Shown here: in pieces, positions 1 through 64,000 of the stretch
Numbering within the stretch: position 1 is the stretch's first letter
Layout: every line of letters begins with the position of its first letter
From: Fluviicola sp.
GTDB lineage: Bacteria; Bacteroidota; Bacteroidia; Flavobacteriales_D; Crocinitomicaceae
NCBI GenBank assembly: GCA_002734085.1
Contig: NVXV01000008.1
Coordinates: forward strand, 1-64,000
Length of the DNA stretch: 64,000 nucleotides
Direction of reading: 5' to 3'
Notes under the pieces: model-generated
Seen by the model: the letters and a program-made list of their open reading frames with translations, nothing else
Databases searched by the model: none
What the model was told of the DNA's origin: nothing
Translations under genes and position numbers: made by a program

Positions 1-58
1 AGACTGCTTGCGCTGATGGTACTGCCCTTTTGAGGGTGGGAGAGTAAGTCGACGCCAC
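1..58 (+). rRNA. rrf: 5S ribosomal RNA, 3' end (partial)
   Basis: The first 58 bases carry the conserved end of 5S rRNA: the segment around GCTGATGGTACTGC, then GGGTGGGAGAGTAAGTCG and a final GCCAC before a T-run. The 5' half of the gene lies outside the window, so an rRNA operon on the plus strand ends here. A strong hairpin terminator follows at once. The exact 3' end is estimated to within a few bases. Confidence 0.85.
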
Positions 59-63
59 TTTTT

Positions 64-106
64 AAAAACCCCCATACATTTATTTGTGTGGGGGTTTTTG
101 TTTTTA
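64..106 (+). terminator. Rho-independent terminator of the rRNA operon
   Basis: Inverted repeat AAAAACCCCCATAC / GTGTGGGGGTTTTT around a short AT loop, followed by TTTTTG and TTTTT. It directly follows the 5S end. The A-run on the left arm could also let it end transcription arriving from the pst operon on the minus strand. Confidence 0.8.
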
Positions 107-236
107 TATTAAAATTATCAATTATATTGTCAATTGGAGGCTAAGTTTTTACTAGTCAGTATTTTATCTTTTTAGAACATCTAGTTATTATGTAGCTACT
201 TTAGGTTTTTATAAAATTTAAGGATAGTTTTTCAGC

Positions 237-1052
237 TTAGCAGTCGCAGTACTCATCATTTAAATAAGCCCTTGTTTTATTGTTATCTGGATTATTAAAT
301 AATTTTTCCGCAGAGCCTTGTTCTATTATCTCTCCATCGCAGATGAATAATAGTTTATCCGCGAGTCTCTTGGCTTGTTGAATATTGTGAGTTACAAAGA
401 CAATTGAATAAGATTTTTTTAATTCTAACAACATTTTTTCTATTGATCGAGTTGAGACAGGATCTAGAGAAGAAGTAGGTTCGTCCATTAATATTAGCTT
501 AGGTTTAAGGGCAAGTGTTCGAGCAATACAAAGACGTTGTTGTTGACCAACAGAAAGAGAAACAGCTTTATCATTTAAACGATGAGAAACTTCTTTCCAT
601 AGTGAAACTGCCCTCAAGTTATTCTCTACAATGTTGAAAGCATCAATTTTGTTTATTTTTTGTTGGTGCTGAATACCAAATAATACGTTCTTACTGATCG
701 ACTTAGGAAAAACACATGGTTTTTGAAAGACCATTCCTATTTCACTTCTTAATTGAGCAATATCAGTTTTTTTATCGTAAATGTTTAATCCATTAAACTC
801 TATTTTTCCAGTAACAGTAAGCTTTTCAACATCATCATTTATCCTGTTTATTGATCTGATAAGTGTTGATTTTCCACTTCCAGAAGGTCCTATAATACAA
901 GTGATTTTGTTTTTAGGAATAGTGAGACGAATGTTATTTAATATATGATTATCAGAAATCCAAACATTGAAATCACTAATGTTTAGAACATTATTTACGG
1001 GATTACTTCCAACTTTCAACTTAATTATATCAGTTTTTAATTGTTCTTTCAT
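237..1052 (-). CDS. pstB: Phosphate ABC transporter ATP-binding protein PstB
   Basis: ATPase of the high-affinity phosphate importer, acting on the cytoplasmic face of the inner membrane with PstA and PstC. Visible motifs are Walker A (GPSGSGKST, about residue 56), a Q-loop (GMVFQKP), the ABC signature followed by QQQRLCIARTLA, Walker B (LILMDEPTSSLDP) and the switch His (VTHN). The length of 271 residues is normal for the family. One oddity is that the signature reads LSVGQ, not the usual LSGGQ. It is the last gene of pstSCAB, 4 bp after pstA. No phoU follows, since the rRNA operon lies immediately downstream on the opposite strand. Confidence 0.95.
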   Translation of the reverse strand: MKEQLKTDIIKLKVGSNPVNNVLNISDFNVWISDNHILNNIRLTIPKNKITCIIGPSGSGKSTLIRSINRINDDVEKLTVTGKIEFNGLNIYDKKTDIAQLRSEIGMVFQKPCVFPKSISKNVLFGIQHQQKINKIDAFNIVENNLRAVSLWKEVSHRLNDKAVSLSVGQQQRLCIARTLALKPKLILMDEPTSSLDPVSTRSIEKMLLELKKSYSIVFVTHNIQQAKRLADKLLFICDGEIIEQGSAEKLFNNPDNNKTRAYLNDEYCDC

Positions 1053-1056
1053 ATGA

Positions 1057-1896
1057 TTAATGTTTTTTTGTTTTAAGCCTTAAAAAGAGAGCCGACAAAC
1101 TAAAACTAATGACAAGTAATATAAGAATTAAACTTGCTCCCCAAGCATTTTCAAGTGCATCCGTATTTGTTGCTTGTTGAGCTAATGCTAAAATGTGAGT
1201 CGGTAGAGATGCTACTGGTTCCAATAATGACCCCGGTAATTCAACGCCAGAAAAAGCAGTAGCTATAAACATGATCGGAGCTGTTTCCCCTATCGCTCGT
1301 GCTAATCCAATGAGTAGTCCAGTTATTGCACCATTTATACCTTGGGGAAGGAGTACTTTATAAATCATTTGCCATTTTGTAAACCCTAATGCTAGAGAGC
1401 TTTCTCTAAAACTTGTGGGTACGGAATTAATCGACTGGTAAGCAGAAAATATAATTGTAGGTAGAATCATTATTGCCAGTATAATAGACCCAACAAACCA
1501 AGATATTCCTGTACCCAAAAAATTGACAAAAAATATTAACCCAAAAATCCCGTAAATAACTGATGGAATAGCATTTAGTCCATATATTAACATGCTACTA
1601 ATCTTACTCCATCGTTTACTTTTGATGTACTCACTTTTGAATATAGCTGCCCCAAGCGCAATAGGAAAACTGATTAATCCCGATACAAGTACTAATAGCA
1701 AACTTCCAGCAATTTGATAAATGATCCCTCCCTCAGCACCAAAATTAGAAGAAGGCGAAAAGATGAAATCGAAGCTAATTGCTGAAAATCCATTCCAAAA
1801 AATTACGCCTAGTAGAAAAAACAATATTATACAACAGAGTATAACTGCAATAATAGAAGTGCCAGTAAATATTTTATTATAGACTTGTCTATTCAT
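1057..1896 (-). CDS. pstA: Phosphate ABC transporter permease PstA
   Basis: One of the two membrane subunits that form the phosphate channel. About six hydrophobic segments are visible, and the typical permease loop motif lies near GLARAIGETAPIMFIATAFSG. The segment GLNAIPSVIYGIFGL matches its PstC partner. The open frame reaches 1932, but the ATG at 1896 (protein starting MNRQVYNK) is preferred because it overlaps the pstC stop codon by only 8 bp (ATGAATAG), a usual sign of translational coupling. The longer form would add 12 polar residues. Confidence 0.9.
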   Translation of the reverse strand: MNRQVYNKIFTGTSIIAVILCCIILFFLLGVIFWNGFSAISFDFIFSPSSNFGAEGGIIYQIAGSLLLVLVSGLISFPIALGAAIFKSEYIKSKRWSKISSMLIYGLNAIPSVIYGIFGLIFFVNFLGTGISWFVGSIILAIMILPTIIFSAYQSINSVPTSFRESSLALGFTKWQMIYKVLLPQGINGAITGLLIGLARAIGETAPIMFIATAFSGVELPGSLLEPVASLPTHILALAQQATNTDALENAWGASLILILLVISFSLSALFLRLKTKKH

Positions 1897-2761
1897 AAAG
1901 TCTATTTGAGTGTGAAAGTTTCTTTTGTGCAAAAAAGGTTAAGAGGAGAACAAATACAAATAGAATAAGCCCCATAAAGATCATTGTGCTAAAGTGTGTT
2001 GAACCATAGGAAGATTCAGCGATCTCACGTCCTAACTTAGATGTTATTGTTTGACCCGGGTTTAACCAATTAAAAATACTATCCGGAATTTTGTCAATAC
2101 TTCCTATTACTAGCATTACAGCCATTGTTTCTCCCAGAGCTCGGCCGAAAGCTAATAAAATGGCACCAATAATATCTGACTTTGCAATTGGTAAAATACT
2201 GTTTTTTATAACTTCATACTTATATAAACCTAGTCCTTTTGATGCTTCTCTATATGATGAAGGTACATTTTGCAAAGCATCATCAGTTAAGGTAATCACA
2301 GTTGGAAGAATCATTATTCCTAATAGAATACCTGCTGTCAATATGGTGCGACCTGATTGTAAATCGAAAATATCTTGTACCCAAATACTAAAAAATGCAA
2401 TCCCTATCAAACCATATATTATTGAAGGAATTCCCGCCAGTAATTCTAGAATTGACTTAATAGATAAACGGTATTTAGTAGGTAAGATTTCACTTGTGAA
2501 AATCGCAGTAAATATTCCTAAAGGAACTGCAATAACTAAAGCGATCAATGTGACAGCAATAGTTCCGTAGATCATAGGAAGAATTCCAAATTCTTGGGTT
2601 GACGGATTCCAGTTAAAACTAAATAATCCCCATCCGACATTGGTAATAGCATCCCAGCTGTTTATCAGAAGAGTTATAGAAATTAAAAGAACCACAGCAG
2701 CACTGATGAGGGCACTGGTCATCACATAACTTTTTCCAATTTTATTACTTAATACGGACAT
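1889..2761 (-). CDS. pstC: Phosphate ABC transporter permease PstC
   Basis: Second membrane subunit of the phosphate importer, 290 residues with about six transmembrane segments. The conserved loop ILLAFGRALGETMAVMLVIG is the EAA-like contact with PstB, and LLAGIPSIIYGLIGIAFF is typical of Pst permeases. The start overlaps the 3' end of pstS by 17 bp and the end overlaps pstA, so pstSCAB should be one transcript. Similarity to PstA is clear but the two are diverged. Confidence 0.93.
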   Translation of the reverse strand: MSVLSNKIGKSYVMTSALISAAVVLLISITLLINSWDAITNVGWGLFSFNWNPSTQEFGILPMIYGTIAVTLIALVIAVPLGIFTAIFTSEILPTKYRLSIKSILELLAGIPSIIYGLIGIAFFSIWVQDIFDLQSGRTILTAGILLGIMILPTVITLTDDALQNVPSSYREASKGLGLYKYEVIKNSILPIAKSDIIGAILLAFGRALGETMAVMLVIGSIDKIPDSIFNWLNPGQTITSKLGREIAESSYGSTHFSTMIFMGLILFVFVLLLTFFAQKKLSHSNRLYE

Positions 2762-3578
2762 AGCCAGATTTTTCTACAATTTCTTGCCCTTCTGGACTTA
2801 ATAAGAAATCTATAAAGGCTTTAACATTTCCTTTAGGAGTGCCATTAGTTAAAATAAATAAATCACGAGTTATAGGAAACTTACCATTTGAAATAGCTTG
2901 TAAATTAGGAGAAATAACCGTTCCATTATCAAGCTTAATGTTTAACCCTTTAACATCTTCACTTAACCATGCATTGGATAACATACCAATTGCTGCATCA
3001 CTTTGAACTATGGCTGTTTGTTCTTCATTGTTCGAACCCATAACTAGATCGGCACCGGGAGTTTCAGCTTCCTTATCGCCCATCACGATTTTCATAAAAA
3101 CATGTCTTGTTCCCCTTGATTGTTCCTTATCTATACAAAGAATCTCCTTGTCAGGACCTCCAAGTTCTTTCCAATTACCAATTTCACCATTGTAAATCTT
3201 AGCAATTTGATTTAACGATAGTGTAGTTAATCCAGCATTATAAATCTCAGAGGAAACAACTGGAACCACAGCATCCTTACCTATTGAGATTGTGTTAAAT
3301 TCAACCTCGGGATAACTTTTAATCTCTTCCTTTTTCAAATCCCTTGAAGTCATTCCAATGTCAATTTTTCCTTCTCCTAATTGGTTGATTCCAACTCCAG
3401 AACCTCCTGCATTAACAATAATATTAAAGTTACTCTCAGATTCATTAAAAACTTCTGCAGCTCTTGAAATGATTGGTAATACAGTAGTACTACCTGAAAT
3501 TGTAATGGACTCCTGTTGATCACAAGCTTGGATAAATAAAAGAATAAAGGCTGCAAAAAAATAAATTTTATACTTCAT
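2745..3578 (-). CDS. pstS: Phosphate-binding lipoprotein PstS
   Basis: Periplasmic phosphate receptor that delivers phosphate to PstCA. The frame opens at 3608, but the ATG at 3578 gives a proper lipoprotein signal (MKYKIYFF...LFIQAC, with Cys as the lipidated residue), so this start is chosen. Next come the family hallmarks TISGSTTVLPI, NAGGSGVG and the phosphate-binding SRGTRHVF. The mature part of about 260 residues is normal. It heads the pst operon. The upstream gap (3579-3812) shows possible -7 boxes TAATTTTG and TAAATTTG on the minus strand, but no recognisable Pho operator. Confidence 0.93.
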   Translation of the reverse strand: MKYKIYFFAAFILLFIQACDQQESITISGSTTVLPIISRAAEVFNESESNFNIIVNAGGSGVGINQLGEGKIDIGMTSRDLKKEEIKSYPEVEFNTISIGKDAVVPVVSSEIYNAGLTTLSLNQIAKIYNGEIGNWKELGGPDKEILCIDKEQSRGTRHVFMKIVMGDKEAETPGADLVMGSNNEEQTAIVQSDAAIGMLSNAWLSEDVKGLNIKLDNGTVISPNLQAISNGKFPITRDLFILTNGTPKGNVKAFIDFLLSPEGQEIVEKSGYVRIK

Positions 3579-3812
3579 ACTAGTAATGTTCAATAAGGTA
3601 TTTGACAAATTAAAAAAAATAGGTAGACCCTTTACAGCTCTTATCCTTACACATAGACAAAATTATAAATAAATTGTTTAAAAGCTAGTGAAATTATATC
3701 TGCCAGTATGTTTAATATATCCAAATTTAAAGTGTGTTTATAATTATTAGTTCAATTATAAAAAATAGTAGTGAACCGATATCATCTCGACTTGTACGGG
3801 GAAATAAAAGTT

Positions 3813-5501
3813 ATGAAATTATTCAAATCAATTTTTATTTTACTCTTCTTCGTTTCAAGTTCTTATGCTGAGGAGATTATCAAAGACTCTAAAATTAAAC
3901 AGGTAACTGTATTTTTAAAAGGTGCACAAATTAATAGAGAGGCAAAATTTACAGTGAAACCAGGAGTTCATGAAATAATTATTAGTGGCGTTAGTCAATT
4001 CGTAGATCCACGATCAATTCAAGTAAGAGGGACAAATGAAATTATTATTCTTGACTCAAAGTTTTCGAATTATTACCCTTCACCAGAAGAGCAAGAGATT
4101 TCTAAACTTCCAAAAGAGATCCGACTAAGGATTGATGGAGTGAAGGACTCAATAAAGAAGACTCAATATTCAATAGCAGATATAAATTCAGAATTAGAAG
4201 TATTAAACGCTTCAAAATCTATCATTTTAAATAATGGAGCAATGCGAGGTCAGGGAAAAGTCAACGATAGTATCCAATTATTGAAAGAAGCTGTCGAATA
4301 CTATTTAGAGAGAGTGTCTAAACTAAATAAAGAAATCAACATTAAGAATAGAAAGAAAAGTGAGATCCAAGAGCTACAAAATGAATTACAAGCTCGACTC
4401 AATAAGTATTTGAACTATTCAAACAATAAAGGATTTCAAGATAAGAACAATGTTCCAGATTATCGTATTACAGTAACGATTTCAACGGATAAGGCAATCA
4501 CAGGGTATCTTGACTTAAACTACATTGTTAGTAATGCAGGTTGGACTGCGCAATATGATTTGAGAAGTAGTGCAGAGAGCAGTAAAATAAACTTAAACTA
4601 TAAAGCGCAAGTATATCAAAATACTGGCATTGACTGGGAAAATATTAAGTTAAGTGTTTCTACTAATGATCCATATAAAAACAAGACAAAGCCAGAATTG
4701 TCTCCTTGGCTATTAGGCGCACAGCCATTTAACTATCGACAAAAACAAAGTAGCCAAATACAAGATAGTGAAAAAAGGCTAGAATATAATTCGGCTATGG
4801 AATCACAACAACCCCAAATGAACGACGTAGTTGCTGAAGAAAGGAATTTCGATTATGCTACAAGTGTCCAGCATACGCAAGTTGTTCAACATATGATTTC
4901 AGCAGAATTTAAAATTAACTTACCATATACAATAAAATCCAATGGAGAAAAACACATGGTATTAGTGAAAAATGAAGACGTTGATGCCAACTATGTATAT
5001 TATACTGTTCCAAAAATTGAAAGCGCAGCTTATTTAGTTGCTCGCATCACTAATTTAGAAGAATTGCAACTAATTCCAGCGAATGCTACAATTTTCTTCG
5101 ATGGTAGCTATATGGGGGAAACTTATATTAACCCGGGTGTAATGGATGATACCTTATCGCTTAGCTTAGGGAAAGACCCTAACATTATTGTGAAAAGAAC
5201 ATTTATGAAGAAGAAGTATAAAGAAAAAATAATTGGTAATGATGTGGAGAAAACGAGCACTTATCAAATTGAAATATTGAATAATAAAAGTAAGGATATC
5301 CAACTCATTGTACAAGACCAAATACCCATTTCTAGAAAAGAGGGAATTGAGGTTGTTGCAGAAGAAATAAGCAAGGGTGAACTGAACGAAACAACTGGTA
5401 TTATCGAATGGAAACTAGATGTGAAAAGTAAAGATAAACAGCTATTAGATTTAAAATATACGGTTAAACATAATAAATCGGAACCATTGGTCGTGAGATA
5501 A
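3813..5501 (+). CDS. DUF4139 domain-containing secreted protein (MuiA family)
   Basis: About 562 residues with a signal peptide (MKLFKSIFILLFFVSSSYAEE). The ATG at 3813 is chosen because the upstream frame from 3771 adds 14 polar residues before the signal. An N-terminal DUF4140-like part (VTVFLKGAQINREA) is followed by a coiled-coil stretch (about residues 90-200) and the DUF4139 beta-rich region, with motifs SNAGWTAQYDLR and VYQNTGIDWENIKLSVST. Proteins of this architecture are named for similarity to the mucoidy inhibitor MuiA. Their biochemical function is unknown, though an envelope location is implied. It is a lone transcription unit ended by a strong terminator. Confidence 0.85.
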   Translation: MKLFKSIFILLFFVSSSYAEEIIKDSKIKQVTVFLKGAQINREAKFTVKPGVHEIIISGVSQFVDPRSIQVRGTNEIIILDSKFSNYYPSPEEQEISKLPKEIRLRIDGVKDSIKKTQYSIADINSELEVLNASKSIILNNGAMRGQGKVNDSIQLLKEAVEYYLERVSKLNKEINIKNRKKSEIQELQNELQARLNKYLNYSNNKGFQDKNNVPDYRITVTISTDKAITGYLDLNYIVSNAGWTAQYDLRSSAESSKINLNYKAQVYQNTGIDWENIKLSVSTNDPYKNKTKPELSPWLLGAQPFNYRQKQSSQIQDSEKRLEYNSAMESQQPQMNDVVAEERNFDYATSVQHTQVVQHMISAEFKINLPYTIKSNGEKHMVLVKNEDVDANYVYYTVPKIESAAYLVARITNLEELQLIPANATIFFDGSYMGETYINPGVMDDTLSLSLGKDPNIIVKRTFMKKKYKEKIIGNDVEKTSTYQIEILNNKSKDIQLIVQDQIPISRKEGIEVVAEEISKGELNETTGIIEWKLDVKSKDKQLLDLKYTVKHNKSEPLVVR

Positions 5502-5518
5502 AAGTTTACTACAATTCA

Positions 5519-5555
5519 AAGAAAAAACAGCTCAGTGTAGCTGTTTTTTCTTTTT
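5519..5555. terminator. Bidirectional Rho-independent terminator
   Basis: Perfect 12-bp inverted repeat GAAAAAACAGCT / AGCTGTTTTTTC (5521-5532 and 5539-5550) with a six-base loop CAGTGT, followed by CTTTTT on the plus side. The A-run on the other arm gives a T-run on the minus strand. It lies between the convergent DUF4139 and TlpA-like genes. Confidence 0.85.
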
Positions 5556-5616
5556 AATAGAACTTTTTCAAGTATACAATTTTTTAGAAAATTTTCAATT
5601 AATTTAAAATCAATAC

Positions 5617-7152
5617 TTATTTTTCAACCTTTCCGTCCTCGGATTTCTTCTCTTCTTCGATAATCTTTTCAGCATCTTCAAAACCTTGAAGACGATCTAA
5701 ATAACTCTCTATTTGTGCTACACTTAAAGATTTTGCTATTATTTTTTTGTCTTTGTCCAATATCCAAACTCGTGGAGTAGAGTAAATGTCATAGGTGTCT
5801 TGGTAGTTCAACGACTCTATTGTTGTTTTGGAAGGAACTAAAGAGTATGGATTTTCTTTCGCTTGTTGGTAAATTTTCTCCGTTACTCCCACATTTATAA
5901 AAGACAAGTTGTGCTTACGGATAAATGCTTTCCAGTTTTCAAAATCGTCTCCTGTAGCTTTACCAACTGCATAAATTTCTACATTTCGATCTTTCAATTT
6001 TTCAGCATAAAGTTTTTGAAGCTTAGGAGTTTCTTTTTTACAATGTCCACATTCTGGATCCCAGAAAAATAAAACAACGTATTCATTGTCCAATTCATGC
6101 AAGTTATACCATTTTTGATTGGTTGAGTCGGGTAGGATTAAATTTGGTGGAACTTCCCCCTGAACCAATCTTAAGCGAGTTTTATTGTCTTTACACAACT
6201 CTTCAAGTTTTTCTTGATCCATCCAATACCCTTTAAAGTTTCCTTCCCCATCTCTTGCACAGTAATATCTATCAACTATAACATTGACAACCTTATCCAT
6301 TCCCATAATTTTTGATTTTTCAAAATTGGAGGTCAAATGAGAAACAAAAAATCGATACATCATAGTACCAGTAGGAATAGTGTCAACTACTCTAGTAATA
6401 TACTTGATGAGCGTATCCGGATGTTGCAAAAGCATATTTTTTGAATAATAATATTCCAATTTTCTCTGAATAATCGGAGTATTCACTAACCTGTCATCTG
6501 TGAGATCAATATTATCAAAATAATGATCTCTGAGATATTTGTATGAGAATGAGCTGTCTACTAGTGAACCATCGTCGTTTCTTGGTGGTTCTGGTATATC
6601 AACATCAGAAGACATTTTAACTACTTTCGAAACAAATAATTCAGGGTTTTCTTTCACTAAATTCTTTTGGAATGAAATTACTTCGTCATTTAGTTTGTCT
6701 AGCTGCTCCGTTACTTTTGTCATAGCCTCTTCATCATTTGGGTCAATTGCTTTTCTTTCTTCCGATAATTCAACCCCTTTTTTTGAACTGGCTTTAATTT
6801 TCTTGATATACTCTAAGAACAACTTGTTTTCCTTTGACTTTTTCACAACCATATTCTCCACATAGTTAGGAGATTTTGTCTCTATATGTACTTCTTCGTT
6901 ATTATAGATGAATTCAAAATACCTCTGACCAGGTAAGAATAATGCCAAAATCCCTGGTTCTTGTTTACTACCGTCAAAGGTGACAACACTATTTTTTAGT
7001 TCAGCAGTATCGGCATAATACAATTTACTACCAACGTATTTAACAAGATGAACAGTCGTGTCCTGTATGCCAGTGACTTTAAATTTTAATTGTTGGGAAA
7101 ATCCATTAATACCTATGAAAATAATTATAAATGCTATTAGTAAGTTTCTCAT
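5617..7152 (-). CDS. TlpA-like thiol-disulfide oxidoreductase with DUF5106-type middle region
   Basis: A secreted protein of 511 residues with an N-terminal signal (MRNLLIAFIIIFIGINGFSQ). An N-terminal beta-rich domain of the DUF4369 type and a long helical middle part resembling DUF5106 precede a C-terminal thioredoxin fold (about residues 335-490). The active-site motif is CGHC within VVLFFWDPECGHCKKETPKL. Such periplasmic proteins reduce or exchange disulfides and are abundant in Bacteroidota. The C-terminal tail is unusually charged (Glu/Lys-rich). No operon partner is apparent. Confidence 0.85.
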   Translation of the reverse strand: MRNLLIAFIIIFIGINGFSQQLKFKVTGIQDTTVHLVKYVGSKLYYADTAELKNSVVTFDGSKQEPGILALFLPGQRYFEFIYNNEEVHIETKSPNYVENMVVKKSKENKLFLEYIKKIKASSKKGVELSEERKAIDPNDEEAMTKVTEQLDKLNDEVISFQKNLVKENPELFVSKVVKMSSDVDIPEPPRNDDGSLVDSSFSYKYLRDHYFDNIDLTDDRLVNTPIIQRKLEYYYSKNMLLQHPDTLIKYITRVVDTIPTGTMMYRFFVSHLTSNFEKSKIMGMDKVVNVIVDRYYCARDGEGNFKGYWMDQEKLEELCKDNKTRLRLVQGEVPPNLILPDSTNQKWYNLHELDNEYVVLFFWDPECGHCKKETPKLQKLYAEKLKDRNVEIYAVGKATGDDFENWKAFIRKHNLSFINVGVTEKIYQQAKENPYSLVPSKTTIESLNYQDTYDIYSTPRVWILDKDKKIIAKSLSVAQIESYLDRLQGFEDAEKIIEEEKKSEDGKVEK

Positions 7153-7245
7153 TTTATTATCTTTTTTACGAATATAATTTCTATTTATTAATACAGACGA
7201 ATGTCAAAAGAAATAGTGTTTTGTTTTAACAGATTTTTAACTAAA

Positions 7246-8421
7246 CTAGGATGATTTCAGCACTCCTTTCTTTGCATTCATGTAATTTACCAAAGTATAC
7301 AATCCAAAAGCAATGATTACTGCTGATATGCTTAAGACGGTATAACTCGTGCTAATTTGGATTCCACCTTTTTGAAGTAAAAAGTCAATTAAAAACTTAA
7401 AACCAATAAAAGCAGCGATACTAAATACTGAAATGATTGCAAAAACTTTAATAAAGTAGCCCGTTATTGTATTGGTAACAAGGGCAGGGGAATAGCCTAT
7501 TCTTAATAATGTTTTTATCTCATATTCGTTCTTTGAAATTAATAATTGAGCATACTGAACCAAGACAAGACCTGCTAGAAAAACTGTAATGATACTGATA
7601 GCAATCAATATTGAAAACATTGTTCCTGCTACGCTTTTTAGTTTACCAACAATCATAGAAGTTTCTTTCGACTCCATAGAGCGTTGTTTTAAGAATTTTT
7701 CAAAATCACCAAAACTTCCTTCTTTGACTGAAAGCATTAATTGCGTCACTTTAGCAGGTGTTTCAGTTGGGAATTTTTTGTTACCATACTCCATAAAAGA
7801 ACTAGGAACTAATATTGCTGAAACTTCATTTGTAAAACCAACGATTTTAGCCTTTTGCCATTCTTTATTGTCATCGTTGTAAAGTGTGAATTTGAACCCA
7901 ACCGTTTTCGCCAAGTCATCAGAGACTTGAGGAATACCTTTTGCACTAGCAAAGGTGTTTAGCATAACAAGGAAGTCTCTTGGTAAAACAATAGGAACAA
8001 ATTCATCTCCCTCTTTCCACTTCCATTTCTTTGGATCAATCTTAGTGAATCCTTCATCGATAGACTGAACAAATACGTCTGTTCTGAAATAAGGAACCAA
8101 TTCACTGTCTGTTTGGAGAGAGACTCCAAAACTATTACTTAAAATAGGTTGTACTGATGCTGTAAATGATTGATCTTTTATATGTTGTATTTCCTTCTTA
8201 GAAAAATCTGTCTTTGCTAAATTAATACTGTTGTAAGAAGAAACTTGTTTCTGAACAATCATCGTATTGTTACCCAATATCTCTTCACCTTGCCCAAATT
8301 CATTTACACGGATTAAATAGTGAATTGAAACGATCAGAAATGTAAACCCTAGAAACGCGCCAATCATTGCGATGATAAGCTGGGTTTTATTTTGAAATTT
8401 GAATAAAATCTTCTTGATCAT
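7246..8421 (-). CDS. ABC transporter permease, FtsX/MacB-like
   Basis: A 391-residue membrane protein with the layout of type VII ABC permeases: one N-terminal helix (IIAMIGAFLGFTFLIVSIHYLI), a periplasmic domain of about 220 residues, then three C-terminal helices beginning near LIAISIITVFLAGLVLVQYAQ. The gene starts 3 bp after its ATPase partner, so the two should be co-translated. The substrate cannot be read from sequence. Relatives extrude lipoproteins, peptides or drugs, or transmit mechanical signals across the envelope. Confidence 0.75.
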   Translation of the reverse strand: MIKKILFKFQNKTQLIIAMIGAFLGFTFLIVSIHYLIRVNEFGQGEEILGNNTMIVQKQVSSYNSINLAKTDFSKKEIQHIKDQSFTASVQPILSNSFGVSLQTDSELVPYFRTDVFVQSIDEGFTKIDPKKWKWKEGDEFVPIVLPRDFLVMLNTFASAKGIPQVSDDLAKTVGFKFTLYNDDNKEWQKAKIVGFTNEVSAILVPSSFMEYGNKKFPTETPAKVTQLMLSVKEGSFGDFEKFLKQRSMESKETSMIVGKLKSVAGTMFSILIAISIITVFLAGLVLVQYAQLLISKNEYEIKTLLRIGYSPALVTNTITGYFIKVFAIISVFSIAAFIGFKFLIDFLLQKGGIQISTSYTVLSISAVIIAFGLYTLVNYMNAKKGVLKSS

Positions 8422-8424
8422 AGC

Positions 8425-9066
8425 TTAAAGGTTTAGTTCTCGATTATATTCAAACTGATGATAATCTCCTAAAGTCGTTAGGATAAACCCAGCACCAAGT
8501 TCTGAAGCTCTATTATCGATCAACTTTAAACATTTTTGAGTATTTACTTCATCTAAATGACTAAATGGTTCATCCATGATTAACCAATCAAAGGATTGTG
8601 TAAGAGCTCTAATAATTGCTACACGCTGTTGCTGTCCCATTGACAATAGTTCGCTTTTTACCTCCCATTTGTCTAGAATATCTAGTTCACTTAGGAAATG
8701 CTTTAACTGATCGTCATTATATGTATTGGTTAAGCTATTTTTTAATCTTAGATTTTCGGCAACCGTTAATTTAGGAAAAAGCTGAAGGTCTTGAAAAACA
8801 AATGAAATTTTTTCTTTTCTGAGAATAGCCCACTCTTCAGGAGAAATTGTTTTGAGTGATTGATTATCAAATAAAATATCGCCATCAAAATCCTTTCTAA
8901 TCCCAGCAAGTGTGTGTGTAAATGTTGTCTTACCTTTACCACTAGAAGCATTTAATACAACTTTCTCACCTTTATTAAGGGTAAAGTCATTACCCCAAAT
9001 ACTCTTGTCGCTATGCTCTATTGAAGCGAGAGGGACAGGCATTACTGAATTAAATGATATTTTCAT
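8425..9066 (-). CDS. ABC transporter ATP-binding protein
   Basis: ATPase of 213 residues, short like LolD/MacB-type nucleotide-binding subunits. Walker A is ASSGKGKTT, the Q-loop is FVFQDLQLFPKLTV, the signature is LSMGQQQRVAIIRAL (Met replaces the first Gly of LSGGQ) and Walker B is WLIMDEPFSHLD. The switch region reads ILTTLGDYHQF, so the usual switch His is not in its normal place; this may mean altered or weak ATP turnover. It is paired with the permease immediately downstream. Confidence 0.82.
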   Translation of the reverse strand: MKISFNSVMPVPLASIEHSDKSIWGNDFTLNKGEKVVLNASSGKGKTTFTHTLAGIRKDFDGDILFDNQSLKTISPEEWAILRKEKISFVFQDLQLFPKLTVAENLRLKNSLTNTYNDDQLKHFLSELDILDKWEVKSELLSMGQQQRVAIIRALTQSFDWLIMDEPFSHLDEVNTQKCLKLIDNRASELGAGFILTTLGDYHQFEYNRELNL

Positions 9067-9114
9067 GGATAAATAATTTAAATCAAGGTTTTCAATAATC
9101 GTTCCAAATGAAAT

Positions 9115-10605
9115 CTATAATCTTTCTAACGGCGTTTTCACACCATCAACTAGACTATAGCAAGCTAATTTATCTTTGAAAACTGATGATTTGAAAACCG
9201 CTTTCTTCAACAACATTCTTACACACTCCTGAATACCTTCCACAATAGATGGGTGGGGGTGGACTAATTCAGATAGTACTTCAATAGACATGTTTAGCTT
9301 AATTAGAAGTCCAACAGCTTGTATAGCTGATGAAGCATGTTCACCCACAGCACGCATGCCTAAGATTCTCATTTCATCGTCATTTGTAACGATAATTTTG
9401 AAGAACCCTTGTGTTTTACGCATGGCAATAGCTCTTGCTATTACGGAGTAGTCAATTTTTACTACCTTAACGGGAATATTTTGATCAACACATTGTTGCT
9501 CATTAAGGCCTACTGCAGCAACTTCAGGTTGTAAAAACATGATTGTACAGACGTTATCATATACAATTTTATCTTTTTTATTCTCAAACATTTTTTCAAC
9601 TGCATGTCGAGCTTCAATTTCACCCATGTTAACAAGACAAATATGCCCTGAAACATCACCTGCAGTGTAGATGTGAGGTATATTTGTTACTGTATCATTG
9701 TCTCCAAGATGTACTCCTCTTTTCGACATTGATACTCCAGCGTTTTCAATGTTGAGGCCTTTAATATTTGGTACTCGACCAATGGATAATAAAGCGACAT
9801 CTACTTGAATCACCTCTTTTTTACCATCGGGATAAGACAATTCATATTCTACTCCACCATCCTTTTTCTCAAGTCGTTCGAGGTTAGCTTCACTGTGTAC
9901 AACAATTCCATTATCTTCAAAATTGCGTGAAACAAGTCTTGAAATATCCTCGTCCTCAAATGGCAGTATACGATCTTGTCGGTCAATGATGTGTACTTTT
10001 GTATTGCCAAAATTTGAAAAAATAGTAGCATATTCACAACCAATTACACCCGCACCAATAATCACCATGCTTTTTGGTAACTCTTTAATCGATTCAATCC
10101 CATCACTTGTAAAGATGAATTCTTCATCAACATCAATATTCGGGAGCTTTCGTGGTGAACTCCCTGTGGAGATTAATATGTGATCTCCATAAACAACCTT
10201 TTTTTCACCGTCATGATCAATTTCAACTTCATGTTCATTGACAAAGGAAGCATATCCGCGTTCACGATCAAAACGACAATTTTCGGTTTCGTTTTGGAGT
10301 AATTTTACATGACATGAATATTGAAACTTTCTTTCAAAGATCGCTTCGTCAAGATTAGATTTTATCTCTTTCCATGTTGGAATATAAGGAGCATGCCCAA
10401 AAGCCGAAAGGTTTTCGTTTGTATTTCGAACTTTCTGTGAATGCTCCCAAAGTGTCTTAGAAGATAATGCGCCATTGTATAACCCAGCACCACCAATTCT
10501 TCCTTTTTCAATGATACAAACTGATTTGCGAAAATCTATTGCACGCATTGCAGCAGCATATCCTGCTGGCCCACCTCCAATAACTACTAAGTCATATTTT
10601 TGCAT
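9115..10605 (-). CDS. Dihydrolipoamide-dehydrogenase-like FAD/NAD(P) oxidoreductase lacking the redox disulfide
   Basis: A 496-residue flavoprotein with the class I pyridine-nucleotide disulfide reductase fold: FAD motif VIGGGPAGYAAAM at residue 8, NAD motif VIIGAGVIGCEYA near 190, second FAD motif IYTAGDVSG near 315, and a dimerisation domain with HPHPSIVEGIQE. The active-site segment, normally GGTCLNVGCIPSK, here reads GGAGLYNGALSSK, so both catalytic cysteines are absent (Gly and Ala). The C-terminal His-Pro-Glu motif is retained. It therefore cannot act as a classical lipoamide dehydrogenase. A transhydrogenase-like or NAD(P)H-quinone type activity is possible. No lipoyl-enzyme genes are nearby. 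Confidence 0.85.
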   Translation of the reverse strand: MQKYDLVVIGGGPAGYAAAMRAIDFRKSVCIIEKGRIGGAGLYNGALSSKTLWEHSQKVRNTNENLSAFGHAPYIPTWKEIKSNLDEAIFERKFQYSCHVKLLQNETENCRFDRERGYASFVNEHEVEIDHDGEKKVVYGDHILISTGSSPRKLPNIDVDEEFIFTSDGIESIKELPKSMVIIGAGVIGCEYATIFSNFGNTKVHIIDRQDRILPFEDEDISRLVSRNFEDNGIVVHSEANLERLEKKDGGVEYELSYPDGKKEVIQVDVALLSIGRVPNIKGLNIENAGVSMSKRGVHLGDNDTVTNIPHIYTAGDVSGHICLVNMGEIEARHAVEKMFENKKDKIVYDNVCTIMFLQPEVAAVGLNEQQCVDQNIPVKVVKIDYSVIARAIAMRKTQGFFKIIVTNDDEMRILGMRAVGEHASSAIQAVGLLIKLNMSIEVLSELVHPHPSIVEGIQECVRMLLKKAVFKSSVFKDKLACYSLVDGVKTPLERL

Positions 10606-10675
10606 TTATACTTTTTTTCTCCTTTTCGGGTAAATATAATAATTCGATTTGAATCCTTATTAAAAAAGGGATTCT

Positions 10676-10683
10676 TAACTTTG
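10676..10683 (+). promoter_or_regulatory. Bacteroidota -7 promoter element, probable leaderless start
   Basis: TAACTTTG matches the Bacteroidota sigma-ABfr -7 consensus TAnnTTTG exactly. It ends only 4 bp before the ATG of the Cys-cluster gene at 10688, so the transcript would start at or next to the start codon. A TTTG at 10648-10651 is a possible -33 element, though the 24-bp spacing is long. Confidence 0.5.
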
Positions 10684-10687
10684 TTAT

Positions 10688-11167
10688 ATGCAATATAGGA
10701 ACCATATTGAAAAGGCGATTGCTCAAAAAAAACAAAACAAGAAGCTTGTTCAAAAGCTGAAGAAATTGTCTAGTAAAAAACTAGACAATGCATTTCGTGA
10801 AAACCATGATGAAGTTTTTGAAGAAATTGATTGCCTGTCATGTGCAAATTGCTGTAAAACAACGAGTCCAATCTTTAGAGGTGTTGATATTGAAAGGCTT
10901 TCGAAAAGATTGAAAATTTCAACTGCTGAATTTATTGAGAATTACCTTCAAATCGATAGTGATACGGACTATGTCTTAAAGTCCTCACCATGCTTTTTCT
11001 TACAAGACGATAATAAATGCAGTGTATACGAGGATAGACCTTTGGCTTGTAAAGAGTATCCGCATACGAATAGAAAAAAGATGCACCAGATATTAAACTT
11101 GTCACTCAAAAACACTGAAATTTGTCCCGCTGTGGCTCAGATATTTGAGAATTTGAGAAACATTTAA
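10688..11167 (+). CDS. YkgJ-family cysteine-cluster protein
   Basis: A small protein of 159 residues whose centre carries the YkgJ/UPF0153 signature: CLSCANCCKTT (about residue 52), PCFFLQDDNKC and RPLACKEYPH, with a final Cys at ICPAV. These cysteines probably bind zinc or an Fe-S cluster. The family's precise role is unknown. The first 40 residues are Lys/Gln-rich. A -7 box directly upstream suggests a leaderless message. It is divergent from the flavoprotein gene. Confidence 0.85.
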   Translation: MQYRNHIEKAIAQKKQNKKLVQKLKKLSSKKLDNAFRENHDEVFEEIDCLSCANCCKTTSPIFRGVDIERLSKRLKISTAEFIENYLQIDSDTDYVLKSSPCFFLQDDNKCSVYEDRPLACKEYPHTNRKKMHQILNLSLKNTEICPAVAQIFENLRNI

Positions 11168-11282
11168 ACGATCAACAATTCATATTTGATACAATTCGTG
11201 TTTTTAATCTGAAAGTTTTGTCTTAAACTGTCAACCTTTTTATATTTTAGTGCGTTATTAAAATGAAACTATATAACTCGAC

Positions 11283-14200
11283 ATGTTAAGACTTCAATTA
11301 TTTATTTCAATACTACTTATTTCAACATCATCTTTGATTGCTCAGCGAGGTTCCTTAGGAAATCTCTCTATCGGAGCACAAGATACTTGGGTGAATACTT
11401 ATACCTTTCTTACTTCTGATGCCAATTTAGGTGATGTACAGCTTACTGTTGATGACAATACAATGTCTGGAGCCTTTTTCTCTGGAAACTTAGACGAAGG
11501 AGATCTGATTTTGATTATTCAGATGCAGGGTGCTTCAGTAGATATCAATACAACACCTACTGCTTCTTGGGGAGGTAATTATACAGTTCAAAACAGTTGG
11601 TTTACCAATGGAAATGTTAGAGATCCATCGGAATTTGGACAAGTTTTAGATTATAATAACGCAGGTAACTTTGAATATGTTGAGGTCAGTGGAGTAACTG
11701 GAGGAAACATAATAGAATTGAATTGCGGGCTTACAAAAAATTATACTGCAACAGGGCACGTTCAAATAGTGCGAATCCCAAGATTTGAAGATTTGACAGT
11801 TCCAAATAACTCAAGTATTACAGCACCAAGCTGGAATGGGAGTTCAGGTGGTGTTGTTGCCATTGAGGTAAATGGAGATTTAACGATAACAGGGACAGGT
11901 AACATCAATGCAGATGAAATAGGGTTCCGTGGAGGAGTTACTGACAATACATCTACTCAAAGTTGTAATACTAATTCGAAAGGTTTTTTAGGCTCCGAAG
12001 ATGCTACTGAAGGAGCTGAAAAGGGTGAAGGAATAGGTGGTTTTTACACTGAATATGATAATCTATATTCTCGTTACAGCATGGGTGCTATAGCCAATGG
12101 CGGTGGTGGTGCGAACTATCACAATGCTGGAGGTGGCGGTGGAGCTAACGTTGGCACAGGAACTTTTTATGGATATGGTGTTCCAAACCCTGCTTATACT
12201 GGAGCCTGGAACCTAGAGGATCCTACAATGGTTGGTAATCCTAGTTCTGGTGGTGGTAGAGGAGGATACACTAACGCGGAAACGAATAATGATCCGTTTG
12301 TCGAAGGGCCAAGCAATGGTGCTTGGAATGGTGACTGTAGAAGAATTGCAGGAGGAACAGGGGGGCATGCACTAATTTATGACACAGAAAGAATATTTAT
12401 GGGCGGCGGCGGTGGCGCTGGTGATGATAACAATAACTTCGGTGGAGACGGTGGTCGAGGTGGAGGTATAGTTATGATACAAGTTTATGGAAATATTTCA
12501 GGCACTGGTTCTATAACTGCTGATGGTCAAGATGGTGAAAATGCAACTGGTCCTGCTCCAGGTTGGGGAGGAAAGACAGGTGACGACGGAGCTGGTGGAG
12601 CAGGTGGTGGTGGAGCAATCCATATATCTAATGCCAACGCTATCCCGGCTGGAATCGATTTAGTTGCAACAGGTGGTGACGGTGGTGACCAAAACCTACA
12701 ATTTCATTTTGCCAGCCCAGACAATCAAGCCGATGGCCCTGGCGGAGCTGGAGCTGGAGGAATGATAGCATATTCTAATGGAACTCCAACAGAAGATGTG
12801 AGTGGTGGTATAGCAGGAACAACTAACTCATCTTTGGTCAACAGTTTTCCTCAAAACGGAGCTACTGATGGTGCTACAGGTATGAGTGCTATATCGAATA
12901 GTTTTTTCGATTTGCAAGCCGAAAATGATACGGTTTGTGGAGGCGGTTCAACAACGCTAACAGCAAATGTAATAGGAACATTGCCTTCAGGTGGAACAAT
13001 TGAATGGTATGATTCACAATACGGTGGAACAAATGTAGGTAGTGGAGCAAATTTTACAACTCCAAGTTTAGCTGTAAATACAACGTACTACGTTGGTGTT
13101 TGTCCTGGAACGTTTAGAATAGAGGTTCAGGTTATAGTTTCTCCAGCAATTACAATTTCTGGAACTTCAACAATAAGTCCTGAAACGTGTGCAGGTAATG
13201 ACGGTTCTATTACAGGGCTTTCTGCTTCTGGCGGTTTTGGTACACTTACTTTTGATTGGAATGGTACAACTACACCTACCGAAGATTTAACAAATGCTGT
13301 TGGTGGAAATTATACGTTAACAGTAACGGATGAAAATGGTTGTACTGAAACAAGTGGACCACATACAATCAATCCTTCTCCAGGTCCGTCAATTGATTTA
13401 TCTGGACTTACTATTCAAAACGAATCGTGTTTAGGAAATGATGGAGCGATAACAGGAATTGTTGCGTCAGGAAGTAATATTGTTATTGAGTGGAATGGTA
13501 CGGTAGAGCCTGATGAAGATATTACAGGTTTGACTGCTGGTTCTTATACAATGGTGGTAACCGATGATGCAAGTTGTACAGCAACTGCTGGACCATTTAC
13601 GGTGAATTCAGACCCTGGGCCTTCAATTGATGATTCAAATATTAATATAGTAGATGAAACATGTTTAGGAGATGATGGTGAAATTACTGGAATTGTTGTT
13701 ACAGGAACGAACTTAACTTATGAATGGAACGGTAATGAGACTGTTTCAGCAGATACAGTTGGATTGGCGGATGGTAGTTACACACTTGTAGTTACAGACG
13801 GAGTAGGTTGTTCAGCAACATCAGGTCCGTACACAGTGAATGAAATACCAGATCCTACAGTTGATGACTCAAATATTGATATATCAGATGAAGGATGTGG
13901 TCAAGGAAATGGAAGTATAACTGGTATAACGGCTACAGGTAATAATTTATCTTATGTATGGAATGGAACTGTAGAACCAAGTATTGATATAAACAACCTA
14001 TCAGCGGGAAGCTATACGTTGGAAGTTGTTGATGATCTTGGTTGTTCAGTTACTGTTGGACCTTACACAGTACAGAATGTTCCAGGTCCTGTGATAGATA
14101 TAACAAGTATGGTTATTACGGATGTAACGTGTACAGGGAATAACGGTAGTATTACAGGTATAACATCTACAGGAAACGGCCTGACTTTCCAATGGAACGG

Positions 14201-15071
14201 CACTAGTTCACCGTCGATTGACTTGACAAATGCTTCTGCGGGTAATTACGTTTTACAAGTTACGGATGAGAATGGATGTACTGCAGCTGTTGGTCCTTTT
14301 ACTATAGACTCTATTCCTCCACCAACTATTGATGACAATAATTTAACTGTGACACAAGAGTCTTGTACGGGAAATGATGGCGCTATAAGCGGACTTCAAG
14401 CAACAGGGAATGGTTTAACATTCGAATGGAATGGTCAATCATCTCCTTCTATAGATCTTTCAACCGTGTCTGCAGGTGATTACACGCTTGTGGTTACAGA
14501 TGCAAATGGATGTACAGCTACTTATGGACCAGTTACCGTTGGAGGTTCTATAATTCCTACAGTGGTAGCTTCACCGATTAATTCGACTATAGATTTAGGT
14601 GAGTCAGTAGATTTAGACGCTTCTGTTAGTCCAACTGGTGGTACAGTTGTCTGGAGTCCGAGTCTAGGATTATCTTGTACAAATTGTGAAAATCCAACGG
14701 CTACTCCTGAACAAAGTGGATGGTATGTTGTTACAGTTACTTCAGTGGATGGATGTACAGCTAGTGACTCAGTCTTTATAAAAGTTTCAGATCCATGTGG
14801 AGAGACTATGATTCCAACTGTGTTTTCTCCTAATAACGATGGATTAAATGATAACTTGTGTGTTTTAGGTGGTTGTATCCAAAGTATGAATCTTCAAATT
14901 TTCAATCGTTGGGGCGAAAAAGTGTTTGAATCAAACGAGGAAACGGATTGCTGGGATGGAACTTTTAATGGGCAAAAAGTCAATACAGGAACATTTGTAT
15001 ATAAACTAAACGGGATAAGATTAGATGGTTCAGAATTTAACTCGGCTGGTAATTTAAACGTAATTCGTTGA
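11283..15071 (+). CDS. Large T9SS-secreted adhesin: Gly-rich region, six SprB-like repeats, CHU_C/type B sorting domain
   Basis: A 1262-residue surface protein. A signal peptide (MLRLQLFISILLISTSSLIAQ) precedes an N-terminal region with Gly-rich runs (GGGGA, GGGGGAGDD, about residues 270-480). An Ig-like T9SS domain follows (near EWYDSQYGGTNVGSG), then six SprB-like repeats (residues 623-1093) each built around C..NDGxITG...EWNG...YTLxVTDxxGC. A PKD/Ig-like domain (VVASPINSTIDLGESV) leads to the C-terminal gliding-associated domain with TVFSPNNDGLNDN and FNRWGEKVFES. That end is the type B signal for T9SS export. Relatives are gliding adhesins or cell-surface polymers. This one stands alone. 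Confidence 0.92.
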   Translation: MLRLQLFISILLISTSSLIAQRGSLGNLSIGAQDTWVNTYTFLTSDANLGDVQLTVDDNTMSGAFFSGNLDEGDLILIIQMQGASVDINTTPTASWGGNYTVQNSWFTNGNVRDPSEFGQVLDYNNAGNFEYVEVSGVTGGNIIELNCGLTKNYTATGHVQIVRIPRFEDLTVPNNSSITAPSWNGSSGGVVAIEVNGDLTITGTGNINADEIGFRGGVTDNTSTQSCNTNSKGFLGSEDATEGAEKGEGIGGFYTEYDNLYSRYSMGAIANGGGGANYHNAGGGGGANVGTGTFYGYGVPNPAYTGAWNLEDPTMVGNPSSGGGRGGYTNAETNNDPFVEGPSNGAWNGDCRRIAGGTGGHALIYDTERIFMGGGGGAGDDNNNFGGDGGRGGGIVMIQVYGNISGTGSITADGQDGENATGPAPGWGGKTGDDGAGGAGGGGAIHISNANAIPAGIDLVATGGDGGDQNLQFHFASPDNQADGPGGAGAGGMIAYSNGTPTEDVSGGIAGTTNSSLVNSFPQNGATDGATGMSAISNSFFDLQAENDTVCGGGSTTLTANVIGTLPSGGTIEWYDSQYGGTNVGSGANFTTPSLAVNTTYYVGVCPGTFRIEVQVIVSPAITISGTSTISPETCAGNDGSITGLSASGGFGTLTFDWNGTTTPTEDLTNAVGGNYTLTVTDENGCTETSGPHTINPSPGPSIDLSGLTIQNESCLGNDGAITGIVASGSNIVIEWNGTVEPDEDITGLTAGSYTMVVTDDASCTATAGPFTVNSDPGPSIDDSNINIVDETCLGDDGEITGIVVTGTNLTYEWNGNETVSADTVGLADGSYTLVVTDGVGCSATSGPYTVNEIPDPTVDDSNIDISDEGCGQGNGSITGITATGNNLSYVWNGTVEPSIDINNLSAGSYTLEVVDDLGCSVTVGPYTVQNVPGPVIDITSMVITDVTCTGNNGSITGITSTGNGLTFQWNGTSSPSIDLTNASAGNYVLQVTDENGCTAAVGPFTIDSIPPPTIDDNNLTVTQESCTGNDGAISGLQATGNGLTFEWNGQSSPSIDLSTVSAGDYTLVVTDANGCTATYGPVTVGGSIIPTVVASPINSTIDLGESVDLDASVSPTGGTVVWSPSLGLSCTNCENPTATPEQSGWYVVTVTSVDGCTASDSVFIKVSDPCGETMIPTVFSPNNDGLNDNLCVLGGCIQSMNLQIFNRWGEKVFESNEETDCWDGTFNGQKVNTGTFVYKLNGIRLDGSEFNSAGNLNVIR
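13149..14561 (+). repeat. Six tandem SprB-like repeats within the adhesin gene
   Basis: Repeat starts fall at 13149, 13392, 13626, 13860, 14094 and 14328, so after the first (81-codon) unit the period is exactly 234 bp (78 codons). Each unit keeps a Cys near position 13, the EWNG block and a second Cys at the end of VTDxxGC. The nucleotide sequences are well diverged, so the array is old rather than a recent expansion. Confidence 0.9.
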
Positions 15072-15215
15072 TAAAGAGTAACTATTTAGCTAATTTTGTC
15101 GTTTAATAATCAATGAACAACAAAATTTACCGTTTGATAGGCGAAACATACCAACGGGTAAATTAGGAGTTAAATATTTTTTTAATAGGTTAAATAGTCT
15201 TACATTAATTGTCAA

Positions 15216-15791
15216 ATGGGTAAGGAAGTGGAAATAAAGTCAAGTATAGAAGAGATATATCGTGGTATACACAACGACTATGTAAGTCGTGAGAATGGCG
15301 TTATTATACTTTCTCATTTTGGTGAGTTTTCACAAGACCTTGTTAATAGTTTATCTGAAGGTTTAGAACAAATCATGCGAGCTAATAATGTGAAAAAAGC
15401 TATAGTTAAGCGTATGTTTTCAATTATGATAGAGGGGCTTCAGAATATTCGAATACATGGAGCAAAAGACAAAAAAGACCAGCAATTAGGTCATGTTATT
15501 GTTACAGATTATCATAATTCTTATACAATTTCATTTGGTAACTTATCCAATAAAGACAAAAAGAAATTTCTAAATGATCATATTAAATCATTAAATGAAA
15601 TGGATCCTGCTGAGGTTAAAGAGTATTATTTAAAAGTTTTAGGTAATGGAGTTCTTTCCGAAAAAGGGGGGGCTGGTTTAGGTTTTATTACTATGTGTCT
15701 TAAATCGAAATCAAAGCTTACACATCAATTTATTGAATTAGAAAACGATCAACTTTATTTTGAAGTAAGCATGTCGTTGGCTTACGAATAA
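15216..15791 (+). CDS. SiaB-family (DUF6272) protein kinase
   Basis: A 191-residue protein with features of the GHKL-type kinase SiaB: the N-box-like helix RMFSIMIEGLQNIRIHG (about residue 68) and the G-box EKGGAGLGFITMCLKSK (about 148). In Pseudomonas SiaB phosphorylates SiaC to control a diguanylate cyclase. In Bacteroidota such proteins usually sit next to a SiaC-like (DUF1987) gene, but none is seen here. The 144-bp upstream gap shows no clear promoter. Confidence 0.75.
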   Translation: MGKEVEIKSSIEEIYRGIHNDYVSRENGVIILSHFGEFSQDLVNSLSEGLEQIMRANNVKKAIVKRMFSIMIEGLQNIRIHGAKDKKDQQLGHVIVTDYHNSYTISFGNLSNKDKKKFLNDHIKSLNEMDPAEVKEYYLKVLGNGVLSEKGGAGLGFITMCLKSKSKLTHQFIELENDQLYFEVSMSLAYE

Positions 15792-15958
15792 AGTTTCAAT
15801 CTACAGTTTGTTTCATATTCGCATTAATCATCACGATTTTTCACAAAAAATTTCCCATCCTCATATTATATTCCAATTTCTTCATTAATTTGGACCTGAA
15901 TTTAGGCATTCTGCTAAGATTTAATAAAGATTAATTATAAAATCAATTTATTTCATTT

Positions 15959-17620
15959 ATGTTGAGATTAATAATACTATTTATCGGGGTTTCATTGTTC
16001 AATTTTTCTTTTGGGCAAGAAAAAATACTTGTTTCAGACGGTGATTCACTTATTATAACATCTAACAAAATTGCAACAGACGATTTTAATCACATGGAGC
16101 AATTCGCATATGGAAAAGAGATAAAAAAGTATTCTACTAAACCCTATGGAACATTAGTGTTTAGTGATTCTGATCGCGCTAAATTTGAGACTTCAGATAA
16201 AATATGGATTAAATTTAATGAAGACAGTATAAAAGTGAGTGATATTGGAAGTGTGTTTTTTAAGAATCCTGGACCAGATGGATTATTGAAAATTATTGTA
16301 TCACCATTAAAGGATAAAGAGAAATTAAACTTTAAAGATGACGGAGTAGTAACTAAAATCAGTTACCTCAAAAAGGAGCCTAAAGAAGCCCTAATCACGA
16401 ATGATAAAATCGTATTTGGAATTCTTTTAGCCATACTAGCATTAATATTTTATACATCTGGACTCGATCATAAAAATTGGAAACGTTTATACACAGTTAT
16501 ACCAGCCCTCTTTTTGTGCTATATGATTCCTGCAGTATTGACTTCTTTCAATATAATTGATCCAGATGCTACAAATTTATACCATATGGCCAGTAGATAT
16601 CTTCTTCCTGGTTCATTAATACTTTTAATCTTATCGGTTGATATCAAAAGTTTATTTGGATTAGGTTCTAAAAGTTTAATTATGTTTTTCACCGGGACAA
16701 TTGGAATCATCATAGGTGGTGTTTTTTCAATTTGGATTTTCGGATTTATCTCACCAGAAACAGTAGGAGGTGAAGGAAATGAAGCCGCTTGGCGTGGTAT
16801 GGCCACCATTGCAGGTAGTTGGATTGGTGGTGGAGCAAATCAATCAGCAATGTTAGAGATTTATAATTACAAGGAAACTTTATTTGGAGGGATGTTACTG
16901 GTAGATATAGTAGTTGCTAATATCTGGATGGCTGTAATTTTATTCGGAATTGGTAGAACCAAGCGAATTGACAAATGGCTCAAGGCAGATAGTAGTGCTA
17001 TTGATGATTTAGTTATAAAAGTAGAGAAGTTTCAAAAATCAGTGCAAAGAAAAGCGACGCTTACAGATTATATGGTTATTGGAGGACTCGTTTTTGGAGG
17101 TGTGGCTTTGTCTCATTTTCTAGGTGGAATTCTTGCTCCGTTTTTTGCAGATGTGTTAAATGACAAGAACAGTACTTTTGCAAGTTCATTCTTCTGGATG
17201 GTTGTTTTATCTACCTTCTACGGTCTATTATTAAGCTTTACAAGAGCGAAAAATTATGAAGGTGTAGGCGCTTCAAAAATTGGTTCTGTTTTCCTTTACA
17301 TTTTGGTCGCTACAATTGGTATGAAAGTCGATATTTCGAAAGTTCTTGATAATCCCAATTTGATTTTTGTTGGACTCATTTGGATGGCATTTCACGCTGG
17401 ATTGTTGATTCTAGTGGCAAAACTAATTCGAGCACCTTTCTTTTTCCTTGCAGTGGGTAGTCAGGCTAACGTAGGAGGAGCTGCTTCAGCACCAATTGTA
17501 GCAAATGCATTTCACCCTGCATTAACCACGGTTGGAGTTTTAATGGCTGTATTTGGTTATTTTATTGGAACATTTGGAGCTATATTCTGTGCGGAACTTA
17601 TGAAATATGTTGCTACCTAG
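15959..17620 (+). CDS. DUF819 membrane transporter with an extra periplasmic N-terminal domain
   Basis: A 553-residue protein. Residues 1-20 are a signal peptide (MLRLIILFIGVSLFNFSFGQ), and residues 21-145 form a polar, probably periplasmic domain I do not recognise. From about residue 148 it is a DUF819 protein with around ten transmembrane helices and the conserved motifs GSWIGGGANQ and VGSQANVGGAASAPIVA. Plain DUF819 proteins are near 400 residues and start with the first membrane helix, so the N-terminal part is an addition. DUF819 relatives are proposed to be transporters, with the substrate unknown. The deacetylase gene starts 9 bp downstream. Confidence 0.85.
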   Translation: MLRLIILFIGVSLFNFSFGQEKILVSDGDSLIITSNKIATDDFNHMEQFAYGKEIKKYSTKPYGTLVFSDSDRAKFETSDKIWIKFNEDSIKVSDIGSVFFKNPGPDGLLKIIVSPLKDKEKLNFKDDGVVTKISYLKKEPKEALITNDKIVFGILLAILALIFYTSGLDHKNWKRLYTVIPALFLCYMIPAVLTSFNIIDPDATNLYHMASRYLLPGSLILLILSVDIKSLFGLGSKSLIMFFTGTIGIIIGGVFSIWIFGFISPETVGGEGNEAAWRGMATIAGSWIGGGANQSAMLEIYNYKETLFGGMLLVDIVVANIWMAVILFGIGRTKRIDKWLKADSSAIDDLVIKVEKFQKSVQRKATLTDYMVIGGLVFGGVALSHFLGGILAPFFADVLNDKNSTFASSFFWMVVLSTFYGLLLSFTRAKNYEGVGASKIGSVFLYILVATIGMKVDISKVLDNPNLIFVGLIWMAFHAGLLILVAKLIRAPFFFLAVGSQANVGGAASAPIVANAFHPALTTVGVLMAVFGYFIGTFGAIFCAELMKYVAT

Positions 17621-17629
17621 CTTTAAATC

Positions 17630-18532
17630 ATGTTAAAGATTGCGTACAACGATTATTATGTTCAACCTCTTCCAGAAGGACATCGGTTTCCTATGGATAA
17701 ATATGATTTACTACCGAAACAGTTACTTCATGAAGGAACGGTCGAAAAGGAAGCCTTCTTTAGTCCTAGTGTTATAACTGAAGATGATGTCCTTGCTGTC
17801 CATGAGAAACAATATTACAAAGCACTTATAACTTTGAATATTGATAAAAGAGCACAAAGAAAATCAGGTTTTCCACACAATGAAAGACTCATATTGAGGG
17901 AGCAAATTATTATGGAAGGTACGCGTAAATGCGCTGAGTATGCATTAGAATATGGTGCTGCGATGAATATTGCTGGTGGCACACATCATGCATATACAAA
18001 TAGAGGAGAGGGTTTTTGCCTTTTGAATGATCAAGCTATTGCTGCTCAATGGTTGCTAAACCAACAAAAAGCAAATCAAATTTTGATAATTGATTTAGAT
18101 GTTCATCAGGGGAATGGTACAGCTGAAATATTTAAGAATAACCCGCAAGTATTTACCTTTAGCATGCATGGTGAAAACAACTATCCATTAAAAAAAGAAA
18201 TATCTGACTTGGATATCCCATTACCAGACGGAATTAAAGATAAAGAATACCTATATTTACTCGAAAAGAATTTAGATCAAATTTTAACGAATATTACACC
18301 AGATTTCTTGTTTTTTCAATCGGGAGTTGATATAATTGAAACAGATAAACTGGGTCGCCTTGGAGTAACTATTCAGGGTTGTCGCCAACGGGACGACGTT
18401 GTTTTTCGTTATGCTAATGAGTTAGATGTGCCCATAGTTGCAAGTATGGGAGGAGGCTATTCTCCAGAAATAAAAAATATTATTGAAGCACATGCAAATA
18501 CATACAGAGCCGCACAGCAAATCCTCTTTTAA
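17630..18532 (+). CDS. Histone-deacetylase-family (AcuC-like) zinc amidohydrolase
   Basis: A 300-residue class of arginase/deacetylase fold enzyme. Zinc and catalytic residues can be placed: GGTHHAY (the His-His dyad), DLDVHQGNGTAEIF (Asp and His zinc ligands) and SGVDIIETDKLGRL (third ligand Asp). Bacterial members remove acyl groups from lysine side chains (as AcuC does for acetyl-CoA synthetase) or from polyamines. The gene follows the DUF819 transporter by 9 bp and its end overlaps the tspO-like gene, so the three are probably one operon. Confidence 0.9.
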   Translation: MLKIAYNDYYVQPLPEGHRFPMDKYDLLPKQLLHEGTVEKEAFFSPSVITEDDVLAVHEKQYYKALITLNIDKRAQRKSGFPHNERLILREQIIMEGTRKCAEYALEYGAAMNIAGGTHHAYTNRGEGFCLLNDQAIAAQWLLNQQKANQILIIDLDVHQGNGTAEIFKNNPQVFTFSMHGENNYPLKKEISDLDIPLPDGIKDKEYLYLLEKNLDQILTNITPDFLFFQSGVDIIETDKLGRLGVTIQGCRQRDDVVFRYANELDVPIVASMGGGYSPEIKNIIEAHANTYRAAQQILF

Positions 18533-19022
18533 AAAAGGACTTTGGTGGAAAATCGTTATTTCAGTAGTTGTCTTCCTTGGTTTAGGAGGGCTAAGCGGTT
18601 ATGCAACAATGTCTTCGATCCAGGATTGGTATTCAACTTTAAATAAGCCTTCTTTTAATCCACCAAATTGGCTTTTTGGACCGGCTTGGACAATTTTGTA
18701 TATTCTAATGGGTGGTTCTTTTGGTATTATTTGGCAAGTAAAGGCAATTGGTAGGTACCCTATCATTAATAGATTTGCAAAACGTGGCTTAATAATTTTC
18801 GGTATTCATTTTATACTTAATCTTGCGTGGACTCCAATATTCTTTGGTCTTCAACGACCTGACATAGCGTTAATTGTCATACTACTAATATTGGCATTTA
18901 TTATTATCTTAATTCGACACTTTTTTAGATTAGATAGAGTAGCCGCATTTTTGCTTGTACCTTATTTACTTTGGGTCGCATTTGCAACTGTTTTAAACAT
19001 TAGTATCGTTGTATTAAATTAG
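18492..19022 (+). CDS. tspO: TspO/MBR family tryptophan-rich sensory protein
   Basis: Five transmembrane helices and the family motifs SFNPPNWLFGPAWTILYILMG and NLAWTPIFFG are present. TspO proteins bind porphyrins and other ligands and affect stress responses. The ATG at 18492 is chosen over a TTG at 18483. The true N-terminus may be a little later, since the first residues are polar. Either start lies inside the deacetylase gene in another frame, an overlap of about 41 bp, which implies coupled translation or an internal start. Confidence 0.88.
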   Translation: MQIHTEPHSKSSFKKGLWWKIVISVVVFLGLGGLSGYATMSSIQDWYSTLNKPSFNPPNWLFGPAWTILYILMGGSFGIIWQVKAIGRYPIINRFAKRGLIIFGIHFILNLAWTPIFFGLQRPDIALIVILLILAFIIILIRHFFRLDRVAAFLLVPYLLWVAFATVLNISIVVLN

Positions 19023-19026
19023 CAAA

Positions 19027-19503
19027 ATGAAATTGATTTTATCTTTATTAATTCTCTTCGTAATTTTTACAGGCTGTGACTTATCCACTGAACAAGAAAC
19101 ACAATTGAATAAAGACTTGTCTAATTTAATTATTGTTCGGAATAATGGAGATGCCCTGTCATACCTAAACTACACGCACCCTATAGTTGTAAAATATTAT
19201 AAATCTCTTGGTGATTCGATTTACAAAAAACGCTTTCAATCTGTTTCCCCTAAATCATCCAGAGAGTATTTAGATACTTCAGCTGTCTATTGGACAAATG
19301 CCTATCAAAAAGAAATCAAATCTGACGATAGCTTAATTCAAGTGAAAGTTCAAATCACTTTAGCGAAAGGATATGATGAAATTGATAGTTCAAATACTAT
19401 TTATGCTGTTTCAAAGAAAAATGGAAGTAATTGGTTGTTTATAGAGAGTCAAGATTATTTCTCAGATTATTTTCCTGAAGATCTTCGTCTTTTTCAAAAG
19501 TAA
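19027..19503 (+). CDS. Hypothetical lipoprotein
   Basis: A 158-residue protein with a lipoprotein signal (MKLILSLLILFVIFTGC, Cys 17 lipidated). The rest is a mixed alpha/beta polar domain that I do not recognise by sequence, though its size would suit a small SnoaL/NTF2-like fold. It starts 4 bp after tspO and may share its transcript. Confidence 0.6.
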   Translation: MKLILSLLILFVIFTGCDLSTEQETQLNKDLSNLIIVRNNGDALSYLNYTHPIVVKYYKSLGDSIYKKRFQSVSPKSSREYLDTSAVYWTNAYQKEIKSDDSLIQVKVQITLAKGYDEIDSSNTIYAVSKKNGSNWLFIESQDYFSDYFPEDLRLFQK

Positions 19504-19586
19504 GTGTAAGCACAATAAAGTAACTAATACAATTTTGAGGTAATATTTAACGTTTAGGAACTAACACACATTCTTAAATTTAAATT

Positions 19587-20792
19587 ATGAGACCAACGCT
19601 TCTAACACTTTATCTACTTGCTATATTTTATTGCTCAGCTCAGGATAACTCAAGTATTATTAACGTTTATTTTAGTAAGGACAAATATTCAATATCAAAA
19701 GAATCCAGTGAAAAAATTGCTGATTTTTTAGATTCATTGAGGATCATGTCAATCCATAAAATTAGAGTTATTGGTCATACAGATAGCGACGGGACAGATA
19801 TTTATAATAAAGAATTATCCAAAAACAGAGCACTTGCAGTAAAGCAAAAACTAATTAATTATAAAGTAGACGAAGGGATTATTGATATGGGGTTTTTCGG
19901 AGAGACCCAACCAATAGCAGAAAATTCATCAAAGAAAGGGCAGCAAGTAAATCGTAGAGTCGAAATTATAGCTTATTTTCAACCTAAGGTCGAACCTAAA
20001 GAAGAAATAGTCAAGGAAGAAGAGCCTTCCTGTGAAGGAGATACGTTGATAGAGCTGGCGAATGGTTCGTTGATAAAAATAAATATATGTGATTACCATA
20101 AAAATCCAGACTGTGTAAAAATTCAAGAATTTACAGATGCGTCTAGTCTTGCAAATAATGGAGTATCAACAGAAAATGAGGATGGAGAAGTACTCATTTC
20201 TGGAGGTATGTTGAAATTTGATATCTGTGAAGGTGTAACTGTTATCGGATATATGCCTTATCGAGAGAACTGTATGGGAGATGGAATGAGTCTTTGGGAT
20301 GTAACAGAAAATGGGAGATGGAGGGAAAGAGATGAGCCGTTAGAACTCGAAGAAATTAACGGGCGAAGATATTATGCTCTACCATTATCTGGAGTAGGGT
20401 TTATTAATATCGACAAGCTACCAAGGATTAGTTTAAATAAAATAAAATTTAAGTCAAAAGATGGAATTCGCTTAGCTAGTGTCTCTCTGTTTTGCGATTG
20501 TCCAATGTGGGGAGCTAGACAACCATATAAGAACAGGTGGAAAAAAAAGGTGGTTCTACGAACGACTTGTTGTAGTGACCCAATAGTTTCTGTAGTAGCT
20601 CACGATGAAGAAGGGAACTTACTTACAATTACAAATAGAAAGCTAAGTGAGCTTGACCCCGCTAATTTCTTAGGAAGATGTAGGTCTGACTTGAGGAACT
20701 CTTGGTGGTTCTTTAAAATATGGAATAAAACTATGTACCGAAAATATAAGTTGAGAATGAAAGACTTTGATGAAAATGTAGTTGATAAATAG
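19587..20792 (+). CDS. OmpA-family protein with Cys-rich C-terminal domain
   Basis: A signal peptide (MRPTLLTLYLLAIFYCSAQ) is followed by an OmpA-like peptidoglycan-binding domain (about residues 25-132) with VIGHTDSDGTDIYNKELSKN and the closing NRRVEIIAYF. The order is unusual because OmpA domains normally lie at the C-terminus. Here about 260 further residues follow a Glu/Lys linker, with paired cysteines (CDYHKNPDC, CDCPMW, TTCCSDP) that could form disulfides. That part is not recognised. It is likely a periplasmic or outer-membrane cell-wall anchor. Confidence 0.8.
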   Translation: MRPTLLTLYLLAIFYCSAQDNSSIINVYFSKDKYSISKESSEKIADFLDSLRIMSIHKIRVIGHTDSDGTDIYNKELSKNRALAVKQKLINYKVDEGIIDMGFFGETQPIAENSSKKGQQVNRRVEIIAYFQPKVEPKEEIVKEEEPSCEGDTLIELANGSLIKINICDYHKNPDCVKIQEFTDASSLANNGVSTENEDGEVLISGGMLKFDICEGVTVIGYMPYRENCMGDGMSLWDVTENGRWRERDEPLELEEINGRRYYALPLSGVGFINIDKLPRISLNKIKFKSKDGIRLASVSLFCDCPMWGARQPYKNRWKKKVVLRTTCCSDPIVSVVAHDEEGNLLTITNRKLSELDPANFLGRCRSDLRNSWWFFKIWNKTMYRKYKLRMKDFDENVVDK

Positions 20793-20859
20793 AGGTGAAG
20801 CCCATTTCGATATTCTCTAGATTAGTCTTATATTGTTATGAAAAATTAATCTATATCTT

Positions 20860-21360
20860 ATGAAAAGTTTTCTCTGCTTGTTTGTCCTTACTAGTTTAAT
20901 GCTATTGTTGAGTTGTAATTCTACAGATAATTTAAAACAAAAAAAACGAAATGTTAATCAAGTGATGGATTCATGGCACGAATCAGCTGCTGAAGCTGAG
21001 TATGAAGACTATTTTAATGCTATGAATGAAAAATCTATATTTATTGGAACTGATGCTGGCGAAAACTGGACTAAAGAGGAGTTTCAATCTTTTAGCAAAC
21101 CCTATTTTGATAAAGGAAAAGCCTGGAGTTTTAAAGCGTTGGAGCGCAATATTTATTTCAGTCAATCTGGTAGAGTTGCTTGGTTTGACGAACTATTAAA
21201 CACTTGGATGGGCACATGTCGTGGTTCAGGTGTTCTTGAAAGAACAAATAATACATGGAAAATAAAGCATTATGTGCTTTCAGTGTGTATTCCGAATGAA
21301 GATATGCAAGAGGTCATTGTAGTTAAGTCTTTAAATGATTCTTTGTTTAGAGCAAAGTGA
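20860..21360 (+). CDS. NTF2/SnoaL-like lipoprotein
   Basis: A 166-residue lipoprotein (MKSFLCLFVLTSLMLLLSC). The body resembles the SnoaL-like/DUF4440 fold: a helix WHESAAEAEYEDYFNAM, then FIGTDAGENWTKEEF, VAWFDELLNTW and GSGVLERTNNTWKIKHY. These are the spacing and motifs of NTF2-like domains of unknown ligand. It is convergent with rpsA, separated by the rpsA terminator. Confidence 0.72.
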   Translation: MKSFLCLFVLTSLMLLLSCNSTDNLKQKKRNVNQVMDSWHESAAEAEYEDYFNAMNEKSIFIGTDAGENWTKEEFQSFSKPYFDKGKAWSFKALERNIYFSQSGRVAWFDELLNTWMGTCRGSGVLERTNNTWKIKHYVLSVCIPNEDMQEVIVVKSLNDSLFRAK

Positions 21361-21383
21361 ATTTCATATTCTTAAATAGGAGC

Positions 21384-21416
21384 AAAAAAAATCCCGATTC
21401 GTAAGAACCGGGATTT
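21384..21416 (-). terminator. Rho-independent terminator of rpsA
   Basis: Inverted repeat AATCCCG / CGGGATT (21390-21396, 21409-21415) with an inner TTC/GAA pair. On the minus strand it is followed by eight T residues, so it ends rpsA transcription. Confidence 0.8.
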
Positions 21417-21435
21417 GAGTTATAGTGAATAGTGA

Positions 21436-23223
21436 TTATTTATCACCGTCCATTTTATCTTTCAATGCTGCTAAAGCATCAAGATCTCCAAGCGTTGATT
21501 TCTCATTGCCTTTGTTTACATCTTTTACTGCTTTAGAAGAACCACCGCTTTTCTTACCAGAAGCACGTTTTGTAGTTGTAGGCTTATCTTCGCCTTCTTC
21601 AAACATTCTCAAGTGAGAAACAACGATTTTCTTAGCATCTTTATTGAATTCAATTACTTTGAATTGAAGTTGCTCTTCAACTTTCGCTGTAGAACCATCT
21701 TCTTTACGCATGTGCTTCGCTGGGCAAATTGCTTCAACTCCGTATGGTAAAGAAACGATACCTGACTTATCTTTCAAATCGATGATTGTTCCTTGGTGAT
21801 CTGAACCTTCTCCGAAGATCGTTTCAAATACATCCCATGGATTCTCTTCAAGTTGTTTATGACCTAGAGAAATACGACGATTTTCTTTGTCGATTTCAAG
21901 TACTTTAACTTCCATTTCATCACCTACCTTACAGAATTCTGAAGGGTGCTTGATTTTCTTTTGCCAAGAAAGATCAGAAATATGAATTAATCCGTCAACA
22001 CCTTCTTCTAACTCAACAAATACACCAAAGTTTGTAAAGTTACGTACTTTAGCATTGTGCTGAGATTCAACAGGGTAACGGTTTTCAATTTCTTCCCATG
22101 GATCTGGCATCAATTGCTTGATACCTAGAGACATCTTACGATCCTCTCTATCCAATGTTAAGATAACAGCCTCTACTTCGTCACCCACTTTCAAGAAGTC
22201 TTGTGCCGTTCTCAAGTGCTGTGACCAGCTCATTTCAGAAACGTGGATTAAACCTTCAACACCAGGAGCGATTTCAACGAAAGCACCGTAATCAGCAAGT
22301 ACAACTACTTTACCTTTTACTTTGTCACCAACGTTCATTTTCTCGTCAAGTGCATCCCAAGGATGAGATTGAAGTTGTTTCAATCCAAGTGCAATTCTCT
22401 TCTTGTCATCATCAAAGTCAAGAATTACAACATTTAATTTTTGATCAAGCTCTACGATTTCCTCTGGGTGATTCACACGACCCCAAGAAAGGTCTGTAAT
22501 GTGGATTAATCCATCTACACCACCAAGGTCGATAAACACACCGTAAGAAGTGATGTTTTTCACAGTACCTTCTAGTACTTGACCTTTTTCTAATCCAGAG
22601 ATGATTTGTTTTTTCTGCTCTTCAAGTTCCGCTTCAATAAGCGCTTTGTGAGATACAACCACGTTTTTAAACTCTTGGTTAATTTTCACAACACGGAACT
22701 CCATGTTTTTACCAACGTAAACATCGTAATCACGAATTGGTTTAACGTCAATTTGAGAACCAGGCAAGAATGCCTCAATTCCAAATACGTCAACGATTAA
22801 TCCACCTTTCGTACGACACTTAACATGACCAGTGATAACTTCACCAGTTTTCAGTACTTCATTTACACGATCCCAAGCATGGTGCATACGTGCTGTTTTG
22901 TGAGAAACAACAAGTTGACCATATTTATCTTCTTGTGCTTCAACATAAACAACAACTTCATCACCTTCTTTAAGGTCATCGTTGTAACGAAATTCGTTGA
23001 TAGGAATTACTCCTTCAGATTTGTAGCCGATATTAACAACTACTTCCTTTTTTGTGATAGATACTACTGTACCTAAAATAACTTCTTTCTCATTGATTGA
23101 AGTTAGTGTTTCTTCGTACGTGTCTGTGTACTCAGAATGTTCTGCTTTACTGTATCCGTCGTTTGCTAACGCGTCCCAGTCAAAATCAGGATTTCCCTGA
23201 TCAATTACTTTGTTTTCAGCCAT
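21436..23223 (-). CDS. rpsA: 30S ribosomal protein S1
   Basis: A 595-residue protein with six S1 RNA-binding domains. Clear copies show SYGVFIDLGGVDGLIHITDLSW, ADYGAFVEIAPGVEGLIHVSEMSW and TNFGVFVELEEGVDGLIHISDLSW, and more diverged ones lie at both ends. S1 brings mRNA to the 30S subunit, and in Bacteroidota it must do so with little help from Shine-Dalgarno pairing. A Lys/Ser-rich tail ends in LGDLDALAALKDKM. A consensus promoter and a structured leader of about 100 bases lie upstream. The gene is monocistronic with its own terminator. Confidence 0.96.
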   Translation of the reverse strand: MAENKVIDQGNPDFDWDALANDGYSKAEHSEYTDTYEETLTSINEKEVILGTVVSITKKEVVVNIGYKSEGVIPINEFRYNDDLKEGDEVVVYVEAQEDKYGQLVVSHKTARMHHAWDRVNEVLKTGEVITGHVKCRTKGGLIVDVFGIEAFLPGSQIDVKPIRDYDVYVGKNMEFRVVKINQEFKNVVVSHKALIEAELEEQKKQIISGLEKGQVLEGTVKNITSYGVFIDLGGVDGLIHITDLSWGRVNHPEEIVELDQKLNVVILDFDDDKKRIALGLKQLQSHPWDALDEKMNVGDKVKGKVVVLADYGAFVEIAPGVEGLIHVSEMSWSQHLRTAQDFLKVGDEVEAVILTLDREDRKMSLGIKQLMPDPWEEIENRYPVESQHNAKVRNFTNFGVFVELEEGVDGLIHISDLSWQKKIKHPSEFCKVGDEMEVKVLEIDKENRRISLGHKQLEENPWDVFETIFGEGSDHQGTIIDLKDKSGIVSLPYGVEAICPAKHMRKEDGSTAKVEEQLQFKVIEFNKDAKKIVVSHLRMFEEGEDKPTTTKRASGKKSGGSSKAVKDVNKGNEKSTLGDLDALAALKDKMDGDK

Positions 23224-23284
23224 ATTTTGGGCTCATTTAATTGTATTTCAAACAATCCTAAAAGTTTGAAAGAAATTAATAATA

Positions 23285-23326
23285 ATCGCCTATTATTAGG
23301 ATTGACGATTACCGATTCTAAATCGG
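23285..23326 (-). promoter_or_regulatory. Structured rpsA 5' leader
   Basis: Within the predicted leader lies a 6-bp stem CCGATT/AATCGG with a 3-base loop (23312-23326). Next to it is the near-palindrome CCTATTATTAGG (23289-23300), nested inside a GACGATT / AATCG pairing. S1 in other bacteria represses its own translation through leader structure. A similar role here is inference. Confidence 0.4.
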
Positions 23327-23330
23327 AGTG

Positions 23331-23362
23331 CAAAGGTACTGATTATTTGTTTGATTGACAAA
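23331..23362 (-). promoter_or_regulatory. rpsA promoter (Bacteroidota -33/-7)
   Basis: On the minus strand, TTTG (23362-23359), 20 bp, then TACCTTTG (23338-23331), an exact match to the Bacteroidota consensus TTTG / TAnnTTTG. Transcription would start near 23325, leaving about 100 bases of leader before the rpsA ATG. Confidence 0.8.
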
Positions 23363-23407
23363 GGATTTCTAAAAGAAAAAGCTCCATCGAAGGAAGGGGA
23401 TTGTAAA

Positions 23408-24034
23408 CTAATAATAAAACTCATAGGAAGTAGTGTCGAAAGGAGTATTGTAGACACTATCGTTTCCATTATCTTCATTTCCATTTACCCAATAAAAAAA
23501 TGACATGTAGCGATTACCGCCATTCGCACAATAAACTACGGTATCTACTGCACCATAGTAATAGGTATATCCATTGTTACAGCATTCTGCACAGTCGATT
23601 TTACCACTATTCTTAAAAAGTTTAAATTCGTCTTGTGCTGAGGTAGGTTGTTGATTTTTAATAATGAATTTTGTCCATGCTTTAGCCTCCATTCCATAAT
23701 TCAAGACATTGTCATCTGTAGTGCTAAGGTTTGAAAAACTGATGTCATCAATTATTTCAAAGTAATCACCTTTTTCCAATACAAGCTGGATTTTCTCGTA
23801 TTTATCATGTTCTAATTCAAAACTGTAATTCCCCTGTGCATCTGTAGACACACTGTTTTCAAATACACCAAGTGTTGATCCTAAAGGAAAAGAATAAAGC
23901 TTGACAGTTGCACCACTCAAATTACCCGATAATGTAAGGTCAGAAACCTGACCTTTTATAGTAAAGCTAAGCTCATCCTTTTTACAAGATGAAATAAATA
24001 TGATTAAAAGTAAAATTGGCAATAAATTCTTCAT
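23408..24034 (-). CDS. Hypothetical lipoprotein with carboxypeptidase-regulatory-like domain
   Basis: Lipoprotein signal MKNLLPILLLIIFISSC, followed by a beta-sandwich of the CarboxypepD_reg type: IKGQVSDLTLSGNLSGATVKL and DAQGNYSFELEH. The C-terminal half is not recognised and has a CAECC cluster and several Tyr residues. The frame also offers an ATG two codons earlier (24040). Its function is unknown, but surface exposure as a lipoprotein is likely. It is separated by more than 75 bp from both neighbours. Confidence 0.7.
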   Translation of the reverse strand: MKNLLPILLLIIFISSCKKDELSFTIKGQVSDLTLSGNLSGATVKLYSFPLGSTLGVFENSVSTDAQGNYSFELEHDKYEKIQLVLEKGDYFEIIDDISFSNLSTTDDNVLNYGMEAKAWTKFIIKNQQPTSAQDEFKLFKNSGKIDCAECCNNGYTYYYGAVDTVVYCANGGNRYMSFFYWVNGNEDNGNDSVYNTPFDTTSYEFYY

Positions 24035-24118
24035 GCTCATGTTGTAATGTAAGTGTTTAACAAAAATATTGTAAATAGAAATTAAAACCTAATTATTAGT
24101 AATAAGTAGTACTTTCAT

Positions 24119-25021
24119 TTACTCAGGTGTATGAACCTCTGTTTTAATAACGTTAATCATTGAGGTAATGGTTGAAAATTTTATCCATTTGGCATTTTGA
24201 ACCCTTTTAAACCAAGTTAACTGGCGTTTAGCGTAGTTACGCGTATTCTTTTTGATTAGCTCAGTGGCTCTTTCTAATGAGATATTCCCTTCCAAATACT
24301 CAAAAACTTCTTTGTACCCTACAGTATTGAGAGGTTGAGTGTCTTTGTAGGTAATTAATCCTTTCACTTCATCAATCAATCCGTTTGAAATCATTTCATC
24401 CACCCTCATATTTATTCTGTCGTATAGTAACTCTCTAGGGTGTTCGATGACGAAATAATGTGTCGTGAAACCTCTTTGAACTTTATTTTGTCTTAAGTCT
24501 GAGTATTTTTGATTTGTCAGTTCAATGACTTCTAAAGCACGAATTAACCGTACAGGGTTTTTAGTATCTACCTGAGCATAGTATTCGGGATCTTTAGTAC
24601 TCAACTGATGTTGAAGGTAGGGGAGGCCTTGCTTTTCAAATATTCCATTCCACTTTTTCCGAACCTCTTTTGAGTGTGGGATTTTATCGGTTCCGAAAAC
24701 AATAGCATCAATAAACATTCCTGACCCTCCTACTAAAATAAGCTGATCATGCGTTTTAAATAATTCTGTTATTAGCTCTATGGCTTCGTTTTCAAATTGT
24801 CCTGCAGTTAGTGGCTTTTTTATACTATGTGAGTTGATAAAGTAATGCGTCACACCATTCATTTCTTCATAGGAAGGCTTGGCAGTACCAATTGTCATTT
24901 CCTTGTAGAACTGTCTACTGTCAGCAGAAATAATTGGACAATCAAATTGTTTAGCAAGATCAACAGAAAGCATTGTTTTTCCGCTGGCTGTTGGTCCTGC
25001 AATGACAATTAATTTTTTCAT
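24119..25021 (-). CDS. miaA: tRNA dimethylallyltransferase
   Basis: Adds the dimethylallyl group to A37 of tRNAs reading U-starting codons. Motifs seen are the P-loop IAGPTASGKTMLSVDLA (residue 6), SADSRQFYKEMTIGTAKP, HYFINS, and the C-terminal NTVGYKEVFEYLEG with RNYAKRQLTWFKR. The length of 300 residues is normal. The gene starts 13 bp after the M13 peptidase stop and may be co-transcribed with it. Confidence 0.95.
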   Translation of the reverse strand: MKKLIVIAGPTASGKTMLSVDLAKQFDCPIISADSRQFYKEMTIGTAKPSYEEMNGVTHYFINSHSIKKPLTAGQFENEAIELITELFKTHDQLILVGGSGMFIDAIVFGTDKIPHSKEVRKKWNGIFEKQGLPYLQHQLSTKDPEYYAQVDTKNPVRLIRALEVIELTNQKYSDLRQNKVQRGFTTHYFVIEHPRELLYDRINMRVDEMISNGLIDEVKGLITYKDTQPLNTVGYKEVFEYLEGNISLERATELIKKNTRNYAKRQLTWFKRVQNAKWIKFSTITSMINVIKTEVHTPE

Positions 25022-25034
25022 TAATTAAGAATAC

Positions 25035-27086
25035 TTACCAGATTTTAGATATGGTTTTATCATTATTTCGCATCGGGTCTTCTTCTTGCACATTAAAAGC
25101 TTCGAAAAATTCTGGACAATTCATGAGTGGACCATTGACACGATACATTCCTGGACTATGTGGATCTGTAGCAATTCGTTTTTTCAATTCTTCATCCGTA
25201 TAATTAATTTTCCATAATTGGGCATATGCAAGAAAAAAGCGCTGCGCAGGAGTAAACCCTTTCTTTTCTTCTCCACTTTTAAATTCTTCTGTCAACGTGT
25301 AGGCGTAATAAGCCATTGTGATACCACCAAGATCCGCGATGTTTTCACCCATCGTTAAATCGGGGTTTACACAATGTCCGTCAATTGGACAAAATGCTTC
25401 AAAAGTCTTTCCTAGCTTATCAGTTCGTTCCTCAAAGTTTTTACGATCTTCTTCTGACCACCAATTTGTAAAAGAACCATCTGCAGCAAACTTACTACCC
25501 ATATCATCAAACCCATGAGTAAATTCATGACCTATGACCATTCCAATTCCACCGTAATTAACAGCATCTTCTGCATTCACATCAAAGAAAGGAGGCTGCA
25601 TAATTCCAGCTGGAAATGCGATTTCATTAAGTAAAGGATGGTAGTATGCATTCACCATGTGGGCGGGCATTCCCCATTCTTTTTTATCTACTGGTTTGTT
25701 CAGTTTCTGAATGTTTTCTTCGAATGAGAATTTCGCACAAGCATTAACGTTTGCTATATAATCTTTTGAGTCGATTTTTAATGTTGAGATGTCTTTCCAC
25801 TCGTCTGGATACCCTAACTTTCTTCCAATGGCTTCAAGTTTTTTCAAGGCTTCCTTTTTAGTTTCATCCGTCATCCATTCTAGATTATTTATTCTTTTAC
25901 GGTAAACCGCTAGCAAGTTGTCAACCATTGTATTCACCTTTTCTTTAGCTTCTTGAGAAAAGTGTCGAGCTACAAACTCCTTTGCTAAAGCTGTCTTAAC
26001 AACTTTACTCGTCATTTCTTCTATAGCTTGTTCATTCATAGGCTTCATCTCTTTTTTACCAGATAAAGCTGTTCCATAAAATCCAAAATGTAAATTCACA
26101 AAATCTTGATTCAAGTATTGAGAGTAGTGGTTTATCACTTTCCATTTCAAATAGTACTTTATAGTCTCTAAAGAAGTGGTATCTAAAACTCTATTTAAAC
26201 CTTTCACAAATACAGGTTGACCGACAATCATTGTTTTAAATTTCTCAATGCCAATTCCTTGTAAATAAACTTCAAAATCAAAGTTTTCAAGAGTATTTGA
26301 TATTTTCTCAACTTGAAAAGGATTGTAAGTGTTTTCAGGAACTCTTAATTCAGCTGGCTTCATCATATATTCAGCTAAACTTCTCTCAAATTCAACTATT
26401 TCACTAGCAATTTCCTTGTTTTTGTCAGATTTCGAAATTTGGTCGAATCCTTCGTGAATATATGTTTTGTACTGGTTTAGCAATTCTCTTTTTGTATCAT
26501 CAAAGTAATAGTCTCTATTTGGTAACCCTATTCCACCTTGAGAAAGATAGACTACATTTTTGTCTACATTTTTTAAATCTTGACCTACATATAAGTTGAA
26601 AAAAGAACTAATTCCATATGAATGAAATGTTGAAGTGATTTTACATAATTGTTTTTTAGAATTTATCTGATCAATGATTTGCAAATAGCTTTTTATCCCA
26701 TCTATTCCAATTGTATTTCTGTGATTCATGTCTTTCATGGCTTTATAGTAGTCACCAATGATTTGTTGGTCTGTACCTTTTTCAGCTTTAGCAGCTATGG
26801 CATCGTTTAATATAGATGTCAACTTTGTTTTATTTGCCTGATCCAACTCATTAAAGCTACTCCATCGTGATTCCGAAGCAGGTACTGGATTGTTTTTTAT
26901 CCATGTACCATTTGCATACTGAAAGAAATCATCTTGAGGTCTAACAGACTTGTCCAGGTAGGCTGTTTCAATTGTGTAGTTTTTTTCAGGTTTTTCTTCT
27001 ACTTCAGACGTTTTATCTTTTGTTGATCCACATCCTGTAAGTAAACTAATAGGTATAGCGATTAAGGAAATCTTTATAATTCTCAT
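25035..27086 (-). CDS. M13 (neprilysin/PepO) family metallopeptidase lipoprotein
   Basis: A 683-residue zinc endopeptidase with lipoprotein signal MRIIKISLIAIPISLLTGC. The catalytic motif VIGHEFTHGFDD (HExxH) is followed by ENIADLGG (third zinc ligand Glu and Asp). NAYYHPLLNEIAFPAGI and the C-terminal DPHSPGMYRVNGP are family signatures. It probably degrades small peptides at the cell envelope. Confidence 0.93.
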   Translation of the reverse strand: MRIIKISLIAIPISLLTGCGSTKDKTSEVEEKPEKNYTIETAYLDKSVRPQDDFFQYANGTWIKNNPVPASESRWSSFNELDQANKTKLTSILNDAIAAKAEKGTDQQIIGDYYKAMKDMNHRNTIGIDGIKSYLQIIDQINSKKQLCKITSTFHSYGISSFFNLYVGQDLKNVDKNVVYLSQGGIGLPNRDYYFDDTKRELLNQYKTYIHEGFDQISKSDKNKEIASEIVEFERSLAEYMMKPAELRVPENTYNPFQVEKISNTLENFDFEVYLQGIGIEKFKTMIVGQPVFVKGLNRVLDTTSLETIKYYLKWKVINHYSQYLNQDFVNLHFGFYGTALSGKKEMKPMNEQAIEEMTSKVVKTALAKEFVARHFSQEAKEKVNTMVDNLLAVYRKRINNLEWMTDETKKEALKKLEAIGRKLGYPDEWKDISTLKIDSKDYIANVNACAKFSFEENIQKLNKPVDKKEWGMPAHMVNAYYHPLLNEIAFPAGIMQPPFFDVNAEDAVNYGGIGMVIGHEFTHGFDDMGSKFAADGSFTNWWSEEDRKNFEERTDKLGKTFEAFCPIDGHCVNPDLTMGENIADLGGITMAYYAYTLTEEFKSGEEKKGFTPAQRFFLAYAQLWKINYTDEELKKRIATDPHSPGMYRVNGPLMNCPEFFEAFNVQEEDPMRNNDKTISKIW

Positions 27087-27121
27087 TTGAATTTGTTTTT
27101 AGCAATTAATTAGTATTTTTA

Positions 27122-27571
27122 TTATGGTGTAAATTTCATTTCAACATGTGGTATACCATCTTCGAGGTATTCTTTTTCTGTAGATTGAAATCCATGTTTG
27201 TTATAGAAGCCTTCCAAGTGTTTTTGACCTGAAAGTTTTATGGCAACATCTCCAAACTCTTCTTTTGAAAAAGTCATTGCTTCTTTCATCATTTCATGTC
27301 CTTGTTGTTCACCTCGAGCAGATTCAGCTAAAACTATACGACCCAGCCCAACCTCTTCAAAACCAATCCCAGGAGGTAAAATGCGCATTGTGCCAACAAC
27401 ATCTCCTTTTCCATTTCTGCAAATCAGGTGATAACATTTTTTGTCTTTTCCATCCAATTCTTGGTAAGGACAATTTTGCTCAACTACAAATACTTGTATT
27501 CTTAGTGCAAGAATGTCATGAAATTCATTTAAAAGAAGATCATTATAATGTTTAAATTGCCAATTCAGCAT
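27122..27571 (-). CDS. ElaA-like GNAT acetyltransferase
   Basis: A 149-residue acyltransferase. The N-terminal ALRIQVFVVEQNCPYQELDG block is the ElaA signature, and VGLGRIVLAESARGEQQGHEMM contains the acetyl-CoA-binding loop (R/Q-x-x-G). The substrate is unknown. It lies 12 bp after the carboxylase gene in the same direction. Confidence 0.88.
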   Translation of the reverse strand: MLNWQFKHYNDLLLNEFHDILALRIQVFVVEQNCPYQELDGKDKKCYHLICRNGKGDVVGTMRILPPGIGFEEVGLGRIVLAESARGEQQGHEMMKEAMTFSKEEFGDVAIKLSGQKHLEGFYNKHGFQSTEKEYLEDGIPHVEMKFTP

Positions 27572-27583
27572 AATTTTGTTTTA

Positions 27584-29227
27584 TCAAGTTTGTATGACAC
27601 CCACGTTATACTTTTTCTCAGCAGGTTTTAAATTTGCCGCTTCTATTCCCATCGCAATGACTTTACGTGTTTCAACTGGGTCAATAATCGCATCTACCCA
27701 AACTCTGGAAGCAGCGTAGTAAGGACTAATTTGCTCGTCATAACGATTTTTAATCTCGTCAAACATTTGTTTCTCCTTTTCTTCAGTGATTTTTTCACCT
27801 TTTGCTTTTAAAGAAGCAACCTCAATCTGAAGCAACGTTTTTGCAGCAGCAGCTCCACTCATTACAGCGAGTTCAGCAGTCGGCCAGGCAACAATCAAGC
27901 GAGGGTCGTAAGCTTTACCACACATCGCATAGTTTCCAGCACCGTAGGAATTACCCATAACGACCGTGAATTTTGGAACAACAGAATTTGCCATGGCACT
28001 TACCATTTTTGCACCGTCTTTTATAATTCCGCCGTGTTCACTTTTAGAACCAACCATGAAGCCAGAGACATCTTGTAAGAAAACAAGGGGTATATTTTTT
28101 TGATTACACGTCATGATAAAACGTGCAGCTTTATCCGCAGAATCTGAATAAATAACTCCTCCGAATTGCATTTCCCCTTTTCCGCTTTTAGATATAAGTC
28201 TTTGATTGGCTACGATTCCAACACTCCAACCATCTATTCGTGCATAGGCGGTAACAATGGTTTGACCGTAATCTTTTTTGTATTCTGTAAACTTAGAATC
28301 ATCTACTAAACACTTGATGATTTCTTTAACATCGTATGGCTTTGTTCTGTCTTTTGGAAGAATTCCGTAGATATCCTTCACATTTTTTTTAGGTTTAACT
28401 GGCTCAGTTCGGTTAAATCCAGCAGATTCAGCATCACCTATTTGACTCATCAAGTCACGAATCGTTTCCAAACATTCTTCGTCATTTTCAGGTTTGTAAT
28501 CGCAAACACCTGAAATTTCATTGTGTGTTGTTGCACCACCTAATGTTTCGTTATCAATAGATTCACCGATCGCAGCTTTTACAAGGTAAGAACCTGCAAG
28601 GAAAATGGTTCCTGTTTTATTGACTATTAAGCTCTCATCCGACATAATAGGTAAATAAGCACCACCAGCTACACAACTACCCATAACCGCAGCAATTTGT
28701 GTAATCCCTTCAGAACTCATTACGGCGTTATTTCTGAATATTCGCCCAAAATGTTCTTTGTCTGGAAAAATTTCATCCTGCATAGGAAGGAAAACACCAG
28801 CAGAATCTACAAGGTAGATAATCGGTAGTTTATTATCCATAGCAATTTCTTGCGCTCTTAAGTTTTTCTTTCCTGTTATGGGGAACCAAGCTCCAGCTTT
28901 AACTGTTGCATCATTCGCAACCACTATACATTGCCGTCCAGAAACGTAACCAATTTTTATAACAACACCACCAGAAGGGCAACCTCCATATTCTTCGTAC
29001 ATTCCTTTACCAGCCAAAGCAGCAACTTCAAATGAGTCTGTTCCTTTATCCAGTAACATATCGATACGTTCACGAGCTGTTAATTTGCCTTTACTATGAT
29101 GTTTTTCAATTTTCTTTTTACCTCCGCCAAGGTAGATTTTTTGAAGTTCCCTTTCTAATTGAGAGATCTTCATACGCATGGCGTCGTCATTCTTATTAAA
29201 TTCTAAATCTTTTTTTGAAATTGCCAT
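27584..29227 (-). CDS. Acyl-CoA carboxylase beta subunit (methylcrotonyl-CoA type carboxyltransferase)
   Basis: A 547-residue biotin-dependent carboxyltransferase. The N-half carries GKLTARERIDMLLDKG, VDSAGVFLPMQDEIFPDKEHFG and GSCVAGGAYLPIMSDE. The C-half has LVFLQDVSGFMVGSKSEHGG and GNSYGAGNYAMCGKAYDP. The block around the aspartate-rich FPD and HFGRIF most resembles methylcrotonyl-CoA carboxylase beta (leucine degradation), but a propionyl- or geranyl-CoA enzyme cannot be ruled out. The biotin carboxylase partner is not in the window. Confidence 0.88.
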   Translation of the reverse strand: MAISKKDLEFNKNDDAMRMKISQLERELQKIYLGGGKKKIEKHHSKGKLTARERIDMLLDKGTDSFEVAALAGKGMYEEYGGCPSGGVVIKIGYVSGRQCIVVANDATVKAGAWFPITGKKNLRAQEIAMDNKLPIIYLVDSAGVFLPMQDEIFPDKEHFGRIFRNNAVMSSEGITQIAAVMGSCVAGGAYLPIMSDESLIVNKTGTIFLAGSYLVKAAIGESIDNETLGGATTHNEISGVCDYKPENDEECLETIRDLMSQIGDAESAGFNRTEPVKPKKNVKDIYGILPKDRTKPYDVKEIIKCLVDDSKFTEYKKDYGQTIVTAYARIDGWSVGIVANQRLISKSGKGEMQFGGVIYSDSADKAARFIMTCNQKNIPLVFLQDVSGFMVGSKSEHGGIIKDGAKMVSAMANSVVPKFTVVMGNSYGAGNYAMCGKAYDPRLIVAWPTAELAVMSGAAAAKTLLQIEVASLKAKGEKITEEKEKQMFDEIKNRYDEQISPYYAASRVWVDAIIDPVETRKVIAMGIEAANLKPAEKKYNVGVIQT

Positions 29228-29314
29228 AAATTGAAATTATTGTGCGTTAAAAATAATTGAAATGCTCGATTTTTAGGTCATTTTTTGATTAAAATTGAGG
29301 AAATTGTCTTGAAC

Positions 29315-29358
29315 GGAAAAAAAGTAGGAACGCACGGCCGTGCGTCCCTACTTTTTCC
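29315..29358. repeat. Dispersed palindrome, copy 1
   Basis: The core 29324-29351 is nearly a perfect palindrome, with left half GTAGGAACGCACGG. Flanking arms GGAAAAAAA / TTTTTCC extend it to 44 bp. The right edge contains the TAG stop codon of the DUF4199 gene. On the minus strand the hairpin is followed by a T-run, so it probably also works as that gene's terminator. Confidence 0.85.
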
Positions 29359-29824
29359 TCACAAATAAAGCAACAATCGCAGTTGTAATAATTCCCATTA
29401 TTGGTGCACCAATTGTGCTTTGAATAATGTATGATTTTAAGTTGAAATATTCTTTGGCTGCCGCTTCTGTCATTATTTCATTTTCAACCGTGTATTCTAT
29501 TATATTACTAAAGTAATCAGGACTGATAACAGTACTTATTAAGTATTGTGTTAACGGTGTGAAAAGGGCAACAACAAGAGAAATAATAATCCCAGAAATT
29601 AATCCCTGAACATAAGTCATTTTGCCATTGAGATCTCTCTTACGTTTGTCTAAAAGCGCTAAAACGTAGATTAAAATTGCTGGAATTGCTATAAAATTGG
29701 TAATGATCATGTGTTGCTTTATTCGCTCTCCATGAAAGCCTAATAGTTTCTCCATCGTCATCCATAGTAGCATGAATACTGTGAAAATAATACCCCATTT
29801 AATTTCTGTTATTCTATTTTTCAT
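29348..29824 (-). CDS. DUF4199 domain-containing membrane protein
   Basis: About 158 residues with four hydrophobic segments (WGIIFTVFMLLWMTMEKLLG, IAIPAILIYVLALL, LISGIIISLVVALFTPL, and a final TM before VRKK). It is typical of the Bacteroidota-specific DUF4199 family of unknown function. The ATG at 29824 is preferred, 2 bp after the preceding gene's stop. The frame runs upstream to 29863 but would overlap that gene. Its last codons lie in the repeat palindrome. Confidence 0.8.
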   Translation of the reverse strand: MKNRITEIKWGIIFTVFMLLWMTMEKLLGFHGERIKQHMIITNFIAIPAILIYVLALLDKRKRDLNGKMTYVQGLISGIIISLVVALFTPLTQYLISTVISPDYFSNIIEYTVENEIMTEAAAKEYFNLKSYIIQSTIGAPIMGIITTAIVALFVRKK

Positions 29825-29826
29825 CA

Positions 29827-30282
29827 CTATCGTTTTATTTGTTTTTCGTATAAATTGATCCAATCTTCAACAGACATTTTACTTACTAATTGTCCTATTA
29901 GATCGAATGGGATATTATTCACATTTTTAAACCGAATACAGGATTTACCCATATCTAGTTTTGTAGGAACTTCTTTTTTGTATTCTTTCTGAAACCACCC
30001 TAACAATTCAGCGTCAGCATAAATTCCCATGTGATAGAAAGCGATAAAGTTCTTCTGTGAAGCGAAATTCATGAATGGTAAAGGCAATTTAGGATTACAA
30101 TGATATCCTGCAGAGTAAATAGAATGTGGTACTATATAACCAGGCATACCGTAGTTGAGTTCTTCTTTAAATCCTTTAGGTAAATTTTTTAATATTACAT
30201 CTCGTAAATGAGTCAATACTTCATGTCTCTCTTCTGGAGCATTTTGTATGTATTCATCTACATTATTCGCTTCAATCTTCAT
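29827..30282 (-). CDS. DUF1801 domain-containing protein
   Basis: About 151 residues starting MKIEANNVDEYIQNAPEERH. It has the DUF1801 (YdhG-like) features LRDVILKNLPKGFKEELNYGMPGY and NFIAFYHMGIYAD. The ATG at 30282 shares a base with the previous stop codon (TAATG), which decides this start over the longer frame to 30351. The family is of unknown function. It belongs to a tight operon of small proteins. Confidence 0.85.
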   Translation of the reverse strand: MKIEANNVDEYIQNAPEERHEVLTHLRDVILKNLPKGFKEELNYGMPGYIVPHSIYSAGYHCNPKLPLPFMNFASQKNFIAFYHMGIYADAELLGWFQKEYKKEVPTKLDMGKSCIRFKNVNNIPFDLIGQLVSKMSVEDWINLYEKQIKR

Positions 30283-30737
30283 TAGAAATTCGTTTTTTGA
30301 ATTTTTTCGTGTGTATTTAAATAGGTTGGAAGTGCTGCTGAACCGTACCAAGTAAATATTTCGAAACCAAGTAGGCCAGCATCAATGGCTGGATCTGTCT
30401 TGAGTAATTCTAACGTTTCTTCTTTACTTTTAATATCAAAAATAAATAATCCACGATAATCTAGTGCGTTTTTACTTAACGGACCTGCAACAATAAGTTT
30501 TCCTTCTTCCGATAGACGAGAGATATTCTTTAAATGCCCAGAAAAGAGATCTTGAACTCGTTTTTTATCTTCGATAATACTATCTCCAGTTGTTAAGATA
30601 ACAAAGGTATATGATTTCATACCATATTCGTCTGCATCAAGCTCTTTGGCTAAAGTAGAATCATATTTAACTGGTTCTTGTCCATGAGATCTTAAGCATA
30701 TTAAAAATATTAGAGATATTAGAAGTCTAAATTTCAT
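30282..30737 (-). CDS. Secreted YciI-like protein
   Basis: About 151 residues. MKFRLLISLIFLICLRSHGQ is a signal peptide, followed by a YCII-related fold with HLKNISRLSEEGKLIVAGPL and DYRGLFIFDIKSKEE. The frame reaches 30755, but the ATG at 30737 places the signal correctly and sits 1 bp after the preceding stop. YciI domains are small ferredoxin-like modules, usually cytoplasmic, so the signal peptide is a departure. Its role is unknown. Confidence 0.78.
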   Translation of the reverse strand: MKFRLLISLIFLICLRSHGQEPVKYDSTLAKELDADEYGMKSYTFVILTTGDSIIEDKKRVQDLFSGHLKNISRLSEEGKLIVAGPLSKNALDYRGLFIFDIKSKEETLELLKTDPAIDAGLLGFEIFTWYGSAALPTYLNTHEKIQKTNF

Positions 30738-30738
30738 T

Positions 30739-31275
30739 TTATTTAATTTTATCAAGAATTTTCCGAATAGTTTTCACATTTCTATTTGTCGCATTAATCT
30801 TAAACTTATTCGCTAAAAAAGTAGCGTTCAATTTAGCTTTGTGATAACCTTCTGATGGATAAATATACAAAATATCCTCTTTTAGTTGATAGGTTTCTTT
30901 TAAAGAGATATTATCCAACTTCTCATTCCATTCAGTTTCAGATAGCTTTCTATCCATAAAAGTGATATGTAATTTCGATTCGTCATCGCTTTGACTGAAA
31001 AAAGGAAATGCATCTAATGCATTCTTAATTTTCAGGGGAGTTAACACCAAAACTGGAACGGATAGATTAAACTTTTTTTCAAGAACGCTTGTAAATTTTT
31101 GATGCGTCTCATTAAGAGAAAGATCTGTATTTAAAATGATATTTCCAGACTGGATGATTGTAGTTACGTCTTTAAACTTCTCTTTTAAAAGGGTAGACTT
31201 TAAGTCCGCCATTTTGAGTTTATTATGTCCTCCAACATTAACTCCTTTGAGTAGTACGACAAATGTATTCTTCAT
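30739..31275 (-). CDS. DUF1697 domain-containing protein
   Basis: A 178-residue protein with the DUF1697 hallmarks: the start FVVLLKGVNVGGHNKLKM, then TIIQSGNIILNT and the C-terminal NRNVKTIRKI. Its structure-based relatives are small cytoplasmic alpha/beta proteins with no known activity. It is 6 bp after the DUF4268 gene in the same operon. Confidence 0.88.
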   Translation of the reverse strand: MKNTFVVLLKGVNVGGHNKLKMADLKSTLLKEKFKDVTTIIQSGNIILNTDLSLNETHQKFTSVLEKKFNLSVPVLVLTPLKIKNALDAFPFFSQSDDESKLHITFMDRKLSETEWNEKLDNISLKETYQLKEDILYIYPSEGYHKAKLNATFLANKFKINATNRNVKTIRKILDKIK

Positions 31276-31281
31276 ATAGAT

Positions 31282-31746
31282 TTATTTTATTAACTCAATC
31301 AAAATATCTTTGTAGATGTTATAGAAACGATCAAACCGGGTAAGGTGTTCTTTGAAAAACTGAAAAACTTTATTTTCATCCTGCGAATTGTAAATATCCA
31401 CACCATCTAATTCCCAGTAAATGGAGCTGATTTCTTGACCGGCTGCATTATAAGAAATCTGTGTCCATATACCTGGAGTTTCCATTTCGGTTTCAAGGAC
31501 GTTTTTAAGCTCTTCAAACTGCTCCCAAATGATACTTCGAATTCCTTCGTCTTTAGTTTGGATATCTATAGAAAATCTCGCTCGTTCTTGATTCACGTCG
31601 AGTCGGATATAAATCTCTTTTAATCGAGTAGGGTAGTTGAGCCAATTTATTCTACGGCCTTCAGAAGATCTTGTTGAGGAGACATGATTTTTAAACCGCC
31701 CCCAATATTCGGCGTGAATGGCTTTTCGTTCTTCTTTAGAAAACAC
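31282..31746 (-). CDS. DUF4268 domain-containing protein
   Basis: About 154 residues. It begins with GTG at 31746 (MFSKEERKAIHAEYW), the usual DUF4268 N-terminus. The frame extends six codons further to a TTG at 31764 but would then overlap the upstream gene. Domain motifs are RINWLNYPTRLKEIYIRLD and ISSIYWELDGVDIYN. The family has a restriction-endonuclease-like fold in some predictions; no activity can be assigned here. Confidence 0.8.
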   Translation of the reverse strand: MFSKEERKAIHAEYWGRFKNHVSSTRSSEGRRINWLNYPTRLKEIYIRLDVNQERARFSIDIQTKDEGIRSIIWEQFEELKNVLETEMETPGIWTQISYNAAGQEISSIYWELDGVDIYNSQDENKVFQFFKEHLTRFDRFYNIYKDILIELIK

Positions 31747-31748
31747 AA

Positions 31749-32687
31749 CTAAGTATTTAACCAACGCAAAAATTTACCCCAAGCTGTTCTTGGAGTTTCT
31801 TGTTTCTCAATAATGGCTTCCTGCTCTTCAGCTTTCTTTTTAGCCGCTTTTTTCTTCTTTTTCTTGTTGGGTTTATTTTGCTGCCTCTCTTTTTGTTGTT
31901 CCTCGTAAGCTCTACGTTTTGCTTCTTTTTCTAACTTTTTCTTCGCTAGACGCTCTTGTTTATACTTCTCTAGCTCTTTTTCACGTTCTTCTTCGTACGT
32001 TATGACTTTCTTTTGAGACTTGCGAGGTTTTCTTTTGTTTGTTTCAGGCTTTTTTACTGCAGGTTTTGGTACAGGGGTGTCTTCAATTTCAGAAGTATCA
32101 GTCTCTTCCGTATTTTTAGCCTTTACCTCAACATCGATATTTTCTGAATCTTCCTCAATTCGAGCTTCAGCTTCTTCTTCCTCTTCTGCTTTCTTTTCTT
32201 GAATATCAATCTTACCGACAACTTTAACCTCTCGAGATTCAACCTTAGGTGCGCGGATAACACCGTCTACAATGTTCAGGTCTTCTTCCTTTATTTCTTG
32301 AGAAGAATCATCATCCGAAGCAGATTTCTCTTCTCCGTCCTTAGTAGTTTCATCAATCTCCTTTTCAAGAGGATCAAAAGATTCTTTTTTTACTTCTTCA
32401 TGCGCTTCCTCAAACTCTTCTTCGGTTTTTTCTAGAAAAACTTCTTTTGCTTCTTTCTCAGGTTTTACTGATTCAGCATCAGTTTCTTCCTTTTCTGGCT
32501 GTTTTTCTTCAGCGGGAGCTTTCTCCTCCACCACTTTTTTAAAATTCTCTGTGATAGGAGCAACGAATTCATCTGGGATTTTACAATTAGGATGATTTTT
32601 AATCTCTTCATTAAATTCTTTTTGAATGAAATCCAATATTTCACTCGATTTAATGTCTAATTTTCTAGAAAGCTGTCCCAAACGCAT
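31749..32687 (-). CDS. Highly charged protein with IF2-N-like N-terminal domain
   Basis: About 312 residues from the ATG at 32687 (MRLGQLSRKLDI). The first 50 residues resemble the small winged-helix IF2-N domain of initiation factor 2 (RLGQLSRKLDIKSSEILDF, HPNCKIPDEF). The next 150 are Glu/Lys-rich and likely disordered. A Lys/Arg-rich coiled-coil (KYKQERLAKKKLEKEAKR) follows, and a conserved-looking end TAWGKFLRWLN. IF2 itself is much longer and has a GTPase domain, so this is not infB. A role in RNA or ribosome binding is conceivable but unproven. Confidence 0.6.
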   Translation of the reverse strand: MRLGQLSRKLDIKSSEILDFIQKEFNEEIKNHPNCKIPDEFVAPITENFKKVVEEKAPAEEKQPEKEETDAESVKPEKEAKEVFLEKTEEEFEEAHEEVKKESFDPLEKEIDETTKDGEEKSASDDDSSQEIKEEDLNIVDGVIRAPKVESREVKVVGKIDIQEKKAEEEEEAEARIEEDSENIDVEVKAKNTEETDTSEIEDTPVPKPAVKKPETNKRKPRKSQKKVITYEEEREKELEKYKQERLAKKKLEKEAKRRAYEEQQKERQQNKPNKKKKKKAAKKKAEEQEAIIEKQETPRTAWGKFLRWLNT

Positions 32688-32837
32688 AATCAAAATTTTA
32701 GACAAAGATAACGTTCTCATTTAAAAATGGAAATGTTAAATTGAAAATTGGTTTGTATGGGGGATTAGATGTGATAAATGGTCTTGGGATTTTTTAGGAT
32801 TCGTTAGGGTTTTTTATGGAGTTGGTTGTTTTTTTGA

Positions 32838-32966
32838 GTTTAACGTTTTGCAGCTCGTATGTTTGAACCTTAAATTTAACGATATTATTTAAGGAGAATG
32901 ATTGAGCTGAGGATGATTTATCATTCAAAGTGCAATCGTAGCAGTGTTTTGTAGGTGGTATTAAGT
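32838..32966 (-). repeat. attC-like site 1
   Basis: Minus-strand R' box GTTAAAC (32844-32838, a full GTTRRRY match) and R''-like ACTTAAT (32966-32960). Inside are two hairpins: CCTTAAAT / ATTTAAGG at 32868-32894, and the 38-bp element 32900-32937 (GATTGAGCT ... AGTGCAATC) shared with sites 3 and 8. Confidence 0.55.
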
Positions 32967-32983
32967 GCTTATTATCAATAAAA

Positions 32984-33472
32984 CTATTTCTCTATGTACT
33001 CTATAAACATACCGGTGTAATCCATGCAATCAGAGTAGTGTAATATTGATTCCTCTTCATAGATACAGGTAATGTCGTACTCAGTACAAAACAATTCAAG
33101 CTTAGAAGTAATTAATATCTTTATTTTTTCGTCTAGAATATTCTGTTCTTTTTCTAATTCTTTATTAGCATGTATTTGAAATATTTCATATTCTTCTTGA
33201 ATAGATTTTAAAGAATCCTCTATTTCAATTTTTTGAATTGAATCTAGTCTACCATTATGATGTGTGTTAAGCACATAATTTTCCATTTTTTTATACAATG
33301 ACTTCAGCGTATCAATATATTTTTTTTCCTGCAGTTGAATGTATTTGAGTCCTGAGGAATATTCAGGTAGCACCTTCACTACTTTAGAGTAATTAATATA
33401 GCCGGAATCATTTTGCCCAAAAATGGAAAAGCTAAGCAGTAGCCAAAAGAATAGAGATATAAAACGTATCAT
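32984..33472 (-). CDS. Skp/OmpH-like secreted protein in a cassette
   Basis: A 162-residue protein with signal peptide (MIRFISLFFWLLLSFSIFGQ). The remainder has the OmpH/Skp pattern: GYINYSKVVKVLPEYSSGLKYI, a long coiled-coil of about 80 residues, and a terminal strand around ILHYSDCMDYTGMFIEYI. Skp-like proteins are periplasmic chaperones for outer-membrane proteins. The motif at the start is convincing, but the coiled-coil is weakly conserved. It is the 3'-most cassette of the array, framed by minus GTTAAGTG at its 5' side and its inverted partner at its 3' side. Confidence 0.65.
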   Translation of the reverse strand: MIRFISLFFWLLLSFSIFGQNDSGYINYSKVVKVLPEYSSGLKYIQLQEKKYIDTLKSLYKKMENYVLNTHHNGRLDSIQKIEIEDSLKSIQEEYEIFQIHANKELEKEQNILDEKIKILITSKLELFCTEYDITCIYEEESILHYSDCMDYTGMFIEYIEK

Positions 33473-33513
33473 ATGTAAGAGTTTTTTGGTTTTATTTGCA
33501 ATACTCTAGTTAC

Positions 33514-33592
33514 ACTTAACGGTTCTGCGCTAGGCAAAGTGGCGCTTTTATCGAGTATGTTCGTGCGCCATTTTGCTTAGTGCATGTTAGTA
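33514..33592 (-). repeat. attC-like site 2
   Basis: Minus-strand R' box GTTAAGT (33520-33514) and R'' TACTAAC (33592-33586). Two 19-base arms, 33527-33545 and 33565-33583 (GCGCTAGGCAAAGTGGCGC and its partner), pair with G-T wobbles on the plus strand around a 19-base loop. The arms resemble those of site 9 in array 2. Confidence 0.65.
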
Positions 33593-33594
33593 AC

Positions 33595-34248
33595 CTATTT
33601 ATTTCTAATTGCATATTTTCTTATTAACCAAATTAATATCATTGCCACTAAAGCAACCGTCATTAATAATCCACTATGCTCCATTTCTTTTTTGACTTCT
33701 TCTACTTTTTGGTTTTCTTCTGGTAGATAAAGATAGGGGGAACCGTGTTTAATGGATGTAATCAGGTTTTCAAAGTTCTCCTTGTCTTTAATGCTTATCC
33801 CATTTGAATTGTCAAATTGAATTCCCATAATTCCAAATTCATCAATTGTGAATCCGAAGATAGATGTGTCCCTGAGTATGATTGTTCTACCATATACACA
33901 ATGGTTCGACTCATCAATTTTTATGTCTTCAAAAGTGATCCCACTTTCTTTTGTTACTTCAAGTTTTATTTCGACGATTTTTTCAAATGTCAAATTTTTC
34001 GTCCCTGACAAAGAGTCGTAATAAATAATTATTCGCTTTAATCCAGTTCTATCATCTTTCTTTTCATAAGCAGCCATTAATTGTCGATCAAATATGGTTG
34101 ATTTAAAGGTCGTTAACTGTTCTTCTGAAAATTCAATAAATCCTTGGGGTAATTTGATTTTACTGCCATGAAAAGCAACAAGTGTGTCACTTCCCAAAGC
34201 TAAATTGTAGCAAAGGCAAAAAAGTATGATTATTAATTTGTTGTTCAC
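33595..34248 (-). CDS. Hypothetical secreted/membrane-anchored protein in a cassette
   Basis: 217 residues: signal peptide (MNNKLIIILFCLCYNLALG), a polar domain of about 160 residues with no family I recognise (TLVAFHGSKIKLPQGFIEFS near its start), and a C-terminal membrane helix (LLMTVALVAMILIWLIRKYA). The TAG stop overlaps the R'' box of site 2. The cassette is delimited on both sides by GTTAGTAACC in inverted orientation (33586-33595 and 34263-34272), the clearest cassette boundary in the window. Confidence 0.6.
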   Translation of the reverse strand: MNNKLIIILFCLCYNLALGSDTLVAFHGSKIKLPQGFIEFSEEQLTTFKSTIFDRQLMAAYEKKDDRTGLKRIIIYYDSLSGTKNLTFEKIVEIKLEVTKESGITFEDIKIDESNHCVYGRTIILRDTSIFGFTIDEFGIMGIQFDNSNGISIKDKENFENLITSIKHGSPYLYLPEENQKVEEVKKEMEHSGLLMTVALVAMILIWLIRKYAIRNK

Positions 34249-34265
34249 TCGTGTATCTTAATGGT

Positions 34266-34397
34266 TACTAACGTTCAGGGCTATGAAACCGCTGCTGTTC
34301 TTTAAAGTTAATGATAATTTTAAAGGCAAACGATTGAGCTAAGATGATTTATCATTCGAAGCGAGATTGGTGCTGTATTTTTTATGTGGTGTTATGA
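34266..34397 (-). repeat. attC-like site 3
   Basis: R' box GTTAGTA on the minus strand (34272-34266) and R''-like GCTCATAAC near 34399-34391. It contains an AT-rich hairpin (CTTTAAA / TTTAAAG, 34300-34325) and the second copy of the 38-bp GATTGAGCT hairpin (34332-34368). At about 132 bp it is close to the length of Vibrio repeats. Confidence 0.6.
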
Positions 34398-34400
34398 GCG

Positions 34401-34958
34401 TTAATAGTTAGGGTTTTCGGGGTCATATTGATTTTTAAATTTATGACAGAAATACCAATTACCCACTAAAGTCTTTCTTTCAGTTGAGAGTTGATATAAA
34501 TTACGTTTGTATATATATCTATAAGTTGTAATCGCTTGATCTGGATTCCGAACTATTATTGAATCAGGAAGTCCTATTATTGTTTTATAATCGTATGTAT
34601 TCGAAACAGAATCAAAACTTGTAACCCTCATAGCTCCGTAATAATACCAAAAGACATTGCCATTATCTGTCAACACAACACTCGGTTTATCACCATAAAA
34701 AACTGTATCCGCTTTCGAATGTAAGTTTCGATAAATACTCGATCGTTGTAATCTAGTAAAGTCAACGTAGTTTCCAAGGGAATCAATGCATACATCATAA
34801 GTGCACCGTGTTTCTGTAGTACTAGGTCCTTTATGGATTTCTTCAAATTCTAAAACTCTCGAGATGTTATGTTTTGCTAATTCTTTGGTATCGAAATCCC
34901 ATATTTGAGCAATCAAGCTAAATGGTGCAAACATTAATATTATAAAATTAATCCTCAT
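34401..34958 (-). CDS. Hypothetical secreted protein in a cassette
   Basis: About 185 residues from the ATG at 34958, chosen because it opens a signal peptide (MRINFIILMFAPFSLIAQ). The frame runs to 34994, but that would read into the attC R' box. The mature protein is rich in Tyr, Asp and Thr (GNVFWYYYGAMRV, TTYRYIYKRNLYQLS) and not recognised. The stop codon touches the R'' box of site 3. It probably acts in the periplasm or outside; no function can be given. Confidence 0.55.
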   Translation of the reverse strand: MRINFIILMFAPFSLIAQIWDFDTKELAKHNISRVLEFEEIHKGPSTTETRCTYDVCIDSLGNYVDFTRLQRSSIYRNLHSKADTVFYGDKPSVVLTDNGNVFWYYYGAMRVTSFDSVSNTYDYKTIIGLPDSIIVRNPDQAITTYRYIYKRNLYQLSTERKTLVGNWYFCHKFKNQYDPENPNY

Positions 34959-34990
34959 GGTTAAAGTCTGAATCATTCTGTATAAGTGCC

Positions 34991-35070
34991 CCACAACGTT
35001 TTCCAGCTACACCTTGCGCCGTTAACACGAATGTACGAAAAAAAGGCGTTAGGTGTAGGTGGTGTTATAC
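34991..35070 (-). repeat. attC-like site 4
   Basis: R' side GTTGTGG (34997-34991, minus) and R'' side GTATAAC (35070-35064). Arms CTACACCTTGCGCC (35007-35020) and GGCGTTAGGTGTAG (35045-35058) pair except for two central bases, with a 24-base loop containing an A-run. Confidence 0.65.
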
Positions 35071-35092
35071 GCATGTTACTTTAATTTCCTAA

Positions 35093-35536
35093 TTACGATT
35101 TATACTGATTATTCTCAATTAGTCCAACTACCTCTCTGTAGTCATCCTTGTACTCTTTTGTTATGTTTAGCTTAATCTTCACTTTGTGCTCAACTAAGCA
35201 CTTTATTAGCGGAGTCAGATCGTCAATGTTTTCATACATAAATGAGCGATGACCGAAGAACTTACTATTTATTTTATCTTTATTAAAGTGAAAAAGTACA
35301 TAAGGTCTTTGGTATGATCCTTTTCTGTTGCGTACTTCTACTGCATACAACTCTGAGTAGTCAAATCGTGCATTTCGTTTTATCAAACTAAATCGAAAAG
35401 GGTATAGTCGATTGAAGTATGAAGGGTAAAACTGAAAGATTCTTACAGAAAAGATACTAACCAAATAAATCAACAAAATGGATATTGATAAATACTCTAG
35501 ACTATAAGTGCTGTGGTTGATCAAGGGTACAAACAC
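35093..35536 (-). CDS. Hypothetical membrane protein in a cassette
   Basis: At least 147 residues from a GTG at 35536. The N-terminal part is hydrophobic (YLSISILLIYLVSIFSVRIF), and the C-terminal part is a polar domain with charged helices (KVKIKLNITKEYKDDYREV), perhaps PH-like. The frame stays open upstream for about 18 codons encoding another hydrophobic stretch (YYLWLIATTAAVF) with no ATG, GTG or TTG before the stop. An ATT at 35593 is the only sensible earlier start. Not recognised by family. Confidence 0.5.
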   Translation of the reverse strand: MFVPLINHSTYSLEYLSISILLIYLVSIFSVRIFQFYPSYFNRLYPFRFSLIKRNARFDYSELYAVEVRNRKGSYQRPYVLFHFNKDKINSKFFGHRSFMYENIDDLTPLIKCLVEHKVKIKLNITKEYKDDYREVVGLIENNQYKS

Positions 35537-35631
35537 CGCGGCAGCAGTTGTAGCTATAAGCCAAAGATAATATGTTTTTGTTTGAAATAAAATATCCGTT
35601 TATTTATAAATGACTAAGGTTTACTAATTAC

Positions 35632-35684
35632 CTACAACGACCCTGAATAAAGTGCGTTTTAATGCACTTTATTTTTTGTTGGCA
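35632..35684 (-). repeat. attC-like site 5 (short)
   Basis: R' box GTTGTAG (35638-35632, minus) and R'' TGCCAAC (35684-35678). The arms AATAAAGTGC / GCACTTTATT are a perfect 10-bp stem with an 8-base loop. At 53 bp it is the size of the short attC sites of mobile integrons. The last codons of the next gene overlap it. Confidence 0.65.
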
Positions 35685-36301
35685 TTAGTTTTAATATAAG
35701 TATTTCCTTTTTGATTTTTATACGCTATCAAGCCATATTTAGCTGTCCAAAATACCTCTGTGATATAAGATGAATCTTTTAGCCTTTCAGGGTATGAATG
35801 AGGAAATCGATAAAATGATTTTACTTTAAAGCCTCCAATTATAGTATCCTTTTCTATTCTATAGTTTTCATAATCATTTCTGTTAAATATGAAGTTTTTA
35901 AAGGAGACGTGTAAATCCAAATCTCTTGGTGAAGGAGTGATATTCATACTTAATAGATAATGGAAATCCTTGATTTCGGCTGTAGAGTCAACTTCCCAAT
36001 GCGAAAAAGGATAGATGTTTACAGGAAGGTGTTCAATATAAACAGCCTTATGGTTGTTCGGCTGAGCCCTAAAAATTCCACAATTCACTTCTGGCTTTTT
36101 ATCATGATCTGAGATTTCCTTAACCACGACTCTATCCGTATTCCCAATTTGATCGGTATAAATTAAAGTATCTCCAACAGTAAAAGACGAAAAATGGTCT
36201 AATTCACTTTCTTTAAAAATTAATTCCTTTTCATCTATGCCACAATCACAGCTAAATAGAAGCATAGAAAATAGTATAGTATATAGAAATTCGTTTCTCA
36301 T
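35669..36301 (-). CDS. Hypothetical lipoprotein in a cassette
   Basis: 210 residues. The signal MRNEFLYTILFSMLLFSC has a lipidated Cys (followed by DCGIDEKE). The mature domain begins SSFTVGDTLIYTDQIGNTDRVVV and is otherwise unrecognised; its length and beta-rich look are those of many Bacteroidota lipoproteins. The final codons run through the attC R'' box, so the protein end was probably set by cassette formation. It is framed by inverted GTTGGCATTA (35678-35687 and 36306-36315). Confidence 0.6.
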   Translation of the reverse strand: MRNEFLYTILFSMLLFSCDCGIDEKELIFKESELDHFSSFTVGDTLIYTDQIGNTDRVVVKEISDHDKKPEVNCGIFRAQPNNHKAVYIEHLPVNIYPFSHWEVDSTAEIKDFHYLLSMNITPSPRDLDLHVSFKNFIFNRNDYENYRIEKDTIIGGFKVKSFYRFPHSYPERLKDSSYITEVFWTAKYGLIAYKNQKGNTYIKTNANKK

Positions 36302-36308
36302 AAATTAA

Positions 36309-36400
36309 TGCCAACTCGTTTATATATACCACAAAACTGTATATATCTAACTACTGTCTGCAGTATTGTACAGTTTTATGGTACAATATTTATTAATCTA
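36309..36400 (-). repeat. attC-like site 6 (5' edge of array 1)
   Basis: R' box GTTGGCA (36315-36309, minus). Arms TACCACAAAACTGTA (36327-36341) and TACAGTTTTATGGTA (36369-36383) form a 15-bp stem with one mismatch. The segment TCGTTTATATATACCACAAAA is nearly identical to the site at the 5' edge of array 2 (site 10). No clear R'' box was found, so the upper limit is approximate. Confidence 0.5.
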
Positions 36401-36486
36401 AAGTAGCTATTTTTTTCTAAATCTCATTTATTAGTCGACGAAAACCGTTTATTACATTGTAAAAATAACGATTAACATTTGCTACA

Positions 36487-36860
36487 CCTTAAATCAACAC
36501 TGTTCCCATTTATTTCGCGACTGATCGAATCATCTTTACCACTCTTAGAAGTTATTTCATCCTTCTTCCATTCAATTTCATCACTGTTAGAATTTATTTT
36601 GCTGCTGTCCGACTCGACTTTGCGACTTCCCCAATTTATTTCATGGCTTCCTCGAAAAATTTCACGCCTCACTCCAAATATTTTACGCGTAACAAGAAAA
36701 ATTTCATGCGTAGTACCAAAAATTTTACGCGTGGTTGCGTTTCTATCATGGGTCAATCGAAAAATTTTATGGGTGCTCTAAAATATTTTATGCGTCGTTG
36801 CATTTATTTTATGGACAACAGACTTCGTTTCATGAGGGATAAAAAATATTTTACGGTATA
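36487..36860. repeat. Degenerate 21-bp tandem repeat (about 17 units)
   Basis: Units such as AAAAATTTCATGCGTAGTACC recur every 21 bp (for example at 36655, 36676, 36697, 36718, 36739, 36760, 36781). They drift to barely recognisable copies at the low-coordinate end. Because 21 is a multiple of three, frames stay open on both strands. The minus frame 36472-36756 reads as 7-residue repeats of the kind RKIFGTT HEIFLVT. Whether any frame is translated is unclear. The stretch 36401-36486 shows nothing else. Confidence 0.8.
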
Positions 36861-37012
36861 ATCTCGTAACAGAACAGAAGATTATTCCTACAGATGGCTT
36901 TCAATTTTTTACCGTTAAATAGTTTGTGTTACTGGTTAACATTGTTTAACAGACCGTTTGGCAAGGGATTTGAACATGGAAAGGGAATTAATAATTATTA
37001 AATCTTCTAAAA

Positions 37013-37621
37013 CTAAGAACCAGAACCTTCCTCCTCACTAGCCTTATTCAAATCAATTGGAATATCTCGATCATATTTACTTTGGAAATACCAACGATAG
37101 AAAAACACCAACATCGACTGCTTTACAAACGGTTTCTCTAGGTCTTCATTGCTTAACTCTTTTGAGTAAACATCAAAAATGAAATTCACCGAAATCTCTT
37201 CATTCATTTCTAGTGCATCAGCTATTTTTCTTTCGGCTTTGAAGTAATTGGTTTGTGCAATGTCTGTAGAGTCTAATCCGAATACAGAAATACCACATTT
37301 TGCAATGTTCTTTGGCGTTTTGTATAGTATCTCATTTTCGAAATCAATTTTCTTAAGTGGTGTTTTGAAATAATTGTTCTCTTTGAGGTAGTTCAGAAGT
37401 TCTTTGTACGACTTGCCAGAACCGTCTTTGAGATGCCCCTCTGCGATAAGTTCCTGCTCGAAATCGTCCAAGATGGGAGTGATTTCCAGATCGTAGTTTA
37501 AATAATAGTCTTCATAGCAGGTGAGTAAGAACTCATATTGCTGATCTTTGTCGTCATTCGAGCTGCAGGATGCTAGAAGAATGATGATTAAAATACCGAT
37601 TGCTGCTTTAAAGATTTGCAT
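37013..37621 (-). CDS. Hypothetical lipoprotein
   Basis: 202 residues with lipoprotein signal MQIFKAAIGILIIILLASC. The mature part is acidic with many short helices (DDFEQELIAEGHLKDGSGKSYKELL) and ends in a Glu/Ser-rich tail. I do not recognise a family. It stands alone between the minisatellite and the CTCTGTG repeat block, and its 5' side has no clear promoter. Confidence 0.6.
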   Translation of the reverse strand: MQIFKAAIGILIIILLASCSSNDDKDQQYEFLLTCYEDYYLNYDLEITPILDDFEQELIAEGHLKDGSGKSYKELLNYLKENNYFKTPLKKIDFENEILYKTPKNIAKCGISVFGLDSTDIAQTNYFKAERKIADALEMNEEISVNFIFDVYSKELSNEDLEKPFVKQSMLVFFYRWYFQSKYDRDIPIDLNKASEEEGSGS

Positions 37622-37689
37622 AGTTCAAATATATTAAAAACGGAGATAAGTGAGAGGCTTTGAAAGAACATTATGAGATGAAAAAGTTA

Positions 37690-38126
37690 TTACACAGAGA
37701 GCTCAGAGATTCACAGAGAAAAAAAACTGAGCAACCTCTGTAATACAACACTCCCTATCTCCGTGTACCTCTGCCAACCTCTTTAGAACTCTGTAATACA
37801 ACACTCCCCATCTCCGTGTACCTCTGCGCAACCTCTGTAGACCTCTGTGATACAACACTCCCTACCTCCGTGTACCTCTGCGCAACCTCTGTAGAACTCT
37901 GTGATACAACACTCCCAACCTCCGTGTACCTCTGCCAACCTCTGTAGAACTCTGTAATACAACACTCCCCATCTCCGTGTACCTCTGCCAACCTCTGTAG
38001 AACTCTTTAATACAACACTCCCCATCTCCGTGTACCTCTGCGCAACCTCTGTGGACCTCTGTGATACAACACTCCCTACCTCCGTGTACCTCTGTGCTAT
38101 TCTCTGTGAACCTCTGCACTACAACA
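37690..38126. repeat. CTCTGTG repeat block A: seven tandem units of about 53-54 bp
   Basis: From 37744 the unit (A)TACAACACTCCC...CTCCGTGTACCTCTG...AACCTCTGTAGA recurs about seven times with few changes, ending near 38126. Just before it (37691-37720) the complementary string CACAGAG appears three times, so the block starts with an inverted arm. Open frames on the minus strand here (about 78-85 codons) are products of the repeat. Confidence 0.9.
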
Positions 38127-38202
38127 TTATTTTTTTCAACTTAATTTACATTTCAACCATTCATAAATTTGCTTATCTTTATTTTTGACGGAAGAAAATT
38201 CA

Positions 38203-39663
38203 ATGACACAGGAACGCAAAATATATTCACTGACTCAACTTAACCAATCGCTGGAGAATCATTTTTGGAAGAACTTTGGTGAGTCTTATTTTTGGGTGAC
38301 TGCGGAGATTATCAGTATCAATGAGAAAAGTGGTCATCATTATCTTGAGTTAGCAGATGCGAAAAATGGTAATACTACAGCTCGTAGCTTTGGAACCATT
38401 TGGGCTTCGAATTATTCAGTTATTGTTTCTCAAATTGGTAAGAGTGAAACGGAAGCTCTTTTAAAGCCGGGAAATAAGGTACTTTTTAATATTAAAATTG
38501 AGTTTCACGCTGTTTATGGATTGAAACTTAAGATTAGAGAAATTGATCCTGCTTATTCGTATGGTGAAATTGAACGCAAACGGCAAGAAGTTATCAAGCG
38601 ATTGAAAAAAGAAGGAATATTTGACTTGCAACGCGATGTCAAATTACCGACGATCATCAAACGTATAGCTCTCATTGGTTCTCCTGAAACCTCTGGGTTT
38701 AGGGATTTTCAAAATGAGTTACTCAATAATCACGACTTCAATAACTTTAAAATTAAAGTATTTTCAGTTCGCGTTCAGGGAGAATATGCGGCAGAGGAAA
38801 TAAGAAAAGCTGTTGAGGAAGCTAATTTATACGATGCGGATGCCATTGTTGTTTTGCGTGGAGGAGGAAGTAAAATGGATTTAGCCATTTTTGATGATTA
38901 TGATTTGGCTGCTGCTATTTGTCACTCGCGGTTGCCAGTAATTACTGGAATAGGTCACGAAACCGATAAAGTAGTCGCAGATATGGTGGCAAATGTATTT
39001 TTTATAACGCCAACAGCTGTAGCGCGACATATTCATTACGCAATCACATCATACTGGGAAATTATGCGTGGTTTTCACGATAAAGCGATTCAACTTTCTC
39101 AGCAACTATTAAGTATTGAACGCTCTGATTTTACACATGTCAATAATTATCTCGTGCATCACAGTCGTGCTTTGATTCATTACTGGAAGACCGAATTTCA
39201 ACAAAGAACACACGATTTGAGTCAAATAAGTCAGCAGTTAATTTATTCATATCGCGATCATTTGGCGAAACAAGGACATGAATTACAGTATTTATTGAAT
39301 AACCTTGTGCAAACAGAGAGAAACGAGCTTTCAGTGAAGTTAAGTCAAGTCAGTTATGGTACGGAGAATGTTGTTTATATGCAGCGAAGCCATGAACTTC
39401 CTTCAATGATTGAAAAAGTAAAGCAGCAAAGTTTAAATATTATTGATCAGCAGCGAATTACGTTCAATAATCAAGTGGAACTCCTTGAGTTGTTGAATCC
39501 GAATAAGATATTAAAAACGGGATATACAATTTCTACAATTGATGATGTAGATGCTCGAGAATACGCTGGTGAACTGATCGGAAAAGAATTAAAAACGTTA
39601 ACAGATAAAGAATTGATAACAAGTAAAATTACTTCAACTAAAAATATTGAAAATGGCAATTAA
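38203..39663 (+). CDS. xseA: Exodeoxyribonuclease VII large subunit
   Basis: About 486 residues. The N-terminal OB-fold (YFWVTAEIISINEKSGHHYLEL) precedes the catalytic domain with RIALIGSPETSGFRDFQNEL, VLRGGGSKMDLAIFDDYDLA and GIGHETDKVVADMVA, then a long helical region. It degrades single-stranded DNA with XseB. The ATG at 38203 is preferred over a TTG at 38185, since that TTG would overlap a -7-like box TATTTTTG (38180-38187). The end overlaps xseB by 11 bp. Confidence 0.95.
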   Translation: MTQERKIYSLTQLNQSLENHFWKNFGESYFWVTAEIISINEKSGHHYLELADAKNGNTTARSFGTIWASNYSVIVSQIGKSETEALLKPGNKVLFNIKIEFHAVYGLKLKIREIDPAYSYGEIERKRQEVIKRLKKEGIFDLQRDVKLPTIIKRIALIGSPETSGFRDFQNELLNNHDFNNFKIKVFSVRVQGEYAAEEIRKAVEEANLYDADAIVVLRGGGSKMDLAIFDDYDLAAAICHSRLPVITGIGHETDKVVADMVANVFFITPTAVARHIHYAITSYWEIMRGFHDKAIQLSQQLLSIERSDFTHVNNYLVHHSRALIHYWKTEFQQRTHDLSQISQQLIYSYRDHLAKQGHELQYLLNNLVQTERNELSVKLSQVSYGTENVVYMQRSHELPSMIEKVKQQSLNIIDQQRITFNNQVELLELLNPNKILKTGYTISTIDDVDAREYAGELIGKELKTLTDKELITSKITSTKNIENGN

Positions 39664-39874
39664 AGCAACAACTACTTATGAAGAAGCGCTTCAGCGTTTG
39701 AAAGAGATCGTGCGAAAACTAGAGCAAAAAGAAGTTAAAATCGACGAACTTTCTGAAACAGTAATTGAAGCCAAAGAACTCGTTGACTTTTGTAGGAAAA
39801 AGCTGGATAAAACAGAAGAGGATATTAAAAAGATCATTGATCCAGAAGATTTAGCAACTGATACTGAGGATTAA
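39653..39874 (+). CDS. xseB: Exodeoxyribonuclease VII small subunit
   Basis: A 73-residue protein starting MAIKATTTYEEALQRLKEI, with the family pattern LEQKEVKIDELSETVIEAKEL and a coiled-coil that binds the helical tail of XseA. It is coupled to xseA by overlap, and dinB follows after 2 bp, so the three DNA-metabolism genes form an operon. Confidence 0.94.
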   Translation: MAIKATTTYEEALQRLKEIVRKLEQKEVKIDELSETVIEAKELVDFCRKKLDKTEEDIKKIIDPEDLATDTED

Positions 39875-39876
39875 CT

Positions 39877-40965
39877 TTGAAAGAAGAACCTGCAATAAAA
39901 AGAAAAATTATTCACGTCGACATGGATGCGTTTTACGCTTCTGTTGAACAACGTGATAATCATGAATTACGTGGTAAACCTCTTGCTGTTGGTGGTTCAG
40001 GTGGGAGAGGAGTAATCGCCGCTGCAAGTTATGAAGCCCGTAAATTTGGTGTGAAATCCGCTATGCCTGCTCAAGTTGCTTTGAGGAAATGTCCAAAACT
40101 ACTTTTTGTACGTTCAAATTTTGATAAGTACAAAGCAGTTTCAAAAGAAATAAGAGCCATTTTTGAACGATATACTTCAATCATTGAGCCGTTATCACTG
40201 GACGAGGCATTTCTCGATGTTACGTATTCTAATTTCGAAGTTCCTTCTGCCACGTTCATAGCTCAGCAAATTAAAAATGATATCAAAAATGAGTTAAACC
40301 TGGTGGCTTCTGCTGGTGTGTCGTATAATAAGTTCTTAGCGAAGATGGCATCTGATGAAGATAAGCCAAATGGTTTGTTTGTCATCACTCCCAAAGAAGG
40401 TCCTGAGTTCATAAAAGAATTACCAATAGAGCGATTTTTCGGAGTAGGTAAGGTTACGGCAGAGAAAATGCACGCCAATGGTGTGTTCAAAGGGGAAGAC
40501 TTGTTGACTTATTCAAAAGCAGAGCTCCAAATGCTCTTTGGTAAATCAGGAGCTTTTCTTTACAACATAGCAAGAGGAATTGATGAACGAGAGGTGAAGT
40601 CAGATCGAATACGAAAAAGTGTTGGTGCCGAAATGACGTTCAAAAATGATATTTTATCAGAAATAGAAATCAACGAGAGACTCACTGCAATTTTCGAAAA
40701 ATGGTGGGACAGATATCAAAATCATGGAATACCAGGTAAAACAATTTCTATTAAGATTAAGAATGTACAGTTTCAAACGATTTCTAGATCATTTACAGGT
40801 GATGATTATTTTGAAGAAAAAGAAGAAGCGCGTTCTGTAATTTTTCGATTACTTCAAGAATCTGATATAACTGGAACTCCAATACGTTTACTAGGTGTTT
40901 CAATCAGCGGATTAAAAACAGACGCCACCAAAGAAGAAGGAAGTCAGCTATCGATTGCGTTTTAA
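39877..40965 (+). CDS. dinB: DNA polymerase IV (Y-family)
   Basis: A 362-residue translesion polymerase. The catalytic motifs are HVDMDAFYASVEQRD (first Asp) and PLSLDEAFLDV (SxDE). The thumb has SAGVSYNKFLAKMASDEDKPNG and GVGKVTAEKMHANG, and the C-terminus RLLGVSISGL. It starts with TTG at 39877, because no ATG precedes the catalytic Asp motif. The extreme C-terminus QLSIAF fits a beta-clamp-binding peptide. Confidence 0.94.
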   Translation: MKEEPAIKRKIIHVDMDAFYASVEQRDNHELRGKPLAVGGSGGRGVIAAASYEARKFGVKSAMPAQVALRKCPKLLFVRSNFDKYKAVSKEIRAIFERYTSIIEPLSLDEAFLDVTYSNFEVPSATFIAQQIKNDIKNELNLVASAGVSYNKFLAKMASDEDKPNGLFVITPKEGPEFIKELPIERFFGVGKVTAEKMHANGVFKGEDLLTYSKAELQMLFGKSGAFLYNIARGIDEREVKSDRIRKSVGAEMTFKNDILSEIEINERLTAIFEKWWDRYQNHGIPGKTISIKIKNVQFQTISRSFTGDDYFEEKEEARSVIFRLLQESDITGTPIRLLGVSISGLKTDATKEEGSQLSIAF

Positions 40966-40983
40966 AGAAATCTTTATGAATAT

Positions 40984-41035
40984 CTGAAAACCTCTGTGAC
41001 CCTCTGCGTTTTCTCTGTGGCACTCTGTGCTATAA
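40984..41035. repeat. CTCTGTG repeat block B (short)
   Basis: A run of four CTCTGTG/CTCTGCG words (AACCTCTGTGACCCTCTGCG, then TCTCTGTGGCACTCTGTGCTAT) between dinB and bshC, using the same words as blocks A and C. CTCTGTGCTAT ends block C as well. Confidence 0.8.
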
Positions 41036-41130
41036 CTAAACCGACATACTTACCATGGAAATTAATTATAAAATCAACCGTCTATTAAACAATATGCTCT
41101 TAACTTTGTCGTGCTTTTAAAAATAGTTTC

Positions 41131-42723
41131 ATGCAAATTGAAAAAATAAAACGAACCGATACAACATACTTTTCTAAAACAGCCAATGATCTTGTTTATA
41201 GTCAAGGTGATTTGAATAAATATATAGAAGCACCATATACACTGGAAGAGTTTAAGAATCAGATTAAGAAGAAGTCATCCAACTTTTCAGCAAGGCAAAG
41301 AGAAGTATTAGTTGATCAATTGATGAAACAACATGAAGATTTTAAAGATTTAAATAGCGTTCAGTCTAATATTCAATCTTTATCAAAAGAAAACACTTTT
41401 ACGGTTACAACAGGGCATCAGCTTAACTTGTTTGGAGGTCCTTTATATGTGGCTTATAAGATTGCACATGTTATTAGGTTGGCTGAGAAATTAAAGGAGA
41501 CTTATCCTGATTATAATTTTGTTCCTGTTTTCTGGATGGCCAGTGAAGATCATGATTTTGAAGAGATTAATCATATACATCTTTTCAATGATAAAATTTC
41601 ATGGGATACAGATAAAAAAGGAGCTGTTGGTCGGTTTGAATTAAATGATATTGATGATTTTAAAGAGCAACTACTTGAGAAGTTTGGGAATAACGAATCT
41701 TTCAGTGAATACTTAAATCAATTTTATTCTGATAAAGACAAGAACTTAGCAGCTGCAACACGAAGATTTGTTTTGGATCTTTTTGGTGATAAAGGTTTGG
41801 TAACATTGGATGGAGATTCAAAAGAGTTAAAAGAGCTTTTTAGTCCAGTCATAAAAGAAGAATTGAAAAAAGGTTTTTCTGGTGAAGCTGTTTCAAAGAC
41901 TACAGAAATGTTGTTGGAAGATGGTTACAAGGATCAGGTTCACCCTAGAGAGATTAACTTATTCTATTTATCTAATCAAAGTCGTGAACGCATAATTAAA
42001 AATGATGATGGTTCATATACTGCAGGAGATAAATCATGGAAAAAGGATGAAATATTGGATGAGGTAGAATCGAAACCAGAGCGTTTTTCTCCCAATGTAA
42101 TTTTGAGACCTGTATATCAAGAAACAATTTTACCTAATTTATCTTATTTAGGTGGAGGAGGAGAGATGGCTTACTGGCTGCAGTTAAAAGGTGTTTTCGA
42201 CCATTTAAACTTAACTTACCCACTCATTGCCGTAAGAAATTCTATTCAGATTTTTGATGGAATATCACAAAAGAAAATGAAAAAACTAGACCTTTCTCCA
42301 AAGGACATGTTTAAATCTATTCACGAAAATAAAAAGCAATTTGTTTTAGAGCAAGACCAAGAAGAACTGGATTTCTCAGAGATTGAATCGGTAGGTGAAG
42401 AATTGATTTCTAAAATGGAGGGGTTGGTTTCAAAAGTAGATAGAAGCTTAGAAGCCTTTGCGAAAAGTGAATCGGTTAAAATCAATAAACAGATGGATCA
42501 TTTAAAGCAAAAGTTAATTCGTCACCAAAAGAAACAACACGACGATGCCATGAATCAAATGGAGAATTTATACGAGCGTTTATTTCCACGCAATGGATTA
42601 CAAGAGCGTTTCGAGACAATTATTCCTCTGCTAGCTAAACACGGAAAGCAAGAAACAATTAATATTTTGTTTAACAGCGTCGATCCATTCGAAAAGGATT
42701 TGATATTGTTGTTGGAGGAGTAG
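41131..42723 (+). CDS. bshC: Bacillithiol biosynthesis cysteine-adding enzyme BshC
   Basis: A 530-residue protein with the BshC hallmarks TVTTGHQLNLFGGPLYVAYK, FVPVFWMASEDHDFEEINHI and LGGGGEMAYWLQLKG, and a long C-terminal coiled-coil. It adds cysteine to GlcN-malate in the last step of bacillithiol synthesis, which marks the organism as a bacillithiol user. A TAACTTTG box at 41101 lies 23 bp before the ATG and is a likely -7 element. Confidence 0.95.
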   Translation: MQIEKIKRTDTTYFSKTANDLVYSQGDLNKYIEAPYTLEEFKNQIKKKSSNFSARQREVLVDQLMKQHEDFKDLNSVQSNIQSLSKENTFTVTTGHQLNLFGGPLYVAYKIAHVIRLAEKLKETYPDYNFVPVFWMASEDHDFEEINHIHLFNDKISWDTDKKGAVGRFELNDIDDFKEQLLEKFGNNESFSEYLNQFYSDKDKNLAAATRRFVLDLFGDKGLVTLDGDSKELKELFSPVIKEELKKGFSGEAVSKTTEMLLEDGYKDQVHPREINLFYLSNQSRERIIKNDDGSYTAGDKSWKKDEILDEVESKPERFSPNVILRPVYQETILPNLSYLGGGGEMAYWLQLKGVFDHLNLTYPLIAVRNSIQIFDGISQKKMKKLDLSPKDMFKSIHENKKQFVLEQDQEELDFSEIESVGEELISKMEGLVSKVDRSLEAFAKSESVKINKQMDHLKQKLIRHQKKQHDDAMNQMENLYERLFPRNGLQERFETIIPLLAKHGKQETINILFNSVDPFEKDLILLLEE

Positions 42724-42744
42724 AAATGTAGCACATAAAACGCT

Positions 42745-42985
42745 GCGCCCCCCTCCGTAGAACTCTGTGCAACCCTCTACGAAACTCTGTGAAACTCTGC
42801 GCAACCCTCTGTGAAACTCTGCGCAACCCTCTGTGAAACTCTGCGCAACCCTCTGCGAAACTCTGCGCAACTCTGTGCAACCCTCTACGTAACCCCTGCA
42901 CACCCCTCCGCGAAACTCTGTGCAACCCTCTGTGGAACTCCGTGCAACCCTCTGTGAAACTCTGTGCAACTCTGTGCTATTTTTT
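42745..42985. repeat. CTCTGTG repeat block C (11/22-bp units)
   Basis: About ten irregular units of the form CCCTCTGTGAAACTCTGCGCAA follow the bshC stop. The internal 11-bp period (ACTCTGTGCAA) is visible. The block ends in CTCTGTGCTAT and a T-run. The minus-strand frames here are repeat artefacts. The rest of the gap to 43065 shows nothing more than AT-rich sequence. Confidence 0.9.
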
Positions 42986-43065
42986 TTCCCTTTACTCCAC
43001 ATTTAATCCACTAATACACAACATTTTTATACCTTTATTGTTATAAAAGAAAACAAACAATTTTT

Positions 43066-44106
43066 ATGAAGTCACCAGTAGTTTTAACAGGAGGAACAGG
43101 TTATTTAGGATCTAATATATTGAAGCAGCTTTTAGAACGAGGCTATACAGTTCACTTAACAAGTAGGAACCCTGATAAATCGAAAAATAAAGGTTGGATC
43201 AAAGAGTTGGTGAAAGAGCATGGCGATAAACTAAAGTTCTTCTCGGGTGACTTAATGGTAGACGGAAGTTTTGATGAGGCGATGAAGGGAGCAACAGGAC
43301 TGATACACGCAGCTAGTCCATTCAAAATAGATAAAATAAAAGATGCCAAAAAAGAACTTATCGACCCAGCGGTGGAAGGGACACGAAATGTGTTAACCTC
43401 GGCAGATAAAGCAGGAACCATCGAAAAAGTAGTGCTTACTTCGAGTGCAGCTGCGGTTTATGGAGATGCGGTTGATATTAAAGAGCATGACGAGACTGTT
43501 TTCTCTGAAAAACATTGGAATACTTCTAGTAGTATAGCTCATCAGCCTTATTCTTATTCGAAAGTAAGTGCAGAGCGAGAAGCATGGGCCTTGAATAAAG
43601 GAAAATCCTGGAAGCTCATTACAATAAACCCGGGTTTTATTGTAGGACCAGCCGTTGCTGAGCGAAGTGACTCAACAAGTATCCAGTTGATCATCGGGAT
43701 GCTCAACGGCCGTTTTAAATCAGGTGTACCAGACCTTCATTTTGGAATGGTAGACGTTAGAGATGTTGCAAAAGCACATATACTGGCTTTAGAAAGTGAA
43801 ACCGCTGAGGGGAGACATATATGTGTAAATGAGCCTATGAGTATGCTGGATATTGCTAACACACTCGAAAAGGAAGTGGGAGATAAGTACCCTAAAACTC
43901 CCAAGAAAACACTTCCAAAGTGGTTGACTTATTTGGTTGGACCATTTATGGCTGATTTCACTTGGCGTTTTCTTAGAAATAATTTAGGTATCCCCGTATA
44001 TTTTGATAACTCTAAGATCAAAGCGTCTTTAGGTATCGAATTTACATCTATTGATAAAAGCCTGAAAGATCATGCGGAGCAGTTGGAAGAGGATGGTTTG
44101 CTGTAA
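43066..44106 (+). CDS. NAD(P)-dependent epimerase/dehydratase (dihydroflavonol-reductase-like extended SDR)
   Basis: A 346-residue Rossmann-fold enzyme with cofactor motif VLTGGTGYLGSNIL, the catalytic YSYSK (Tyr and Lys of YxxxK) and INPGFIVGPA. The overall pattern is that of dihydroflavonol-4-reductase/aldehyde-reductase relatives. The substrate is unknown. A TACCTTTA box 25 bp upstream is close to the -7 consensus. Confidence 0.85.
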   Translation: MKSPVVLTGGTGYLGSNILKQLLERGYTVHLTSRNPDKSKNKGWIKELVKEHGDKLKFFSGDLMVDGSFDEAMKGATGLIHAASPFKIDKIKDAKKELIDPAVEGTRNVLTSADKAGTIEKVVLTSSAAAVYGDAVDIKEHDETVFSEKHWNTSSSIAHQPYSYSKVSAEREAWALNKGKSWKLITINPGFIVGPAVAERSDSTSIQLIIGMLNGRFKSGVPDLHFGMVDVRDVAKAHILALESETAEGRHICVNEPMSMLDIANTLEKEVGDKYPKTPKKTLPKWLTYLVGPFMADFTWRFLRNNLGIPVYFDNSKIKASLGIEFTSIDKSLKDHAEQLEEDGLL

Positions 44107-44191
44107 AGGTTGAATGATATTCTCAATTGGTTTTAGAAGTGCAATGTAAAAAATATATATTTTACGGTTCTTAAACTTATGAGCCTGTAAA

Positions 44192-45094
44192 ATGATTTTT
44201 GATCAACTACATTTTTATTTAGCCACCTTGAACCCGCGTTTCCTTTCGATAATTTTGCAGACTGGTAGGTATAGAGATGTATATCAGGATGATAAAGAAA
44301 AACCCTTGATATATTGGGTTGTTTTGTCTTTTTTTATTTTAATAGCTCTATTTGTTGTCGGAGGTTTTTTTTATACAGTTTTTAAAGGTATTGTAGTTGA
44401 CACCATCATTAAAGGCTCACCATTTTCAGCAAGATTTAAATGTAATCCAACGAACTTGCGATTAGCCTACAAAGTGATAGGATGTCATGTTGTTGTTGCA
44501 GATGTAGACGAACGAAGAGAACAATACATATTTCTTATATCCTACTTAAAAAGACGTTTTCCTGATGCTGACCCCATGAGCATAAGTGAAATCCCTAACT
44601 TGCACGAGATCTATCAAGAAACTCATGAGGTTTTTATGTGGTTGAATATTCACTTAGACGAAGAACATAAATTACAATTCATAGATTTCATGGTGGATCT
44701 TGCTTTCCATAATGAGAAACTGAGTAGGCGCGAGATGAATTTAATTTATTCTGCGGGTAGCGTCTTTGGAATTTCGCGCAATGAAGTAAAATCTATCCTA
44801 ACGATGCGTTATAAATTCTATCAAGATAAACGTAGGAGAGAGCAGGAGCACAGAAGAAAAACCAGAGCCACACGTCGACCATCAGTAAATTTAAAGAAAC
44901 AAGCCTTAAGAATTTTAGGGCTAGAACCGAATGTTACAGATTTTGATGTGGTGAAGAATGCCTATAGACAAATGGCAAAAAAGCACCATCCCGATCGATT
45001 CCACAATGACAGTGAGCAAGAGCAAGAGAAGGCGCACGAACGTTTTACTGAAATTAATACTGCTTATGAATACCTAGAGCAGGTTTTAAAATAG
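44192..45094 (+). CDS. Membrane-anchored TerB-like/J-domain co-chaperone, paralogue 1
   Basis: 300 residues: a hydrophobic segment (WVVLSFFILIALFVVGGFFYTV), a middle TerB/DjlA-like helical region (FRCxPTN-type start, then QFIDFMVDLAFHNEKLSRREMNLI), a very basic stretch (QDKRRREQEHRRKTRATRR) and a C-terminal J domain (residues about 235-300) whose HPD tripeptide reads AKKHHPDRFHND. DjlA-type proteins recruit DnaK to the membrane. It forms a tandem pair with the next gene, which has the same plan. Confidence 0.8.
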   Translation: MIFDQLHFYLATLNPRFLSIILQTGRYRDVYQDDKEKPLIYWVVLSFFILIALFVVGGFFYTVFKGIVVDTIIKGSPFSARFKCNPTNLRLAYKVIGCHVVVADVDERREQYIFLISYLKRRFPDADPMSISEIPNLHEIYQETHEVFMWLNIHLDEEHKLQFIDFMVDLAFHNEKLSRREMNLIYSAGSVFGISRNEVKSILTMRYKFYQDKRRREQEHRRKTRATRRPSVNLKKQALRILGLEPNVTDFDVVKNAYRQMAKKHHPDRFHNDSEQEQEKAHERFTEINTAYEYLEQVLK

Positions 45095-45242
45095 GCTTTT
45101 TGATGTTTGCTTGTTAATGTTATTTGTCAGTCTTTGTTATGTTGATGGATTTGAAAAGTCATAATATCTATTATGTAGCCTTAAGCATCTCAGAACAAAA
45201 AAAATCTATATTTTTAACCACCCAAACTTATGTTATCAGAAA

Positions 45243-46142
45243 ATGATATTTGATCATCTGTATTATTCCTTTTCCACTTCGAATTCAAATCTTCTTGCGG
45301 TATTATTGCAGGTCAACAGATATAGTGGAAGTAGTCATAGAGAAGAAGAGAATCCTATTGTTCAATTCTTTTACATTTTCATGAGTATAATATTGATGCT
45401 GGCTTTGGTTTTTACAATTCTTTCCATTTTTAGAGACTTTATTTTACATTTTCTATTCAAGATACCTCAATTCTCAATGCTTTTTAGATATACTCCAAAA
45501 AATTTGAGGTTTGCCTATAAAGTGATTGGGTGCCATATTGTTGTTTCAGATGCTGGAGATAGAAGGGGACAGTATATGTTCTTGATTTCATATTTAAAAC
45601 GTAGATTTCCAAAAGTAGAGCGGTTGAATTTGAGTGAAATACCGAACTTACATAGTTATTACCCAAAAACTCATGAGGTCTATGTTTGGCTGAATAGGCA
45701 CTTTAAAGAAGAGGAAAAACTTCAGTTTATTGATTTTATGGTAGACTTAGCCTTTTACAATGAAAAATTAAGCCGTCGAGAGCTAGGATTAATTTATGAA
45801 GCGGGAAAAGTATTTGGAATACCGAAGATAGAAGTAAAATCAATTCTTACCATGCGTTACAAGTTCTACCAAGACAAACGTAGAAGAGAGCAGGAGCACA
45901 GAAGAAAAACGAGAGCAACTCGAAGACCAAAGAAAAACCTTAAAAATGAGGCCTTAAAGATTTTAGGATTAACTCAGAATATTACTGATTTTGATGTGGT
46001 TAAAAAGGCTTATAGAAATATGGCAAAAAAACATCATCCCGATCGATTCCATAATGATAGTGAGCAAGAGCAAGAGAAGGCGCACGAACGTTTTACTGAA
46101 ATCAATACAGCTTATGAATATCTCGAACAAGTTATGAAATAA
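45243..46142 (+). CDS. Membrane-anchored TerB-like/J-domain co-chaperone, paralogue 2
   Basis: 299 residues, co-linear with the previous gene over the whole length: MIFDHLYYSF start, membrane segment (IILMLALVFTILSIF), TerB-like middle (QFIDFMVDLAFYNEKLSRREL), the same basic linker and a J domain with AKKHHPDRFHND. The last 30 residues of the pair differ by a single residue and the linker DNA is nearly identical, while the N-terminal membrane parts have diverged. This points to tandem duplication with later drift or local conversion. Confidence 0.8.
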   Translation: MIFDHLYYSFSTSNSNLLAVLLQVNRYSGSSHREEENPIVQFFYIFMSIILMLALVFTILSIFRDFILHFLFKIPQFSMLFRYTPKNLRFAYKVIGCHIVVSDAGDRRGQYMFLISYLKRRFPKVERLNLSEIPNLHSYYPKTHEVYVWLNRHFKEEEKLQFIDFMVDLAFYNEKLSRRELGLIYEAGKVFGIPKIEVKSILTMRYKFYQDKRRREQEHRRKTRATRRPKKNLKNEALKILGLTQNITDFDVVKKAYRNMAKKHHPDRFHNDSEQEQEKAHERFTEINTAYEYLEQVMK

Positions 46143-46170
46143 TCTTAATGATTCTATTTGCTAGCTATTG

Positions 46171-46201
46171 TTGATCTTGTACTTATTCTCTTTTATCTTT
46201 G
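46171..46201 (+). promoter_or_regulatory. Promoter of the rluE-like gene (-33/-7)
   Basis: TTG (46171-46173), 20 bp, then TATCTTTG (46194-46201), an exact TAnnTTTG match. The ATG at 46207 lies 5 bp downstream, so the message is probably leaderless. This rules out the earlier in-frame ATG at 46168. Confidence 0.65.
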
Positions 46202-46206
46202 CAACT

Positions 46207-46782
46207 ATGAAGCAATTCAAGTACTACGCAGTTTTTAAACCCTATGACATGCTTTGTCAGTTTACAGGACAAGAGAATGACTATCTTCTAGGGGATTTAT
46301 TTGACTTTCCGAAGGATGTTTACTCTATTGGTCGATTAGACAAAGATAGTGAAGGGTTACTTTTAATGACGAATGATAATAGGTTTAAAACAAAGTTATT
46401 AGAACCTATATATAAAACGCCAAAAACTTATTATGCACAGGTTGATGGAGATATAACAGCAGAAGCTATTCGAGAATTGTCTAAGGGAAGTATTGTAATA
46501 AAACACAAGGGAAATTCACATAAGGTAGCGCCTGCAGTATGCTGTAAAATAAATGATCCAAATTTTCCAGAAAGAAGTGTTCCCATCAGATATAGAAAAA
46601 ACATTCCTACTAGCTGGGTTTCTATAACAATTTCTGAAGGTAAAAACAGACAAGTAAGAAAAATGACCGCTGCTGCAGGGTTTCCAACGTTGCGGTTAGT
46701 TCGTTTCTCAATTGGTAATTATAAATTAGGAAGTATGCAGCCTGGAGACGTTGTGGAAATCAGACCTGATCAGGTGCTTTGA
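46207..46782 (+). CDS. rluE: RluE-type 23S rRNA pseudouridine synthase
   Basis: About 191 residues starting MKQFKYYAVFKPYDMLCQFTG, the RluE-like N-terminus. The catalytic Asp is in SIGRLDKDSEGLLLMTNDN, followed by KTYYAQVDG and the C-terminal SEGKNRQVRKMTAAAGFPTLRL. No S4 domain is present, as in RluE, which modifies one uridine of 23S rRNA. The start at 46207 is fixed by the promoter just upstream; the frame opens at 46168. Confidence 0.85.
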   Translation: MKQFKYYAVFKPYDMLCQFTGQENDYLLGDLFDFPKDVYSIGRLDKDSEGLLLMTNDNRFKTKLLEPIYKTPKTYYAQVDGDITAEAIRELSKGSIVIKHKGNSHKVAPAVCCKINDPNFPERSVPIRYRKNIPTSWVSITISEGKNRQVRKMTAAAGFPTLRLVRFSIGNYKLGSMQPGDVVEIRPDQVL

Positions 46783-46791
46783 AGGATTAAA

Positions 46792-46837
46792 TTGGGTTAT
46801 GTAGGGACGCACGGCCGTGCGTCCCTACATAACCCAA
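46792..46837. repeat. Dispersed palindrome, copy 2
   Basis: The 28-bp core (46801-46828, left half GTAGGGACGCACGG) sits in a perfect palindrome extended by TTGGGTTAT / ATAACCCAA to 46 bp. It lies 10 bp after the rluE-like stop and can act as its terminator hairpin. Confidence 0.9.
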
Positions 46838-46915
46838 CGTCTCTAATTAGCCCAACGCTCCTACAAAACACATTGTCCCTGCATAACCCATTGTCCCAAA
46901 ACAATCCTCCGCATT
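46829..46915. repeat. Degenerate short direct repeats beside palindrome copy 2
   Basis: About four loose copies, 18-20 bp apart, of the palindrome's outer arm: ATAACCCAACGTCTC, TTAGCCCAACGCTCC, AAACACATTGTCCC and ATAACCCATTGTCCC. The open frame 46792-46980 here is a repeat artefact. Nothing else is seen up to the rhodanese gene. Confidence 0.55.
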
Positions 46916-47053
46916 ACTACACAATTCTTAAAACCCCTTTCTTCCTGTTTATATGCAATTTTCAACCTAAATACCTTTAATTAACTTCATTTATCTATTT
47001 TTACAAAAAATTATGGATTAGCTCTTGTAGCTTCTATATTAAATTAAGATTGG

Positions 47054-47374
47054 ATGATTTATATTTCTGTTAATGAGTTTGATAAGCTGCTAAAGGAGAG
47101 TGGTGATTTTCAATTAGTTGATGTTAGAGAGCAATACGAATACAATATTTGCAAGTTAAATTCAGTACATATCCCAATGGCAGACATTGTTACTCGGATG
47201 AATGAAATCGATACTGATAAGCGTATATGCGTACTTTGTAAAACAGGGAAAAGAGCAGAGGCAGTGGCAAACCTTCTAGAAACTGATTACGATTTTAAGG
47301 ATGTTTTAGTCGTTGAAGGAGGTATTATAGCTTATGCTGAGCAAATTGACAACAACCTAGAGGTATATTCATGA
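47054..47374 (+). CDS. Single-domain rhodanese-like protein
   Basis: A 106-residue rhodanese fold: FQLVDVREQYEYNIC at the start and the active loop VLCKTGKRAEAVANLL, whose Cys is the sulfur carrier. The final part ends VVEGGIIAYAEQID. Relatives act in sulfur transfer. The stop overlaps the DUF368 gene by 4 bp. Confidence 0.9.
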   Translation: MIYISVNEFDKLLKESGDFQLVDVREQYEYNICKLNSVHIPMADIVTRMNEIDTDKRICVLCKTGKRAEAVANLLETDYDFKDVLVVEGGIIAYAEQIDNNLEVYS

Positions 47375-48312
47375 AAAACAGATCTACCATTCAGTATTTG
47401 GGTATAATGATTCGTGGAATGGCGATGGGCGCTGCTGATGTTATTCCTGGTGTTTCTGGTGGAACAATAGCCTTCATTACGGGGATCTATGAAGAACTCA
47501 TTGATAGCTTAAGTAATATAAACCTTAAAGCACTCAAAACGCTTAGAAATGATGGACTAAAAGCTTTTTGGTCACATGTAAATGGTAATTTCTTCGTTGC
47601 GCTTTTTCTTGGAATCGGAATCAGTGTTTTTTCTCTTGCAAAGTTAGTTACGTTTCTTCTTGAAAATCACCCTGTACTATTGTGGTCATTTTTCTTCGGG
47701 CTAGTATTGGCCAGTGGCTTGCTGATTATGAAAACAATTCCCAAATGGAACGTTGCAAATATCTTTGCTATTCTACTTGGGACTGCTATTGCTGGATTTA
47801 TCTCTTCAATCGAAGTGACAGCAAGTGGAGGAGACTCATGGTACATAATTTTAAGTGGTGCAATTGCTATTTGCGCTATGATTCTACCAGGGATTAGCGG
47901 CGCATTTATTCTTGTTTTGTTAGGTTCGTACGATATCATTATCAATGGAATAAAAGATGTAAATATTACGACTATCGGACTTTTCGCTGTTGGATGTATA
48001 GTTGGATTACTTTCTTTTAGTCGATTATTGAAATACTTGTTCGAACACTTTAAAAGCTTTGTTTTAGCCTTATTGTCAGGTTTTTTATTTGGTTCATTAT
48101 GGAAAATTTGGCCGTGGAAGAACGAAACAGGAAATCATCCGATAGTTGTTCATTCTGACGGTAAAGAGGACTGGATGATGACAAATGTATTACCGCAAAA
48201 CTACATTGGAGACGACCAAATGTTGATGGCGATTTTAATGGGTATTCTAGGTTTAGTAGTTGTCATATTGATGGGTTTCGTTGGGCCTAAAGAATTGAGA
48301 AACACAAACTGA
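47371..48312 (+). CDS. DUF368 family membrane protein (PopT-type undecaprenyl phosphate flippase)
   Basis: A 313-residue polytopic protein with the DUF368 start RGMAMGAADVIPGVSGGTIA and a second, internally repeated GAIAICAMILPGISGAFILVLLG. DUF368 proteins have been shown in other bacteria to recycle undecaprenyl phosphate across the membrane for cell-wall synthesis; the same role here is inferred from the family. It overlaps the rhodanese (4 bp) and aroE (1 bp) genes, so the three are co-translated. Confidence 0.9.
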   Translation: MKNRSTIQYLGIMIRGMAMGAADVIPGVSGGTIAFITGIYEELIDSLSNINLKALKTLRNDGLKAFWSHVNGNFFVALFLGIGISVFSLAKLVTFLLENHPVLLWSFFFGLVLASGLLIMKTIPKWNVANIFAILLGTAIAGFISSIEVTASGGDSWYIILSGAIAICAMILPGISGAFILVLLGSYDIIINGIKDVNITTIGLFAVGCIVGLLSFSRLLKYLFEHFKSFVLALLSGFLFGSLWKIWPWKNETGNHPIVVHSDGKEDWMMTNVLPQNYIGDDQMLMAILMGILGLVVVILMGFVGPKELRNTN

Positions 48313-49055
48313 TGCAAGACACCAGAAATCAATATGGTCTCATCGGAAAGTCACTTAGTCATTCATTTTCGAAATCATTTTTTGAAGAGAAATTTAAAAA
48401 AGATGAAATCAATGCTTCTTATTTGAATTTTGAATTACCGCATATTGAGAGTTTTGTGGAATTATTCAAGAGTAACCCAGCTTTAAGAGGATTAAACGTA
48501 ACTGTACCTTATAAAACTGAAATCATTCCTTTTTTAGATGAATTGAGTATAAATGCAGAAGAAATTGGTGCTGTTAATACAATAGAGTTTAAATCAGGTA
48601 AGCTAATTGGACACAACACAGATGCTTTTGGATTTCAGCAATCGATAAAACCTTTTTTGCGCAATGTACATGAAAGAGCGCTTATTCTAGGGACTGGAGG
48701 AGCTTCAAAGGCTGTAGCTTATGTTCTAAAAAACTTAGGGGTAGAAGTTAAGTTCCTTTCAAGAAATCCTTCGGTTGAAAACGAATTTAGTTACGATGAT
48801 GCGAATGAATTGATGGTAGATGCTTTTAAACTGATTGTCAACTGTACGCCTATAGGAACTGCTCCAAATGTGGATGAAATGCCCAAATTCCCTATTCAAT
48901 TTGTAAATGAGGATCACCTAGTGATTGATTTGATCTATAATCCCGAACAGACAAAATTCTTGCGAATTGCAAAAGAGAATGGAGCTGATACATTAAATGG
49001 ATTGTCTATGTTACAACATCAAGCTTTAAAAGCTTGGGAAATATGGAATGCATAA
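48312..49055 (+). CDS. aroE: Shikimate dehydrogenase
   Basis: A 247-residue enzyme that reduces 3-dehydroshikimate to shikimate with NADPH. Motifs are YGLIGKSLSHSFSKSF (substrate loop), GLNVTVPYKTEIIPF (catalytic Lys), GAVNTIEF, GHNTDAFGF, the cofactor loop LILGTGGASKAVAYVLKNLG and NGLSMLQHQALKAWEIW. Its ATG overlaps the stop of the DUF368 gene by one base. Confidence 0.95.
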   Translation: MQDTRNQYGLIGKSLSHSFSKSFFEEKFKKDEINASYLNFELPHIESFVELFKSNPALRGLNVTVPYKTEIIPFLDELSINAEEIGAVNTIEFKSGKLIGHNTDAFGFQQSIKPFLRNVHERALILGTGGASKAVAYVLKNLGVEVKFLSRNPSVENEFSYDDANELMVDAFKLIVNCTPIGTAPNVDEMPKFPIQFVNEDHLVIDLIYNPEQTKFLRIAKENGADTLNGLSMLQHQALKAWEIWNA

Positions 49056-49082
49056 ACTACTTTTGTAGAAATCGATTGAATT

Positions 49083-49730
49083 TTGGATATCCTGAAATCT
49101 TATATTCGCGAAGGAGAACATCAGCAACAAGACTTTAAATTTCGTGTAGATGACGCTCAAAAAATTGCCAGAACTTTAGCTGCGTTTGCCAATACGCAAG
49201 GCGGACGGCTATTGATTGGTGTCAAGGATAACGGTAAAGTAGTTGGCGTAAACCCAGAAGAAGAATTTCATGTTATTCAAGGTGCTGCCTCCATGTTTTG
49301 TAAACCTGAGATAGAGGTTTCTACTAAGATTTTGCAGGATGACCACAAGTTAGTCCTGGAGGTTAGCGTACCACAATCTGACTTTAAACCGATACGCGCA
49401 AAGGACGATGAAGGAAGGTGGAAGACATACGTGAGAAGGGGAGACCACACGCTTTTAGCCAATAAAATCCTTATTGGAGTATGGAAACTTCAAAAAAAGA
49501 AATCCTCACGACCACAAAAATTTGCAGAAGATGAAATGCTCTTGATTAATACAATCAAAGAGGCTGGAGAAATCACATTAAGTAAGCTGTATCGTTATAC
49601 AAAATTAAAGAAGTCGTATATAGACCAATTGCTAATTCTATTTATTACCTGGGATCTGGTACAGATGAACATCTCTGAGGAAGGAACATTCTACAGTTTG
49701 AAGCGGATGGAGGAGATTGTGGAGGGTTGA
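49083..49730 (+). CDS. AlbA_2 (Schlafen-like) domain protein
   Basis: 215 residues starting at a TTG (49083); no ATG lies near. The N-terminal domain has the AlbA_2 pattern: REGEHQQQDFKFRV, ARTLAAFANTQGGRLLIGVKDNG and YVRRGDHTLLAN. It is followed by a short winged-helix-like tail (EAGEITLSKLYRYTKLKKSYID). Bacterial AlbA_2 proteins are often described as putative DNA-binding or transcription regulators; the function is unproven. Confidence 0.82.
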   Translation: MDILKSYIREGEHQQQDFKFRVDDAQKIARTLAAFANTQGGRLLIGVKDNGKVVGVNPEEEFHVIQGAASMFCKPEIEVSTKILQDDHKLVLEVSVPQSDFKPIRAKDDEGRWKTYVRRGDHTLLANKILIGVWKLQKKKSSRPQKFAEDEMLLINTIKEAGEITLSKLYRYTKLKKSYIDQLLILFITWDLVQMNISEEGTFYSLKRMEEIVEG

Positions 49731-49772
49731 ATAGTATAACGGTAAAACGGGATACATACTTTCTCTTAAAAG

Positions 49773-51053
49773 TCATTCTTTAACAAATTTAATTACCGAT
49801 GAAGCCATTCTAATTATATAAACTCCTTTTTTCAGACTATTGATATTCAGCTTGTAAGATTCTTTACCTTTTAGTTCTCCTTTATGTATTATTGACCCCA
49901 TGAGGTCTAAAACTTGAAATTCATTTCTACCTGACTTGTTTAATTTAATGTTGATGACATTTGATGCTGGATTAGGATAAATTGTTAAGTCACTGATATC
50001 CTCCAATTCTGGCAGATCAGATGGGGAACAATTTGTTTTGGTTGAATGTATCCAATTAGCCATGAAACTAAGCACTTGTGGACTCATTGTTGAATCGTAT
50101 TCGGTACCGAAAGAATGATCGATGTCGGTAAACAACTGATATGTAACATCTGGACGCGTAATTGAATCGAGCCATATTTGATAGTGAGTATTTGATGGCA
50201 CAAACCTGTCGGCTGTTCCATACATCAAAGCAGTAGGTTTATCAGAGTTTTTCTGAACGAATACGGCAGAATCAGTATGTGAAATCCAATCAAGCCAAAA
50301 TCTTGGAGAAAAGTGGGAATTGGAAAGCGTGTCAGACATTGGCCATAAGCCCATTCGAAGTGAGTCAAATTGATGTCTTAATGTCTCAGCATTGGTTGGG
50401 TTACCATTTATAAATTCTTCCTGATAAATAGCTACAGAGTCAATTGGCTGGGCAGTCCCCGCCATATTTAGTACTCCACGAATATCAGAGCGATCATATC
50501 CGACCTGACTCACAAATGAGCCTCCTTGACTATGACCGGCCAGAAAAATATTACAAGTATCTACTGAAGGAAGATTTTTAGCAAAGTCGACGGCATAGTG
50601 AATGTCTTTGATATAATCATACGGTGAAATTGTATCAACGCTCCAACAAGGCGGTTTTTCAATGCAATTGAGGGTGAAACTTCGTTTGTCGTATCTCAAA
50701 ACCATAATTCCATTTCTGGACAAAGAGTCAGCAATTTCGTAAAACATAGCCGTTTCAGCTTTACGATAAGAAGCACCAACGCTGTCTAAATAGTCTTTCG
50801 TAGAGTTGGCATCATAATCAAGTGCAGATGTTCCATGGACTAATATTACCACAGGGAAATCAAGTCCATTCTCAGGCGTAGTTATTGCGCAAGGAAAAAA
50901 TAAAGAGTCCAACCCAAGCGAAGAGCTATACTCTGGAGTTTGAACATAAAACGAATCAATCACTGTTGAGTATCCTTGAGTGAATCCATTTCTTCCAAAG
51001 AAAAGAATGTTAATCAGTGCTAATAATAGATATTTGAATGATATTTTCTTCAT
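49773..51053 (-). CDS. Secreted alpha/beta hydrolase with T9SS type A sorting domain
   Basis: 426 residues: a signal peptide, then an alpha/beta hydrolase with VVILVHGTSALDYDANS (oxyanion region), LAGHSQGGSFVSQVGY (nucleophile Ser in GHSQGG), DRFVPSNTHYQ (acid) and IDHSFGTEYD (catalytic His). From about residue 352 there is a C-terminal secretion domain with DLTIYPNPASNVINIKLN and SLKKGVYIIRM. It is exported by T9SS and is probably an esterase or peptidase of the DUF3530/BAAT-like kind; the substrate is unknown. Confidence 0.85.
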   Translation of the reverse strand: MKKISFKYLLLALINILFFGRNGFTQGYSTVIDSFYVQTPEYSSSLGLDSLFFPCAITTPENGLDFPVVILVHGTSALDYDANSTKDYLDSVGASYRKAETAMFYEIADSLSRNGIMVLRYDKRSFTLNCIEKPPCWSVDTISPYDYIKDIHYAVDFAKNLPSVDTCNIFLAGHSQGGSFVSQVGYDRSDIRGVLNMAGTAQPIDSVAIYQEEFINGNPTNAETLRHQFDSLRMGLWPMSDTLSNSHFSPRFWLDWISHTDSAVFVQKNSDKPTALMYGTADRFVPSNTHYQIWLDSITRPDVTYQLFTDIDHSFGTEYDSTMSPQVLSFMANWIHSTKTNCSPSDLPELEDISDLTIYPNPASNVINIKLNKSGRNEFQVLDLMGSIIHKGELKGKESYKLNINSLKKGVYIIRMASSVIKFVKE

Positions 51054-51114
51054 ACAGATGTAATTGTCTTAATCTGTAAATTTAGATATTGTTAAACGTA
51101 AATACTAATTAAAG

Positions 51115-51243
51115 CTATTTAACCATTAATTTTTCAGATGAAAAACTTCCGTCTTTTAAAGTAAATTGGATGTAGTAGATACCTTTAGACATGGAAGACA
51201 CGTCAATAGAAGATAATTCTGACGTTCCATAGCTAAAAAATCG
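51115..51243 (-). pseudogene. Orphan C-terminal fragment of a T9SS type A sorting domain
   Basis: In the minus frame, about 42 codons read QRFFSYGTSELSS, then IDVSSMSKGIYYIQF and DGSFSSEKLMVK before a TAG stop. This is the end of a type A sorting domain (compare KKGVYIIRM in the neighbouring hydrolase). A stop codon precedes it and there is no start, so the 5' part of the gene is missing. The break coincides with the edge of attC-like site 8, suggesting truncation by cassette integration or deletion. Confidence 0.7.
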
Positions 51244-51245
51244 TT

Positions 51246-51342
51246 GCTATCCATAAAGTTAGGCAATAATTTGAAAGGAGAGGGAGGGATTGAGCTGAGG
51301 GTGATTTATCATTCGAAGCGCAATCGTTGCAGTGTATTATAG
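51246..51342 (-). repeat. attC-like site 8
   Basis: It contains the third copy of the 38-bp hairpin (51288-51325, GATTGAGCT ... AGCGCAATC) and an R''-like box at 51336-51342 (ATTATAG on plus, partner of GTTATAT at the cassette's 5' edge). The R' end is unclear. A plus-strand GTTAGGC at 51258-51264 also fits the GTTRRRY box, so the limits are approximate. Confidence 0.45.
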
Positions 51343-51364
51343 GCATTCTATAAACTTTTTATAT

Positions 51365-52750
51365 TTATTCTTTAACTGCCTTTCTTAGCTCTTTTTCAAC
51401 GGCTCCTTCATAATGTTCCATGAATGCATTTATTATAAAGCCATCCTTATTGATAAGGATATATCTTGGTACCCCACTTACCCTATACTGCTCTTTAAAT
51501 GATGAGTCAGAACTTATCAAGTTAGTACAGCTACCCATTTGGTGTTCTTTAAGGTAATCTCTCCATTTCTCTTTGTCAGAATCTATACTTATGAATAAAA
51601 ATGTTACATCATGAAACGTGCTCTGTAAATCCTGAATATTAGACATTTCTTTTCTACAAGGCTTACACCAAGTAGCCCATACATCTATCAAGATTAATTT
51701 ACCTTTAAAGTCTTTTAACGAAATTTCTTTTCCCGTATTTGACCTAAGTATAAAGTTCGGTGCTGGATTTCCTGGAGACAGTGAATCAGACTTAAAGTGC
51801 AGTTCTGATAAATGTTTTATGTATGTTGATCGTGGATGTTTTTTTTTAAATTCTTCCCATAACTCATTGGTTTGTTGGGTTAATCCAAAATAATCAAAAC
51901 AGGAAGTAAGATTTACGTAAGAAATAAACTCTAATACATGCTCTCCATAAGTAGAATCATTAATAAAATAATTTTCAACTGCTCTAGGGTAGAGTTTAGC
52001 CCCGAACTGATCGAATGGAAGGTCTCGTTTTACTCTATAGTCGTAATACGAAATCAAAAAGTCTTTAAATGGAATTGAGTTTGCTTTCAATAAAATAGAG
52101 TCTTTGAAAAGGTAGTGTGAACTGATGCCAAGTTCATTCTCGAGTTCTTTTTTTTCAATAAGACTTAAAGATAATGATGATAAATAAAGTTGTTTCTTCG
52201 CTAAAAAGCTTGAAATAAAATAACTTTTAATTAGAGAATAATCAGCAGGAGATAAGTGATTGCTTTCAGGTTGGGCTATTAGAAAATTCAAAAATTCTTC
52301 TTCACAATCTTTAAATTTATCAGTTGTTTTATTCTTAGGTTCATTGGAATCGATTAACAACTGTGTTTCTTCATATTTCATATCAAAATAACTCGAGCAC
52401 TTCAGAAATAAGTTATTTAATTCTTTTGTGTTTCCAAGAAATTGAATATTCTCTTCATTAATAGTTAACCTTACATCGGAATTTGGTTTTAATATTATGT
52501 AGTTAATAGGTTGATTATTAGTATTATAAATCCTGACCCACGCAAAAGTTTCATTCTCTATGTGCAGTATAACATTTCCAATTCCATTATCATTGAGGAG
52601 TAGGCTATCTTTAAATTGGTTTGAAGTAATATACACTTTCTGATTAGAATAATTCTGGGCTTCTATATAAACTTGAACATTCCCCGATTTAGCAAAAACT
52701 TGGACCGTAGAAAAGATGTAAAAAATAAAGAGCCAAAGTATTGTTTTCAT
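51365..52750 (-). CDS. TlpA-like thiol-disulfide oxidoreductase in a cassette
   Basis: 461 residues: a signal peptide (MKTILWLFIFYIFSTVQVFA), a DUF4369-like N-terminal domain (VQVYIEAQNYSNQKVYITS), a helical middle and a thioredoxin domain (from about residue 330) with active site WATWCKPC in the context LILIDVWATWCKPCRKEMSN. It is probably a periplasmic disulfide reductase. At nearly 1.4 kb it is large for an integron cassette. It begins about 110 bp after the R' box of site 9. Confidence 0.8.
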   Translation of the reverse strand: MKTILWLFIFYIFSTVQVFAKSGNVQVYIEAQNYSNQKVYITSNQFKDSLLLNDNGIGNVILHIENETFAWVRIYNTNNQPINYIILKPNSDVRLTINEENIQFLGNTKELNNLFLKCSSYFDMKYEETQLLIDSNEPKNKTTDKFKDCEEEFLNFLIAQPESNHLSPADYSLIKSYFISSFLAKKQLYLSSLSLSLIEKKELENELGISSHYLFKDSILLKANSIPFKDFLISYYDYRVKRDLPFDQFGAKLYPRAVENYFINDSTYGEHVLEFISYVNLTSCFDYFGLTQQTNELWEEFKKKHPRSTYIKHLSELHFKSDSLSPGNPAPNFILRSNTGKEISLKDFKGKLILIDVWATWCKPCRKEMSNIQDLQSTFHDVTFLFISIDSDKEKWRDYLKEHQMGSCTNLISSDSSFKEQYRVSGVPRYILINKDGFIINAFMEHYEGAVEKELRKAVKE

Positions 52751-52859
52751 AAAAATGAGGATTCAATTATTCTTAGGTTAACGAACATTATAAGTCATAT
52801 ATCATTAATAGGTTACAATAGAAGTGATTTTTTACACCAAATTATAGTTTGGATTCCTG

Positions 52860-52936
52860 ATATAACGGTCTAAAATAGGCAAAGTAGCGCAAACCTTGAG
52901 CCCTATCGGCGCTATTTTGTTTATTTGTTGTTATGT
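52860..52936 (-). repeat. attC-like site 9
   Basis: R' box GTTATAT (52866-52860, minus) and R'' ACATAAC (52936-52930). Arms at 52872-52890 (ending GGCAAAGTAGCGC) and 52909-52926 (GCGCTATTTTGTTTATTT) pair with G-T wobbles. The arms closely match site 2 of array 1. Confidence 0.65.
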
Positions 52937-52939
52937 GTC

Positions 52940-53167
52940 TTAAATCGTAGTTATTCTTGGTCTATTATCCCAATCGTAATCGTCTGCATTTATTAATTCA
53001 GCAAAAAGAAAAGTATCTTCAAGCTTATTTCCATCTTTATCTATCCATCGACACTTTAATTCAAAAGTTTCATCATCACTACCAATAACAATCATTTTAA
53101 TCTTCGTGTTAGATTTGTGATATACAGATGTACCAATTTTAAAATCCTCAAATTTGTATTCTTTCAT
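52940..53167 (-). CDS. YodC-like (DUF2158) small protein in a two-gene cassette
   Basis: 75 residues resembling DUF2158: FKIGTSVYHKSNTKIKMIV, then LKCRWIDKDGNKLEDTF, the usual spacing of VRLKSGGPxMTV and CxWF in the family. It lies 12 bp after the TIR-protein gene and shares its cassette. A link between the two proteins (for example sensor or inhibitor) is suggested only by this pairing. The stop lies 3 bp from the R'' box. Confidence 0.65.
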   Translation of the reverse strand: MKEYKFEDFKIGTSVYHKSNTKIKMIVIGSDDETFELKCRWIDKDGNKLEDTFLFAELINADDYDWDNRPRITTI

Positions 53168-53179
53168 TATTCCTATGGT

Positions 53180-54061
53180 TTATAATAATTTATTTGCGTC
53201 TACGGCATATCCAGCCGAGTCTAATTCTTTAACCAATCTAAACTTCCAAGTATCACTGTCATCGAGTGGGTTGTATAGAATGCCTAGTAAGTCACTTGGT
53301 AGTTCAACACCACTCTCATATAGAGGGAAAACTCTATTTCTGCCTAATCTGCCAATAAAATACCCCATTTCAAGAAGTACATTCTGCCTAGCTCTATATT
53401 TGTCCTCCTCCTCTGATTTAACTCTCCCTAAGTCATCAGCCGTTAATAAAATAATTGCAAATCCAACATCGGCATGTAATTCAAATTTTTCAATAATTGT
53501 TTGTCCTTCATTAGGTTGTTCAGCTAATATGATAGGATCAAGGTCGAGTTTTTCTAATGTCCGAGCAACGTTTAATTTAGTTCTTTCATCATGTCCGTGA
53601 ACAATGAAAATTTTATTTTTATTAGATATCTCTTTAGATGTCCCCTTAGATTTTGTTTTTGGTTTGGCGCTTGGTACAGAACTTTTTAATAAATCCGATT
53701 TAGCCAGAAGTTTTTTTAGGTTCGAAACTTTATTTTTGACTGCTTCTTTGAAATTAATGAGTTTGGAATTTGGCGTTTGGGCTCTTTTGGTGAAGCCGAT
53801 AAACATTGTGCATTTATCGTATCTATCCCTGTACTCATTATGTTCATTATTGAATGATTGTTTTAAATATTCAGAGTTGTAATCATCCCATAAATTATAG
53901 TCTTCTCTATTTTGTGAGAATTCGGATTCACTTCTTACTTGTGCAGCGAGTATTTTTTCACCTAGTTTTATTCTCGATTGAAGCTCTTTTTTAAAATCAT
54001 CTACTGAAATAATCAACTCTGTTGGAGGTGGTGCTTTATACTCTGTATTTCTTTTTGCCAT
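53180..54061 (-). CDS. TIR-domain nucleotide-binding-type protein (putative antiphage effector) in a cassette
   Basis: 293 residues. The C-terminal half (about residue 148 on) is the TIR-like domain of the CAP12/Pycsar type: KIFIVHGHDERTKLNVARTL, PIILAEQPNEGQTIIEKFE, VGFAIILLTADDLGR and RARQNVLLEMGYFIGRLGRN, which contains the candidate catalytic Glu. Family members cleave NAD+ in CBASS and Pycsar immunity. The N-terminal half is helical and unrecognised. No cyclase gene is adjacent, so the trigger is unknown. Confidence 0.82.
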   Translation of the reverse strand: MAKRNTEYKAPPPTELIISVDDFKKELQSRIKLGEKILAAQVRSESEFSQNREDYNLWDDYNSEYLKQSFNNEHNEYRDRYDKCTMFIGFTKRAQTPNSKLINFKEAVKNKVSNLKKLLAKSDLLKSSVPSAKPKTKSKGTSKEISNKNKIFIVHGHDERTKLNVARTLEKLDLDPIILAEQPNEGQTIIEKFELHADVGFAIILLTADDLGRVKSEEEDKYRARQNVLLEMGYFIGRLGRNRVFPLYESGVELPSDLLGILYNPLDDSDTWKFRLVKELDSAGYAVDANKLL

Positions 54062-54084
54062 ATTTAAGTCTGGTTATTAATGAC

Positions 54085-54165
54085 ACATAACTTGTTTATA
54101 TACACCACAAAAGTAATCATATCCGCAACCTGTCTCCGGATATAAACACCTTTTGTCCGTATTAT
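54085..54165 (-). repeat. attC-like site 10 (5' edge of array 2)
   Basis: R' box GTTATGT (54091-54085, minus). Arms CACAAAAG (54106-54113) with CTTTTGTC (54150-54157), and ATATCCG (54119-54125) with CGGATAT (54137-54143), form a two-part stem. TTGTTTATATACACCACAAAA resembles site 6. From 54166 to the next gene nothing is seen except AT-rich DNA. Confidence 0.5.
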
Positions 54166-54353
54166 TGAATAAAAATAGACATTTTAAAGTAAAAAGACCT
54201 ACAATCTTAGGATAACTAAACAAACAAGATTCGAAAAATAATCGAAATGTGAGGCAATAGGGGAGTGCAACTAAATCTTTATCCGATAATAGTCGTTTAC
54301 AAGTAATTGTACTTAAAATATTTTCAGGAAAATGGAATCATAAGCCGAAAAAA

Positions 54354-55304
54354 TCAATTCATTTCTTTCATCAAAACCTTATACAATTCAACCATTGCCT
54401 CAATATCCTCAATAAAAACTTTCTCATCTGGTGAATGCACATTGTCTTCGGGCGCACCAATAAAACACCAATCAAAGGGTAGGTCTGTGTTTTGAAGCAT
54501 TGTTCCATCGCTACCTCCTGCAGATTCAACTTCTAGCTGAAACTTGACGTTGTTTTTTCTGGCAATTTCAATGATTTTATTCAAATAGCTTTTTCTGGGA
54601 ACACCTTTATCTCGCATTGAAATAGCAACACCGCCAGCATGTTGAATGCCATCGGTAACCCAGGTGATATCTGATATCAATGCTTGGTGTATTTTGTATT
54701 TATCGTATAAGAATCGGCCTAAAAAACCTACTGAACCCCCACCATGCTCTTCGTATGTAGAAAAGGCAATGGCTCCATTTTCAAGTGTTTCAGCTACTTG
54801 TAATGCATTCCAAACACCTAAGCGATTGTCTAAATAGGGACTCTGAACATATTTGTCGTTGATTCTAAAGTTGGGTTTGAATGTGAGATTTGTTCCACGG
54901 TCTATTTCTCGGTCAAAGACGTATTTCAATATATTGTCACCAGACTCGTCTTCGATAACCATTAATTCTGTTTCAATTTCACCTTGACTGTCAGAACCTA
55001 CGAGTTGCATTCCATCAATAGCGCGGGGACCACCAATGCGAATGAGGTCTTTGTTATATCCTGTTGTATATCCAATCGTGTCAATGTGGGCAAAAATAGC
55101 GGTTTTTGGTTTTCCAAAAACGAGTACGAGTGCATCTTGAAAGCCTTCTCCATAAAACAATTCTGGTTTTACTTTCCAGCTATCCTGATTCTTTTCAATG
55201 TACTCTAATATAAAATCCCGGATCAATTCTTCATCACCTGAAGCACCGTGAACTTTTATTAAATCTTCTAATAATTCAAATTTAGTATGTGCCAATTTTT
55301 TCAA
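54354..55304 (-). CDS. M42-family glutamyl aminopeptidase-like metallopeptidase
   Basis: A 316-residue di-metal aminopeptidase. The metal ligands can be placed: FAHIDTIGY (His), SPYLDNRLGVWNAL (bridging Asp), FSTYEEHGGGSVG (catalytic Glu and ligand Glu), LISDITWVTDG (Asp) and EDNVHSPDEKV (His). It trims N-terminal residues from peptides in the cytoplasm. Its 5' end overlaps the 3' end of the IMPACT-family gene by 23 bp. Confidence 0.88.
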   Translation of the reverse strand: MKKLAHTKFELLEDLIKVHGASGDEELIRDFILEYIEKNQDSWKVKPELFYGEGFQDALVLVFGKPKTAIFAHIDTIGYTTGYNKDLIRIGGPRAIDGMQLVGSDSQGEIETELMVIEDESGDNILKYVFDREIDRGTNLTFKPNFRINDKYVQSPYLDNRLGVWNALQVAETLENGAIAFSTYEEHGGGSVGFLGRFLYDKYKIHQALISDITWVTDGIQHAGGVAISMRDKGVPRKSYLNKIIEIARKNNVKFQLEVESAGGSDGTMLQNTDLPFDWCFIGAPEDNVHSPDEKVFIEDIEAMVELYKVLMKEMN

Positions 55305-55896
55305 TTTTTAATCCGTTAAATTTTTCCAGTTGTTCTAATAATACTTCGGTAAACTCAATATTAACAGCTATACGAAGATAGCACCTGGTTTCAAACACTT
55401 GTTTTTTTATATCCGCCTGACTTTCTTTAACGACATTCATAATTAAGGGCATTTCGTCGTAATCAAAATTTAAATTAAAACGGTCTTTAACCGTTTGCGT
55501 AATGATTTTACCTGACTCAATCGCTTCTTTTGCTCCTGTGCGGTATGCGTTAATCAAGCCGCCAACCCCCAGTTTCGTTCCACCGTAGTAACGAACGACG
55601 CCAATTAGAACATTAGTAAGGTCATAAGACTGAATTTGCCCTAAAATAGGAGCGCCAGCGCTATTACTTGGTTCTCCGTCGTCGTTTGCTCGGTATACGT
55701 CTTTTAAAATTCCAAAACGATACGCATAACAAAGGTGCCTCGCTTGATGATGCTCATTTTTCCAAAGTGCCAAAAGTTCTTTCGACTCTTCTTCATCTTC
55801 ACAAGGAGCAGCGATTCCAATAAATTTAGACCCTTTCTCTTTGTACTGACCTGTTGAAGTTCCTTTAAGCGTTCTATATGTTTTTGGTGTGTCCAG
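55282..55896 (-). CDS. IMPACT/YigZ family protein with a non-standard start codon
   Basis: A standard-start reading begins at a TTG (55773, MALWKNEHHQ), but the conserved N-terminus continues in frame upstream: TYRTLKGTSTGQYKEKGSKF, then IGIAAPCEDEEESKELL. Between the upstream stop (55951-55953) and 55773 there is no ATG, GTG or TTG. CTG at 55896 or ATT at 55899 are the only plausible starts. A -7 box TACATTTG (55920-55913) sits just before. The core has HHQARHLCYAYR, NDDGEPSNSAGAPILGQI and RYYGGTKLGVGGLINAYR. The function is unknown; relatives bind RNA or ribosomes. Confidence 0.8.
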   Translation of the reverse strand: MDTPKTYRTLKGTSTGQYKEKGSKFIGIAAPCEDEEESKELLALWKNEHHQARHLCYAYRFGILKDVYRANDDGEPSNSAGAPILGQIQSYDLTNVLIGVVRYYGGTKLGVGGLINAYRTGAKEAIESGKIITQTVKDRFNLNFDYDEMPLIMNVVKESQADIKKQVFETRCYLRIAVNIEFTEVLLEQLEKFNGLKIEKIGTY

Positions 55897-56053
55897 AATT
55901 TTTAATTTTCCACAAATGTATTTATATTGCGAGATATATGAAATAAGCCATTAAGATAAATTCAAACAAACTCAGATAATTATAGTATGGTGATTCCATA
56001 TCCTGTCTCGAAAATTACGTCGGGGTGACATTTTAAAAATAAGCTAAGAACAT

Positions 56054-56572
56054 ATGAAACAGTTGAATACATTTATACTTGGATTGCTAATAGTAGCCTT
56101 AATTTTCTCTTGTAAAGATGAGCAGTCTTGCTCAGATGGAGTTTATTCTCCAGAAGAGGAGGAGTTAGATTGTGGAGGTGTTTGTCCACCTTGTCCTTCA
56201 GAGGATCCAAATCCATATTCTCCTATTTTACTCTGTAAAGTAAATGATTCTGCGGTTATCTTTCATGATTATATATTGAATAAGAATCCAGAGTGGATTT
56301 TAAATTTCTCAAATGATTCGCTTAACGTGTCTTTAAATTTCGGTGCGGGAGATTCATTGGGGGCGAGAGATATTAATCCCGTTAATTCTGGAGCGAGCAC
56401 AGCGACTGAAACTTACTCAACACTCGTAAATGGGACTGTTCTTTTTTCTGAAATCAATCACACAGACAATAGACTCTCAGGCTTTTTTGAAGCAAAGTTC
56501 CTCTCAAACAGCGACCCCAATGATACTTTGATTCTCACAAATGGAGATTTTGAAGATATTCTTTGGGAGTAG
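56054..56572 (+). CDS. Hypothetical lipoprotein with Cys motif
   Basis: 172 residues. The lipoprotein signal MKQLNTFILGLLIVALIFSC is followed by CSDGVYSPEEEELDCGGVCPPC, the short Cys motif (DCGGxCPPC) found near the N-terminus of many Bacteroidota surface lipoproteins. The remaining 130 residues are beta-rich and unrecognised. It converges on trmD, with palindrome copy 3 between them. Confidence 0.7.
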   Translation: MKQLNTFILGLLIVALIFSCKDEQSCSDGVYSPEEEELDCGGVCPPCPSEDPNPYSPILLCKVNDSAVIFHDYILNKNPEWILNFSNDSLNVSLNFGAGDSLGARDINPVNSGASTATETYSTLVNGTVLFSEINHTDNRLSGFFEAKFLSNSDPNDTLILTNGDFEDILWE

Positions 56573-56580
56573 GGATAAGG

Positions 56581-56634
56581 TGAATAAATTCATGTAGGGA
56601 CGCAAGGCCGTGCGTCCCTACATGAATTTATTCA
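56581..56634. repeat. Dispersed palindrome, copy 3
   Basis: The core 56594-56621 has left half GTAGGGACGCAAGG (one mismatch to the perfect palindrome). It is extended by perfect 13-bp arms TGAATAAATTCAT / ATGAATTTATTCA to 54 bp. The right arm contains the last codons and TAA stop of trmD, and the left arm is their mirror image. Confidence 0.9.
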
Positions 56635-57305
56635 TCCAACAAATCAGGCCGTCTCTCTTTCGTCCTCTCATAAGCCGTCTGATCCCTATACTCTTCAATC
56701 TTTTTAAAGTCTCCAGAAAGTAAAACATCGGGTACTTTTAACCCTTTGTATTCTGCGGGGCGTGTATAAACGGGTGGAGAGAGTAAATTATCTTGAAAAC
56801 AGTCTGTTAAAGCTGAAGTTTCATCGTTGAGTACACCTGGAATCAGTCGTACAATACTATCAACAAAAACAGCTGCACCTAATTCCCCACCAGAAAGCAC
56901 ATAGGAGCCAATGGAGATTTCTTTAGTGATATAGAGTTGTCTTACGCGTTCATCCACTCCTTTGTAGTGTCCACAGAGAATAATAACGTTATTCAGTAAG
57001 CTCAGTGAGTTAGCCATTTTTTGATCCAGGATGTCCCCATCTGGTGTCATGTAAATAATTTCGTCGTAATCACGTTCTGATTTTAACTTATCGATACAAT
57101 CTGCGATGGGTTGAATGGTCATCACCATTCCAGCACCGCCGCCATATTGGTAGTCATCTACATTTTTTTGCTTGTTCGTGGAGTAGTCGCGAATATTGTG
57201 CACGTTAATTTCTACTAGTCCTTTGTCTTTAGCTCTTTGAAGTATAGAATGGTTGAATGGACTTTCTAATAACTTCGGTACAACTGTGAGTATATCTATT
57301 CGCAT
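56628..57305 (-). CDS. trmD: tRNA (guanine37-N1)-methyltransferase
   Basis: A 225-residue SPOUT methyltransferase that makes m1G37. Motifs are [46 protein letters not shown] and the trefoil-knot SAM site [25 protein letters not shown] box (57317-57310, minus) lies 5 bp before the ATG, so the mRNA may be leaderless. Its 3' end is embedded in a palindromic repeat. Confidence 0.95.
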
Positions 57306-57352
57306 AGTGCAAATTTAAAATGAATCTTTAGATTTGTATTAAAATTCTCAAT

Positions 57353-59077
57353 ATGAAAAGTATTCTTTTTGTTTTAGGTATATGTTTTCTAAGCGTAAGC
57401 CTGTCTTTTGGTCAGTTTGATACGGAAAAACTAATGAATAGTAATTATTCTCCCACTTATGAAGAAATGATAACGTTTTATAAGGATTTGGCAGACAGAA
57501 ACGAAGATATTTTGTTGCTAAATATGGGTGAATCGGATTATGGTCTGCCGATTTATATGTGCTTGTTAAATGTGCCTAGCGATTCTACAAAAGCTATAGA
57601 GAAGGCGAGAAGTAACACAACCGTATTGATAAATAATGCTATTCATCCAGGTGAACCTTGCGGTGTAAATGCAAGTATGCAAGTAGCAAACATCTTTGCC
57701 AACGTATTAATTGAGAAAAGAAAAGAGTTTTACCCTGTAACTGCAATCATAACGGGGTACAATGTAGGAGGTATGAAAAATCGTGGCTCGCATAGTCGTG
57801 CGAATCAGGTAGGACCAGAGGAACATGGTTTTCGAGGAAATGCCCAAAACTTAGATTTGAATCGTGACTTTATTAAGATGGATAGTAAGAATATGTTCAC
57901 TTTTGCTACGATTTTTCAAGCTTTAGATCCGGATATTTTTATTGATACTCATACAAGTAATGGTGCAGATTACCAATATACGCTAACCTATATTGCACCG
58001 ATTAAAGAAAAGCTGGCTCCTTCAATAAAATCAGTCATTTATGACGAAATGTTGCCTAAATTGCATGAAAGTCTTCCTAAAAAATGGGGTTATGACTTGA
58101 TGACGTATGTTAACTTAAAAGGAAGAACTTTAGATGAGGGAATTGTAGATTACAATGCTACACCTCGTTACTCTATGGGGTATGCTGATCTATTCAATAC
58201 CATTAGTTTTACTACGGAGACACACATGTTAAAGCCATTTGAATCACGTGTTCAATCGACGTATGCATTTTTAACTGAAGTTATTGATTATGCGATGGGG
58301 AATTCTAAAACTATTGAAAACGCGAGGAAAGAAGCTTTTGAATTTGATTTAAACCGAAAACATATTCCTACAAATTTTGAAAGAGACACAGTAGCTGATA
58401 GTATCTTATTTAAAGGTTATGAATGGGATTATGTGGAGAGTAAGTTGACAGTGGATAAAAGACTCAAATATTATCAAGACAAACCATTTGAGAAGTATCT
58501 TCCACACTATACACATTTTCATCCTACTGATACACTCCATATTCCTAACTATTTTATTGTTCAGCGGCAAGAGGAGGATGTTATCGCACGTCTTAGGGCG
58601 AATGGCGTTATTATGACTAAGTTAAAAGGTGATACAACGGTGCTCACAAATAATTTTAGAGTTTTAGATTTCTCAACGTCTTCTGGTCCTTACGAAGGGC
58701 ATTATTTGCATTCCAAAGCAAAAGTGATAAGTGAAGTTGATTCTTTACAGCTAAAAAAAGGCGATATTCTTGTATCAACAAATCAGGTTAAGAGAAACTT
58801 TATTGTACACGTATTATCTCCCCAGTATAGAGATAGTTATTTCGCATGGAATCTCTTTGATAGTTATTTACAGCAGAAAGAGTATTTTTCACCTTATGTT
58901 TTTGAGGAAATTGCAATCGAGTTATTAGCCAACGATTTGGAATTGAAAAAGAAGTACCAGGCTAAATTTGAAGTAGAACCGAAAGTATCAAGATGGGAAC
59001 AACTCTATTTTATCTACAAACACTCACCCTATTACGAACCGACGCATAATGTTTTACCCATCTATTTTATAGATTAA
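57353..59077 (+). CDS. M14 family zinc carboxypeptidase, secreted
   Basis: 574 residues with signal peptide (MKSILFVLGICFLSVSLSFGQ). The zinc motif is NAIHPGEPCGVNAS (HxxE), the third ligand probably lies in IDTHTSNGADYQY, and NLDLNRDFIKMD and FTTETHML follow in the usual order for M14 domains. The C-terminal 250 residues form an added domain typical of Bacteroidota M14 proteins. It likely trims peptides or peptidoglycan in the periplasm. The stop overlaps the convergent amidohydrolase gene by 4 bp. Confidence 0.88.
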   Translation: MKSILFVLGICFLSVSLSFGQFDTEKLMNSNYSPTYEEMITFYKDLADRNEDILLLNMGESDYGLPIYMCLLNVPSDSTKAIEKARSNTTVLINNAIHPGEPCGVNASMQVANIFANVLIEKRKEFYPVTAIITGYNVGGMKNRGSHSRANQVGPEEHGFRGNAQNLDLNRDFIKMDSKNMFTFATIFQALDPDIFIDTHTSNGADYQYTLTYIAPIKEKLAPSIKSVIYDEMLPKLHESLPKKWGYDLMTYVNLKGRTLDEGIVDYNATPRYSMGYADLFNTISFTTETHMLKPFESRVQSTYAFLTEVIDYAMGNSKTIENARKEAFEFDLNRKHIPTNFERDTVADSILFKGYEWDYVESKLTVDKRLKYYQDKPFEKYLPHYTHFHPTDTLHIPNYFIVQRQEEDVIARLRANGVIMTKLKGDTTVLTNNFRVLDFSTSSGPYEGHYLHSKAKVISEVDSLQLKKGDILVSTNQVKRNFIVHVLSPQYRDSYFAWNLFDSYLQQKEYFSPYVFEEIAIELLANDLELKKKYQAKFEVEPKVSRWEQLYFIYKHSPYYEPTHNVLPIYFID

Positions 59078-60699
59078 TATTCCATGCTAAAAACAATTTC
59101 ACCGTTGATCATTGTCATGAAAGCGTAATTCGGTAAATACTCTTTAGTTACTTCTAATTTGTGATCGAGTATCGTTAATGTCGCTTTTTTGCCTTTTTCT
59201 AACGTTCCAACATTACTCTCTTCAAAGCAGCCGAATGCTGACCAAAGTGTCATAGCTTTAAGAGTTGTTGTCAAATCAACTGATTCATCAACTAAAAACC
59301 CATCTATGGGCTCATTATCCGTGTTTTTTCTATTGACAGCTGCGTGAATTGTAGCAAAAGGGTTGTAAGATTCCACAGGAAAATCTGTTCCGAATAGAAT
59401 CATCCCATTTTCCTGCTGAAGTGAACGGTAAGCATAAGCCCCCTTAAGTCGGCTTGCTCCAATATGATCTTCAGCCCATCGGTAATCTGTAGTTGCATGT
59501 GTCGGTTGTACAGAAGGAATAGCTCCAGTAGTACCAAAATATTTAAAATCATCTTCGTGTACGACTTGTGCATGTTCGATTCTCCAACGGTGGTCTGGAG
59601 TGTCTTTCATTAGTGTGTCAATTGCATGGAGCATTATTCGATTTGCTGAGTCACCAATACAATGACTATTGACTTGATAATTCAACGATTTTGCAGTATT
59701 CAAAACCTGTTTAATGTCAGAAATGGACTCCAATAAAATACCGTGTGTTAATGAATCTGAATATGGAGAAAGCATGCAAGCACCGTGAGATCCCAGGGAA
59801 CCATCAACTAATAATTTAAAACTTCGAACGGATAGTGAATTGTTTTTGTAGTGTCCATTCTTTTCAGCGAATGCTACGTTTTCATCTGTTGGAAACAACA
59901 TGGCATATGTGTTTAACTTTAATTGATTTGATTTAGCAAGTGCATCAAAAAGCTTGAATTCTTTCTGTTTTAAACCTGCTTCATGCACATGCGTGATTCC
60001 GAGTGCAAACAAGTCGTTTTGAATCTTTAGAATGGCCTCTTTTAAATCTTTATCACCAGGTTGGGGAATTTTATCATTGATCAGGTCAATTGCATTATCT
60101 AAAATAATACCTGTTAATTTCCCATCTTGCTTTACAATTACACCTCCCTCGACAAAAGTAGTGTCTGTAATCCCTACGAAGTCAATCATTGCCTGATTAA
60201 TAAGCATGGCGTGACCATCAACTCTAGTTAGAGCAATGGGGATATTTGGAAACAGTTTGTTTAATTGAGTATTATCTGGGAGGTTTTTTACACCCCATAA
60301 ACTGTGATCCCAACCACGACCGATAATAAATTTTCGATTGTTTTCCTTTTGAAATTTCTCCAATTGGGATAGCATCGCCGAATATGACCGAACACCAGTT
60401 AAATCAGCATTCTGCATTTGTTTAGCAAGACTCATGATATGTCCATGTGCATCGTGAAAGCCTGGAAATATATCTTTTTGTTCAGCATTTATTACGTTGT
60501 CAGCGCTGTACCCGTTAAGAATTTCGCGTTCTGGCCCCACTTGAACGATTTCACCATCTTTGATAGCTATTGCTTCGTGAATCGTCATTTTGTCATCCAT
60601 TACGTGAATTTGAGCATTGTGGACTATGATGTCTACATGTTCACCTTTATAGCAAGAGGCTAAGAGAAATATTACACTAATAAAACTTAATATTCGCAT
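59074..60699 (-). CDS. YtcJ-like amidohydrolase lipoprotein
   Basis: 541 residues with lipoprotein signal MRILSFISVIFLLASC. The metal-dependent hydrolase features are FPGFHDAHGHIMSLA (HxH), HVHEAGLK, the later His in WRIEHAQVVHEDDF, and GTDFPVESYNPF (Asp). It is of the amidohydrolase 3 family, whose substrates vary and cannot be told here. A lipoprotein anchor implies a periplasmic or surface location. Confidence 0.88.
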   Translation of the reverse strand: MRILSFISVIFLLASCYKGEHVDIIVHNAQIHVMDDKMTIHEAIAIKDGEIVQVGPEREILNGYSADNVINAEQKDIFPGFHDAHGHIMSLAKQMQNADLTGVRSYSAMLSQLEKFQKENNRKFIIGRGWDHSLWGVKNLPDNTQLNKLFPNIPIALTRVDGHAMLINQAMIDFVGITDTTFVEGGVIVKQDGKLTGIILDNAIDLINDKIPQPGDKDLKEAILKIQNDLFALGITHVHEAGLKQKEFKLFDALAKSNQLKLNTYAMLFPTDENVAFAEKNGHYKNNSLSVRSFKLLVDGSLGSHGACMLSPYSDSLTHGILLESISDIKQVLNTAKSLNYQVNSHCIGDSANRIMLHAIDTLMKDTPDHRWRIEHAQVVHEDDFKYFGTTGAIPSVQPTHATTDYRWAEDHIGASRLKGAYAYRSLQQENGMILFGTDFPVESYNPFATIHAAVNRKNTDNEPIDGFLVDESVDLTTTLKAMTLWSAFGCFEESNVGTLEKGKKATLTILDHKLEVTKEYLPNYAFMTMINGEIVFSMEY

Positions 60700-60887
60700 A
60701 CTTGAATTTTATTCAAAACTACATAAATTTATAATTCCGTGTTAAGTGAACTCAAAGTATATTGTTGGTTTTTATATCTAATCAGCTGTATTTTAAAAAC
60801 ATAAAAATTAAAATTTTAAAATATTGTGAATTTTTAAAATTTATCTTAATTTCGTGAGCTGCAAAGCATATATTGATTGGTTAACCT

Positions 60888-61463
60888 ATGAACTACAAAA
60901 AAATACTTTTAATTAAAGAGGGGGTTAAAATATTCGGAAAAAAAGGATTCGAGGATTTTAGACCAGCACGATTAGAAAAACAAGCAGGGATTCGAAAAGG
61001 TACTTTTTTTGAGTTTTTTGATACAACAGAAAAATTTGCGAAAGAGTGCTGTTTATTCACCGTCGATAAGCTTTTAAAATCCAATACAGAGTATATTTCT
61101 AAGTTGGAAAAAGAACTCTCGTTTGATGAAATAAGTAAGGAAGTCTGGTTTAACACTATTGCTTGGTGGCTAAATGAAAATGAGGCGTTTCATTTCTTTC
61201 AAAAGTTCAAAAACACTAAGTATTATTTAGAAGATCCCGAGTTTGTATTAGAAGTCTCTCAACCATACCTTGATTTCATTAAAATTGGTCAAAATAATGG
61301 GTTTATAAAGTCTATGCCTCCAGACTTTTTGTATGAAATAGCTTCAAATCAAATATTAACTACAGTTCAATATATTCAGGATCATCCTAAATTAATTTCG
61401 GACAAGGAATTTTTAGCTATATCGTTTGAAACACTTTGGGACTCTATAAAAGTTAGGGAATAA
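60888..61463 (+). CDS. TetR-family-like transcriptional regulator
   Basis: 191 residues. The N-terminal helix-turn-helix reads LIKEGVKIFGKKGFEDFRPA and EKQAGIRKGTFFEFFDTTEKF, the TetR arrangement with KGTFFEFF in place of the usual KGTLYYHF. The C-terminal ligand domain is helical and aromatic-rich. It stands 44 bp upstream of the SLC13 transporter in the same direction, so that gene is a candidate target. Confidence 0.82.
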   Translation: MNYKKILLIKEGVKIFGKKGFEDFRPARLEKQAGIRKGTFFEFFDTTEKFAKECCLFTVDKLLKSNTEYISKLEKELSFDEISKEVWFNTIAWWLNENEAFHFFQKFKNTKYYLEDPEFVLEVSQPYLDFIKIGQNNGFIKSMPPDFLYEIASNQILTTVQYIQDHPKLISDKEFLAISFETLWDSIKVRE

Positions 61464-61511
61464 TTTCTGCAGAAATTGAAATCATTTTGCAATAAGTTGA
61501 ATTTGCTTTGT

Positions 61512-61519
61512 ATGTTTGC
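61512..61519 (+). promoter_or_regulatory. -7 promoter element of the SLC13 gene
   Basis: TATGTTTG is an exact TAnnTTTG match 4 bp before the ATG at 61524, with a TTG at 61486-61488 (23-bp spacing). The ATG at 61508 lies upstream of this box and cannot be the start if the promoter is used. Confidence 0.5.
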
Positions 61520-61523
61520 CAAA

Positions 61524-62896
61524 TGCAAATGAAGTGGGTCCATAGCATAATTGGAATATTAATTTTTATTATTTCGACTAATATCGAAAGCGAGCATTTC
61601 GATGTTTCCGCTTTGGGTTTAGCTGTTTGGATGGTGTATTGGTGGATTACTCAACCCGTACCGCTGTATATGACAGCTTTACTACCAATTATTATTGGTT
61701 TGCCGTTTGAGCTCATTGAACATGCTGATCTTGCACAGTCCTATGGAAATCATATGATTTTTCTATTTTTTGGTGGTTTTGTTATTGCTCTAGCAATAGA
61801 AAAATGGGGGCTTCACGAACAAATTGCATTTACAATTATTCGTTCCTTCGGTAAAACTCCCTCTCGACTTCTAGGTGGTTTTATGGTAGCCACAGCCTTT
61901 TTAAGTATGTGGATCAGTAATACCGCTACAACTTTAATGATGTTGCCAATAGCGCTATCAGTCATTCGAGCAATTCCTCGGTTTCGAGAAAAGCGTCTTT
62001 TTTCTATTGGTCTTTTGATGAGTATTGCATTTGCTGCAAATATTGGTGGTACAGCAACGCTCATTGGTACACCACCAAATATACAAATGGCTGGAATTCT
62101 TGATCAGGAATTTAATATGACAATTGATTTCTTCGAGTGGTTCATTGTTGGTTTTCCCTTCATGATTACGATGCTGACTATTACATACCTACTATTGCGT
62201 CGTTATTTCGTTAAAAAATCTGATTTTCAAATGATGGATATTGCTCCTCGAAAACTTGATGTGAATCAGAAAAGAGTATTGACTTTGTTCTCTTTTGTCG
62301 TTTTGTTTTGGATGGGACGGTCATTGCTTAATACAATCTTGCCATTTGAATTAAACGATACGGGTATAGCGTTGATAGGGGCGATGATACTTTTTATTGT
62401 TCCTTCGGATGAACAAAAGCCTATATTAGCCTGGGAAGATCTCCAAAAACTTCCCTGGGGAATTTTATTCTTATTTGGTGGAGGATTGGCGTTAGCCAGT
62501 ATTTTGGCTAACGCTAATATTGTGAACTACATGGTTAATGAAATGAAACCGTTAGTGACAATGCCCGCTATTATTTTGCTAGTCATCATTTTTGCAATCA
62601 CAATTTTTTCAACAGAACTAATGTCAAACCTAGCATTGGTTAGTTTGATTATACCGTTGATGGGGAAATTTGCCATCGAAATGGATTTACCAATATTTGG
62701 TATCGCTGCTGGAATCGCACTGAGTGCTAGTTGTGCTTTTATGCTTCCGGTCGCCACTCCTCCCAATGCCATTGTCTATTCGGCCAATTTGATAAAAATG
62801 AAGAATATGTTGGTGTTTGGATTGCTACTCAATGTAATCACAGTGTTTATCGTTTCCGTTTTAATCTATTTCATGTTTTTCTATAACGGTATATAG
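61524..62896 (+). CDS. SLC13/DASS-family anion symporter
   Basis: About 457 residues with 11-12 membrane segments. The family signature SNTATTLMMLPIALSVI (first SNT) and SASCAFMLPVATPPNAIVYS (second half) mark the two substrate and sodium sites. AANIGGTATLIGTPPN is also conserved. Such carriers import dicarboxylates or sulfate with sodium. The start is taken at 61524 (MQMKWVHSII) from the promoter position. The 3' end overlaps the BioF-like gene on the other strand by 36 bp. Confidence 0.88.
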
Positions 62897-63955
62897 CCGA
62901 TCAACTTCTTCAAAGGTATTGAATGCGTGTAAAGAAATTCTCAAACGTTCTTGATTCTCGGGAACAGTTGGAGCATAAATCGCTTTGACTCCTATTTTTT
63001 GTTTGTGTAACTCAGTTTCCAGTGACCTTAAGGTAGATCTATCCCTAAATACGATTGATTTTATTGGACTGATTGAATCACTTTGAATAGAAAAACGATC
63101 AAATTTATCATTAAAGTAAGCGATGATGGATTGTAGTTTGTCTTGTTTAATCTTGTAATCTGTTCTTTTTAATTGTTGTAGAATCAGACTTGTATCATTA
63201 GAAGAAAGGGCTGTAGTGTAAATAAAAGGCCTCGAATAATTAACTAGATAGTCAATAGTTGTAGCGTCACCAACAACACAAGCGCCATTAGCTCCAAATG
63301 CTTTTCCAAAGGTGATAAGCTTAAGGAAGGGCTTGATGTTTTTCTCAGCACAATATCCAGATCCATTCTCCCCGAATACACCTCCGCTGTGTGCCTCGTC
63401 TACAATTAAGTACGCTTGGTATTTTTCACAAATGTTGTAAATTTCTTGAAGTGGAGCAAAGTCACCATCCATGGAGTATAATGACTCAATTACCACAAAA
63501 ACAGTCGATTGAGAGTTCTTAATTAATTTATTACTTAAATCCGAAAAGTCGTTGTGTTTGAACTTAATTCCTTTTGCCAAAGAGAGTCGAACACCATCTT
63601 TGATACTTGCGTGTGAACGTTCATCGTATAAAATGACATCGTCTTTTTGAGGTAGGGAAGACAGTACACCTAAATTGGCTGAATACCCCGAATTAAAAAG
63701 CAAAGACTTTCCATTTTGAAATAGACCAGCACAATATTCTTCCAGTTGTAAATGTAAATCAGTTGTACCCGCAATAAGCCTTGAACTACCTACATTATTA
63801 GAATGGATTGTATCAAATTGAATAGAATTACCAAACCCCAAATAATCATTACTAAAAAAGTCGGTATAACCACTATAGCTCTTGAGAGATCTAAGATTAC
63901 CTCCTTTCTCTCTTTGTCGTAATTTAGACGTTAATCGCTGATGTAAATTTTTCAT
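62861..63955 (-). CDS. bioF: 8-amino-7-oxononanoate synthase-like PLP enzyme
   Basis: A 364-residue alpha-oxoamine synthase. Motifs are SNDYLGFGNS, GVGSS-like NNVGSSRLIAGTT, FNSGYSANLGVLSSL, VDEAHSGGVFGENGSG (Asp and His contacting PLP) and TFGKAFGANGACVVG with the Schiff-base Lys near residue 218. It is slightly shorter than BioF (about 385). It probably makes the biotin precursor KAPA, though related 2-amino-3-ketobutyrate or sphingolipid enzymes are alternatives. No other bio genes are in view. Confidence 0.82.
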   Translation of the reverse strand: MKNLHQRLTSKLRQREKGGNLRSLKSYSGYTDFFSNDYLGFGNSIQFDTIHSNNVGSSRLIAGTTDLHLQLEEYCAGLFQNGKSLLFNSGYSANLGVLSSLPQKDDVILYDERSHASIKDGVRLSLAKGIKFKHNDFSDLSNKLIKNSQSTVFVVIESLYSMDGDFAPLQEIYNICEKYQAYLIVDEAHSGGVFGENGSGYCAEKNIKPFLKLITFGKAFGANGACVVGDATTIDYLVNYSRPFIYTTALSSNDTSLILQQLKRTDYKIKQDKLQSIIAYFNDKFDRFSIQSDSISPIKSIVFRDRSTLRSLETELHKQKIGVKAIYAPTVPENQERLRISLHAFNTFEEVDRLYTVIEKHEID

Positions 63956-64000
63956 CTGATGTATTTATGTCTAAACTCTAAATCGAGTAGAAGTATTCAA

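Follow-up and report, generated by a model that had tools for sequence, protein, structure and literature searches.

How did the end of a gene for a secreted protein come to stand without the rest of that gene, directly beside an attC-like element in the genome of Fluviicola sp.? The locus lies in a 64,000-nucleotide stretch of DNA that was analyzed as a whole and is here called the window. The initial annotation had read positions 51115 to 51243 as a T9SS sorting-domain fragment of about 42 codons, truncated at the edge of a cassette array. We asked what the fragment is, where exactly it was cut, and which event could have cut it.

The fragment lies at positions 51115 to 51222 of the minus strand and is what is left, at the 3' end, of a gene with a T9SS type A sorting domain; we call it the remnant. 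Its reading frame has 35 codons (51222 to 51118) followed by the stop codon TAG (51115 to 51117) and encodes the peptide SELSSIDVSSMSKGIYYIQFTLKDGSFSSEKLMVK. The plus strand of 51115 to 51243 is noncoding and has many stops. The NCBIfam model of the T9SS type A sorting domain, TIGR04183, matched the remnant peptide with 24.6 bits over profile positions 41 to 72 of 72 (E 1.8e-5; the cut-off is 23 bits). A 35-residue version of the peptide received the same score, over positions 42 to 72. As a control, we searched with shuffled remnant peptides, and none of the nine matched anything. The Pfam model PF18962 gave 22.8 bits, which is under its cut-off of 27. A readable C-terminal piece without a gene body is therefore present, as first annotated. 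However, it lies on the minus strand, and its length is about 35 codons, because the 21 bases at 51223 to 51243 belong to the R' end of the neighboring attC-like element.

We compared the remnant with the other sorting domains of the genome. Searched in six frames, with 150 of 205 candidates scored, the genome gave a report of 145 T9SS tail matches at E 0.01. The remnant scored 22.5 bits in this search, slightly under the cut-off of 23, over profile positions 38 to 72. Its open frame of 47 codons was the shortest among the 145 matches reported; the others had 90 to 2872 codons. The remnant shares with TIGR04183 and PF18962 the last 32 to 35 or so positions of the domain, and it runs to the stop codon. 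However, the first approximately 40 profile positions and the whole body of the secreted protein are absent, so it does not form a full-length domain at the C terminus of a signal-peptide protein. The remnant is a real sorting domain, but a partial one, and it is exceptional among those of this genome.

The surrounding genes form a short array between two conserved flanks. Read along the minus strand, the right flank is an M42-family peptidase gene (54354 to 55304, minus). It is followed by a possible first attC- or attI-like hairpin on the plus strand (54080 to 54172; R' GTTATGT), which is weak (z -1.58). Next is a cassette gene for a candidate anti-phage effector, whose TIR domain is of the CAP12/Pycsar type (53180 to 54061, minus; PF10137, 129.8 bits), and a 75-residue ORF (52940 to 53167, minus) that apparently belongs to the same cassette. 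A short attC site of the classic type, with a stem of R box and L box, lies at 52860 to 52940 on the plus strand. For a site of this length the bottom strand folds well (z -2.33), and the site is unrelated to the 139-bp element described below. The last cassette gene encodes a 461-residue protein with a thioredoxin/redoxin domain (51365 to 52750, minus). It is followed by the 139-bp attC-like element and the remnant. Downstream of the remnant is an intact α/β-hydrolase gene with its own full T9SS tail (49773 to 51053, minus), onto which the left flank, an AlbA_2/Schlafen-type gene (49083 to 49730, plus), converges. We also considered whether the remnant had been copied from the tail of the hydrolase gene and rejected this by eye, as the two tails are unlike.

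By eye, no additional attC-like site lies between the remnant and the converging AlbA-type gene, either in the gap between remnant and hydrolase or in the 42 bp between hydrolase and AlbA-type gene. The sites at 51216 to 51358, at 52860 to 52940 and, more weakly, at about 54080 to 54172 thus place the remnant at the edge of the array, as had been proposed. With two attC sites (the one at 51216 to 51358 being degenerate) and no integrase nearby, the array corresponds to a CALIN, a term of IntegronFinder for an attC cluster lacking an integron integrase that takes at least two attC sites (parts of PMC9024848). It shares with CALINs the attC-like sites, the co-oriented genes, and the absence of an integrase from the window. 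It differs in that the 139-bp attC-like type is specific to the genus, and in that two recombinase remnants are present on other contigs.

Other features were seen elsewhere in the window. A second array of small minus-strand genes has two 139-bp attC-like sites (32837 to 32970 and 34265 to 34401) and attC-like hairpins of other types at 33490 to 33600 and 34990 to 35085, with strong folds (z -4.86 and -3.10). A 32-bp near-palindrome, ATGTAGGGACGCA..CGTCCCTACAT, is present in two copies that are 97% identical and 9.8 kb apart (46799 to 46830 and 56592 to 56623). Positions 42716 to 42999 hold a dense 10/12-bp minisatellite with AAACTCTGCGCAACCCTCTGTG-like units. Two tandem paralogous genes, at 44192 to 45094 and 45243 to 46142, are 72% identical over 300 nt and have C termini that look J-domain-like by eye.

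The attC-like element next to the remnant occupies 139 positions at 51216 to 51358. Its bottom strand is the plus strand of the window, and its gene sense is minus. A DNA search with this element found 13 other copies in the Fluviicola sp. genome (E 1.8e-28 to 5.1e-6). We take this search as the primary evidence for the element, because the 139-position model was built from 13 copies that include the one in the window, whose own model score is therefore not independent. The model gave 33 matches in all, 15 of them in the Fluviicola sp. genome. At least one match was present in 8 of the 10 genomes searched within the genus, and there was none in 20 genomes outside it; the family is genus-restricted among these 30 genomes. 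In good copies read in gene sense, the first core resembles GCATAAC or TTGCACAAC, and the last letters are AACGTTATG or CGTTGTGCAAC; we assign these to R'' and R' of an attC site. Canonical copies have complementary cores, such as GTTGCACAAC / GTTGTGCAAC. By manual reading of 29 copies out of the 33 matches, GTT is present at R' in 18 and absent in 11. A script gave 19, counting two GTT that lie elsewhere than at R' and overlooking one copy in the wrong orientation. On contig C28 (25100 to 25164), an attC of this type is broken in mid-element, and the ORF after it apparently has no start.

The copy in the window departs from the consensus at both ends. Its R'' core is TTTATAG, compared with RYYYAAC, and its R' core is GTCAGAA, compared with GTTRRRY, so that its R' end reads AACG^TCAG in place of AACG^TT. 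The copy is worn at both cores. Across the family, the outer stem is paired in 80% of cells, versus 33 to 56% when it is slid. No covariation was seen in this stem. Pairing was 78.7% when stem partners were dealt out anew, and 108 of 500 shuffles were as high as observed. In the window copy, 14 of 20 stem pairs are formed, with 1 of 4 in the R box, two positions of which lie outside the slice that was read. The bottom strand of this copy folds no better than shuffles (z -0.24). Among the four copies whose bottom strands were folded, one reached z -4.0, and the other two beside the window copy gave -0.31 and +1.76.

To locate the cut, we set the end of the element against the start of the sorting domain. 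A few bases of the model match extend into the first codons of the remnant. The junction lies between G 51223, the last base conserved in the attC family, and T 51222, the first base of the T9SS frame (minus strand), with an uncertainty of about 10 nt. In the alignment, the window copy tracks most other copies through AACG. It then continues with TCAGAATTATC and the T9SS frame, where the others have TTATG or similar. The T9SS profile match begins at 51225 in the whole-genome search, or at codon 4 of the remnant peptide. Together, the profile start and the AACG limit place the gene break within about 10 nt of the canonical crossover G^TT, which is the integrase crossover position at R' given in the integron literature (parts of PMC10127599). 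This agrees with the earlier reading of the sorting domain as truncated, and we read the T9SS gene as severed where the array ends on its 3' side. However, the junction triplet is GTC and not GNT, the minimum that is quoted for IntI1 in the same parts of that paper. GTC at R' also occurs in one congener copy (L081), and it may reflect decay of the attC site.

The initial annotation had offered cassette insertion into a chromosomal gene as one cause of the truncation. The truncation is real, but simple insertion would leave the 5' half of the gene at the other edge of the array, at 54.1 to 54.35 kb. The sole frame there has 48 codons and no NCBIfam or Pfam match at E 0.1, and no 5' half of a cut T9SS gene was recognizable. 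As a check, the annotation proposed looking in relatives that lack the array for an intact gene with this tail next to the hydrolase. None was found in the stretches read from nine congeners or in a Saprospiraceae metagenome-assembled genome. In stretches of 7 to 10 kb, we read the congener flanks around the AlbA-type gene, found in 9 of 9, and the M42 gene, found in 8 of 9. The two are never neighbors there: they lie on separate contigs in seven of eight genomes and about 26 kb apart in the eighth (G006). Beside these flanks, the stretches read held no remnant-like T9SS gene, hydrolase, cassette gene of the window, or empty site. Two genes that often sit beside AlbA or M42 in the congeners have their orthologues on contigs C5 and C23 of the Fluviicola sp. 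genome, which indicates that the window locus is rearranged.

Protein and DNA searches extended this comparison. In a phmmer search of 752 ORFs from the congener stretches, together with the Saprospiraceae locus (L124), the 35-residue remnant had no match at E 10, and the hydrolase matched the Saprospiraceae locus alone. That homologue, 66% identical, is the sole confirmed relative of the hydrolase in the collection of genome contigs searched. No close relative was found in 58 other genomes searched, seven of which gave weak, partial matches. The gene preceding the homologue is PD40-like by eye and is not the parent of the remnant. The Saprospiraceae match and the lack of a close relative in the 58 genomes suggest that the hydrolase gene was horizontally transferred. 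When the remnant peptide was searched against 149 genomes, its own included, at E up to 0.001, there were 11 non-self matches. The best was 50% identical, and all were in frames of 231 to 1245 codons. The search in its own genome gave two weak matches, in long frames. A DNA search of 40 genomes with 51054 to 51222 found, besides the window itself, just short low-scoring matches (E 0.003 or worse), and a plasmid collection gave no match at E 0.1. The claim of a truncated gene was to fall if profile searches showed no similarity to sorting domains or if relatives conserved the short ORF alone. A profile match is present, and no conserved stand-alone ORF like the remnant was found in the 149 genomes. 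The scar had further been proposed as a means of dating the array. With neither a parent gene nor an empty site, it gives no date.

We then asked whether an integron integrase is or was present. A search of the genome with the integron integrase model TIGR02249 gave no match over the cut-off, only pieces below it. None of its 23 matches lies on the contig of the window (C14). The same search also gave matches in 14 of 14 control genomes, and a further search used a threshold that silenced the controls too. Two C-terminal tyrosine-recombinase remnants stand beside same-strand cassette-like genes on other contigs, one at C28:20021-20383 (a frame of 120 residues) and one at C25:441449-441694 (81 residues). 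The first scores higher with Xer models (100.6 and 97.2) than with TIGR02249 (92.0), and the second slightly higher with TIGR02249 (79.5) than with Xer (75.0). These scores support the two as tyrosine recombinases and not, beyond that level, as integron integrases. Being of the Xer/IntI kind, the remnants may leave room for a former integrase.

We tentatively favor, at a little under an even chance, an origin by recombination at the attC R' site. In this scenario, a secreted-protein gene in cassette orientation would once have bordered a small integron-like array on its downstream side. Recombination, perhaps by an integrase, would have connected the R' crossover of the array's final attC-like site with a point within the sorting domain of this same-orientation T9SS gene. 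The gene body would have been lost and a dead 3' remnant left. The simplest single event would be a deletion by an integron integrase between attC and non-attC DNA, with the intervening DNA excised as a circle; such a deletion would leave no 5' half behind. In a variant, the array would have inserted into the T9SS gene, and the 5' half would have been lost later. The sorting-domain homology and the closeness of the break to the crossover argue for this origin, as do the shortest open frame among the tail matches reported, the complementary cores of canonical attC-like copies, and the pairing of their outer stem. No 5' half is recognizable at the other edge, and the congener stretches held no intact gene next to either flank. 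With 145 tail matches reported, T9SS genes are common targets in this genome.

We infer an integrase as the agent, its former presence, and a chromosomal origin of the gene. The agent is suggested by the position of the break at R', a suggestion weakened by the GTC triplet. The worn cores, the poor fold z, the lack of stem covariation, and the sub-cut-off TIGR02249 pieces also speak against this origin. Recombination at R' itself is called into question by the missing parent gene and by the flanks, whose other neighbors in congeners make other breakage plausible. The more specific proposal is that a Bacteroidota integron integrase made an off-target deletion from the last attC into the adjacent secreted-protein gene, in a lineage whose integrases may survive only as C-terminal remnants. 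We consider this proposal unlikely. Recombination by IntI at attG and other secondary sites was reportedly described by Loot et al. in 2024. Off-target IntI events include inversions at GNT sites (parts of PMC10127599) and attG insertion (parts of PMC12901181 and PMC12444791). The window junction resembles them in that an R' crossover is joined to non-integron DNA, but it differs in its triplet, GTC versus GNT, in having no reciprocal half, and in its genome, where TIGR02249 matched only below the cut-off. We found no clear second case of an array end that cuts a gene exactly at R' among 29 attC matches, several of them misoriented on display.

The main rival, deletion or rearrangement next to the attC, independent of any integrase, is quite possible, if somewhat improbable on balance. 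The coincidence with R' would then be due to chance or to breakage of a palindromic attC. The separation of AlbA and M42 in the congeners, with other neighbors there, fits such an event, as do the orthologues on C5 and C23 and the misfit of GTC to GNT. In the parts of PMC10127599 concerned, the integrase is blamed for inversions alone, and deletions ended inside attC without integrase motifs. The attC broken in mid-element at C28:25100 and the recombinase remnants, which score about as well with Xer models as with TIGR02249, point the same way. Against it stands the position of the break: the last cassette plus its element cover about 1.6 kb, and yet the crossover is no more than about 10 nt away. 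Alternatively, a further cassette with a T9SS-protein gene may have been inserted after the attC, with later loss of the 5' part and of the attC that it brought. The remnant has the cassette orientation and sits directly after R', where the next cassette would start, and several genes that follow attC copies in the genus begin, by eye, with apparent signal peptides. Yet a decayed cassette would be expected to touch R' with its 5' end and not its 3' end, by eye an attC-like element is seen neither before the hydrolase nor after it, and the search of 149 genomes gave no close homologue of the tail. We regard this alternative as rather improbable.

The remnant may also be thought of as a small functional ORF, or as a tail added to cassette proteins by read-through, since its frame of 35 codons has stayed open and the sorting-domain pattern is preserved. 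However, no start codon stands ahead of the domain core, the frame has stops inside the attC-like element, and the preceding cassette gene terminates before that element. We therefore take the remnant as probably dead DNA, without function and not made into protein. The search of 149 genomes, with no conserved stand-alone ORF, adds to this, and a functional product is very improbable. Among insertion, integrase deletion, plain deletion and cassette decay, the events are indistinguishable here.

Among the titles listed for integron secondary sites, attG, CALINs, and T9SS with gene cassettes, none describes such a junction. Few complete integrons are reported for Bacteroidota in the parts of the IntegronFinder 2.0 paper concerned (PMC9024848). 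Past DNA recombination probably left the remnant as an ordinary scar, through an event of a known kind. Gene remnants at array edges are expected from off-target integrases or from DNA rearrangement, and this one carries little weight alone. If an integrase made it, it would show off-target integron deletion occurring naturally in Bacteroidota. Of more use than the remnant itself is a by-product of the analysis, the genus-specific attC-like family.
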